A DNA stretch of 35,268 nucleotides, taken from IMG/VR virus record IMGVR_UViG_3300020457_000032, positions 1 through 35,268 of that record; one strand, 5' to 3'. The translations under genes were made by a program, and so were the position numbers. The number at the start of each line of letters is the position of its first letter. The stretch's first letter is position 1. This document shows, in pieces, positions 1-35,268 of this stretch. This DNA comes from a virus. The notes beneath the pieces are model-generated. The model searched no databases. It was not told where the DNA came from and saw only the letters and a list, made by a program, of their open reading frames with translations.

Positions 1-148
1 ACTTTGCACACAATTCTCTTTTCTCAAACATTTCATACTGTCTTTCTCTCCATCCAGTATAAACACCAGAAACATTACTGAATATAATCAAAGGTACTGC
101 AAATACTACAGTGAAATTAACATATGCTTTCTTTAGTTTCTTAAACAT
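1..148 (-). CDS. Hypothetical membrane protein, partial (3' end outside window)
   Basis: An ATG at 148 opens a frame that stays open to the window edge, giving 49 residues. The N-terminus is basic (MFKKLKK) and is followed by one hydrophobic segment (about residues 10-27), then a charged stretch rich in Arg, Glu and Lys. This looks like a small single-pass membrane protein with its N-terminus inside. It begins immediately after the nrdB stop codon, so it is probably cotranscribed with nrdAB. I do not recognise the family, and the C-terminus is missing from the window. Confidence 0.6.
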   Translation of the reverse strand, partial: MFKKLKKAYVNFTVVFAVPLIIFSNVSGVYTGWRERQYEMFEKRELCAK

Positions 149-1279
149 TTAGAGTTTGAATCCTGAGAAGGTGTCTTTTTTCATGTCTTGTTTGATACCA
201 CCAACAACATAGGACTCAACCTCTGTCTCTTGTGGTGCTACTTGCAATCCCTTAGAAGAGATCCAATGCTCTGTCCAAGGTAATGGATTGTTTTTGATGG
301 GTGCATCATAAATTGGATCTAATCCAAGTGCTCTCATCCTCTTGTTAGCAATCCACTCAACATATTTTATCAGTAACTTATCATTTAGACCTATCATAGT
401 ACCATCTTTGAATAAGTATTGTGCCCAATCCTTCTCTTCATCAACTGCTTTTCTAAACATTTCTGTTATAGTTTCTTTCTCTTCCTCTGCTATCTCTTGC
501 ATGACAGGATCATCTCCATTCTGCCAATTTTTCATTATTTGTTGTGTAAGAACGAGGTGTTGGTTCTCATCTCTAGAGATAAGGGAGATGATTTTTGCTG
601 ACCCTTCCATAAGTTTGAGTTCACCAAAGGCAAAGCTGCAAGCGAAAGAGACATAAAAGCGAATACCTTCAAGGATGTTAACATTGGCGACTGCTCTGTA
701 AAGACTTCTCTTAAGATCTTTCTCAGTCCAGGTTGTAGAAGGAGATCCTTTAGAATCTGCTTTCCACATACTTCCTTGTCCCCATTCCTGTGCATAGTTT
801 ATAAACTCATCATAAGCTTTAGTAACAGATTCAGCACGAGCTATAATTTTTTCATCTTCAAGAATAGTATCGAAGACCTCGGAAGCATTTGGATAGATAT
901 TTTTGATGATGTATGTATAAGATCTACTATGGATCATCTCCATAAACTCCCATACTTTCATAGCACCTTCTAGTTCTGGTAAAGAACAATAAGGTGCAAA
1001 TGCCATACCAGGTCCACGTCCTTGAACTGAATCAAGTAGAATCTGATACTTCAAATTGCTAGTGAATATATGCTTCTGTTCTGGACGTAATGATTGATAG
1101 TCACCACGATCTTTCTGAAGAGATACCTCTTCTGGTCTCCAAAAATATCCAAGCATTCTACTCGTAAGCTTCTCGAATACTGGATACTTATATTCATCAT
1201 ATCTTTGTACTCCCAAAGGAGCACCAAAGAACATGGGTTGATTTATAGTGTCAACAATATTATTGTTGAACACTGTCAT
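149..1279 (-). CDS. nrdB: Ribonucleotide reductase class Ia, beta (R2) subunit
   Basis: This is the small subunit of the class Ia enzyme, which holds the diiron-tyrosyl radical used by NrdA to reduce ribonucleotides to dNTPs. Counting from the ATG at 1279 (376 aa), Asp83, Glu114 and His117 match the E. coli R2 iron ligands Asp84, Glu115 and His118, and Tyr121 in HSRSYTYI matches radical Tyr122. A second ligand pair lies in the DENQH motif. A GTG at 1309 would add ten residues and overlap nrdA. I prefer the ATG because cyanophage NrdB proteins usually begin near MTVFN. It lies just downstream of nrdA, forming a nucleotide-supply operon. All visible metal and radical residues are intact. Confidence 0.95.
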   Translation of the reverse strand: MTVFNNNIVDTINQPMFFGAPLGVQRYDEYKYPVFEKLTSRMLGYFWRPEEVSLQKDRGDYQSLRPEQKHIFTSNLKYQILLDSVQGRGPGMAFAPYCSLPELEGAMKVWEFMEMIHSRSYTYIIKNIYPNASEVFDTILEDEKIIARAESVTKAYDEFINYAQEWGQGSMWKADSKGSPSTTWTEKDLKRSLYRAVANVNILEGIRFYVSFACSFAFGELKLMEGSAKIISLISRDENQHLVLTQQIMKNWQNGDDPVMQEIAEEEKETITEMFRKAVDEEKDWAQYLFKDGTMIGLNDKLLIKYVEWIANKRMRALGLDPIYDAPIKNNPLPWTEHWISSKGLQVAPQETEVESYVVGGIKQDMKKDTFSGFKL

Positions 1280-1289
1280 GCCATTTGGC

Positions 1290-3584
1290 TCAGATCGTAC
1301 AGGACTCACAGGATTCTTCTTCTAGGTTTTCAATTTCAGCAATAAGGTTAGACACTACTACTGGTTCTTCTATCTCATCACTCTTCATGTCATGAGTATT
1401 CTGATAGTAAGATGTCTTCCAACCATACTTGTAGGTTGTTAGAAGATCCTGAGCCATTACAGATACAGGAACTTCATTATCGTCATAGTTCTCTGGATTA
1501 TAACTCCAATTGCCAGAAATTGCTTGGTCAAAGAACTTCTGCATCACAGATACTACGTTTATATATCCGTTGTTACTCTTCATCTCCCATAACAAAGTGT
1601 AATTATTTTTTAGACTAGCATACGAAGGAACTATTTGTTTGAGTGGTCCTTTCTTTGACTTCTTAATCGATAGATAATCCCTTGGTGGTTCAATACCATT
1701 AGTTGCATTAGATACAACAGATGATGATTCACTAGGCATCTGTGCTGACAGTGTACTATGTCTCAAACCATGTATTCTTATGGACTCTCTAAGTTCTTCC
1801 CAGTCATGTTGTAATGGAACACTACTAATCTCATCTACATCTTTTTTATAATGATCTATAGGTAACTCTCCATCAAAATATTTTGTGGAACTGAATCCTT
1901 CACATGAACCTCTTTCTTCAGCAAGTTTATTAGATGCTTTTAGAAGGAAGAACTGAAAAGATTCTGTCAAAGTATGAACTGCATCCCATGCTTCTTGTGA
2001 ATCATAATCATGACCTAACTTAGCGAGGTAATGTGCTAATCCAATGAACCCTATACCTAGTGATCTTCTCTTCTTCGTAGATTTTTCAGCAGCAACAACA
2101 GGATACTCCTGATAATCAATAATCTCTTCTAATGCACGAACAGATAGATCACATAACTCTTCCAACTCTTTGTCTGAAGTTACTTTACCTACGTTAATAG
2201 CAGATAGAATACACAATGCTATCTCACCATTAGGGTCATCTATATGTTGAACAGGTGTAGTAGGTAAAGTAATCTCTTGGCATAGGTTACTCATGGTAAC
2301 CTTGTCTTTGAAGGAAGAATGACTGTTACAATGGTCAATATTCATGATGTAAATACGACCAGTCTCTGCTCTCTCCTTTAGTAAATCCCCAATCAGTTCC
2401 TGTGCACTGACTGTTGTTCTTGGGATTGATTCATCCAGTTCGTAACTCCGATATAGGTCATCAAACTCAGGGGTCCCATAACTCTCATAAAGGCCAGGAA
2501 CATTATGAGGGGAAAATAACGAGACTTCCTGATTTTGGATAAACCTTTCATAGAATAACTTACTTAACTGGATGGAGTAGTCGAGTTTTCTGACACGGTT
2601 ATCTTCTGTTCCTTTGTTGTTTTTGAGGACGAGGATGTCTTGGATTTCCTGATGCCAGATCGGAAAGTGGACAGTCGCTGAACCGCCTCTGATCCCGTTT
2701 TGTGTACAGCAACGGACAGTAGCCTCAAATTTTTTAAGGAAGGGTACAACACCTGTGTGCTGAACCTCTCCACCTCGGATTCTAGAGTTGATTCCTCGGA
2801 TTCTTCCTCCGTTAATGCCGATACCAGCACGTTGTGCGACGTATTTCCCAATAGCCATATCAGAGCTAAAGATACTATCGAGGGTATCATCAGAATCAAC
2901 CAAAACACAAGATGCAAATTGACGGATGGGCGTTCTGACACCTGCCATAACGGGCGTTGGGATGTTGAGTCGGTGTCTGCTGATTGCGTTGTAGTATCGT
3001 CGGACATAATTGATCCTATTTTCTTGTGGATAGTTAGCAAATAAAGTAGCAGCGATCATCATATACATCTGCTGAGGAGTCTCATATACCTGTGTTGTAC
3101 TCCTATCTTGTACAAGATACTTGTCAACAACCTGGCGAAGACCTGCATATGTAAACAGATAATCCCTTGTGTGATCGATGGAATCATTGAGAAGAGATAT
3201 TTCCTCATCAGAATACTTATCACGTACTGTAGGAGCATATACACCCCTCTCAATACAAGAATCAATATGTTCTGACAATGGTGGAATCTCTTCCAACCTA
3301 CCATATAAACTCTTCTTCAAAGAGAAGAGTAATAAACGAGCAGCAACGAACTGATAGTTGGGATGATCCAAATCAATTAGGTCTGAAGCAGACTTGATTA
3401 AGATACTTTGAATCTCAGCAGTGCTGATTCCATCAAATAGTTGAAGTCCAGATTGAATTTCAACTTGTGAAGAAGATACGTTAGCGAGTCCATCACATGC
3501 ACGATCAACCATGACGTGCATCTTTTCTAGATTCAATGGTTCTATTGAACCATTTCTTTTTCTAACTGACGTTCCGTTGCTCAT
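1290..3584 (-). CDS. nrdA: Ribonucleotide reductase class Ia, alpha (R1) subunit
   Basis: This is the catalytic large subunit that converts ribonucleoside diphosphates to deoxy forms. It has an N-terminal ATP-cone-like region with KRNGS near its start. The redox-active Cys226 lies in ASCVLVD and its partner is Cys458 (E. coli 225 and 462). The catalytic triad is Asn433-Cys435-Glu437 in NLCQE. The C-terminal CESC pair matches the cysteines re-reduced by thioredoxin or glutaredoxin. A TTG at 3596 extends the frame, but the ATG at 3584 overlaps the primase stop as ATGA and has GGAAAAAAG upstream, so I use it (764 aa). Together with nrdB it increases the dNTP pool during phage replication. Confidence 0.96.
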   Translation of the reverse strand: MSNGTSVRKRNGSIEPLNLEKMHVMVDRACDGLANVSSSQVEIQSGLQLFDGISTAEIQSILIKSASDLIDLDHPNYQFVAARLLLFSLKKSLYGRLEEIPPLSEHIDSCIERGVYAPTVRDKYSDEEISLLNDSIDHTRDYLFTYAGLRQVVDKYLVQDRSTTQVYETPQQMYMMIAATLFANYPQENRINYVRRYYNAISRHRLNIPTPVMAGVRTPIRQFASCVLVDSDDTLDSIFSSDMAIGKYVAQRAGIGINGGRIRGINSRIRGGEVQHTGVVPFLKKFEATVRCCTQNGIRGGSATVHFPIWHQEIQDILVLKNNKGTEDNRVRKLDYSIQLSKLFYERFIQNQEVSLFSPHNVPGLYESYGTPEFDDLYRSYELDESIPRTTVSAQELIGDLLKERAETGRIYIMNIDHCNSHSSFKDKVTMSNLCQEITLPTTPVQHIDDPNGEIALCILSAINVGKVTSDKELEELCDLSVRALEEIIDYQEYPVVAAEKSTKKRRSLGIGFIGLAHYLAKLGHDYDSQEAWDAVHTLTESFQFFLLKASNKLAEERGSCEGFSSTKYFDGELPIDHYKKDVDEISSVPLQHDWEELRESIRIHGLRHSTLSAQMPSESSSVVSNATNGIEPPRDYLSIKKSKKGPLKQIVPSYASLKNNYTLLWEMKSNNGYINVVSVMQKFFDQAISGNWSYNPENYDDNEVPVSVMAQDLLTTYKYGWKTSYYQNTHDMKSDEIEEPVVVSNLIAEIENLEEESCESCTI

Positions 3585-4558
3585 ACTTTTTTCCAAGTTT
3601 GTAGTTTCAATTTAGCTTTCAATCCATTGAATGTATTCAATTTTACCAGTTCCATGACGTTATGTCCAGCAATGTACATATCATTGACATCTTTTTCACG
3701 AATCTCTGACGGGAAGATGACCACTTCCTTATTCAACGAGATGGTCTTAGCAATTTTAGAGACGATCTCCCTGTTCCTGGGTTCGTTATCGTAGATGTAG
3801 GTAAAGTCAAAATCGTAATTGCTAAGATCCACGTCACTACCGCACATAGCAATGGAATTATCAATGAACGTGGAATCAAATGGTCCTTCGGTGACATAAA
3901 CTTTCTTAGTCCTATCTATTTGTTCTAGACCGTACACTTTAGGGTGGTTGTCCACAAGCATTATAGTGAGATATTTAGGTTGTTGCTTGCCATCTAATGC
4001 CCGTCCTTGGAATCCTATAAGAGTCTTATTTTCATTATACATTGGTATGACTATACGAGGATGATCGTAAAGAATATTATCAAATGTTGGCTTGAAAGTA
4101 TTACAGAAATGTTTAAACTTATCAGTATAATAAAACTTAGTCGGATCAAGTTTTCTATTCTTTAAATACAAACTTGCCCTAGCAACATCAGATGCTAAAG
4201 GCAAGTTAATTTTCTTCTTGAATACAGGTTTACCAATTACTTTCTTGAAGTCTGGTTCAGGTGTAACGGTTGCTTTACCAGTTAGACCTTGCTTATATCT
4301 CTCCATTACATATTGGTCATATAAATGAGAGTCCTGATCCTTTAGGAAATTTGTAAAGGATCTGGATAGACCACAGTTATGGCACCTGAAATTGAAGTCT
4401 GTCTTGATTTGATATAGATATGCTCTCGTCTTATTCTTATTCTTTTTAGAGTCACCACAATAAGGACATCTAAAATTGTAAAGATTATTCTTTGTTCTCT
4501 TGAATTTATTCAGCCTTGCAGATACCAAAGAAATATACTTGGCATCAACATGAATCAT
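3581..4558 (-). CDS. gp61: DNA primase, T4 gp61-like
   Basis: This primase lays down RNA primers at the fork together with gp41 helicase. The N-terminus holds a zinc-ribbon: CPYCG near residue 31 and CHNCG near residue 60. A Toprim-type core follows, with VTEGPFDSTF carrying the acidic Glu and a later FTYIYDNEPRN segment. At 325 aa it is close to T4 gp61. Its ATG overlaps the upstream stop as TAATG, and its stop overlaps the nrdA start as ATGA, so the three genes are translationally coupled. The link between primase and nrdAB fits early or middle replication expression. Confidence 0.9.
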   Translation of the reverse strand: MIHVDAKYISLVSARLNKFKRTKNNLYNFRCPYCGDSKKNKNKTRAYLYQIKTDFNFRCHNCGLSRSFTNFLKDQDSHLYDQYVMERYKQGLTGKATVTPEPDFKKVIGKPVFKKKINLPLASDVARASLYLKNRKLDPTKFYYTDKFKHFCNTFKPTFDNILYDHPRIVIPMYNENKTLIGFQGRALDGKQQPKYLTIMLVDNHPKVYGLEQIDRTKKVYVTEGPFDSTFIDNSIAMCGSDVDLSNYDFDFTYIYDNEPRNREIVSKIAKTISLNKEVVIFPSEIREKDVNDMYIAGHNVMELVKLNTFNGLKAKLKLQTWKKV

Positions 4559-4956
4559 TACCTATTTTCTGGAGGGATTTTTATTATAGCAGGTGTAGGG
4601 TCTGGGGTCAATCCTTTTTTGAGGACTGCTTGTCCGACTGGACTAACGATGAAAGAAATAACAGCAAGAGCACCAAATATGCTCCACATTTTCTTTTCCA
4701 TGATCCTGAGTCTTTCATCTACCTTGCGAATATCTCTCTCACATCCTGCCTTAATCTCCTGAGCTTGACGGTTGACCTCTCTATGAACCGATTCCACTTT
4801 CTCAAATAGTACTGCATCTATCCTATCCTGTTTGTCTAATTTTTCATCATGGACAGCAAGCATCTGCCCCATCTTGATATTGTTTTCTTGAAGGGTTTCT
4901 ATTACTCTCTCTAGTCTTTCTAATACTTGATCGTTCACTCTCATTTTGGCATCCAA
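4558..4956 (-). CDS. Coiled-coil protein with C-terminal membrane anchor
   Basis: This 132-aa protein has an N-terminal part (residues 1 to about 88) rich in heptad-like Leu, Ile and Val with alternating Glu, Lys and Arg, typical of a coiled coil. One hydrophobic segment follows (about 89-108), then a short proline-rich tail. The layout resembles XhlA or haemolysin-type small phage membrane proteins and some tail or lysis accessory proteins, but I see no diagnostic motif. It overlaps gp61 by one base and the upstream gene by sixteen. Function unknown; a lysis or membrane-scaffold role is only a possibility. Confidence 0.75.
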   Translation of the reverse strand: MDAKMRVNDQVLERLERVIETLQENNIKMGQMLAVHDEKLDKQDRIDAVLFEKVESVHREVNRQAQEIKAGCERDIRKVDERLRIMEKKMWSIFGALAVISFIVSPVGQAVLKKGLTPDPTPAIIKIPPENR

Positions 4957-5126
4957 GCTTTACGTGATCTGGGACCAAGATAGGCAAACTTTTTCCTTTT
5001 CTTCTTCCGAATTATAGGATCATCTCCAAGTTCAGTAGCAGGTTTTATATTCCCACTAGAAATATTATTCGTAGGTACTTCTTCCCTAAGAATATTTAGA
5101 ATTCTGTTGAGTTTCTTATCATCCAT
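4941..5126 (-). CDS. Small conserved basic hypothetical protein
   Basis: This 61-aa protein has an N-terminal amphipathic helix (LNRILNILREE) and a C-terminal basic segment (IIRKKKRKK) ending in LGPRSRKAWMPK. Similar short proteins occur in other cyanomyoviruses as I remember them, but no function is known to me. Its ATG is coupled to the upstream stop (TAATG) and its 3' end overlaps the next gene by sixteen bases. The basic tail suggests nucleic acid or acidic-protein binding, which is inference only. Confidence 0.7.
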   Translation of the reverse strand: MDDKKLNRILNILREEVPTNNISSGNIKPATELGDDPIIRKKKRKKFAYLGPRSRKAWMPK

Positions 5127-5497
5127 TAGATAGAAGTAAGTATAACGTGAGCTTCTTTATGAAGATCAATCGTATCCAGACCAGACTTAGGATAATCAGG
5201 TATCCTGTTCAAGAATACCAAAAACGTTTTCAATATAGTCCAATACTCTTTATCTATCTTATAAAAAAGAAGTGGTATGGTACCTTCACCAAATACATTG
5301 AAGCAAATAATTAAATGATTCAGGATGAGATGGTGTTTCAAATCACCCTGAGTCATATATTTCTTCAACAGCCTCTTTATATACTTGAAACGTTTCATGT
5401 CCTCCTCAAAATCCTCCATAGTGGAGGCATGAGGATTTTCATAATGTTTTATAGCAAAGAGCAAATGATTTTCATCATTTAGTTCATCAAATTTCAT
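5126..5497 (-). CDS. Conserved cyanophage hypothetical protein
   Basis: This 123-aa, mostly helical-looking protein begins MKFDELNDENHLLFAIKHYE. It has a basic helix (RFKYIKRLLKKYM) near residue 40 and a hydrophobic middle (HLILNHLIICFNVFG). I believe the family is common in T4-like cyanophages, but its function is not known to me. It is followed without a gap by the small basic gene (one-base overlap). Its position after virion-like genes and before the coiled-coil membrane protein suggests a late or accessory structural role, without direct evidence. Confidence 0.75.
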   Translation of the reverse strand: MKFDELNDENHLLFAIKHYENPHASTMEDFEEDMKRFKYIKRLLKKYMTQGDLKHHLILNHLIICFNVFGEGTIPLLFYKIDKEYWTILKTFLVFLNRIPDYPKSGLDTIDLHKEAHVILTSI

Positions 5498-5515
5498 ACC
5501 AAGTTATTGCAAATT

Positions 5516-6085
5516 TTATGCAACTACTGTTATTGTTCCAGCAGCAGATCCAATTCCAGCAGCGTTAGTGATAGTAGACGCTGTGTTAGTGCCGTTATCC
5601 TTTACAGTTCCACCGTTCAATGCTAATGCATTAGCACCGATTGATAGTACATCATCAGCATTAGTTGCAGCATTAGCAGCACCAATAACCTTACTGAATA
5701 CTAATTCATTAGTACCAGTTCCAGCAGTGTAATTAGCAACAACATTCCTTGATGGAGTATCGTTAGTAATTGTCAACTGTGGTGTGCCTGTAACGTCAAC
5801 TGCCTCATTGAAACGTACTCTAACAGATAGAGTACCACCATCAGACTTATCAAACGAACTTGAGATCCATTCAATTTCTGTGATGTCAGCAGCACCAATA
5901 GATACTGCTAGTCCACTGATCGCTACTAATAGTTCAGGATCAGCGTCTGTGTTATCATTGCCACTCCAAGCAGATCCAGCCTCACGAACCCAACCTGTTG
6001 CATTTGCAAACACTTCTTTCTTTTCTGTGGTGGTTAGATTCTTTGGCTTAGACTCATCACCATCCGATGCTCCCCAGAGTGCCAT
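5516..6085 (-). CDS. Virion-associated protein with Ig-like/SwmB-type domain
   Basis: This 189-aa protein has two parts. The N-terminal 55 or so residues (MALWGASDGDESKPKNLT, then GWVREAGSAW) match a module I associate with cyanophage structural proteins. The C-terminal part has the beta-rich pattern RVRFNEAVDVTGTPQLTI, then a Tyr-Thr-Ala-Gly-Thr-Gly-Thr stretch and LVFSKVIGAAN. This resembles SwmB/Ig-like repeats of cell-surface adhesins. The rest is rich in Ala, Gly, Thr and Asn, as in exposed beta proteins. A GATAAATA octamer lies 27 bases upstream, as for other late genes here. A decoration or fibre-like role on the capsid or tail is inferred. Confidence 0.75.
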   Translation of the reverse strand: MALWGASDGDESKPKNLTTTEKKEVFANATGWVREAGSAWSGNDNTDADPELLVAISGLAVSIGAADITEIEWISSSFDKSDGGTLSVRVRFNEAVDVTGTPQLTITNDTPSRNVVANYTAGTGTNELVFSKVIGAANAATNADDVLSIGANALALNGGTVKDNGTNTASTITNAAGIGSAAGTITVVA

Positions 6086-6110
6086 GTGTTTCCTTATATT
6101 TTACGTAAAT

Positions 6111-6311
6111 CTATTTATCTCTAGCGATAATTGCCTTAGACACTTGTGCTAAAAGTTTATCATCCATATCAGTCTTAGTAAGCTTGACTGCTTTAGCAAG
6201 GATAAACAAACACAATTCTATAAGTTTTTCTCCAAGCTCCTCATTCTCAGGGATCTTGTTTACTGCATCCTTAATTATTTGTGATGCAAATGGAAGTAGA
6301 AATGATAACAT
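6111..6311 (-). CDS. Small hypothetical protein
   Basis: This 66-aa protein starts with a hydrophobic segment (MLSFLLPFASQII). Helical stretches rich in Glu, Lys and Leu follow (ENEELGEKLIELCLFILAKAVKL). It could be a small membrane-associated or helical-bundle protein. It sits between the 211-aa basic protein and the Ig-like virion protein. Its stop codon is inside the GATAAATA motif that may drive the next gene. I do not recognise a family. Confidence 0.65.
   Translation of the reverse strand: MLSFLLPFASQIIKDAVNKIPENEELGEKLIELCLFILAKAVKLTKTDMDDKLLAQVSKAIIARDK
6112..6119 (-). promoter_or_regulatory. T4 late-promoter-like octamer GATAAATA
   Basis: GATAAATA differs at one position from the T4 late consensus TATAAATA. 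It lies 27 bases upstream of the Ig-like virion gene, overlapping the stop codon of the preceding small gene. The same motif and spacing recur upstream of several other genes in this window. Confidence 0.5.
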
Positions 6312-6343
6312 GATCTAATTTTTTTTACTCAACGTATATAGGC

Positions 6344-6979
6344 TCACTGTTTATTACTTACTAATCTACCTCGTTTATTGTAGTATTTGTATTCACCTTT
6401 CTTCAAAGTATTGAGAGATGCTTCTGCTTCTCTACGCCACTTCTTGAAATTTTTAGCTTGCTTATGCTTTGAAGCTGCCTTCTTTAGTAGTTCATCCTTT
6501 ATACTTTCACCAACAACTCTTGCACCAGCAGGTTTTCTATATCCACGATTACGTTTTACCTTAAGATCCTTTTCAAGTGGTCTCTTTTTCCACCCATATA
6601 CTCTATGAGCACTAGCACCTTCTGAACTACCTCTTGGGTGTAAGGATGCTTGCATTGCTTTATACTCACTTGTTCTTTCTGGTTCCTCTCCAAAAAGTTT
6701 AGGTCCTTTTGATTTCTTCTCTGCTGCTGCTTTCTCACCAGGATTTGTTGTCTTTCTAGCAAGGTTACCAATCTTGGCATCCCTTCTTACTTGTCTATGT
6801 TTCTTAGGATCTATATCAAATGATTCTTTCTTCGCACCCTTCTGTCTCATAAAGTCTTTAAAATCAATTTCAACTCTTCTTGCTCTAGCACGATCCTGTT
6901 TTTTAGGATCATTACTATAGGAAAGTGCAGATGCTTGATTTAATTTCTTCGTATCCTTTACACTAAGTGACTCTTTCAT
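6344..6979 (-). CDS. Highly basic late protein, probably virion-internal
   Basis: This 211-aa protein is rich in Lys and Arg throughout, with segments such as QDRARARRVEIDF, KHRQVRRDAKIGNLARK and KRNRGYRKPAGARVV. It ends in a positively charged region (KKWRREAEASLNTLKKGEYKYYNKRGR). No enzyme motif is visible. Its ATG overlaps the stop of the 826-aa basic protein as ATGA, so the two are translationally coupled and probably act together. High charge and position in the late block suggest a DNA-associated protein packaged in the capsid and perhaps ejected with the genome; that is inference. Confidence 0.8.
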   Translation of the reverse strand: MKESLSVKDTKKLNQASALSYSNDPKKQDRARARRVEIDFKDFMRQKGAKKESFDIDPKKHRQVRRDAKIGNLARKTTNPGEKAAAEKKSKGPKLFGEEPERTSEYKAMQASLHPRGSSEGASAHRVYGWKKRPLEKDLKVKRNRGYRKPAGARVVGESIKDELLKKAASKHKQAKNFKKWRREAEASLNTLKKGEYKYYNKRGRLVSNKQ

Positions 6980-9456
6980 GTTCCTAGTCCACGTCCTTTC
7001 TTATAGTTACTCTCTCCACCATACCTTGCCATAGTATCAACGTATCCTTGAGTGGATTTGAACCCTGCTTTCTTTGCCTTAGATGCAAGTGCTTTCTTAG
7101 AAGAAGCTGCCTTCGTGTACTTACCAGTACCTGCAGTAGACTTAGCACCCTTTACTTTCTTTGTTTGTTTACTACCACCTTGACCAGCAATAGCACCCTT
7201 ACCATGTTTCTTAGTAATGTCTGCTAGGACTGCTGCTAATGCTTTGTCCTTTACAGCACCACGACCACCCTTCTTAGAAGCTTTACCAGTCTTTGCACTC
7301 TTACCTGTTTTCTTAGCATACCTAGTTCTTTCAAATAAACTAAGTGCTTCTGTCGTTACCAAATCTAGAGCAGACCTCATCTTAGGTGCTGGTACTAGAT
7401 CAATTATCTCAGTCTTACTACCATCAATATTCTTTATAGTAAGATCTTCTTTTCTATAGGTAGGAACCTTTGCACCTTTGACACCTCTTCTTGCCTTGTG
7501 CTCTTCTCTGCGTTTATCAATAGTCTTACCCCTTTTATTTTCAGGGTCAAACATTGCTGGTTCTACAGTTTTAGGTCCAGAATGTCTCCAGTTTCTGATA
7601 GTTGCTTTACCATAATCAGAACGTCCTTGATCTACCTTTGCTTCAAACGTAGTTGGCAAAGAATCTTCTTTCTTACTTGTATTGCTCTTGTTATGAACAT
7701 ATGCTAAGTAAGTAGGAGATTTTTTCTTTACTGTTCCACCTGCTCTTTTAACTGACTTGTGTCCACCACCTCTATCAGAGTTTTCCCAGTCACCAGAGAC
7801 TCTTCTACCAGCATAGTCTTTTCTAGGTTTGTAACCTTTACCACCTAGTCTTTCATCAAGTTCTGTTTCTTCCTTCTTAACACCACGACGTGCTTCGTGC
7901 TCTGCAGTACGTGCTTTCATTGCATTTAAACCAGGAGCACCCTTCTGCCCCTTACCTTTCATCCACTTTTGAGTTCTTGCGACAACCTTTTCACCTGTTC
8001 CTTTGTGGTAATCAGGCTTACCTAAACCTTTACCATCTCCTTTCCAGATTCCGTATGCCGTCCCCTCATCAGTAGCGACGACATCAGAAGACTTTTTTAC
8101 AGAAGATACCTCCTCAGTCTTAACATTAGGATTGACTTCAATCTTATTCTTTACGTTAGTTTTTATATCAAGCTTTGGTCTTTTTACTGCTTCAGAAACA
8201 AAACCTATTTCATCTCTCCAAGATGAGTACTCATCAGTAAGAGCTTTCTTTGCTTTCTTAGCAAACTTAACAGTGCCTGATACCCCAGATGCAAATCCCT
8301 TAGCAAAATCCTTTACACGCTTTTCAGGGACTTTACCAGCAGCTCTCGCTTTGTTGTGAGCAGCTACACCCTTCTTAACATAACCCTTGACCTTACCAAG
8401 AAGACCTTGCTTAGTTGCCTTCTTAGCGGGTTGCTTTGCCTTTGCCTTCTTGGTTGCTACTGCAACCTTTTTCTTAGCAACTGCTTTCTTCTTACCAGCC
8501 TTTACAGCAGTAACATATGAAGGAGCACCTAACTTTGGCTTTTTCTTAGAAGACTTATACTCACCAGTTCCTGATGATTGTCTCTTTGCTTCCTTTGCCT
8601 TAGCAGCAGGGATTGTCTTAGTCTTTAAGTTTTCAAGATTTCTCTTAGTTGCACGTCTTGCTTTTCTTTCTTCATCTAACTGTTCAGGGAAATCAAGAAC
8701 GAAATCTGTGAATGTATCAATACCAATATCTTCAATGATTAGATCAATACCTTCTTCATTTATTCCTTCTGATATAAAATAATCAACAGCAGTCTCTATA
8801 AGAGTATCTTCCTTTGTCAATCCAGCACCAGCTTTATACAAAGGTTTTCCATCAACCTTACTCTTCTGACCTGACTGATAACCTTGCCATGCTTTAGTGT
8901 TACCTTTCTTGTCAGCATTACTTACTTCGTATGCTTCCTTTACTTTTTTCTTCTTATCTGCATGATACTTACGCATTGAAGGTAGTGGTGAATCCTTTGC
9001 ATCTCCACCTTTACTAATTCTTTTCTTCTCTAGACGAGCAATGATATCAGCAATACCTTCTTCATTTTGAAGATTCGCATGAGTTTTCTGCGGCTTCTTC
9101 TTCTCACCTTTACTTGATCCATATCTATCTTCATGATCCTGATCTCTTGGAATCCAATTAGGACGCTCATAAGATCCAGATCTCTTCATCCTTCTCTGAC
9201 GACCTGCTTCCCAACGAGCAACTTGTGCTGACAAACTATCCGCTTCCTTAACTTCTATCTCCTCATACTTATAGTGCTTTGCCTGTGCTTTCTTTTCTCT
9301 CTTACTAATCTTACCATCAGTATCAGATTTCTCATACCACTTACCATCACAATCATCGTCTTGCCAACGCTTCTGACGTTTAGCAGCTTTCTTTTTTGAT
9401 TCATCAATTATAGATTGACGAAGACTCTCGTAAGGAGACTCAAAAGGATTACCCAT
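6976..9456 (-). CDS. Giant lysine-rich protein (826 aa), probably packaged DNA-binding or ejected protein
   Basis: The N-terminus begins MGNPFESPYESLRQSI and carries acidic loops (DDDCDG and DTDGKISKRE, EF-hand-like in spacing). Around residues 295-400 lies a histone-H1-like stretch of Lys-Ala repeats (KKKAVAKKKVAVATKKAKAK, then KKATKQGLLGKVKGYVKK). The motif EHxARRGVK occurs twice (HEARRGVK, HKARRGVK), and the C-terminal 150 residues are again rich in Lys, Gly and Ala. A GATAAATA late-type octamer lies 28 bases upstream, and the coupled next gene is also basic. I see no catalytic motif. A nucleoid-like packaged protein, or one ejected into the host, best fits the composition, but no experiment is implied. 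Confidence 0.85.
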   Translation of the reverse strand: MGNPFESPYESLRQSIIDESKKKAAKRQKRWQDDDCDGKWYEKSDTDGKISKREKKAQAKHYKYEEIEVKEADSLSAQVARWEAGRQRRMKRSGSYERPNWIPRDQDHEDRYGSSKGEKKKPQKTHANLQNEEGIADIIARLEKKRISKGGDAKDSPLPSMRKYHADKKKKVKEAYEVSNADKKGNTKAWQGYQSGQKSKVDGKPLYKAGAGLTKEDTLIETAVDYFISEGINEEGIDLIIEDIGIDTFTDFVLDFPEQLDEERKARRATKRNLENLKTKTIPAAKAKEAKRQSSGTGEYKSSKKKPKLGAPSYVTAVKAGKKKAVAKKKVAVATKKAKAKQPAKKATKQGLLGKVKGYVKKGVAAHNKARAAGKVPEKRVKDFAKGFASGVSGTVKFAKKAKKALTDEYSSWRDEIGFVSEAVKRPKLDIKTNVKNKIEVNPNVKTEEVSSVKKSSDVVATDEGTAYGIWKGDGKGLGKPDYHKGTGEKVVARTQKWMKGKGQKGAPGLNAMKARTAEHEARRGVKKEETELDERLGGKGYKPRKDYAGRRVSGDWENSDRGGGHKSVKRAGGTVKKKSPTYLAYVHNKSNTSKKEDSLPTTFEAKVDQGRSDYGKATIRNWRHSGPKTVEPAMFDPENKRGKTIDKRREEHKARRGVKGAKVPTYRKEDLTIKNIDGSKTEIIDLVPAPKMRSALDLVTTEALSLFERTRYAKKTGKSAKTGKASKKGGRGAVKDKALAAVLADITKKHGKGAIAGQGGSKQTKKVKGAKSTAGTGKYTKAASSKKALASKAKKAGFKSTQGYVDTMARYGGESNYKKGRGLGT

Positions 9457-9483
9457 CTTACAAACACTAATTAGCCGTAAACT

Positions 9484-9491
9484 TATTTATC
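9484..9491 (-). promoter_or_regulatory. T4 late-promoter-like octamer GATAAATA
   Basis: GATAAATA lies 28 bases upstream of the 826-aa basic protein, at the 3' end of the preceding gene. The distance suits a late promoter followed by a short leader. Confidence 0.5.
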
Positions 9492-10386
9492 AAAAGTCCA
9501 ATGCTAGAAAGAACTTATCAACTTCTTTTGCCTGAGATACCCATGCTCTAAATATATCCTTATTTTCATCCATACAAATTAAATGGTTAGCACCTCGTCT
9601 GAATACTTGACCTGTCCTATTATTAGATTCAATAACAGAACCTACTTTAAATATATCACCTGCCAAATACTGCTCTCTTATACTTCTCTCATCAACAGGT
9701 ATTACATTCATCATCACGTAAGTATATAATGTACCGTTCTGTTGTAATGCTAACTCTGAGATTTCTTTTGCCCTTGATGATCTAACGACGATATTAATTG
9801 CATCAAACCCGTTCTCATTAAGTGATTGGAGGACATCGAAAATGGTTTCTGCATTTTTATCGTCGATGATTGACTCGCTAATCTCAGGATATGCATTTTT
9901 CAATTCCTCAATGTTACTATCCCTACTGGGAAATATGTAATAAAATTCACCACCTGATACTTCTTCTACTGTAGCAAGAATATTATCAGAGGTTTCTGGA
10001 CTATCAAATTTATCAAACGCAATAGTAAGAGGAGTATCTCTACTCATTTGATCCAAAGCAGCTTTGGTATCACCATTACTTGCTTGGGTTTCTTTAGCAT
10101 CTGGAAGAGTAGGTTCTATTGCCCTAGCCTTAGAAGCAAGTGAAGGACCAGCGTTCTTACCTGCAGATGTTACTGCTGATGTACTGCGATCAGAATCATG
10201 CTTTTCATCTTCTTCACCCCCACGGGCACCAAACATCTTTAGTTCACCCTTAACAGTCTTAGCTTTCAGACTGCCTTGGCGATCATACCAATCTCCGTGA
10301 CCGTCTCCTACCAAACCCAATCTCTTCGCTTGAGAGGATGCTTTGGTAACTCTTGCTTCTGTTATGAATGTTCGGAACTGCTTCAC
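9490..10386 (-). CDS. Cyanophage modular protein with replaced or divergent central domain
   Basis: The start codon is GTG, chosen because MKQFRTFITEARV is a typical opening of cyanophage virion-associated proteins. An N-terminal module of about 60 residues (LGLVGDGHGDWYDRQG, AKTVKGELKMFG) is followed by a low-complexity Ser/Ala/Asp linker to about residue 110. A central alpha/beta region (about 115-225) follows, and then a small C-terminal beta module with GQVFRRGANHLIC and FRAWV. In related cyanophage proteins I recall the same ends flanking a cytidylyltransferase with an HxGH motif. No HxGH is present here, although IAFDKFDSPETSDN occupies the place where that motif would begin. Function uncertain. 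Confidence 0.75.
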   Translation of the reverse strand: MKQFRTFITEARVTKASSQAKRLGLVGDGHGDWYDRQGSLKAKTVKGELKMFGARGGEEDEKHDSDRSTSAVTSAGKNAGPSLASKARAIEPTLPDAKETQASNGDTKAALDQMSRDTPLTIAFDKFDSPETSDNILATVEEVSGGEFYYIFPSRDSNIEELKNAYPEISESIIDDKNAETIFDVLQSLNENGFDAINIVVRSSRAKEISELALQQNGTLYTYVMMNVIPVDERSIREQYLAGDIFKVGSVIESNNRTGQVFRRGANHLICMDENKDIFRAWVSQAKEVDKFFLALDF

Positions 10387-10579
10387 GTATCTTTTTAAAG
10401 ATTTGATGTTTATTTTTCTCGATGAAAGCTAATCCAATAACTCTCATGTGTTTATATTTATCATCCTCAGTGATAGCATAGAAAAAGCACATAAAATCTT
10501 CAATCTCTTTCTTCATGATCTGTCTTCTTTTTGGTCTATCTTTATAGACTGTAATTAATTCATCAATAAAATCGTTCAT
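10283..10579 (-). CDS. Conserved hypothetical protein, long overlap with next gene
   Basis: This 98-aa protein begins MNDFIDELITVYKDRPKRRQ and is mostly helical, with Tyr, Phe and Lys. The first 64 or so residues look like a genuine small domain. The last 34 are read from DNA that also encodes the N-terminus of the next gene in another frame, and they become Arg-rich (GRRRSRR). The ATG overlaps the stop of the upstream 276-aa gene as ATGA, so translation is coupled. The 104-base overlap is unusual for this compact genome. Function unknown. Confidence 0.65.
   Translation of the reverse strand: MNDFIDELITVYKDRPKRRQIMKKEIEDFMCFFYAITEDDKYKHMRVIGLAFIEKNKHQIFKKIREAVPNIHNRSKSYQSILSSEEIGFGRRRSRRLV
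10455..10462 (-). promoter_or_regulatory. Possible GATAAATA late-type motif inside a gene
   Basis: GATAAATA occurs 69 bases upstream of the GTG of the modular protein, within the preceding gene. In AT-rich coding DNA this could be chance, so confidence is low. Confidence 0.25.
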
Positions 10580-11406
10580 GTTACTGGTTCTATTCTAAGG
10601 ACAGCTTCATTGATTGGTTGATTTTTTGTATCTGGATCAAGGTAACCCCTGTTCTTCAAACGAATGTCAACGAAAACTCTATCCATCATACCATTAATCA
10701 TAGCATCAGTGATAGGTGATACTTGTGGTGTACTATCTAGAATATGAGTTGCACACCTATCATTACTAACACCAAATACATTTCCACCAGTCAAAGACTC
10801 ACGTATAAACTCCCTTTTGAAAGCAATGTATAATCTGTCTGGTTGTGGTTGTTGTCTTGAACCTAATATACGTTGTAGATCTTGAAACTCACCCTGCTGT
10901 TTTCCTCTTTCTAATAAAGGTCTTATCTGTGTCTGTGGTAGTTTTCCCAAATCCATAGTATCTCCCATCCAATCTAATATCTCAGCAACCCTCATAACTT
11001 CTCCACCACCCATACCACCAGCAATAGCAATCTTTTGTAATACCATATTCATAACAGACACACTACCCTGAATACCAGCACTACCTAACTGCCAAGCATC
11101 ATCCCATTTCATAGAACATCTATACCTAGTTCCATTCTTTACAAATAAAACATCAGTCTTTGGTTCTGGATTTCTACCACCAAGTTGTTTAAATGACTTA
11201 TAAAACTGTTGGCTAGTTGGATTGGTTCGTTCAACATTCCATATATTATTCATAAATCTTTGAGCAGTATCAAAGACTTGCTGATCTGAAATTTTACTTC
11301 TATGTAATGATAACCTACTTTCTTCATCTAATGTAGGATCTTCAATCCTACTCAAAGCCTGTGCCATTACAGCATGTTCATATTGATTACCCCTAGAAAT
11401 TGCCAT
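10576..11406 (-). CDS. Late protein with possible PD-(D/E)XK nuclease-like motif
   Basis: This 276-aa protein has no clear full-length family that I recognise. In its middle it reads PEPKTDVLF, about ten residues, then RCSMKW, DDAWQLGSAG. The pattern P-K-T-D-V, beta strand, S-x-K, then Q-L-x-S is what PD-(D/E)XK restriction-type nucleases show around their metal site. The flanking regions are helical, with MGGGEVMRVAEILDW around residue 135. It has a strong ribosome site (GGAGG) and an AATAAATA motif just upstream, placing it among late genes. It could be a virion-packaged nuclease or simply a structural protein. Confidence 0.75.
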   Translation of the reverse strand: MAISRGNQYEHAVMAQALSRIEDPTLDEESRLSLHRSKISDQQVFDTAQRFMNNIWNVERTNPTSQQFYKSFKQLGGRNPEPKTDVLFVKNGTRYRCSMKWDDAWQLGSAGIQGSVSVMNMVLQKIAIAGGMGGGEVMRVAEILDWMGDTMDLGKLPQTQIRPLLERGKQQGEFQDLQRILGSRQQPQPDRLYIAFKREFIRESLTGGNVFGVSNDRCATHILDSTPQVSPITDAMINGMMDRVFVDIRLKNRGYLDPDTKNQPINEAVLRIEPVT

Positions 11407-11424
11407 AAAAACCTCCGCTTCAGA

Positions 11425-11432
11425 TATTTATT
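11425..11432 (-). promoter_or_regulatory. T4 late-promoter-like octamer AATAAATA
   Basis: AATAAATA, one base from TATAAATA, lies 19 bases upstream of the 276-aa late gene, ahead of its GGAGG ribosome site. Confidence 0.45.
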
Positions 11433-11433
11433 T

Positions 11434-12651
11434 TTATGCCATACCCTTCAATATATCACCAGTTTCTTTAGCTTCTTTAGAATCCTCTCTAAGATAAGTA
11501 TTACCATGTTCCTTTGGATCTGGTAAAGGTGTTGAATAAATCTCACCTTGAAGCTCTTTACCTACACCAAAGGTTTTCTTGATAACCATCTGCCAATCAT
11601 AAGTATCATCAAACCCATCACAGTTAGATTCAAAATTTATACCTGGTTTTGTTCTCCTTCTATTTGATGAAGGGGTTTTCAATTTATAATCACGATAATG
11701 AGCATCACCATTCTGTTCATATATCCATTGTTTAGCCGCCCATTTATATTCTCTTAGTTTATTCCAACTACTATTCTCATCTTGATTAGTTATAGACCAA
11801 CGATTGAAATTAGGTGTATCATAAAAATGGAAAGCATTACTATGGGGTGGTAGTGGAAAGATATAACCATACATCTTCTTACAACGAACAAGTATCTGCT
11901 GGTACTTGAACATAAAACTACATGCCCAATGCCATTGTTTTAAATTAACATCATCTTTATTCAAAACAAAATGAGTACTTTCATGAGTTGCAGCCTGTAC
12001 CCATTCAGGAATAGTTTCTCTATAACTCTTATTTCTTGTCTCCTCATCAAATAAAAATACTCTACCAGTTCCAAATATCTGATCTCCACACTCACCTGTA
12101 GCAAAAATGTTATGAGAATCTTTAGCAAAAGGTTCTAAACCTTTCCTCAACGTAACACCTGCTTCATGTTCTGACTCTTCATTTAGATTATGATCCTCAT
12201 GAAGCTTCAAGGTAACATTAGGATATTCACCTCTTAGTATATCATCATAGATCTTTGGTGCCTCAGTATATACTTGTGGATCACAATGAAGTGTCAAAGG
12301 TACTCCAGTTCTTTGTAAAGCAAAAAATACTACTGTACTATCAATTCCACCTGACCACATTATATGAATATTTCTATCACCAGCCTGATCTAAACAGAGT
12401 TGTGCAGAATCAGCACACACCTCATCGAAATTCATATTAGTATATGTGTCCTCAGGTACTGGAGATATAATTTCGTAATCTCTTTTAGTTGGTAACAAAC
12501 CAGCACGACATACACATCTGGTATTGAAATACCTATTCAATAAATTTTCTTCTGGCAAAAAATAAAAGTTTGCCTTTGGTCCCATAATGTACTTAGGACT
12601 AGACAAATATCTATTGGGCCATTCATATAAACTGTCGTTTCTGATCACCAT
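11434..12651 (-). CDS. Asparagine-synthase-like PP-loop ATP-pyrophosphatase
   Basis: A PP-loop ATP-binding motif is present (SGGIDSTVV, around residue 137), together with a second asparagine-synthetase-type motif, GECGDQIFG, comparable to the GGDE-(L/I)FGG signature. Such enzymes adenylate a carboxylate or similar group before amide or amidine transfer. No N-terminal glutaminase domain with Cys at position 2 is visible; the first 130 residues instead look like a separate domain. The frame opens upstream to 12768, but that passes through the terminator of the preceding gene, so the ATG at 12651 (405 aa) is the likely start. The substrate is unknown. Confidence 0.8.
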   Translation of the reverse strand: MVIRNDSLYEWPNRYLSSPKYIMGPKANFYFLPEENLLNRYFNTRCVCRAGLLPTKRDYEIISPVPEDTYTNMNFDEVCADSAQLCLDQAGDRNIHIMWSGGIDSTVVFFALQRTGVPLTLHCDPQVYTEAPKIYDDILRGEYPNVTLKLHEDHNLNEESEHEAGVTLRKGLEPFAKDSHNIFATGECGDQIFGTGRVFLFDEETRNKSYRETIPEWVQAATHESTHFVLNKDDVNLKQWHWACSFMFKYQQILVRCKKMYGYIFPLPPHSNAFHFYDTPNFNRWSITNQDENSSWNKLREYKWAAKQWIYEQNGDAHYRDYKLKTPSSNRRRTKPGINFESNCDGFDDTYDWQMVIKKTFGVGKELQGEIYSTPLPDPKEHGNTYLREDSKEAKETGDILKGMA

Positions 12652-12695
12652 GATGAGATCATAATAAGTTTGATGTTCCGTATAGTATATATCCA

Positions 12696-12724
12696 ATAAA
12701 AAAAGACGGGGTTTCCCCCGTCTT
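12696..12724 (-). terminator. Strong intrinsic terminator after TRAP-like gene
   Basis: A perfect 9-bp stem (AAGACGGGG pairing with CCCCGTCTT) closes a GAAA tetraloop and is followed on the minus strand by a T run. The GNRA-type loop and the U-tract are typical of efficient rho-independent terminators. It ends the transcript of the TRAP-like gene and separates it from the PP-loop gene. Confidence 0.9.
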
Positions 12725-12738
12725 CCTTTCCACATTCG

Positions 12739-12762
12739 ACCCTTATGGCATCCATAAAGGGT
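12739..12762 (-). other. Second hairpin upstream of the terminator
   Basis: ACCCTTTATGG pairs with CCATAAGGGT with one bulged T and a three-base loop. It lies between the TRAP-like stop codon and the terminator and lacks its own T tract. It may protect or help fold the 3' end of the mRNA. Confidence 0.6.
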
Positions 12763-12791
12763 GCACACCGAATCTTTATTTACTGATATGA

Positions 12792-13748
12792 CTAGGCATT
12801 TTTGATGCTGTCAACAAGTCCTTCAGAGAACTCATCAGCAAACTTATCATAGATGTATGCTGTTTTCTCTTGGAATCGAGATCTTTCTGCCTCGGACATA
12901 ATGTTAACTTCGATACCTTCATCCGCACATTGTGATTGTACTAGGTCGATATCTTCAACAGACCATACTCTTTCTGCCTTGGCAGCATCGAATGATGCAG
13001 CTTGAACTTTCTTTTGAAGCTCAGGATCAAGGTCTTTCCAGAAAGAATTAGATGTGAGAATGGTTGTTAAGAACAGACTGTGTTGAGTATCGTTGATAGT
13101 ATTCATAACCTCATTTTGCTTCAGTCCATAGAAGCGAGGATATGTGGACTCACCACCAACAATTTCTCCACTCTGTACACCTTCGTTGATTTGCTCTAGT
13201 TCGATAGGAACAGATACACCACCTACTGCTTCAATTGTTTCTTGAGCAATTGGTGACTTGTTACAACGTAGTTTAACACCAGCAAAGTCTTCAATCTTTT
13301 CTATCTTTACATTAGCAGGGATGTTTCTAAAACCACCTGAGTATGTAAATGCAAGACCTTTGACTCCACCTTTTTCTCCAAGTCTAGAATCTCCGAGTCC
13401 ATCAAGAAGTTGCTCTCCTATAGGACCTTCAAAAACCCGTGTAGCGTGATCGTGATCTTTAAAGAGGAACGGAAGATCTAAAGCCCACATATCTCTATTA
13501 TGCTTACGTCCTAGTGTAGACGTATACATTTGTGAAACTTCGATTTTACCTTCACTCATAAGACTAAGCAAATCGTGCTTAGTTACTGCCTCGCCATTGT
13601 TATACTTATCTGAATATTCTGAGAGTGTAAGAATTTCAAGATTAAGTTCACCAGGAGCAGTTTGCTCAATGGTTTCCTTGAAACGGTTTGCAGCTCTTAG
13701 AAACAGTTCAATAGGCTCGTGTGCCAAAACCCAACGTACTGTTTTCAT
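12792..13748 (-). CDS. TRAP-type (DctP-like) solute-binding protein without signal peptide
   Basis: This 318-aa protein follows the TRAP periplasmic binding protein pattern. There is an early Met-rich helical segment (MSEGKIEVSQMYTS), the segment FAGVKLRCNKS whose Arg aligns with the carboxylate-binding Arg of DctP/SiaP proteins, and the later segments EGVQSGEIVGGEST and TQHSLFLTTIL. It starts MKTVRWVLAHEPIE, directly with the first domain strand, so no signal peptide or lipoprotein box exists. No TRAP membrane subunits are nearby. It has an exact TATAAATA motif, an AAGGAGGA ribosome site and its own terminator, making a self-contained and probably strongly expressed late unit. Its cytoplasmic or virion role is unknown. 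Confidence 0.85.
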   Translation of the reverse strand: MKTVRWVLAHEPIELFLRAANRFKETIEQTAPGELNLEILTLSEYSDKYNNGEAVTKHDLLSLMSEGKIEVSQMYTSTLGRKHNRDMWALDLPFLFKDHDHATRVFEGPIGEQLLDGLGDSRLGEKGGVKGLAFTYSGGFRNIPANVKIEKIEDFAGVKLRCNKSPIAQETIEAVGGVSVPIELEQINEGVQSGEIVGGESTYPRFYGLKQNEVMNTINDTQHSLFLTTILTSNSFWKDLDPELQKKVQAASFDAAKAERVWSVEDIDLVQSQCADEGIEVNIMSEAERSRFQEKTAYIYDKFADEFSEGLVDSIKNA

Positions 13749-13755
13749 ATTCGGT

Positions 13756-13763
13756 TCCTCCTT
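13756..13763 (-). promoter_or_regulatory. Strong ribosome binding site of TRAP-like gene
   Basis: AAGGAGGA stands seven bases before the ATG at 13748. This is one of the two best ribosome sites in the window and fixes the start, which excludes a longer product with a signal peptide. Confidence 0.85.
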
Positions 13764-13793
13764 AATTTAATTTGATCAATACTTATACGGTAT

Positions 13794-13801
13794 TATTTAT
13801 A
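13794..13801 (-). promoter_or_regulatory. Exact T4 late promoter octamer TATAAATA
   Basis: TATAAATA matches the T4 late consensus at all eight bases. It overlaps the stop codon of the DUF2061 gene and lies 46 bases upstream of the TRAP-like start codon. Confidence 0.7.
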
Positions 13802-14051
13802 GAACTACGAAATCCTTATCAGTAGTAGTTCTCCTCTGCCAATCATTCCTGTTCCACAATCTTTCGTGGAGAATGTATAGAGTGGAGTTAATGACGAGAG
13901 CCATAAGTCCAATTGTAAGACCCTTCATAGGGTTTCCTGAAACGATCCAACCAATGAAAGAGTTGGTTACCATCATCCAGCTACGCCAAGTAACTGCTTT
14001 AGTGATTGTACGAGGAAAACGCTCGAACCACTTAGGATTTGAAAAAGACAT
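13797..14051 (-). CDS. DUF2061 family small membrane protein
   Basis: This 84-aa protein has the DUF2061 pattern: KAVTWRSWMMV, a first membrane helix, a short NPMKG turn, a second helix (GLTIGLMALVINSTLYIL) and then HERLWNRNDW. Two transmembrane segments are predicted. The family is found in many bacteria, but I know no biochemical function for it. It directly precedes the TRAP-like gene and may be a host-derived membrane gene. A GATAAATA motif lies 95 bases upstream. Confidence 0.8.
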   Translation of the reverse strand: MSFSNPKWFERFPRTITKAVTWRSWMMVTNSFIGWIVSGNPMKGLTIGLMALVINSTLYILHERLWNRNDWQRRTTTDKDFVVL

Positions 14052-14145
14052 TTTGTTTTAGTAAAGAACAGAACCAACGTCCATTGTTATAAAATTCAAG
14101 GTGTTGGAAATTGATAAAGTACCCACAACGTGCGGAATACTGACA

Positions 14146-14153
14146 TATTTATC
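14146..14153 (-). promoter_or_regulatory. Possible GATAAATA late-type motif
   Basis: GATAAATA in the 118-base gap before the DUF2061 gene. The leader to the start codon at 14051 is longer than for the other examples, so this is less certain. I see nothing else in the gap. Confidence 0.4.
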
Positions 14154-14169
14154 AAGACAATCTTTTGAG

Positions 14170-14865
14170 TTAGGCGGTGTCATTCCCATTCCAATACTTT
14201 AGTATTGGATGATCATAGATATTCAATTCATGATTCTTTGGTTTCTGATGTAGTAAAGCAATTGATTTATGTTTTCTCAATACAAAACTATTGTACTGAT
14301 TAGGTTTCTCACCATCACGATAAGAATATATGCAGTGTGGTAATTGAGTTCTCTTTATTTTTTCGTTATGATAGAAGTCATCTGTACCTGCATATTTACT
14401 TACAAAATCTTTAGGTGATTTCATAAAATGCTCATATACATGAGATGCATCCTTCCATACTATCACACTGGAATTAAATAACGATTTTTTAGGATACTTG
14501 ATTTTGAATGGAAGACCTTTCCATGTCGAATAAACGAGTGCAAAGTCTGCATCATGATTTAATATATCAGAAATATCTCCATGTATTATAACATCGAGAT
14601 CAAAAAAAATCTTCCTTGTATATTTTCTTAACTCAGGCTTGACAAACATCTCAATCTTATACCATGCTGGCCACCAGTTATACCATAACTCATATTCACT
14701 GACATCAATGTTAACTATGTTAACTCCCTGTTTAACTCCAGTTGGGTCGTCAGTAAAGCAATAGAATGGTGCGTCTGATTGTAAACGAACCATGTCATAA
14801 AGTTTATTGACATACTGTGAGTCAAATTTATCTCCTATCTTAATACAAGATATACTATAAGTCAC
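14170..14865 (-). CDS. Glycosyltransferase-like protein
   Basis: This protein (231 aa from the GTG at 14865) resembles small nucleotide-sugar glycosyltransferases. It has KIFFDLDVIIHGDISD, where DLD is the DxD motif that binds the metal and sugar nucleotide, preceded by a region with WYNWWPAWYKIEMF. Two conserved-looking patches follow (LFNSSVIVW and TDDFYHNEKIK). The frame continues upstream to a TTG at 14925, but that start would lie deep inside mazG. The GTG gives an 11-base overlap and a product beginning TYSISCIKIG. It may glycosylate host or virion surfaces; donor and acceptor are not evident. Confidence 0.75.
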   Translation of the reverse strand: MTYSISCIKIGDKFDSQYVNKLYDMVRLQSDAPFYCFTDDPTGVKQGVNIVNIDVSEYELWYNWWPAWYKIEMFVKPELRKYTRKIFFDLDVIIHGDISDILNHDADFALVYSTWKGLPFKIKYPKKSLFNSSVIVWKDASHVYEHFMKSPKDFVSKYAGTDDFYHNEKIKRTQLPHCIYSYRDGEKPNQYNSFVLRKHKSIALLHQKPKNHELNIYDHPILKYWNGNDTA

Positions 14866-15259
14866 CAGACTTTCTATTTTCAGAATAAAATTCAGAGAAG
14901 TGTCCTTCTGGATACCTCTTCTCAAGTTTAGTTATATTCATATCACATAGATCATCAAGACTTATATCAAGTGCTATACATGCCTGAGCAACATACCATA
15001 ATACATCTCCAAGTTCAATCTTTAGATGATGAATATTCTCCTCATTATATGGCTTACCTTGGAAGATCACCTTCTTTACTATCTCCATAAACTCACCACC
15101 TTCAGCACTAATACCAACAGCAGCAGTAAGAAGACGATGAATATCAGACTCTTCTTCCAAATCTCTAAGACGATTTAGAAACGCTACGCCATTCTTAGAT
15201 TCTTCGCTTGTTACTTTATTAACAAAGCGAACATATTTACTATCAAAATTTGAAGTCAT
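14855..15259 (-). CDS. mazG: MazG-like nucleotide pyrophosphohydrolase
   Basis: This 134-aa protein has the MazG fold signature: EGGEFMEIVKK (the ExxE acidic pair) and, about thirty residues later, ELGDVLWYVAQ (the ExxD pair). These acidic residues bind the magnesium ions that cleave nucleoside triphosphates. MazG is common in cyanophages and has been proposed to alter host (p)ppGpp or hydrolyse noncanonical dNTPs. The ATG at 15259 overlaps the gp41 gene by 17 bases and the 3' end overlaps the glycosyltransferase, so it is in the replication operon. Confidence 0.9.
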   Translation of the reverse strand: MTSNFDSKYVRFVNKVTSEESKNGVAFLNRLRDLEEESDIHRLLTAAVGISAEGGEFMEIVKKVIFQGKPYNEENIHHLKIELGDVLWYVAQACIALDISLDDLCDMNITKLEKRYPEGHFSEFYSENRKSGDL

Positions 15260-16619
15260 TAAACTTAGCTTTCTTTTCTTCTTTTTGATTATACTCTACT
15301 AGGGTACTCTCGTCAACTATATCTTCCTGTGCTGATTGTTCTACATCATATAATCTCATCTTAGCACGATCAATACCAACAACAAATCTCTTATTCATAG
15401 TAGGATCATTGTACCTATTCTTCAATTGCTTGACCATTATTTGATTAAGGTTCTCCATATCCTCCGTGCTAACAAGGGCAAACATAAGATCAGCAGTAGC
15501 TGGAAGACCAAAAGATTCACTTGTGTCAGTAAGATTAGGGTCTGAACTAGCAAAACCAGACCTAGTAGTCTGCGTTGCCGAAAATAATGGGACAGAAGCT
15601 TCGACTGCCAATCCTCGTAACTCTTCTGCGATTGCTTTGACGTAGGAGTAGGAGTTGACGTTGACTGCTCCACGGTATCTTGATGAGGCACAGATGTTCA
15701 AATAATCTATGAATATTATATCAGGTTTGAATGATTTCTTCAACTTCAATTCCTGTAGCAATGCTTTGAAATGTCCAGCATGTGCAGATGCAGTAGGATA
15801 TTCTTTAACTATAAGTTTACCTTTAGTTTTAGATCCTATCTTATTGATCTTCTTATCAAAGACTTGTTTAGGTAATTCCTGTATGTCCCTGATGTTAACA
15901 TCGAGAAGGTTAGCGTCAATTCTTTCTGCAATCTTCTCTTCTGCCATCTCAAGTGTGATGTATAAAACATTCTTACCTTGGGTGAGAACACTGGCAGCGA
16001 CATGACACATGAACAAACTCTTACCGACACCAGTGCCAGCCAAAGCGATGTTGAGCGTTTTATCACTGAGTCCACCCGAAGTAATCTTATTGAAGTAGTC
16101 AAGATCAAAGGGGATCTTACGTTCGACTTTGTGATAATATGCATAGCGATCCTCGGAATCAGCGAGGTAGTCGTGTCCCACATGTTGATCAAAGCCGACT
16201 GCAAGGGCTTCTGATAAGATACTGGGGATAGCATCAGGTTGGCGTTTGTCATCTTGACCATCAGCAATTTGAATACTTTTCATCAATGCCAAATATATGG
16301 CACGTTCTTTACACCAAGACTCTGTAGTATCAAGCACCCACTGTGAATCAGATCCTGACTCACTGAGTGATGATACTAACTGCTCAATCTTAGAGAACTC
16401 ATCCTCTGTGATATCAACTCTCTTCTGTACTTCAATATGAAGTGCTTCCTTTGTAGGAAGCTTATCATACTTATCCAGAAAATTTGATACCTCTTCAAAT
16501 ACAACCTTATCAGATCTATCTTCAAAATAGTCAGATTGTATAAAAGGAATTACTTGACGGGTATACTTTTCATCATGTATAAGGTTCTGTAGAATTGTCA
16601 ATGCAACCCGTTCAGTCAT
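15243..16619 (-). CDS. gp41: Replicative DNA helicase, T4 gp41-like
   Basis: This 458-aa DnaB-family helicase unwinds DNA at the fork and partners gp61 primase. The N-terminal domain (1 to about 150) is helical. The RecA-like core contains Walker A AGTGVGKS (residues 194-201), ITLEMAEEKIAERIDANLL, the Walker B strand DIIFIDYLNI, and a Gln-Thr-Thr-Arg sensor segment (SATQTTRSG). The C-terminus is acidic-basic and ends in FNDFKF. It starts one base into the UvsX stop (TAATG), so the recombinase and helicase are translationally coupled. Confidence 0.95.
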   Translation of the reverse strand: MTERVALTILQNLIHDEKYTRQVIPFIQSDYFEDRSDKVVFEEVSNFLDKYDKLPTKEALHIEVQKRVDITEDEFSKIEQLVSSLSESGSDSQWVLDTTESWCKERAIYLALMKSIQIADGQDDKRQPDAIPSILSEALAVGFDQHVGHDYLADSEDRYAYYHKVERKIPFDLDYFNKITSGGLSDKTLNIALAGTGVGKSLFMCHVAASVLTQGKNVLYITLEMAEEKIAERIDANLLDVNIRDIQELPKQVFDKKINKIGSKTKGKLIVKEYPTASAHAGHFKALLQELKLKKSFKPDIIFIDYLNICASSRYRGAVNVNSYSYVKAIAEELRGLAVEASVPLFSATQTTRSGFASSDPNLTDTSESFGLPATADLMFALVSTEDMENLNQIMVKQLKNRYNDPTMNKRFVVGIDRAKMRLYDVEQSAQEDIVDESTLVEYNQKEEKKAKFNDFKF

Positions 16620-17629
16620 TAGGTACCCCCGTAACTAAACTCACTTTTAGCTGCTTGCTCAAGTTGTTCCATGATTTCTTCAGTGAAATACTTTTCAGGA
16701 TTGGTATACACTTCCTTAGCATACACCTTCTTACCATCAATTTCATATCTATTTCCAACTTTCTTCACAATCTCATACTTCTCTGCTAAATCTAGCAGTC
16801 CATAGTACTTGTCTAGACCACGTTCATCATAAAATAAACGTATCTCTACTTGCTTATTCTCTTTACTTAGACGAGACTTGACAGTCTTCGCTTTGATAAT
16901 ATTTCCGACGACTTCCGTGCCAACCTTTTCTTTGCTCTTGCTGAGATATATGATTGTGCTAGCTGCATACTTGAGTCCCGAACCTCCTCCCATCTCTTTA
17001 GTTGGAACATAAGCTCCGATGACATCATACGTATGGTTTGTGACAATGAGTGGGACATTCGCTTGGCCGAGTTTGAGAGTAAGCATTCTGAACGCACCCT
17101 TGACCAACTGAGATTTAGTCATGTCACGGACTTGCTTATCGTCCAATGCATCTCTGATCTCTTTCTCGGTAGATAACATTCCCAAGGAGTCTAACACGAA
17201 TAGACAGGGAGTGCGTTCCTCTATGGGCTTATTTAGATATATGTCTATTGCTTTGAGTGCCTTCGATCTAAACTCTTCAATAGTAACAACCTCAATATGA
17301 GCTACTCTCTTAGTATCAATCTTACGATCCTCAAGCATATCTTTATTGACTGCTGACTCTGTATCAAAATATAAAACATAACCCTTAGGATTATTATCTA
17401 AGAAATTCTTCACTACTGCTAAAGAGAAAAATGTTTTACCAGTTGAAGTCTCACCAGCAATTGCTGTAATACGATTGTTAGATACACCACCATCAGATAA
17501 AGATCCTGATACTAATCCATTGAATACATAAGATCCAGTATCAATATAGGTTTCGGTATCGGTTTCCTCTGATGCAATCTTTGCATAATCAGATCCAATC
17601 TCCTTTACAATCTCATTCAATAAGTCCAT
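16619..17629 (-). CDS. uvsX: UvsX RecA-like recombinase
   Basis: This 336-aa strand-exchange protein is used for recombination-dependent replication and repair. Walker A is AGETSTGKT (residues 58-66) and Walker B is PCLFVLDSLGML. The L1/L2 DNA-binding loop region includes EMGGGSGLKYAASTI. YVLYFDTESAV is the conserved segment of T4-type UvsX carrying the catalytic Glu. It lies between the PsbN-like gene and gp41 as part of the core replication cluster. Confidence 0.95.
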   Translation of the reverse strand: MDLLNEIVKEIGSDYAKIASEETDTETYIDTGSYVFNGLVSGSLSDGGVSNNRITAIAGETSTGKTFFSLAVVKNFLDNNPKGYVLYFDTESAVNKDMLEDRKIDTKRVAHIEVVTIEEFRSKALKAIDIYLNKPIEERTPCLFVLDSLGMLSTEKEIRDALDDKQVRDMTKSQLVKGAFRMLTLKLGQANVPLIVTNHTYDVIGAYVPTKEMGGGSGLKYAASTIIYLSKSKEKVGTEVVGNIIKAKTVKSRLSKENKQVEIRLFYDERGLDKYYGLLDLAEKYEIVKKVGNRYEIDGKKVYAKEVYTNPEKYFTEEIMEQLEQAAKSEFSYGGT

Positions 17630-17631
17630 TA

Positions 17632-17919
17632 CTAATCCTCATGTTTGTGTTTTGGATAATCTTTCTTTGTCTCAGTAACATAGGCTCTCTTGCCTTCATG
17701 TCCATGAGCAATTCCTAGTTCATGCATTTTAGCATGTTCGTCAATCTCATCTCTGAGTCCTTCCTTACCTGCACCAAAGGTCATGTATATACCATAACCC
17801 AATAAACCAATGACAATTGCTCCAATGAAAATTGGTATTGCAAGTCCTGGTTCAATTAGTGGTTGTTTCTCCCATGTATTTGGTAGTGTATACACAGATG
17901 GGTTTGATAAAAAAATCAT
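17632..17919 (-). CDS. PsbN-like small membrane protein
   Basis: This 95-aa protein has an N-terminal 27 residues rich in Pro and Ser, one transmembrane segment (IPIFIGAIVIGLLGYGIYMTFG), then GAGKEGLRDEIDEHA and a His/Lys-rich tail. The helix plus GxGIYxxFG followed by a basic residue, Leu and an acidic Glu-His end matches cyanobacterial PsbN (typically GxYxAFGPP, then an acidic EHED end), an assembly factor for photosystem II. It is about twice the length of PsbN because of both extensions. It sits directly upstream of uvsX and is coupled to the cytidylyltransferase (ATGA). The PsbN assignment rests on pattern only. Confidence 0.7.
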   Translation of the reverse strand: MIFLSNPSVYTLPNTWEKQPLIEPGLAIPIFIGAIVIGLLGYGIYMTFGAGKEGLRDEIDEHAKMHELGIAHGHEGKRAYVTETKKDYPKHKHED

Positions 17920-18374
17920 ATTCCTAATAGTTTACGTTGGCGGTTGAAATAGTTATGTAAAATCCAAGAACTACTATTCAACTTTTCAGTTCCACCAACA
18001 CCATAATGAAACTCTACTCTAGAATTCTTACTATAACTATCCAACTCTGGTGTATTTAATTTACCTCTATCACCACCATTACAGAAGATAACTGTATCAG
18101 AAATTTCCAAACATTTTGCGATAGCACCACAAGCAGACTCATCGCTATCATCCCAAGAGATAACAGCATCAACCATATCTAAGTGACGAAGAATGTCTGC
18201 CCTCTCAGTCCATGGAAGAAAAAATTGTCCTTTCTTTCTCTTGAGCCAAGGATCACCATTCAATCCAACTACAAGATAGTCAGAGTAATCTTTCGCTCTT
18301 TCAAAATACCGAAGATGTCCTGAATGAATGGGATCAAACCCACCAGTTACAAGACTCACTTGTTCAAAAATCAT
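17916..18374 (-). CDS. Cytidylyltransferase-like nucleotidyltransferase
   Basis: This 152-aa protein has GGFDPIHSGHLRYFERAKDY, where HSGH is the HxGH motif of the class I nucleotidyltransferase superfamily (RfaE/HldE, GCT and TagD type). VVGLNGDPWLKRKKG and the C-terminal LNSSSWIL segment fit the binding of the nucleotide triphosphate. It would transfer CMP or AMP to a phosphorylated sugar or alcohol. It belongs to the phage's nucleotide-sugar set (with the epimerase and UDP-glucose dehydrogenase). It overlaps its neighbours by one and four bases. Confidence 0.85.
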   Translation of the reverse strand: MIFEQVSLVTGGFDPIHSGHLRYFERAKDYSDYLVVGLNGDPWLKRKKGQFFLPWTERADILRHLDMVDAVISWDDSDESACGAIAKCLEISDTVIFCNGGDRGKLNTPELDSYSKNSRVEFHYGVGGTEKLNSSSWILHNYFNRQRKLLGI

Positions 18375-18583
18375 TACTCAGCAGTTTTAAAGTACTTGTT
18401 TACCACTTCTATCTGATCATGATACCTAGCAATTTTATCCAATTCACATTGAATTGCTTCTGTGATATCAGAGTGTTCTCCAATCCCTGCTGGATGTTCT
18501 AGGTAAACATTGACGTTTGCCCTATGTTTTGCTATCTCACCATTAGCATGAGCTAGTACTGCTTTTAGGAGTTGTTCTTTCAT
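18374..18583 (-). CDS. Small conserved hypothetical protein
   Basis: This 69-aa, all-helical-looking protein begins MKEQLLKAVLAHANGEIAKH. It has an acidic-hydrophobic middle (ITEAIQCELDKIARYH) and no catalytic motif. Its length and position between polymerase and cytidylyltransferase recur in cyanophages as I remember them. It is coupled to both neighbours by one-base overlaps. Function unknown. Confidence 0.75.
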   Translation of the reverse strand: MKEQLLKAVLAHANGEIAKHRANVNVYLEHPAGIGEHSDITEAIQCELDKIARYHDQIEVVNKYFKTAE

Positions 18584-18768
18584 TAGATTACCATTCCGTG
18601 TTGTTCTCTTAGGATTTTCTTATAAGGACCATCAGGATTATCATCCCTTACTTCCTTCACCAAGTTGAGTTTAGTATACAAGTCATTGCATCTATCCTCA
18701 GACTTACGGCATCTCCATAATGCTGTCACAATATATGACAACTCATCATCATTGATAGGTAAGTCCAT
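18583..18768 (-). CDS. Small conserved hypothetical protein
   Basis: This 61-aa helical protein begins MDLPINDDELSYIVTALWRC and continues RKSEDRCNDLYTKLN. Two Cys residues are five positions apart. The spacing to the gp43 stop is 30 bases. I recall similar short proteins near cyanophage gp43, but no function. Its stop overlaps the next ATG by one base. Confidence 0.75.
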   Translation of the reverse strand: MDLPINDDELSYIVTALWRCRKSEDRCNDLYTKLNLVKEVRDDNPDGPYKKILREQHGMVI

Positions 18769-18798
18769 AATATAAAAGTTTGTGGTTATAGTATAGCA

Positions 18799-21291
18799 TC
18801 ATGTGAAGAAAGATTCAAGCGTTGCAACTTTTTCAACATGCCACCCAATACTATCTAGAATTGCCTTGAGTGGTTCAAGGAATGATTTCTCAAACATCAA
18901 TGTATAATCTACATACTGATTCAATCCCAATTCTCTAGGAAAATCTCCTGAGAAAGAAATGACATTCTCTTGTATGGGATTAGGTTTAGCAAGATAACAG
19001 AACTTGATCTTGTCACCATTATTGATAGCAGTATATTTAGAATCCACTTTATGTTTCTTAATATAATGATTGAATAGTAAAGCACCTCTAACATGAATAG
19101 GTGTACCCTTTGAGTATATGGAAAGATTGCTATGATACTTGTCAACATTATTACATGATCTAGGAAATGCAATATCAGCTGGATCCATCTTCTTGAATTC
19201 GTTTCTCTTCTCATCAATATAATCGATAACATCCTCCTCAGTCTTACTCATAATAATACCAATAGCTTCTTTAATCATCTTCCTACATGGTGCAGGTGTA
19301 GATGACTTGACTGCTTCAATACCCATCATCTTCAGTTTAGGTTCAGCAAACCTAACACCTTCAATGTCCCAAGCATTGAGCATGTATCTCTTCTTAGCAG
19401 TCCAGATACCACGTTCAGCAATAGTCTCTCGCTTCATGAACATCTTCTGTTCATAAGCATTTACGTATTCGGCCAACGCTTCATAAGCACTCGAAATATA
19501 TTTTTCCAATTCCAAATCACACACCTTATCGAGGAACGAAACGATGTCCTCATTAGATACCTCTCGCCCCTTGTATACAGTTTCAACCAAAGGACCCATA
19601 TTGAGGTAAATGCTATCAGTGTCACTAGCAATAACATAATCTTCTCCTTGTGTTTTAAGTACACGATTCATGTACTGATTCATTCTATTCTCTATCCAAC
19701 GAATAGAGAACTGACCACCTAAGGTGATCGCTTCAGCATTAGCTAACTTATAATAACGAAAATAGTTATTACCAATAGCACCATAGGCAGAGTTCAACTG
19801 AATCTTCTTTGCCATCTGTATATTATTACATCTCGCTATTTCTTTTTCAAGTGCTTTAGTCGGTGTCTTCTCATATTGTTTCTTTGCTTGTAACATCTTC
19901 TTCTTGAAGACTACTCTTTCACCATAAATCTTATCCATCAACTTAGGAAGGAATCCACGAGTCTTAGTGGTGAACATAGCACCATTAGGACATACCGTAA
20001 CCTCATCTAAATGAGATAGATCTACTTCCTCATTCAATAATTTATCAACAGAAACATTAGGATATCTCTCATCTAAAAGTGTCTCTGGAGATATATTATA
20101 CTGCATGATAAGATGAGGATAAAGAGAATTGAGGTCAAAAGAAACAACCCAGTCATACTTACCAGGTATAGGTTCTTTGACATACGCTCCAGCATATTTT
20201 TCATCTTTGTTAGCTTGTGTTTTAGGTGGTATAACTATATTCTTTTTTTTCAACTCGTTGTAGATAATCATATCCCACATACGAACCTGATAGAACACAT
20301 CTGTGAAGTTCACCTTAGCATCGAAAGCCATTGTCACAGCAAGCTCAATCAGCTTCATCTTCTCCTCAAGGGAGTCAACAAGTCTAACGTCTTGTATGTT
20401 ATAATCCACAAACTTATTCCAATCCTTTGCATAAAACTCTTTGAAGGTATCAAATGGATTAGAAACCTTACGTTGTCCTAATTCAACCTCACCAATATAG
20501 TCAAGTTTATATGACTCCTGTGCTTTATATGTAAACTTCTTATAAAGATCTAAGTAATCAAGAACTGTTACACCACCAATATCATATACAAGATGTCCTC
20601 TACCCTGCATGTATATCTCTTCATTAGTTACCAATCCCCATGGAGATAATTTCTTACATGCTTTATCACCAAGCACTCTAGTGATCCTTTTAGCAAGGTA
20701 TGGGATGTCATATAACTGACAGTTCCATCCAGTCACAACTTCTGGTGGATCATGTGACCAAAAGTTTATAAAGTGTTGAAGTAAATCATACTCATCATTA
20801 CATTGTACATACTTCACCATCTTATCGTTATGATGATATGGTCCTATACCAAAAGTCAGAATCCTTTTAGTAGCATAATCCTGTAGTGTGATGCAAAGCA
20901 TTTCTTCATCACAGTTCTCTACCGTAGGGAATCCTTTTTCGGACTTGACCTCAATGTCAATAGTTACCAGTTTGATCTTATTAATATCAAACTTGATCTC
21001 TTGTTCTGGATACTTATCTGAAATATATTGATAGATGTATCTGTTATTACCATAGATCTCAAATCCTTCTATAGCATCATGCCTCTTATAAAATTCACGA
21101 CAGTCTCTAACGAATCCTGGTTGGATGCTTTGCACATACTTTCCATCTAAAGTCTTATACTTTGTTCTCTTCTTAGATGGTACAAATAATGTTGGTCTAT
21201 ATTGTTCTCTTGTTTTAAAGCTCTTCCCATCCTCGTACCCACGAACGAGAAACTCATTCCCGATCATTTGAACGTTGGTGTAATACCTCAT
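18799..21291 (-). CDS. gp43: Family B DNA polymerase, T4 gp43-like
   Basis: This 830-aa replicative polymerase has 3'-5' exonuclease activity. Exo I is TIDIEVKS (about 110-117), Exo II GWNCQLYDIPYL (188-199) and Exo III YNIQDVRLVDS (298-308). Polymerase motif A is FDLNSLYPH (385-393), motif B KIQLNSAYGAIG (497-508) and motif C ASDTDSIYL (555-563). All catalytic Asp residues are present, so both activities should be intact. It is slightly shorter than T4 gp43. It overlaps the upstream 92-aa gene as ATGA. Confidence 0.97.
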   Translation of the reverse strand: MRYYTNVQMIGNEFLVRGYEDGKSFKTREQYRPTLFVPSKKRTKYKTLDGKYVQSIQPGFVRDCREFYKRHDAIEGFEIYGNNRYIYQYISDKYPEQEIKFDINKIKLVTIDIEVKSEKGFPTVENCDEEMLCITLQDYATKRILTFGIGPYHHNDKMVKYVQCNDEYDLLQHFINFWSHDPPEVVTGWNCQLYDIPYLAKRITRVLGDKACKKLSPWGLVTNEEIYMQGRGHLVYDIGGVTVLDYLDLYKKFTYKAQESYKLDYIGEVELGQRKVSNPFDTFKEFYAKDWNKFVDYNIQDVRLVDSLEEKMKLIELAVTMAFDAKVNFTDVFYQVRMWDMIIYNELKKKNIVIPPKTQANKDEKYAGAYVKEPIPGKYDWVVSFDLNSLYPHLIMQYNISPETLLDERYPNVSVDKLLNEEVDLSHLDEVTVCPNGAMFTTKTRGFLPKLMDKIYGERVVFKKKMLQAKKQYEKTPTKALEKEIARCNNIQMAKKIQLNSAYGAIGNNYFRYYKLANAEAITLGGQFSIRWIENRMNQYMNRVLKTQGEDYVIASDTDSIYLNMGPLVETVYKGREVSNEDIVSFLDKVCDLELEKYISSAYEALAEYVNAYEQKMFMKRETIAERGIWTAKKRYMLNAWDIEGVRFAEPKLKMMGIEAVKSSTPAPCRKMIKEAIGIIMSKTEEDVIDYIDEKRNEFKKMDPADIAFPRSCNNVDKYHSNLSIYSKGTPIHVRGALLFNHYIKKHKVDSKYTAINNGDKIKFCYLAKPNPIQENVISFSGDFPRELGLNQYVDYTLMFEKSFLEPLKAILDSIGWHVEKVATLESFFT

Positions 21292-21566
21292 TTAGTGATG
21301 GTTGTTTGTACTGGTGCTGTTAGGGATTGATACTTATCAAGATGTATCTTATCTGGATCTAGTATAGTAAGAATACTATCAGAGTGAACCATCATCTGAC
21401 GTTGCATAGAAAATGATGGCCAATGCTCTAGGAACACATCACCATTGCTTGTCTTTAGTTCAAATGGGTCAGTCAACTTACAGTCTGGTTCACCCATCTC
21501 TGATCCAACCTCTTCAATCCTTGCTATAAGGACGAGATTGTTTTTGAATAATAATGTTTTTATCAC
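21288..21566 (-). CDS. Conserved hypothetical protein, possible Sm-like fold
   Basis: This 92-aa protein begins MIKTLLFKNNLVLIARIEEV, then has GEPDCKLTDPFEL, PSFSMQRQMMVHS and ILDPDKIHLDKYQ. The alternating hydrophobic strands and compact length hint at an Sm-like barrel, but I cannot confirm this. It is coupled to gp43 (ATGA overlap) and to the upstream nucleotidyltransferase gene, so it is probably coexpressed with polymerase. No function known. Confidence 0.75.
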   Translation of the reverse strand: MIKTLLFKNNLVLIARIEEVGSEMGEPDCKLTDPFELKTSNGDVFLEHWPSFSMQRQMMVHSDSILTILDPDKIHLDKYQSLTAPVQTTITK

Positions 21567-22294
21567 AGGGATAGACTCTTTGTTTTAAAGTTTACCACGG
21601 TTGAACGTACCTTGTCAATATATCCAGCATTTCTTAGCTCTTTGAAAACTAAATTCTCAAAACCATATTCCCCATACTTCTGCAATGAGGTTGACCTACC
21701 GACTCTAAGTTTTCTTACTAAAGCCTTTAGTGCATCTGGTTGCTCACCTTTGATGAGAGTATCAATCTTATGCTTCAGAGAATTTACTTTCTTTTCAAGT
21801 TCCTTCTCATCAAGATCATCATCAAACTTCTCTGGTTTTTGAATCCATGTTTGTTTGAGAAGACTGAATACACCCTGACTCCTTTTACGAGTTACACCAG
21901 GTCTTTCAATGTATGGTTCTGCCTGAACTCCATATATTCTAACATTATGGGTCAATTCCCACAAGGTCTTTTTATCCATATAGTAATCATCAAGTAATTC
22001 TGGATTGCAATCTGGAATAAACTTAGGATCTACTACAAGATGCACATCCAAATCAGACATTACAGTATAATTATACCCTGCATTACCACCCAATAAAAGA
22101 ACATCTGTTATCGCTCTATCATCGAGATCTACATAGTCAGCAAATGCCTGTGCAAATTTCATCAAGGCATCTCTTACCTCAGGCTTGATCTGTTCACCCA
22201 TCCAGAAGGTTGGGTTCAGTTCATCCCTAAAACGAAGCGTCAGAGTCTCACGGAGATCTGACGCTTTGATGTGTTTCAGTACTCTTGAATACAC
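21563..22294 (-). CDS. Nucleotidyltransferase-superfamily protein
   Basis: This 243-aa protein contains LLGGNAGYNYTVMSDLDVHL. The spacing Gly-Gly, ten residues, Asp-x-Asp fits the polymerase-beta superfamily motif hG(G/S)x(9-13)Dh(D/E)h. A third acidic residue probably lies in the QAEPYIE segment. The C-terminal half has a charged coiled-coil-like region (DEKELEKKVNSLKHKI) and then a basic segment. The start codon is GTG, with no ATG before residue 33. A TATAAT box stands just upstream. Target (nucleotide, tRNA or protein) unknown; the family includes toxins, kinase-like AMPylators and antibiotic-type transferases. Confidence 0.7.
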   Translation of the reverse strand: MYSRVLKHIKASDLRETLTLRFRDELNPTFWMGEQIKPEVRDALMKFAQAFADYVDLDDRAITDVLLLGGNAGYNYTVMSDLDVHLVVDPKFIPDCNPELLDDYYMDKKTLWELTHNVRIYGVQAEPYIERPGVTRKRSQGVFSLLKQTWIQKPEKFDDDLDEKELEKKVNSLKHKIDTLIKGEQPDALKALVRKLRVGRSTSLQKYGEYGFENLVFKELRNAGYIDKVRSTVVNFKTKSLSL

Positions 22295-22322
22295 TACAAA
22301 ATTATATCATCCGTAGTTGTAT

Positions 22323-22757
22323 TTAGAGCCAGTCTTTACGCTGTTGGGCATCTGGGATAATCTTCTCAATGTCAACAAGTAAAAGTCCGTCCTCGAACCT
22401 TACTTCCTTGACTACGTATTGCTCAGGTAATGACCAAGTACGAGTAAAGGCACGTTGTGCTAATCCCTTATGTACATAATCTTGCTCAACACCGTCACTC
22501 TTCTTACCTTCGATGACGAGTTTACCTTCAACGGTATAAACCTTTAGGTCTTCTTTCTTGAAACCTGCTAATGCTACCTCAACCCTATACTCATGATTAG
22601 AAACCTTTATAGTATTATAAGGTGGGTAGTTTGTGTTTGCAAAGTGCTGATCGAATTCGTTGAACCAATCCTCGAATCCTATCATATTTTTTTGTACCTT
22701 TTCTAGGTACCTCTGTGTATCAGGCACAGACAAAGTTATACTGTTCGGACCGAACAT
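22323..22757 (-). CDS. hsp20: Small heat shock protein (Hsp20/IbpA-like)
   Basis: This 144-aa protein has an alpha-crystallin domain: PPYNTIKVSNHEYRVEVALA, then GFKKEDLKVYTVEGKLVIEG, AQRAFTRTWSLP, and FEDGLLLVDI near the end. This is the characteristic GLLxVxI signature. Such chaperones hold unfolding proteins, and cyanophages commonly carry one, perhaps for virion assembly. The ribosome site AAGGAGG lies five bases before the ATG. It is preceded by an inverted repeat and TATAAT box described separately. The C-terminal IxI-type motif is not obvious. Confidence 0.95.
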   Translation of the reverse strand: MFGPNSITLSVPDTQRYLEKVQKNMIGFEDWFNEFDQHFANTNYPPYNTIKVSNHEYRVEVALAGFKKEDLKVYTVEGKLVIEGKKSDGVEQDYVHKGLAQRAFTRTWSLPEQYVVKEVRFEDGLLLVDIEKIIPDAQQRKDWL

Positions 22758-22762
22758 AGTGA

Positions 22763-22769
22763 CCTCCTT
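22763..22769 (-). promoter_or_regulatory. Strong ribosome binding site of hsp20
   Basis: AAGGAGG is placed five bases upstream of the ATG at 22757 and fixes that start. Confidence 0.85.
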
Positions 22770-22799
22770 GAGCGTCTAGTTTTAAATGTCCCCGTAGGC

Positions 22800-22828
22800 G
22801 ACACTATTAATTATAACAGTTTAGTGTC
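22800..22828 (-). promoter_or_regulatory. Inverted repeat flanking a TATAAT box upstream of hsp20
   Basis: GACACTA and TAGTGTC (7 bp, perfect inverted repeat) flank a 15-base spacer that contains TATAAT at 22810-22815. No consensus -35 is seen at the right distance. The repeat starts right after the regA stop codon. It could be an operator for an hsp20 promoter, or an RNA hairpin. Confidence 0.5.
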
Positions 22829-23272
22829 CTACTCGTATTCGGGTGTCACTACCTTCTTTTTACCTATGTTATATTTTGTCTCAAGAGACCACTCACCCTT
22901 TTCTCTAAATGAAATAACTTTGATCTGATTCAAAGGAGATACATCTTGAATACTTTCTAGTACCTTATCATCAATTATAACTAAACCCCAATCAACAAGG
23001 AGTTTAACAATTCTATTTCTTCTTTGCACATCATTTATACTCAAGTTAGCTTTCTTACCATCAAGAGCAAATAATTCTTTGAAGTGTACGATATAATATC
23101 TACCTTGCTTATGAAGAATATGGCAAGATTGATATAACTTCTTTTCTTTACGAGATGCTACACCTATCCTTGTAAGTGTTTCTCTTACTTTTAAAAAATC
23201 ATCGGGTTCTTTTAGAACCACTTCAATCATTTTATCGGGAGACCACTCGTATATGGGTTCACTGGAATTCAT
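22829..23272 (-). CDS. regA: RegA translational repressor
   Basis: This 147-aa protein aligns well with T4 RegA, which binds translation-initiation regions of early mRNAs, including those of replication genes. It shares DDFLKVRETLTRIGVAS, LYQSCHILHKQGRYYIVHFK and WSLETKYNIGKK with T4 RegA. There are about fourteen extra N-terminal residues before MIEVVLKEP (the usual RegA start). An ATG at 23230 would give the shorter form. The longer ATG at 23272 overlaps the gp62 stop as ATGA, as in T4 where regA follows gene 62, so I keep it. Confidence 0.93.
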   Translation of the reverse strand: MNSSEPIYEWSPDKMIEVVLKEPDDFLKVRETLTRIGVASRKEKKLYQSCHILHKQGRYYIVHFKELFALDGKKANLSINDVQRRNRIVKLLVDWGLVIIDDKVLESIQDVSPLNQIKVISFREKGEWSLETKYNIGKKKVVTPEYE

Positions 23273-23649
23273 TTTAATCCTCCTCTATCAAGTCGTTTAC
23301 GAATGTGTTCAAGTTCAGTATTGCTAATAAGAGGAAGAACCTGCCTTGCTTTATCATCACTATATCCATAGTATGATTTAATAATGTCAAGGTTTGATAT
23401 TTCTTCTTTTCGCACCCAAGGAGAAAACCTCTTCTTGGATCGTAATGTATTTAGATAAAAGTCATATTGCAGCTTCTTGTCCAATTGGGGATTGATATTC
23501 ATTTCATTTGCATACATCAAAGCATCCATATGTCCAGACATACATCTGTTCACAATATATGCTGGATACTCCTTCTCTAATAAAGGATCTTCATCAATGA
23601 AATTCTTCTTAGAACTATTGATGCTATTGAGCCATTCTTTTAATTCCAT
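23269..23649 (-). CDS. gp62: Clamp loader small subunit, T4 gp62-like
   Basis: This is the small subunit of the clamp loader that, with gp44, loads gp45 onto DNA. From the ATG at 23649 (126 aa) it begins MELKEWLNSINSSKKN and contains YPAYIVNRCMSGHMDALMYA, DKKLQYDFYLN and RFSPWVRKEE, all typical of cyanophage gp62. It is shorter than T4 gp62. A TTG at 23661 extends the frame by four codons, but the ATG overlaps the upstream stop as TAATG. It is coupled to regA. Confidence 0.9.
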   Translation of the reverse strand: MELKEWLNSINSSKKNFIDEDPLLEKEYPAYIVNRCMSGHMDALMYANEMNINPQLDKKLQYDFYLNTLRSKKRFSPWVRKEEISNLDIIKSYYGYSDDKARQVLPLISNTELEHIRKRLDRGGLK

Positions 23650-23933
23650 TACCCCTGCCAAATCATATCAGGCATTGGTTGTTGTCCTTGTCTGCCCACT
23701 GTTAACATAAGAATAAAATATGATACAAACCATATTATATTGAATAACCACGATTGTCGCCATAGGTATTTTCTAACACCCATAGCAACAAAAACATTCT
23801 TTACATCTTTAGGGTTATCATCATCCCCTTTTGCTCTAAGAATCTGTTCTATTACTACAGCAACCAGTGTACCTATCACTAATGGATAGAATACAAAGTT
23901 CGCAAATGACATGATACCGATTAAAAAAATCAT
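23649..23933 (-). CDS. Small membrane protein with two or three transmembrane segments
   Basis: This 94-aa protein has hydrophobic segments at about residues 1-31 (including YPLVIGTLVAVVIEQIL) and 60-80 (SWLFNIIWFVSYFILMLTVG). An acidic-basic loop (GDDDNPKDVKNVF) lies between. No family recognised. The start at 23933 overlaps the upstream stop as ATGA. It is directly coupled to gp62, which is unusual company for a membrane protein. Function unknown; a later Met (residue 8) is an alternative start. Confidence 0.75.
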   Translation of the reverse strand: MIFLIGIMSFANFVFYPLVIGTLVAVVIEQILRAKGDDDNPKDVKNVFVAMGVRKYLWRQSWLFNIIWFVSYFILMLTVGRQGQQPMPDMIWQG

Positions 23934-24079
23934 TGTGTAAGTTCAGCAATTTTATCTCGCCAATACTGACGATCATCTTCAGTTATCCATGGATTGTGAC
24001 GTTGCACCCAAGCATGTTGCAACCACTTTTCCTTAGACCAATCTTTTCTAGGAAACTTTATGTAATCTTGAAGACTCAT
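23930..24079 (-). CDS. Small hypothetical protein (49 aa)
   Basis: This short frame begins MSLQDYIKFPRKDW and is rich in Trp and charged residues (WSKEKWLQHAWVQRH, then EDDRQYW). Its ATG follows an AAGGA ribosome site, and its stop overlaps the next ATG as ATGA. Coupling at the 3' end, good codon pattern and absence of any other gene here support it. Function unknown. Confidence 0.7.
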   Translation of the reverse strand: MSLQDYIKFPRKDWSKEKWLQHAWVQRHNPWITEDDRQYWRDKIAELTQ

Positions 24080-24221
24080 CTTTAGTTTTGTTCCTTATAA
24101 TGATTTGATCATTTGCATAGTCAGGTACAAATTCTAGATGATGATTAGGATCCCAACAAAGTTCTTCATAAAGACTGTTGAGAGTTTCCATATCTTGATA
24201 CAGGTCTGTAGGTTTATCCAT
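24048..24221 (-). CDS. Small acidic hypothetical protein (57 aa)
   Basis: This frame from the ATG at 24221 reads MDKPTDLYQDMETLNSLYEE, then LCWDPNHHLEFVPDYANDQI and a Lys/Ser-rich end. An AGGAG site lies upstream. It overlaps the previous gene by eight bases and the next by 32 bases. No family recognised. Its acidic, aromatic composition suggests a small soluble domain. Confidence 0.65.
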   Translation of the reverse strand: MDKPTDLYQDMETLNSLYEELCWDPNHHLEFVPDYANDQIIIRNKTKDESSRLHKVS

Positions 24222-24435
24222 GCTTTTTAAAAAACTCCTGTAAAGAACTTTGGCAATTAGGAGGTTCAGGATCTTTATAACCCTTTATCCTTTTCCATTT
24301 ATTATATAATGCACCTAGTATCCATGACTGAGATAGACTCTTAGGTCCATTCTCTAATAGATCTAGTTCTCTAGCACTACTTGTATATGATTTATATTCT
24401 TCACGCCAGTTACTATCATCAAAGGGAGTAGTCAT
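24214..24435 (-). CDS. Conserved hypothetical protein
   Basis: This 73-aa protein begins MTTPFDDSNWREEYKSYTSS. It contains LSQSWILGALYNKWKRIKGY and ends LQEFFKKHG. I recall closely similar cyanophage proteins of the same length but no function. The ATG overlaps the upstream stop as ATGA. The middle Trp-rich helix may interact with a membrane or partner; this is speculative. Confidence 0.75.
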   Translation of the reverse strand: MTTPFDDSNWREEYKSYTSSARELDLLENGPKSLSQSWILGALYNKWKRIKGYKDPEPPNCQSSLQEFFKKHG

Positions 24436-24638
24436 CTGTCAATTTCTCCAGTGATATCAAACAATGTCTGTACTTTACGAAGGATAACATTATATTTTTC
24501 GATGTCATCTTCTGAACACACAGAAGACTCTGCTAGTAATGCATCATAGATTAGTTCCCACTGATCGTCATCAAAATATTCACGAATACTATCAAACTCA
24601 TCGAGAGGTGTCTCGATTCCAAAATCAGTGATTGTCAT
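24432..24638 (-). CDS. Conserved acidic hypothetical protein
   Basis: This 68-aa acidic protein begins MTITDFGIETPLDEFDSIRE. It contains DDDQWELIYDALLAESSV and ends LFDITGEIDR. It is mostly helical by pattern. The net negative charge contrasts with the basic protein immediately upstream, six bases away. Function unknown. Confidence 0.75.
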   Translation of the reverse strand: MTITDFGIETPLDEFDSIREYFDDDQWELIYDALLAESSVCSEDDIEKYNVILRKVQTLFDITGEIDR

Positions 24639-24644
24639 AATGAA

Positions 24645-25139
24645 TTACCCGTAGGTGTAAGTTTTTCCTTTGACCCTTGTTTGTCCTTCAGGTGAGGTAG
24701 TGTTGGGTTTCACTCGTCCTATTCTAATTGATTTCTTTCCACCCCTTTTATTGGTTGGATTCAATTGAGCAGAGGACTTTGCTCTCTTTGTGATTACAGT
24801 ATCTTGGTTAGCTGCCTTACCAAGACGTTTCATTTGCTTCTTGAACTTTCTAAACTTCTTCTTAGGAGCATTAACTACAATAGACTTCTCCTTTACATTT
24901 TTCTCTTTACCATCATCACCCTTCTCTTTGTAAGAACCTTCAACCTTCCTATATCCATACCCTAAACTACGAACCTTCTTTTGAAGATCCTTATTAGCAG
25001 CCTTATTTTGCTTGTTAGACTTGTCTCCACGACTAGCAGTCATAACTGCTGTACTACGGCTCTTGGAATTACGAACCACACGAGACATCCCTCCCTCTGA
25101 GAGGTCTCTACATTTTAGCATATATTCTGCAAATTTCAT
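24645..25139 (-). CDS. Basic late protein
   Basis: This 164-aa protein is rich in Lys, Arg, Ser and Gly. After an N-terminal MKFAEYMLKCRDLSEGG (a sequence style seen at the start of cyanophage virion-associated proteins) it has repeated basic runs such as KKKFRKFKKQMKRLGKAA and ends with KGKTYTYG. A central GYGYRKVEGSYKEKG segment suggests a small beta domain, perhaps DUF3293-like, which I cannot confirm. An AATAAATA late-type motif is 21 bases upstream. A packaged DNA-associated role is inferred from charge and promoter. Confidence 0.75.
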   Translation of the reverse strand: MKFAEYMLKCRDLSEGGMSRVVRNSKSRSTAVMTASRGDKSNKQNKAANKDLQKKVRSLGYGYRKVEGSYKEKGDDGKEKNVKEKSIVVNAPKKKFRKFKKQMKRLGKAANQDTVITKRAKSSAQLNPTNKRGGKKSIRIGRVKPNTTSPEGQTRVKGKTYTYG

Positions 25140-25158
25140 AGCTATTCCAGATATAAAC

Positions 25159-25602
25159 TTATTTATTCCAAATTCTATCTTTCAATTCCTGAGTCCATTT
25201 ATTATAATACTCAGTCTTCTTAAGATCAGACCTAGCATCTTCTAAATGTTTTCTATTTTGAACCAGCAGCATACACATACCACTATTCATTTTTACACCA
25301 TCAATCTCTTCAACTAAATCTGGATGTTCCTCAAGAAATATAAAATCAGGATACATAACAGATAGCTTCAATGCTACATGCTCGATATAATGTACAGGTT
25401 CATTCTTCATTACAAATATGACAACATCCTTCTCCCAAGGTTTATTCATATACTCAATAACCTGTAGAAGATTTACATAATCAATAATCTCTACCTTATT
25501 ATTTTGAAAAGATGCCTTAGAAAATGGACATGGAGGTAACCCACTGAATGCCTTACTTGGTTTCTGTAGAAATTCTATCCATTGTTGTAACTGTGGTGTC
25601 AT
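25159..25602 (-). CDS. Hypothetical protein with CPF motif, partner of amidinotransferase
   Basis: This 147-aa protein begins MTPQLQQWIEFLQKPSKAF and has GLPPCPFSKASF, a Cys-Pro-Phe motif. An alternating alpha/beta pattern follows (KDVVIFVMKNE, YPDFIFLEEHPDLVEEIDG, CMLLVQNRKHL). The end is DLKKTEYYNKW. Cyanophage and other marine phage relatives are familiar to me, but without function. It is coupled to the amidinotransferase gene by an ATGA overlap, which suggests a shared pathway. The Cys could be catalytic or a metal ligand; unproven. Confidence 0.75.
   Translation of the reverse strand: MTPQLQQWIEFLQKPSKAFSGLPPCPFSKASFQNNKVEIIDYVNLLQVIEYMNKPWEKDVVIFVMKNEPVHYIEHVALKLSVMYPDFIFLEEHPDLVEEIDGVKMNSGMCMLLVQNRKHLEDARSDLKKTEYYNKWTQELKDRIWNK
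25160..25167 (-). promoter_or_regulatory. T4 late-promoter-like octamer AATAAATA
   Basis: AATAAATA lies 21 bases upstream of the 164-aa basic protein, overlapping the end of the preceding gene. It separates this gene from early genes in the same operon. Confidence 0.45.
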
Positions 25603-26930
25603 ATTAGAAAAGATCTTGCCTCACCTCGTTCTGGAAAATAATCTTTCTGCTCCCCTTCACGATGAAGGTCAGATGTTATACAGTGGAGACCACCATCCCA
25701 AAAATATCTATGTCTAAAATTAATTATATGAGGTGTGACACCATGCTCCTCAAAGTATTTGAATACCTTTTCATTATAACCATTACATATAATATTCTTT
25801 TCATCAATAACTAACATGTTTACATCAAAGACTGACTCCTCAACATAGAGTTGCCAGTGTGATAACCAACTATCCATATATTCTATCAAGTCATCATTAT
25901 CTTCTTCACCAGCAACAAAGTATTTTCCTTTATTCTTCTCCTTCATCTTAAGAAAACCATCTACCTTATCCCATCCCTCACCTGTTATGGAACACACATC
26001 CCAATCAGGAAATAACTTCTTACAATCTTCTGTACCTTTTAGAGATACTACAAGACCTGGCTTGACTGCACATGTACTACCATCACTATGACCAGTATTT
26101 GCCAGATAATGTATACGATAGTCTGGAAAGAATCTTCTAAGTTTCTCATCAAAACTCTTCTGATTCAATTTATTGATAACATTACAGAAACTAAAATATA
26201 AATCCTTGCCACATCTAATGCTAGTAGCAGTATTTACATACTGATCGTATATGATAGGGACATCATTATCTTTACACCACTTCTCTATCGTAGCATAAGG
26301 ATAAAACTTATTATGATTAGGACACTTATTAACAGAACCTATCTGCATAGTCTCTGCTTTGATTATTTCATCTTTAATCTTATCAAAATCTATACCTGTT
26401 AAAACCTTAGTGCCATGATGGAATTTTTTATTAGTACGAAACTTGAATAATGACATAGATGTAGACAAATTCTTATCTGGTTCTAATGCATTCTCCAATA
26501 ATTTTGCCATCAATTTCTCACGGTATGTAAGATCAGATAACTGAGAGGTACATAATCTATTATAAACACTCCTTATATCAATATTATCCCCATAGTTTTT
26601 TGATGGCATAAAAAAAGTACCACCAAACATACCAGTATAATCTCTTGGTACCATAGGAGGATACTCTGTTACATGACCTTCACCTTTAGGGTGTGGTATT
26701 TTATCATTTACATATACTTCTGGATCATCACTTAGATCTGTCCTCAGAACAGTGACACCAAACTCTTCTAATTTGCTTATTAGTTTCTGATAGTCTTCTT
26801 CAGTCTCGATTGCAATCTTCTCCATTGCATTTCGGACTTTAGTATTCTTGATTCTGCTATAAAACTCTGGTGGATAACTTCTACCAACAGCACATACTTT
26901 TAGAGGATCCCAGTGTTGGTATACAGTCAT
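25599..26930 (-). CDS. Amidinotransferase family protein
   Basis: This 443-aa protein carries the amidinotransferase / guanidino-modifying signatures. There is an NTGHSDGST segment with His281 (catalytic His), and near the C-terminus GGLHCITSDLHREG with the probable nucleophile Cys417. Relatives transfer an amidino group (for example from arginine to glycine or inosamine) or hydrolyse it. The N-terminal VCAVGRSYPPEFY and GGTFFMPSKNYGD segments are in line with the beta-propeller fold. It is the largest metabolic gene in the centre of the window and is coupled to a CPF-motif gene downstream and a small gene upstream. Substrate unknown. Confidence 0.85.
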   Translation of the reverse strand: MTVYQHWDPLKVCAVGRSYPPEFYSRIKNTKVRNAMEKIAIETEEDYQKLISKLEEFGVTVLRTDLSDDPEVYVNDKIPHPKGEGHVTEYPPMVPRDYTGMFGGTFFMPSKNYGDNIDIRSVYNRLCTSQLSDLTYREKLMAKLLENALEPDKNLSTSMSLFKFRTNKKFHHGTKVLTGIDFDKIKDEIIKAETMQIGSVNKCPNHNKFYPYATIEKWCKDNDVPIIYDQYVNTATSIRCGKDLYFSFCNVINKLNQKSFDEKLRRFFPDYRIHYLANTGHSDGSTCAVKPGLVVSLKGTEDCKKLFPDWDVCSITGEGWDKVDGFLKMKEKNKGKYFVAGEEDNDDLIEYMDSWLSHWQLYVEESVFDVNMLVIDEKNIICNGYNEKVFKYFEEHGVTPHIINFRHRYFWDGGLHCITSDLHREGEQKDYFPERGEARSFLI

Positions 26931-27100
26931 TCTACCTTATAAGGACATAATAAAGATTCTACTAATGATTTTGCAGATGCATTGTGATCACATAATTTAT
27001 TCATCCAAATTCTTTCATCCAGAGTAACTGGTACTCCGTCTGTAGTGATCATACGACAACATATATCAGTCAATTCTAAACGATACTTAGTAGATAGCAT
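26927..27100 (-). CDS. Small conserved hypothetical protein (57 aa)
   Basis: The frame reads MLSTKYRLELTDICCRMITT, then GVPVTLDERIWMNKLCDHN and a final SAKSLVESLLC. I recall similar cyanophage proteins with a central IW(A/M)xKL motif. The stop overlaps the amidinotransferase ATG as ATGA. No strong ribosome site; function unknown. Confidence 0.7.
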   Translation of the reverse strand: MLSTKYRLELTDICCRMITTDGVPVTLDERIWMNKLCDHNASAKSLVESLLCPYKVE

Positions 27101-27130
27101 AACATAATTCTAATTACACTATCTATTATA

Positions 27131-27211
27131 CTATACCATTACAAGATTTGGAAGAACATTTATACCAATTGCAACGATTCCGATAAATGCAGGGAAGACA
27201 AGTAAGTTCAT
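27131..27211 (-). CDS. Possible 26-residue hydrophobic peptide
   Basis: This ATG frame encodes 26 residues, nearly all hydrophobic (MNLLVFPAFIGIVAIGINVL). It would be a single membrane span with almost no loops. A weak AGG lies seven bases upstream. It is one of several tiny membrane frames in this window; by itself the evidence is modest. Confidence 0.4.
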   Translation of the reverse strand: MNLLVFPAFIGIVAIGINVLPNLVMV

Positions 27212-27239
27212 GTACCTAGTAATTTATACCTATTATATA

Positions 27240-28085
27240 TCATATCACAGGTTTGTAGTTAAGTAAACAAAGTTCTTTTCTTTCTTTTTGCTGACTTGTA
27301 TAGTCACCTGTAGACCTCATGGTATAGGTATGATCAAACTCTACTGCTTGCCATGACTTGAATCTGTCTCTGATCAACTGTGATGAGTTATAACTTATCA
27401 AAGTATCTGATGGTACAGTATCACATACCTTAGCAAAGTCTTCATGGTCGAAGTGCTTATGCATGGAACCCTTCTTACCATACAGAGCAGACTTGATCTC
27501 ATATGGTGGATCTAGATATATGAAAGTCTTTACTACAGGAGATCTCTGTTGTATAAAACGATCATATGTATAGTTGGTAATAGTCCAACGTTTGATTATA
27601 TTTGAGAACTCTGGTAATTTCTCAATACCCCTCCATGTAAAATTATTCTCACTAGCTTGAGGAGAGAACGAAGATGACTCACTAAGACCACTGAATGAAC
27701 ATTTATTTACAATATAAAAAGCAACTGCTCTATCAATATAATTTACATTCTCATCATTAACTACATCCTTACACCGATTGAATAATCCTTTTGCAGAAGA
27801 TCTATCAGGATGTCTTGTTTTATAATGCTTTAGCTTCTCAACCATCTGTTCTGGTTCATCTCTCAAACCAACCCAGAAAGTTACTAATGGTTTATATAAA
27901 TCATTTACCCAGACGTTCAAGTGTGGGAACATTTGAGAGATGTATATTGCAACAGATCCACCACCTATAAATGGTTCCTTATATTCTGCATAGTCACTAA
28001 GATTAGGAAAGAATTGAGCCATCTTTTGAACAGCTCTACTTTTTCCTCCTGGATATCTTAGAGGAGTCTTTAGACTTTTTTTCAT
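27240..28085 (-). CDS. dam: DNA adenine methyltransferase (Dam, D12 class)
   Basis: This 281-aa N6-adenine methyltransferase has a typical Dam layout. RYPGGKSRAVQ at the N-terminus and EPFIGGGSV (about 37-45) bind S-adenosylmethionine. NKCSFSGL follows, and catalytic DPPY is at 192-195. No restriction endonuclease partner is nearby. As in other phages it may protect the genome from host restriction or mark packaging and replication. It overlaps the putative 48-aa membrane frame upstream. Confidence 0.92.
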   Translation of the reverse strand: MKKSLKTPLRYPGGKSRAVQKMAQFFPNLSDYAEYKEPFIGGGSVAIYISQMFPHLNVWVNDLYKPLVTFWVGLRDEPEQMVEKLKHYKTRHPDRSSAKGLFNRCKDVVNDENVNYIDRAVAFYIVNKCSFSGLSESSSFSPQASENNFTWRGIEKLPEFSNIIKRWTITNYTYDRFIQQRSPVVKTFIYLDPPYEIKSALYGKKGSMHKHFDHEDFAKVCDTVPSDTLISYNSSQLIRDRFKSWQAVEFDHTYTMRSTGDYTSQQKERKELCLLNYKPVI

Positions 28086-28182
28086 TCGTAGGTAATGATG
28101 TCAGTAATAAATTGATCCATATTAATCCCAATACAAGAACGAGTGGTTCAAATACTTCGTTGGGAAGTGTTAGAAAAATCAT
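28036..28182 (-). CDS. Possible small membrane protein (48 aa) overlapping dam and the epimerase gene
   Basis: An ATG frame from 28182 encodes 48 residues: MIFLTLPNEVFEP, one membrane segment (LVLVLGLIWINLLLTSL), then a Lys/Ser-rich tail. It overlaps the epimerase 3' end by 35 bases and the dam start by 50 bases. It fits the pattern of other coupled membrane miniproteins here. No good ribosome site, so confidence is moderate. Confidence 0.45.
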   Translation of the reverse strand: MIFLTLPNEVFEPLVLVLGLIWINLLLTSLPTNEKKSKDSSKISRRKK

Positions 28183-29050
28183 CTTCTATAGAGATTGTAG
28201 GTTTCCATCCTATCATATTATTTGCTCTTTCTATATTAGCAAGAGTTTCTCTTGCTTCACCTGGTCTTTCAGGAATGTTTACAGTATCTCCTCCTACCAA
28301 TGCTGCGATATCATTCACAGAATAATTTGTTCCTGTTCCTATGTTTATAACAACACCTGATATGATACTATTCATAGCACACATATTTGCTTCTACTACA
28401 TCATCGACATGAGTAAAATCTCTACGTTGATTACCATCTCCTACTATAGTCATAGGTTCACCTGCTTCTTTCTGTCGTTTGAATAACCCAACTACAGGAG
28501 CATAAGGACCACTCAAAGGTTCACGAGGACCATACACATTAAAATATCTAAGAGTTATAGTACGAAGATGATGTAACCTATAGTACATATAACAATAAGT
28601 CTCAGCCGAAACCTTACTTGCTGAATACGGATTCAAACAATCAGTTGGCATAGTCTCTTCAAGAGGTGGAACATTGTTCAACCCATAAGAAGATGAAGTA
28701 GATGAATTTATAAACCTCTTTACACCTGCTTCTCTTGATAGTTCCAACATGTTTAGAGTACCGAGCACATTGGTTTTCATACAACCAAATGGATCGTTCA
28801 TCGTAAGTTGAATACGAGACTTTGCTGCTAAATGAAATACAACATCAACTCCTTTGAACAATGGACGACATGCATCAATATCAGTAATATCTACAGTATG
28901 ATTTTCAGCATGGTCATCATACCAATTGAAGAATTCATTTGTTTCTGCAGACTCATCATCTATTACAACGACCTCATGGTCATCACGTAATAGTCTACCA
29001 ACAATATGAGATCCTATAAAGCCTGCTCCACCAGTAACTAAACATCTCAT
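28148..29050 (-). CDS. NAD-dependent sugar epimerase/dehydratase
   Basis: This extended short-chain dehydrogenase (300 aa from the ATG at 29050) modifies a nucleotide sugar. GGAGFIGSHIVGRL is the N-terminal NAD-binding loop, YSASKVSAE holds the catalytic YxxxK pair, and LRYFNVYGPREP and GDGNQRRDFTHVDD are characteristic of UDP-sugar epimerases. Start: a GGAGGA ribosome site precedes the ATG, while the longer frame to 29095 lacks support. It pairs logically with the UDP-glucose dehydrogenase and cytidylyltransferase in the window. The exact substrate is not evident. Confidence 0.88.
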   Translation of the reverse strand: MRCLVTGGAGFIGSHIVGRLLRDDHEVVVIDDESAETNEFFNWYDDHAENHTVDITDIDACRPLFKGVDVVFHLAAKSRIQLTMNDPFGCMKTNVLGTLNMLELSREAGVKRFINSSTSSSYGLNNVPPLEETMPTDCLNPYSASKVSAETYCYMYYRLHHLRTITLRYFNVYGPREPLSGPYAPVVGLFKRQKEAGEPMTIVGDGNQRRDFTHVDDVVEANMCAMNSIISGVVINIGTGTNYSVNDIAALVGGDTVNIPERPGEARETLANIERANNMIGWKPTISIEDDFSNTSQRSI

Positions 29051-29051
29051 T

Positions 29052-29267
29052 CTAATCCTCCTTCTTCCATTCTTCAATCTGTTCTTTAGTTGCACCCTTA
29101 CCTATAAGCCAATAGGATCCAATTACAGATAAACCTACGAATATGAAAATACCGATTGCACCAATAGTGGCATAATCATTCCAAAAGGTAGGTTCTTGAA
29201 CAGGTGGTGCACAGACAGGTTGTTCAATAACGGCTGCTGTTTTCATTCCTTGAGATTCTTTAGACAT
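29052..29267 (-). CDS. Small membrane protein
   Basis: This 71-aa protein has a cytoplasmic-looking N-terminus rich in Pro and Val (EQPVCAPPVQEP), one transmembrane segment (AIGIFIFVGLSVIGSYWLIG) and a charged end (EQIEEWKKED). It is located between gp44 and the epimerase gene. The family is not recognised; a cyanophage-specific membrane protein is likely. Confidence 0.75.
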   Translation of the reverse strand: MSKESQGMKTAAVIEQPVCAPPVQEPTFWNDYATIGAIGIFIFVGLSVIGSYWLIGKGATKEQIEEWKKED

Positions 29268-29280
29268 GATTAGTTAGTTT

Positions 29281-30222
29281 TTAATTAAATTCACAATTGA
29301 CCATAATCTCTGTCATCGCTGCTAATAAGTTGATCTCATTATCTGCTGCAAATGCAGATTGATATTGATACTTGGCAATGATGAGCACAGCTTCTGGGAT
29401 GGATTTAGGTTTCATATGATCATACATTGTATCATACAAATTCCTAAGGATTTTATTAGGATCGTTATCTATATTTTGAACGATCCATTTTCTAACATTT
29501 AGAAATTCCTTCTTCGCTATGTAGTCAATTAACTCAGTGGTATTTACATCAGATAACTCTGAAAGAATACCAGAATCTATTGATCCCCCTGCTGAATATC
29601 GTTGACATTCATTGAGGACTCTTCTCCAATCTGGGTAGTGTTTTCTGATAAGTTCGAGGAGGACTTTCTTATCAGAGTTAATCCCTTCTCCGTCCAAGAT
29701 GGATACAAGTCTCTCGAAGAATCCTGCCTGGATTTTTGGTTTTTCAGCTCCTGTAATTCCGAAGTCGATAACTGAGCATCTCGAATGGAGGGGTTCAATG
29801 ATTCGGTTTTTGTAGTTACAGGTGAAGATGAATCTACAGTTGTTGTAGAAGGTCTCAATATTCGCTCTAAGAAGGAGTTGTACGTCGGCAGTGGTATTGT
29901 CTGCTTCATCGATGATGATGACTTTGTGTCCTTGACCTGACGTAAGAGAGACCGTAGCTGCGAAAGATTTTGCTTGGTTTCTGACGGTATCGAGGAATCG
30001 TCCTTCATCTGATCCGTTGATGACATAGTAATCTGCTCCTAGTTCTTCACATAAACATTTAGCAACTGTGGTCTTTCCAATACCAGGAGGACCACTAAGA
30101 AGTAAATTAGGTATCTCACCTTGAGATAAAAATTCCCTAAAAGTTTTCTTTATACTTTCAGGTAAGATACAATCTTCAATTTTTTTGGGTCTGTATTTTT
30201 CAACCCATATAAAGTCAGTCAT
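29281..30222 (-). CDS. gp44: Clamp loader large subunit, T4 gp44-like
   Basis: This 313-aa AAA+ ATPase acts in the clamp loader with gp62. WVEKYRPKKIEDCILP at the N-terminus and Walker A GPPGIGKTT are clear. Walker B is VIIIDEADN and the SRC arginine-finger motif is PLHSRCSVIDF. It is about the usual length of gp44. It is coupled to the upstream small membrane protein. The ATPase residues appear intact. Confidence 0.95.
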   Translation of the reverse strand: MTDFIWVEKYRPKKIEDCILPESIKKTFREFLSQGEIPNLLLSGPPGIGKTTVAKCLCEELGADYYVINGSDEGRFLDTVRNQAKSFAATVSLTSGQGHKVIIIDEADNTTADVQLLLRANIETFYNNCRFIFTCNYKNRIIEPLHSRCSVIDFGITGAEKPKIQAGFFERLVSILDGEGINSDKKVLLELIRKHYPDWRRVLNECQRYSAGGSIDSGILSELSDVNTTELIDYIAKKEFLNVRKWIVQNIDNDPNKILRNLYDTMYDHMKPKSIPEAVLIIAKYQYQSAFAADNEINLLAAMTEIMVNCEFN

Positions 30223-30385
30223 TCCAGTGTCGGATTACCCCCGAAACGATAAAACAATTAGTAACGAGATAAGTAAGAAAGATGAAAGATCGAACAATGA
30301 GTACAAGATTATCATACCGCTTCGTCGATTCATCAGAGAACGAACCCAGTGCATACTTCCATACCCTCCATAGTCTAGTCGGCAT
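30215..30385 (-). CDS. Small conserved membrane protein (56 aa)
   Basis: From the ATG at 30385 it reads MPTRLWRVWKYALGSF, then SDESTKRYDNLVLIV, then a membrane segment FIFLTYLVTNCFIVSGVI. Very similar proteins are conserved between gp44 and gp45 in other cyanomyoviruses as I recall. A GAGG site precedes the ATG, and the 3' end overlaps gp44 by eight bases. A GTG at 30418 is a less likely start. Function unknown. Confidence 0.75.
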   Translation of the reverse strand: MPTRLWRVWKYALGSFSDESTKRYDNLVLIVRSFIFLTYLVTNCFIVSGVIRHWND

Positions 30386-30533
30386 CCAATACCTCGTCAA
30401 TCTTAGTACGTTTACCACTCAATTTTTGAATGGTAAAGAAGTTAGACTTCTGAAGTTTCTTCAACTTCTTGTATCTCTTCAATAGTTTATCAACCTCCTT
30501 CTGTTGTTCTGGAGATAGATCAGGGTCAGACAT
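30375..30533 (-). CDS. Small basic coiled-coil-like protein (52 aa)
   Basis: The frame reads MSDPDLSPEQQKEVDKLLKR, then a Lys-rich helix (YKKLKKLQKSN) and a FFTIQKLSGKR segment. Its ATG overlaps the gp45 stop by eight bases and its stop overlaps the next frame. It lies in the clamp/loader operon, so may be an accessory of the clamp system, but this is only context. Confidence 0.7.
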   Translation of the reverse strand: MSDPDLSPEQQKEVDKLLKRYKKLKKLQKSNFFTIQKLSGKRTKIDEVLDAD

Positions 30534-31197
30534 AAGTAGAATCTGGTTCTAAGGCAATGAAGTATGTTAAATTATAGTCGGAACTAAAGAATCTTGCAAG
30601 GTTCTTAGAAGATATTTTTACATCATATGCTGTTGGAATCATTTTGATATTCTCAATCTTGAAGTTGAATGAGAATGTATGGTCTGTATGACCAACAACA
30701 ATAGCATATTCATTAGATGTATCATTCTTACGATCACTAACAAGTAATTTTATAACACCATCACCACCAACCACAGATAGGTCTGGTAACTGCATTATAG
30801 AAGATGATTTCAAAATACGTTGAAGATCTCCTTCCTTGATAGTAAACGATACATCTTCACTAGGTAGCTTCATCTCCTTCTCAGGAGGTGCTACAATGAT
30901 GCTCTGATCGGAAAAGAAGAACTTAGCACGATTATGACTACCATCCTTTATAAGGGCATGTGAGGTGTATGTGGAGACATCTACCTCTGGGTTCTTATAA
31001 AGAGATAATGTATTCAAAAATTGTGGAAGATCATAGATTGCAAAGTCCTTAGGAATATACTCTTCTATCTCTGCTTCTGCCAATACATTTTTCATGACAG
31101 AAATAGTTCTTATTTTATTCCCTTCTTTGAAGGAAAGTGACTGGTTGATAGTAGTGAAGTTCTGTAAGATCTTCAAGGTTTTTTCAGACAGTCTCAT
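30526..31197 (-). CDS. gp45: Sliding clamp, T4 gp45-like
   Basis: This is the trimeric sliding clamp that tethers gp43 to DNA and, in T4, co-activates late transcription. From the ATG at 31197 (223 aa) it begins MRLSEKTLKILQNFTTINQS, aligning with T4 gp45 MKLSKDTTALLKNF. YDLPQFLNTLSLYK and ALEPDSTYV at the C-terminus match the T4 AIYDLNGFLGILSL and ALEADST segments. Earlier in-frame ATGs at 31218 and 31215 add seven or six residues and are less likely. It is significant because T4-type late promoters in this window would need gp45-like activation. Confidence 0.92.
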   Translation of the reverse strand: MRLSEKTLKILQNFTTINQSLSFKEGNKIRTISVMKNVLAEAEIEEYIPKDFAIYDLPQFLNTLSLYKNPEVDVSTYTSHALIKDGSHNRAKFFFSDQSIIVAPPEKEMKLPSEDVSFTIKEGDLQRILKSSSIMQLPDLSVVGGDGVIKLLVSDRKNDTSNEYAIVVGHTDHTFSFNFKIENIKMIPTAYDVKISSKNLARFFSSDYNLTYFIALEPDSTYV

Positions 31198-31245
31198 AGG
31201 ATCACGAAGTTTCATCATTTAACATGTTATGAATATATTGTACCA

Positions 31246-31830
31246 CTATGATTGGATCAAGTCAACTGCCTCTTGCCAGTCCTCCTTATTTTGAAATCTA
31301 TATGAGAAAGAAAACCTACGACACTCAGTTCTAGCACAGTGCCACAGATAATCTTCTGGACTGTCTCCAAAATATCCTACCTTACAACTCCATCCCTTCC
31401 CATCCTTTAGAGTATCCATCTTACCATCTTTGATATATCTAAAAAATCCTTCACCATCTTCTGACCAGTTGAATAGAATAATATATCCATGTGCTTCACA
31501 ATTAGTATGCCATCCTACAAATCCATTAGGAGGATAGTATCCTATAACTGGTGTATCAATACACTTAGGAAATTTTCTTCTTATAATACCATGTTCAAAT
31601 TCTTTCTTTGCTGTCATATCCCACTGATCACTAAAGACTAATGCTTTTGCAGGTAAGTCTAACAGATCATTATTTTCCACTAACATCTTATAATAAGTTA
31701 TGCTAGTAAAAAAGATGGGATCCTCACTCATGCTTTGAGTGAAGCCCCATCTTTCTTCTTTGTTAATAAACCTGTTTTGAATTACGTTCAAGAAATCTTG
31801 AAAGTAATTACCGACCATAACGGGTTGCAT
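31246..31830 (-). CDS. Putative 2-oxoglutarate/Fe(II)-dependent oxygenase-like protein
   Basis: This protein (194 aa from the ATG at 31830) has a jelly-roll pattern. GFVGWHTNCEAHGYIILF carries the first His, where 2OG oxygenases have HxD but this has His-Thr-Asn. WSEDGEGFFRY and a second His in YLWHCARTECRRFSFSY follow, with a downstream Arg that could bind the 2-oxoglutarate carboxylate. The Asn in the triad makes metal binding uncertain. The frame continues to a TTG at 31851. It overlaps the small upstream gene by 23 bases. The substrate is unknown. Confidence 0.7.
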   Translation of the reverse strand: MQPVMVGNYFQDFLNVIQNRFINKEERWGFTQSMSEDPIFFTSITYYKMLVENNDLLDLPAKALVFSDQWDMTAKKEFEHGIIRRKFPKCIDTPVIGYYPPNGFVGWHTNCEAHGYIILFNWSEDGEGFFRYIKDGKMDTLKDGKGWSCKVGYFGDSPEDYLWHCARTECRRFSFSYRFQNKEDWQEAVDLIQS

Positions 31831-31981
31831 AATATGCCCTGTAGTAAGCAACGATGCCTGTAGTAACTACTTGTTTAGCTACCCATTCATCTGCACATGT
31901 ATGTATAGACACAGGATCATATTTGTCAGGAGGAAATTCAGAGAATAAAATCTTTAAACTATCCTCCTTAAACTTATCCAT
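31808..31981 (-). CDS. Small hypothetical protein (57 aa)
   Basis: The frame reads MDKFKEDSLKILFSEFPPDK, then HTCADEWVAKQVVTTGIVAY and a Tyr/Arg-rich end (YRAYYATRYGR). The start overlaps the upstream stop as TGATG. Soluble by composition. No family recognised. It overlaps the oxygenase-like gene by 23 bases. Confidence 0.7.
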   Translation of the reverse strand: MDKFKEDSLKILFSEFPPDKYDPVSIHTCADEWVAKQVVTTGIVAYYRAYYATRYGR

Positions 31982-32088
31982 CAAATAATACCAATCGAAC
32001 TAGCTGTAATTCCAACACCTACGAAGAAGGCAAACTCCAGTAAACCGTGAGCACCTACAGGTATTTGTATTAGAATACTATCTATCAT
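31981..32088 (-). CDS. Tiny membrane protein (35 aa)
   Basis: The frame reads MIDSILIQIPVGAHGLLEFA, then FFVGVGITASSIGII. It is a single membrane span. The ATG overlaps the stop of the upstream 64-aa gene as ATGA, and its stop overlaps the next ATG by one base, giving strong coupling at both ends. An AGGAG site stands close upstream. Function unknown. Confidence 0.65.
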   Translation of the reverse strand: MIDSILIQIPVGAHGLLEFAFFVGVGITASSIGII

Positions 32089-32279
32089 GCTCCTGAAGGA
32101 ACCATTATTGGTTCTTGCTGACGAACACGGATTCCTTTACCACCATCTTGATCATCGTCATCATCGTTGAATGCACGAAGAAGTAGTTCTATTAGAACTA
32201 AAGCAGCCATAGGATAAAAAACCCAGAGGATTGCTACAAATGGTGATATCGAATCTTGGGCGGCTAATAAGTCGCTCAT
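32085..32279 (-). CDS. Conserved cyanophage membrane protein
   Basis: This 64-aa protein has one membrane segment (VAILWVFYPMAALVLIELLL), then an acidic cluster (FNDDDDDQDGGKG) and a basic, Pro-ending tail. I recall very similar cyanophage proteins in which the Asp run and IRVRQQ are conserved. It sits just after the hli cluster in transcription order. Function unknown; the acidic patch could bind cations or an assembly partner. Confidence 0.8.
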   Translation of the reverse strand: MSDLLAAQDSISPFVAILWVFYPMAALVLIELLLRAFNDDDDDQDGGKGIRVRQQEPIMVPSGA

Positions 32280-32317
32280 TTGTTTTGATATGCTAATAAG
32301 TACGAAATATTATTTAG

Positions 32318-32419
32318 TTATGTAAAGTATTTGAAGTGGGTATATGCACCTACGACTGCCCAGAAAGCAACCATTGCAAACCTACCGTTGGCTCTCTGCC
32401 AAATTGCTACGTTACTCAT
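32318..32419 (-). CDS. hli: High-light-inducible-like miniprotein, Glu to Gln variant (33 aa)
   Basis: This short frame reads MSNVAIWQRANGRFAMVAFW, then AVVGAYTHFKYFT. The NGRFAM part of the chlorophyll-binding Hli helix is intact, including Asn and Arg, but the usual chlorophyll-ligand Glu (three residues before Asn) is Gln here. It is only one helix long. Its ATG overlaps the upstream hli stop as TAATG. Hli proteins normally bind chlorophyll and dissipate energy in photosystem assembly; whether this form still binds pigment is doubtful. Confidence 0.7.
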   Translation of the reverse strand: MSNVAIWQRANGRFAMVAFWAVVGAYTHFKYFT

Positions 32420-32526
32420 TAGAATATACCTGGGATTATATTACCTGTTGTTGCATAAGCACCTAGTGCTGCAACTATTCCGATCATGGCCATCCAGCCA
32501 TTAAACTTTTCTGCTTCAGGAGTCAT
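32419..32526 (-). CDS. hli: High-light-inducible miniprotein, Arg to Trp variant (35 aa)
   Basis: The frame reads MTPEAEKFNGWMAMIGIVAA, then LGAYATTGNIIPGIF. The Glu and Asn of the Hli signature are present, but Arg is replaced by Trp (EKFNGWMAM). The C-terminal TGNIIPGIF tail is typical of cyanophage and cyanobacterial Hli proteins. It is single-helix and coupled to the next hli frame (TAATG). A complementary change occurs in the neighbour. Confidence 0.8.
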   Translation of the reverse strand: MTPEAEKFNGWMAMIGIVAALGAYATTGNIIPGIF

Positions 32527-32565
32527 TTTCTTTAATTGGGAAAGGGTTAGAAGATGTAAGAGACC

Positions 32566-32691
32566 TTAGTAGAATGGAGGTAAAATCCATCCAAAGATCA
32601 TATAGTTGTGAACTGCTATGAGAAGACCAAGCATCGCTAAACGACCATTGACTTTCTCAGCATATCTCCAGTAAGGATGAGTATAATCCAT
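32566..32691 (-). CDS. hli: High-light-inducible protein (41 aa)
   Basis: Starting from the ATG at 32691 it reads MDYTHPYWRYAEKVNGRLAM, then LGLLIAVHNYMIFGWILPPFY. The canonical Hli motif is complete (Glu, Asn, Arg in AEKVNGRLAMLG). It is one helix with aromatic flanks. The ATG overlaps the upstream hli stop as TAATG. In host cells Hli proteins dimerise around chlorophyll and protect photosystem assembly. Confidence 0.88.
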   Translation of the reverse strand: MDYTHPYWRYAEKVNGRLAMLGLLIAVHNYMIFGWILPPFY

Positions 32692-32903
32692 TACCAGATA
32701 CCTGGAATAATTTGTCCAGTTGTTACGTAGGCACCGAATAATGCTACAAAACCGATCATAGCCCAACGGCCATTCATCTTTTCTGCAGCTTCGTATTGCC
32801 CACCTTGATCAATAACCCTAATAGGGGGTTCATGTGCAAACATATTCTGCTTGCCATACTCACTGATCGTATATCGCTTCATAGAAGCTGATGATGAAGA
32901 CAT
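32691..32903 (-). CDS. hli: High-light-inducible protein (70 aa), first in cluster
   Basis: This 70-aa protein has a longer soluble N-terminus (MSSSSASMKRYTISEYGK and on to about residue 40) and the complete Hli helix AEKMNGRWAMIGFVALFGAY, ending TGQIIPGIW. It is the only member of the cluster with an extended N-terminal part and is first in the operon. A full-consensus sigma70 promoter lies 26 bases upstream of the ATG with a repeated GTTAC between. No ribosome site is evident. Confidence 0.9.
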   Translation of the reverse strand: MSSSSASMKRYTISEYGKQNMFAHEPPIRVIDQGGQYEAAEKMNGRWAMIGFVALFGAYVTTGQIIPGIW

Positions 32904-32910
32904 TCGGTTT

Positions 32911-32925
32911 GTTACGAAACGTTAC
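32911..32925 (-). repeat. Direct repeat GTTAC in hli leader
   Basis: GTTAC occurs twice ten bases apart (32911 and 32921), one helical turn, between the -10 box and the hli start codon. Such spacing would let a dimeric or tandem regulator bind one DNA face. Chance is possible. Confidence 0.4.
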
Positions 32926-32957
32926 AATATTATATAGCAATTGTAAAGTTTTGTCAA
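32921..32957 (-). promoter_or_regulatory. Consensus sigma70 promoter for hli cluster
   Basis: TTGACA (32952-32957) and TATAAT (32929-32934) match consensus at all twelve bases, separated by 17 bases. Transcription should start near 32921 and read the hli cluster. It is the strongest promoter I see in the window and should be used by host RNA polymerase. Confidence 0.9.
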
Positions 32958-32988
32958 GCTTATCACCAATATAATCTTTTCTTATATC

Positions 32989-33093
32989 CTATTCCTTTCT
33001 TCCTTTTTTCTTAGGTGGGAAGTAATTGGTTATGATATTATCTACCACTATAAAAATAGCGATACCAATCAAAAAGATAATCCATCCTGGCAT
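32989..33093 (-). CDS. Tiny membrane protein (34 aa)
   Basis: The frame reads MPGWIIFLIGIAIFIVVDNI, then ITNYFPPKKKGRKE. One membrane span and a basic tail would leave the C-terminus in the cytoplasm. An AGGTG site precedes the ATG. It lies just upstream of the hli promoter, and may share a transcript with the next tiny membrane protein. Function unknown. Confidence 0.65.
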   Translation of the reverse strand: MPGWIIFLIGIAIFIVVDNIITNYFPPKKKGRKE

Positions 33094-33098
33094 TAGAG

Positions 33099-33224
33099 TC
33101 ACCTACGTTTAGTAAACTTGTTATCCATCTTTAGTTTAACATAGTACATGCCAATTATCCATAGGGAAAATAATAATCCCTCAAAATAACCCATGCTAGT
33201 CCATGCTTCTACTGCTCCACCCAT
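33099..33224 (-). CDS. Tiny membrane protein (41 aa)
   Basis: The frame reads MGGAVEAWTSMGYFEGLLFS, then LWIIGMYYVKLKMDNKFTKRR. One membrane segment and a basic end. The ATG overlaps the stop of the 218-aa membrane gene as TAATG, and a GGAGGT site stands upstream. Coupling and the ribosome site make it a convincing gene. Function unknown. Confidence 0.7.
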   Translation of the reverse strand: MGGAVEAWTSMGYFEGLLFSLWIIGMYYVKLKMDNKFTKRR

Positions 33225-33880
33225 TAGCATTTACCTCCAGTAGCCATATCACCACCTATATTAGCACCTTGATTGCCACCAAACATTGCTACCCAACCAG
33301 CTGCCAACCAACCAACAAAAGGAATGGTAGAAAGAGTGGGAGCAGCAGCAGCACCAATAGAAGTACCGACCAACCTACCTGATTGTTCTCCTCCACCTCG
33401 TTTCTTGATACATGCAATGGTTTCTGCACTTGGTCCTTCTTCTCCTCCTTTACCGAGTGCTGATGGATCAATCCATGATCTTGGGTTGGATACTGGTCCA
33501 CCTTGTGATCTGGCACTGTCCATAACATATTCTTCATTGATGACAGTGTGGTTATTAGCCAATCCAAGAAAGCCTGCTTTCTCTTTCAACCTCTTGGTAG
33601 TTGTCATCACAGTAGGATCATTTGCTTTATATGTTATACGATACCCGTCTTTTCCTACGGTTGCATCATAGCTTGTATATTCCCCAACAGGAATATTAAT
33701 AGAAGGGAGTTGATTGCTGTTTCTCATCAACAATCCCATCATCCCAATATGGGAAAGACCAAGTAGTCCACCTGCTGAAAAGGCGAACCACTTGATCCAG
33801 TTTGTTTTTGGTTTGTTCTGCTTCAGTATTACGTCTGACGGTTTTACCTCAGCACCAAACATAGCTTCATCTTGATCCAT
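33224..33880 (-). CDS. Conserved cyanophage membrane protein
   Basis: This 218-aa protein begins MDQDEAMFGAEVKPSDVILK. It has one membrane segment near residues 29-51 (WIKWFAFSAGGLLGLSHIG), a soluble middle with many Thr and Tyr, and a C-terminal Gly/Ala-rich hydrophobic part (IGAAAAPTLSTIPFVGWLAA), ending GGKC. Two Cys residues flank the C-terminal Gly-zipper-like region. I recall cyanophage relatives. It may be a virion or host-membrane protein; function unknown. Confidence 0.8.
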   Translation of the reverse strand: MDQDEAMFGAEVKPSDVILKQNKPKTNWIKWFAFSAGGLLGLSHIGMMGLLMRNSNQLPSINIPVGEYTSYDATVGKDGYRITYKANDPTVMTTTKRLKEKAGFLGLANNHTVINEEYVMDSARSQGGPVSNPRSWIDPSALGKGGEEGPSAETIACIKKRGGGEQSGRLVGTSIGAAAAPTLSTIPFVGWLAAGWVAMFGGNQGANIGGDMATGGKC

Positions 33881-33923
33881 AATATAATGAATTCAATATA
33901 TTTTTCTGAGCCTATTTAGCGAC

Positions 33924-34292
33924 TTAGAAACTGTACTTGAATCCAGACTTAACTTGATACTTAGTATCTCCACTGTCATTGTCAGTTCCTTCTACAGAAA
34001 CGTTAGCAGAAACGGCATCAGAAACTTTGAAACCTAATCCACCAGCAACGAAGAGATTAGTTGTACCATCAGCACCATCAGTAGCGATAGTCTTAGTACC
34101 ACCTTCTACGAAGTATGAGTTAGAAGACTCACCGAACTTATCAGAATAGCCAACTTTAGCTTTGATTTCATTCTTTGTGTAGTCTGTTCCTACGAAGTCA
34201 GTCTTAGTATTCACACCAAGATAAGGTCCTGCCATTGCTGAAGAAGCAACAAAAGGAGCAGCAGCAACTGCTGCGATAGCGATTTTTAACAT
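33924..34292 (-). CDS. Secreted outer-membrane beta-barrel-like protein, copy 1
   Basis: This 122-aa protein has a signal peptide (MLKIAIAAVAAAPFVASSAM, cleavage after Ala-Met-Ala, mature protein starting Gly-Pro-Tyr). The mature part has alternating polar and hydrophobic strands and ends KSGFKYSF, the terminal Phe that many outer membrane barrels use for BAM recognition. It is a paralogue of the neighbouring gene (same AGPY start, closing SF). It could be a small porin-like protein or a surface-exposed virion protein. No enzyme motif. Confidence 0.8.
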   Translation of the reverse strand: MLKIAIAAVAAAPFVASSAMAGPYLGVNTKTDFVGTDYTKNEIKAKVGYSDKFGESSNSYFVEGGTKTIATDGADGTTNLFVAGGLGFKVSDAVSANVSVEGTDNDSGDTKYQVKSGFKYSF

Positions 34293-34323
34293 TGTTTTGA
34301 TTATAATAAATTATACAAGAGAA

Positions 34324-34343
34324 AGGGGGTATATAAACCCCCT
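34324..34343 (-). terminator. GC-rich hairpin between the two barrel genes
   Basis: AGGGGGT and ACCCCCT form a perfect 7-bp stem with a six-base AT loop. The minus-strand 3' side continues TTCTCTTG, a weak T tract. It may end or attenuate transcription between the two paralogues, allowing different dosage. Confidence 0.6.
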
Positions 34344-34355
34344 ATCTTTTCAGTT

Positions 34356-34733
34356 TTAGAAACTGAACTTAGCTCCTACTTTACCAGAGAAGTCTTTGTC
34401 GTCAGTTGGAGTTGTCTGACCATAAACTTCACCGTAAACAGAAACGCTCTCAGAGATTCCATAAGAACCACCAAGGTATCCAGCGATTTCTACATCACCG
34501 AACTCGTCAGCAGCTTCAGTATGAGGAACTGTTGGTCCTACAGAAGCGTACCAGTCAAGACCGCCTTCAGTTGAACCTTCGTATCCAAGTTGAAGTTCGA
34601 GATTACCAGAAGCGTAATCTGCATCAGGATATGAACCATTTGCTTCTACATTCACATAAGGACCAGCAAAAGCGGCTCCAGATAATAGAAGAGGTGATGC
34701 TGCAAGAGCAGCGATTGTTGATTTGATTGACAT
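34356..34733 (-). CDS. Secreted outer-membrane beta-barrel-like protein, copy 2
   Basis: From the ATG at 34733 (125 aa) it has a signal peptide (MSIKSTIAALAASPLLLSGA, cleavage after AFA before GPYVNV). Amphipathic strands follow (NLELQLGYEG, IAGYLGGSYG) and the end is GKVGAKFSF. The ATG at 34754 would add seven residues before the basic part of the signal. The gene is preceded by a sigma70-like promoter and a long leader hairpin. Two paralogues side by side suggest duplication and divergence. A small porin-like or surface protein is the best guess. Confidence 0.8.
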   Translation of the reverse strand: MSIKSTIAALAASPLLLSGAAFAGPYVNVEANGSYPDADYASGNLELQLGYEGSTEGGLDWYASVGPTVPHTEAADEFGDVEIAGYLGGSYGISESVSVYGEVYGQTTPTDDKDFSGKVGAKFSF

Positions 34734-34761
34734 GATTGTTGTCGTTTCTCGCATGGGGCAA

Positions 34762-34824
34762 TAAAAAACCCCTGCGGATGATAGTTACCCCGACATGGGA
34801 AACTGTTGTCATTCGCAAAGGGTT
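34762..34824 (-). terminator. Long hairpin with T tract in leader of barrel gene
   Basis: An outer stem of about 15 bp (AACCCCTGCGGATGA with TCATTCGCAAAGGGTT, imperfect) encloses an inner stem (AGTT/AACT, CCC/GGG) and is followed on the minus strand by a T run. It could end UDP-glucose dehydrogenase transcription. However, it also lies downstream of the barrel promoter, so it might act as an attenuator. Confidence 0.7.
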
Positions 34825-34851
34825 ACGATTATTTCGAGTCCTTTGTTATGA

Positions 34852-34888
34852 AGGTATTTAGTATAACATGAACTTATGTGTACGTCAA
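34852..34888 (-). promoter_or_regulatory. Sigma70-like promoter for barrel genes
   Basis: TTGACG (34883-34888) and TATACT (34860-34865) are separated by 17 bases and match sigma70 at ten of twelve positions. The -35 overlaps the stop codon of UDP-glucose dehydrogenase. The predicted leader is about 119 bases and contains the long hairpin. Confidence 0.75.
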
Positions 34889-35268
34889 GTAACCGTCCAA
34901 TCTATTACGGTTCGGATATCCTCATTGTATTTCCACACCTCTCTAAGAAGGTCAGCATTGACCTCATACTTATCCATCTGCCTAATAAGGGAGTTTAGGT
35001 CTTTAGGAAAACAGGTACCTCCAAATCCCCTGTCCCTATCAATACCAGGAACTTTGGTATGGGATTTACCTATTCTACGATCATAGGTAATTGCTTCACG
35101 GACAACATCATATTTCATACCAACTGCTTCACACATATCATATACCTTATTGAAGTATGCTACCTTGTAAGCAAGGAAGGTGTTAGAGAAATATTTGATT
35201 GCTTCACTCTCATCTGAAGAGCATTGTATAATTTTATGGTCTTCTCCGAAATGAAGATATCCCCAATA
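34885..35268 (-). CDS. UDP-glucose 6-dehydrogenase, partial (N-terminus outside window)
   Basis: The frame is open to the window edge (127 residues visible). It has SNTFLAYKVAYFNKVYDM and the segment DRGFGGTCFPKDLNSL, whose Cys is the catalytic nucleophile in the UDP-glucose / GDP-mannose dehydrogenase family (GGxCxPKD). It oxidises UDP-glucose to UDP-glucuronate, a precursor of polysaccharides. The NAD-binding N-terminal domain is beyond the window. Without it I cannot choose between UDP-glucose and other sugar nucleotides. The stop overlaps a sigma70-like -35 box. Confidence 0.88.
   Translation of the reverse strand, partial: YWGYLHFGEDHKIIQCSSDESEAIKYFSNTFLAYKVAYFNKVYDMCEAVGMKYDVVREAITYDRRIGKSHTKVPGIDRDRGFGGTCFPKDLNSLIRQMDKYEVNADLLREVWKYNEDIRTVIDWTVT

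Follow-up and report, generated by a model that had tools for sequence, protein, structure and literature searches.

A TRAP-type solute-binding protein without an export signal is usually encoded beside a PP-loop synthetase gene in a family of uncultivated aquatic phages

We describe a phage family that encodes a full-length solute-binding protein of the TRAP transporter type (DctP) with no export signal, commonly next to a gene for an asparagine-synthetase-like PP-loop enzyme. Judging from sequence, a leaderless DctP is encoded by many aquatic phages that have yet to be cultivated, one of them being the cyanobacterial virus from which our window derives (the window is the whole stretch of DNA analysed, 35,268 nucleotides of IMG/VR record IMGVR_UViG_3300020457_000032). 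We propose, with a probability of roughly one half, that this DctP is a cytoplasmic carboxylate-binding protein that works with the neighbouring PP-loop synthetase. The features of the window on which the argument draws are the following.

11434-12651, minus strand: PP-loop (SGGIDS) synthetase of the asparagine/beta-lactam synthetase fold, about 405 aa (family linkage, structure model)
about 12697-12729, minus strand: putative intrinsic terminator, a G+C-rich hairpin with a T-run (RNA fold)
12740-12762, minus strand: predicted first hairpin after the DctP stop codon (RNA fold)
12792-13748, minus strand: leaderless TRAP solute-binding protein of the DctP type, 318 aa (PF03480 match, TRAP binding-protein fold, N-terminus)
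13757-13763, minus strand: ribosome-binding site AAGGAGG, 8 nt from the DctP ATG (sequence)
13794-13801, minus strand: candidate T4-type late promoter octamer TATAAATA (sole exact copy in the window)
13797-14051, minus strand: DUF2061 small membrane protein (PF09834, E 5.1e-13)
33924-34292 and 34356-34754, minus strand: two outer-membrane barrel proteins of the cyanophage type (Phage_OMP, PF24653), each with a clear signal peptide

A first-pass annotation of this DNA had described a 318-aa DctP-like protein that starts directly at its first domain, and both points hold. The reading frame begins with an ATG at 13748 and its stop codon ends at 12792. The PF03480 profile matches residues 17-304 of the product with E 2.4e-42 (145.7 bits against a cut-off of 23.4), and NCBIfam NF037995 is likewise matched above its cut-off. 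Seventy-eight PDB sequences match at about 17-26% identity, and the matches listed are TRAP-type binding proteins. An AlphaFold2 model (pLDDT 83, pTM 0.85) aligns with solved TRAP binding proteins from model residue 1 onwards, with Z-scores of 30-32 over 291-298 residues. The N-terminus, MKTVRWVLAHEP, is the start of the mature domain; according to the model, its first residue lies where exported relatives would begin once the signal peptide has been removed. We conclude that the gene encodes a full-length TRAP (DctP) solute-binding protein. Gene content identifies the window as part of the genome of an uncultivated T4-like cyanophage: among its products are also a RecA-family (UvsX-like) protein, a DnaB-type helicase and, by a weak match to the chlorophyll a/b-binding family, a protein of the high-light-inducible (Hli) type. 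Among the viral loci, a cyanobacterial host was inferred for the window alone.

A scan of IMG/VR with the window protein identified 60 viral loci with DctP relatives, and a scan with a wider alignment found 302 viral stretches encoding such relatives, of which the best 80 were kept. All are contigs assembled from metagenomes, and some of them are incomplete and may be mis-sorted. Cellular contamination of a single contig is ruled out by the 302 viral stretches, the late promoters and the phage neighbours. We found no close relative of either DctP or the PP-loop gene in the cultured phages searched, where the matches to DctP fell below 30% identity and were unannotated short or bacterial records. 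In the mainly open-access literature covered by a search, phage TRAP binding proteins that lack a signal were not described.

The absence of a signal peptide, which had been read from the window alone, proves to be conserved across the viral family. The codons in frame upstream of the window ATG are few and specify non-hydrophobic residues. A misplaced start that hides a signal peptide is ruled out, since this upstream frame closes within a few residues and N-termini agree throughout the family. Scoring leaders with our own hydrophobicity rule and a threshold, rather than with SignalP, we found no hydrophobic leader among viral copies with a readable N-terminus; these copies, together with some cellular ones, make up 138 leaderless reading frames in which the nearest Met lies 2-6 residues ahead of the first conserved segment. 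A leader was present in 13 copies, all cellular and mostly from Bdellovibrionota. Leaderless cellular homologues exist too, at 35-53% identity. In a phylogenetic tree, most signal-less proteins form one large group of 36-37 rows (SH-aLRT 86-89, which is not decisive) beside the leader-bearing Bdellovibrionota, and two changes of leader state suffice to account for the distribution.

Loss of the signal is not a general property of these viruses. The Phage_OMP proteins of the window, which serve as an internal control for export, have signal peptides, and TAXI and TctC proteins in related phages carry typical leaders; hence, these phages do use Sec signals. Moreover, exported importers (TAXI-TRAP, TctABC) are encoded by some relatives, so it is DctP specifically that lacks the signal. 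The membrane subunits of a TRAP transporter were also sought. As the first reading had it, the window contains neither DctM nor DctQ, and it thus lacks both these subunits and the signal peptide or lipoprotein leader that the binding protein of a functional TRAP transporter would have. Beyond the window that statement has to be qualified, because permeases of the TRAP or tricarboxylate type do occur in some relatives, where most are found close to a leader-bearing receptor of their own. Among 10 larger related contigs, which may be incomplete, DctM was absent from nine and DctQ from all ten; the sole DctM belongs to a TAXI-type fused TRAP permease. We ruled out this DctM, from locus L041, as a partner of DctP, since the fused permease is encoded on the opposite strand, next to a TAXI receptor of its own. 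The standard TRAP fold and arginines would suit a working receptor that is delivered to the periplasm in some unconventional way and cooperates with the DctQM of the host. We consider this highly improbable, given a viral family without signal peptides whose related phages nonetheless export TAXI and TctC with leaders, and given that DctM occurs in only 1 of the 10 larger relatives and DctM and DctQ are absent from the window. A TRAP fold without an export signal that is conserved across a large viral family means that periplasmic capture is almost certainly not the job of this protein. Thus, a role for viral DctP in periplasmic transport is very unlikely, and the earlier suggestion of a non-periplasmic function is upheld.

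We next consider how the gene is expressed. A near-ideal ribosome site had been noted, and the AAGGAGG sequence bears this out. The exact late octamer had also been put forward; it is indeed present, but base composition predicts about 2.8 chance copies of TATAAATA per strand in 35 kb of this A+T-rich window, so the octamer alone proves nothing. However, in 21 of the 32 distinct viral lineages, the 90 nt preceding DctP contain NATAAATA, described as the late promoter of cyanophage S-PM2 (PMC2984593); the share among random 90-nt windows is 2.3%. DctP therefore has the upstream NATAAATA typical of T4-type late genes, and this conserved element supports late expression, as first proposed. Downstream, the predicted hairpins and terminator are borne out by RNA folding: the 103-nt stretch at 12690-12792 has a folding energy of -37 kcal/mol (z -4.0). 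With a strong terminator between them, DctP and the PP-loop gene of the window are probably not on one transcript. The description of an isolated transcription unit is nonetheless accurate only for the transcription signals of the window's own lineage; in the family, the gene belongs to a conserved cluster and often overlaps the next gene.

That next gene is where the earlier annotation, which saw no partner nearby, fell short. The gene immediately downstream of DctP in the window (its start placed by comparison with locus L001) encodes the asparagine-synthetase-like PP-loop protein, the most constant neighbour in the family. Of 35 viral clusters, 30 have a PP-loop gene no more than 4.5 kb from DctP, as do 24 of the 26 viral clusters with at least 2.5 kb of flank on both sides; none of 13 leader-bearing cellular clusters has one. 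These counts include related phages, an effect of kinship that clustering at 93% identity lessens. Thirteen contigs of 48-250 kb hold one to four PP-loop genes each; all 13 have a copy no farther than 2.5 kb from DctP, and in 11 the distance is at most 160 nt. The two genes usually adjoin directly, with a 4-nt overlap in most of L024-L041. Their relative position varies: the PP-loop gene may be downstream, with an overlap or a gap, upstream (L034, L052, L054) or on both sides (L094, L102, L129). The surroundings of the pair differ as well, being near uvsX/gp41, terminase or tail genes. Two cellular signal-less loci, L072 and L076, also carry the pair; a PP-loop gene is lacking in the neighbourhood of six of the eight cellular signal-less copies. 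We conclude that the PP-loop synthetase is likely the functional partner of DctP.

Two other readings bear directly on these observations. If DctP were a virion or tail-associated protein, with the binding fold used for adhesion or structure, the late promoter and the tail or head genes near several relatives (L108, L145, L160) would be expected. We regard this as improbable, since the gene is found variously among replication, terminase and tail genes, no fusion to structural domains was seen, the pocket residues are conserved and signal-less homologues occur in cells. Alternatively, DctP could act in the cytoplasm as a sponge or sensor for a host carboxylate (such as a TCA-cycle acid signalling nitrogen status) and, by binding it, lower or report its free level, the PP-loop gene being a mere genomic neighbour. 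The lack of an export signal throughout the viral family, the high copy number that a late promoter would give and the cyanobacterial phage context (Hli-type and Phage_OMP proteins) all speak for such a role. On the other hand, the PP-loop linkage is very constant although the loci are rearranged, and DctP has no attached regulatory domain. We judge this reading unlikely, while ranking it first among the alternatives to a joint function with the synthetase.

The sequence of the PP-loop protein scores below family cut-offs; its class was assigned from the motif and the predicted fold. The SGGxDS residues (S100, G101, G102, D104 and S105) are invariant in the family alignment, with a few additional copies degenerate in the motif. 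The structure model best matches AsnB (Z 14.0, 212 residues aligned, rmsd 3.4) and beta-lactam synthetase (Z 13.3), followed by carbapenam synthetase (Z 11.4) and then GMP synthetase, indicating a predicted synthetase-domain fold. We set aside an identity as the queuosine enzyme QueC, for which matches were weak and local. AsnB, beta-lactam and carbapenam synthetases adenylate carboxylates. The phage protein shares with them the PP-loop and the synthetase domain (Z 11-14), but it has about 400 aa, falls below the cut-offs of these families and lacks the N-terminal glutaminase-like domain: no Ntn/glutaminase-like domain was found in the about 90 residues ahead of the PP-loop, and structural matches begin at the linker or the synthetase part.

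We then examined whether a ligand site is retained. The first-pass annotation had singled out the Arg of FAGVKLR, and this residue, R161, is invariant (36/36) in signal-less DctP and lines up with the conserved Arg seen in three TRAP proteins of solved structure (4p47, 4p1l, 4mx6); in SiaP, the conserved carboxylate-binding arginine of TRAP proteins is R147. R141 is Arg in 33 and Lys in three of the 36 sequences, and H10, H99, H101, E200, R205 and H223 are invariant. In the TRAP GxEN motif, the usual Asn is replaced by Ser in all 36, so the ligand may be unusual or its binding altered. Hence, as far as sequence alignments can tell, the pocket residues of signal-less DctP are preserved and the pocket is not a standard one. 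So many invariant polar residues (H10, H99, H101, R161, E200, R205, H223), together with a cytoplasmic location, might suggest that the fold has become an enzyme acting in the same pathway; periplasmic-binding folds have turned into enzymes elsewhere, as in THI5/NMT1 and MqnA. However, H10, H99, H101, E200, R205 and H223 are equally invariant in exported cousins and are therefore not marks of new catalysis, which makes an enzymatic DctP distinctly unlikely. The alternatives thus rank, in falling order, as sponge or sensor, enzyme on the binding-protein fold, virion protein and unconventional transporter receptor.

In six loci (L054, L055, L056, L058, L059 and L060), DctP is encoded as two separately started genes, of which two examples are listed.

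L054, 5983-6945: split DctP
L059, 5983-6938: split DctP

The split lies just ahead of the strand that bears the conserved Arg. Its junctions are of three kinds: TAATAAATG in four loci, a 4-nt ATGA overlap in L059 and a longer out-of-frame overlap in L060. Between L054 and L058, dN is 0.008 and dS 0.17 in the N-terminal half, and dN is 0.019 and dS 0.31 in the C-terminal half; both halves are under purifying selection. The three different junctions and the low dN/dS in both halves rule out a frameshift or assembly error. We consider stop-codon recoding at the double TAA unlikely, since neighbouring long genes are open in the standard code, and it is also disfavoured by the switch of frame at the junction in L059 and L060. 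Neither half has a leader. Two leaderless chains must meet to make one pocket, which fits a cytosolic protein.

Other neighbours recur less regularly. Twelve of the 35 viral clusters have a DUF2061 gene close to DctP, and of the recurrent neighbour families, only DUF2061 and the PP-loop gene are seen near DctP in the window. Carboxylate importer genes lie within 7 kb of DctP in 14 clusters. Six loci (L041, at 10199-12461 on the minus strand, and also L025, L026, L028, L037 and L039) encode a fused TRAP permease (TIGR02123) and a TAXI receptor with a signal peptide; in L041-like phages, this importer adjoins the terminase gene. In L094/L099, L137, L157, L148, L106 and L059, leaderless DctP is near a TctC with a leader, in some cases along with TctA and TctB. 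Genes for 2OG-Fe(II) oxygenases, fatty-acid desaturases, the beta-keto acid cleavage enzyme (BKACE) and radical SAM proteins also recur near DctP, in single loci; the BKACE genes are at 6999-7850 in L054 (PF05853, E 1.7e-83) and 7409-8269 in L106, both on the minus strand. All of these neighbours, importers included, are non-universal and hence suggestive. A second DctP was observed in L048 (4538-5599; strongly diverged and likewise leaderless), L148 (8980-9999) and L160 (7989-9908). Among cellular loci, inspection by eye placed the DctP-subfamily genes of L077, L082, L083 and L085 near a NitT/TauT-type ABC transporter and MBOAT/SGNH-like acyltransfer genes, with no TRAP permease near DctP. 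A conserved 200-aa protein without a Pfam match, 2OG-oxygenase-like by eye, adjoins leaderless cellular DctP in L084 (5372-5974), L074 (556-1161) and L076 (9356-9982), and an MFS-like transporter lies beside the leaderless cellular DctP locus in L073, L074 and L084.

Our preferred explanation is that DctP would act in the cytoplasm of the infected cell as a soluble TRAP-type binding protein, closing around a small carboxylate. The PP-loop enzyme would use ATP to adenylate a carboxylate, which would then be joined to an amine, and DctP would serve, late in infection, to keep the acid or an intermediate bound, to shield it or to pass it on to this enzyme. A phage-encoded importer (TAXI-TRAP or TctABC) may supply the acid in some related phages, where 2OG-Fe(II) oxygenases, desaturases or BKACE may modify it further. 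The lack of export, the PP-loop linkage, the enzyme class, the pocket and the split DctP all favour a carrier that serves the synthetase, as does a precedent: OppA2, a solute-binding protein, is essential for clavulanic acid biosynthesis and is a proposed member of a multi-enzyme complex (PMC7830376). The OppA1/OppA2 case resembles that proposed for DctP in that a binding protein is needed in a biosynthesis that uses a PP-loop synthetase; OppA is an ABC-type peptide-binding protein of a different family, from Streptomyces, and so the likeness is by analogy only. Against a carrier stand the cellular signal-less copies without a PP-loop gene (6/8), the Ser in GxEN, the terminator between the genes, the synthetase's lack of an ammonia-supplying domain, and the fact that adjacency of phage genes can be inherited rather than functional. 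More tentatively, and as the less probable of our two proposals, the genes may form a phage intracellular pathway of biosynthesis or modification, in some phages fed by an importer, in which a formerly periplasmic receptor serves as cytoplasmic substrate carrier for a synthetase and a new small molecule or modification results.

Viral DctP has in common with TRAP binding proteins of the DctP family (PF03480; SiaP, TeaA, DctPAm) the full-length fold and the carboxylate-binding Arg. It differs from them in having no signal peptide and no DctQ/DctM, in the Ser of GxEN, in its pairing with a synthetase and, in one group, in being split into two chains. The importer gene tctA, reported in a SUP05 phage (PMC4164917), is, like DctP, a marine phage gene related to carboxylate transport, but its product is an importer in the membrane whereas DctP would be intracellular. 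Overall, the first-pass reading was right in seeing a late-expressed TRAP fold without an export signal, but it missed the partner gene.

A DctP match in a viral metagenome would ordinarily be read as a nutrient-uptake gene, since solute-binding proteins are taken to be periplasmic by definition. Here, the receptor has persisted in a large viral family after loss of its export signal, and it appears to be coupled to an acid-activating enzyme. If this is true, the pair would constitute a phage metabolic module without a counterpart among the cultured phages searched, and the annotation of transporter-like genes in viromes would change. The system also offers a direct test of which acid aquatic phages manipulate late in infection.
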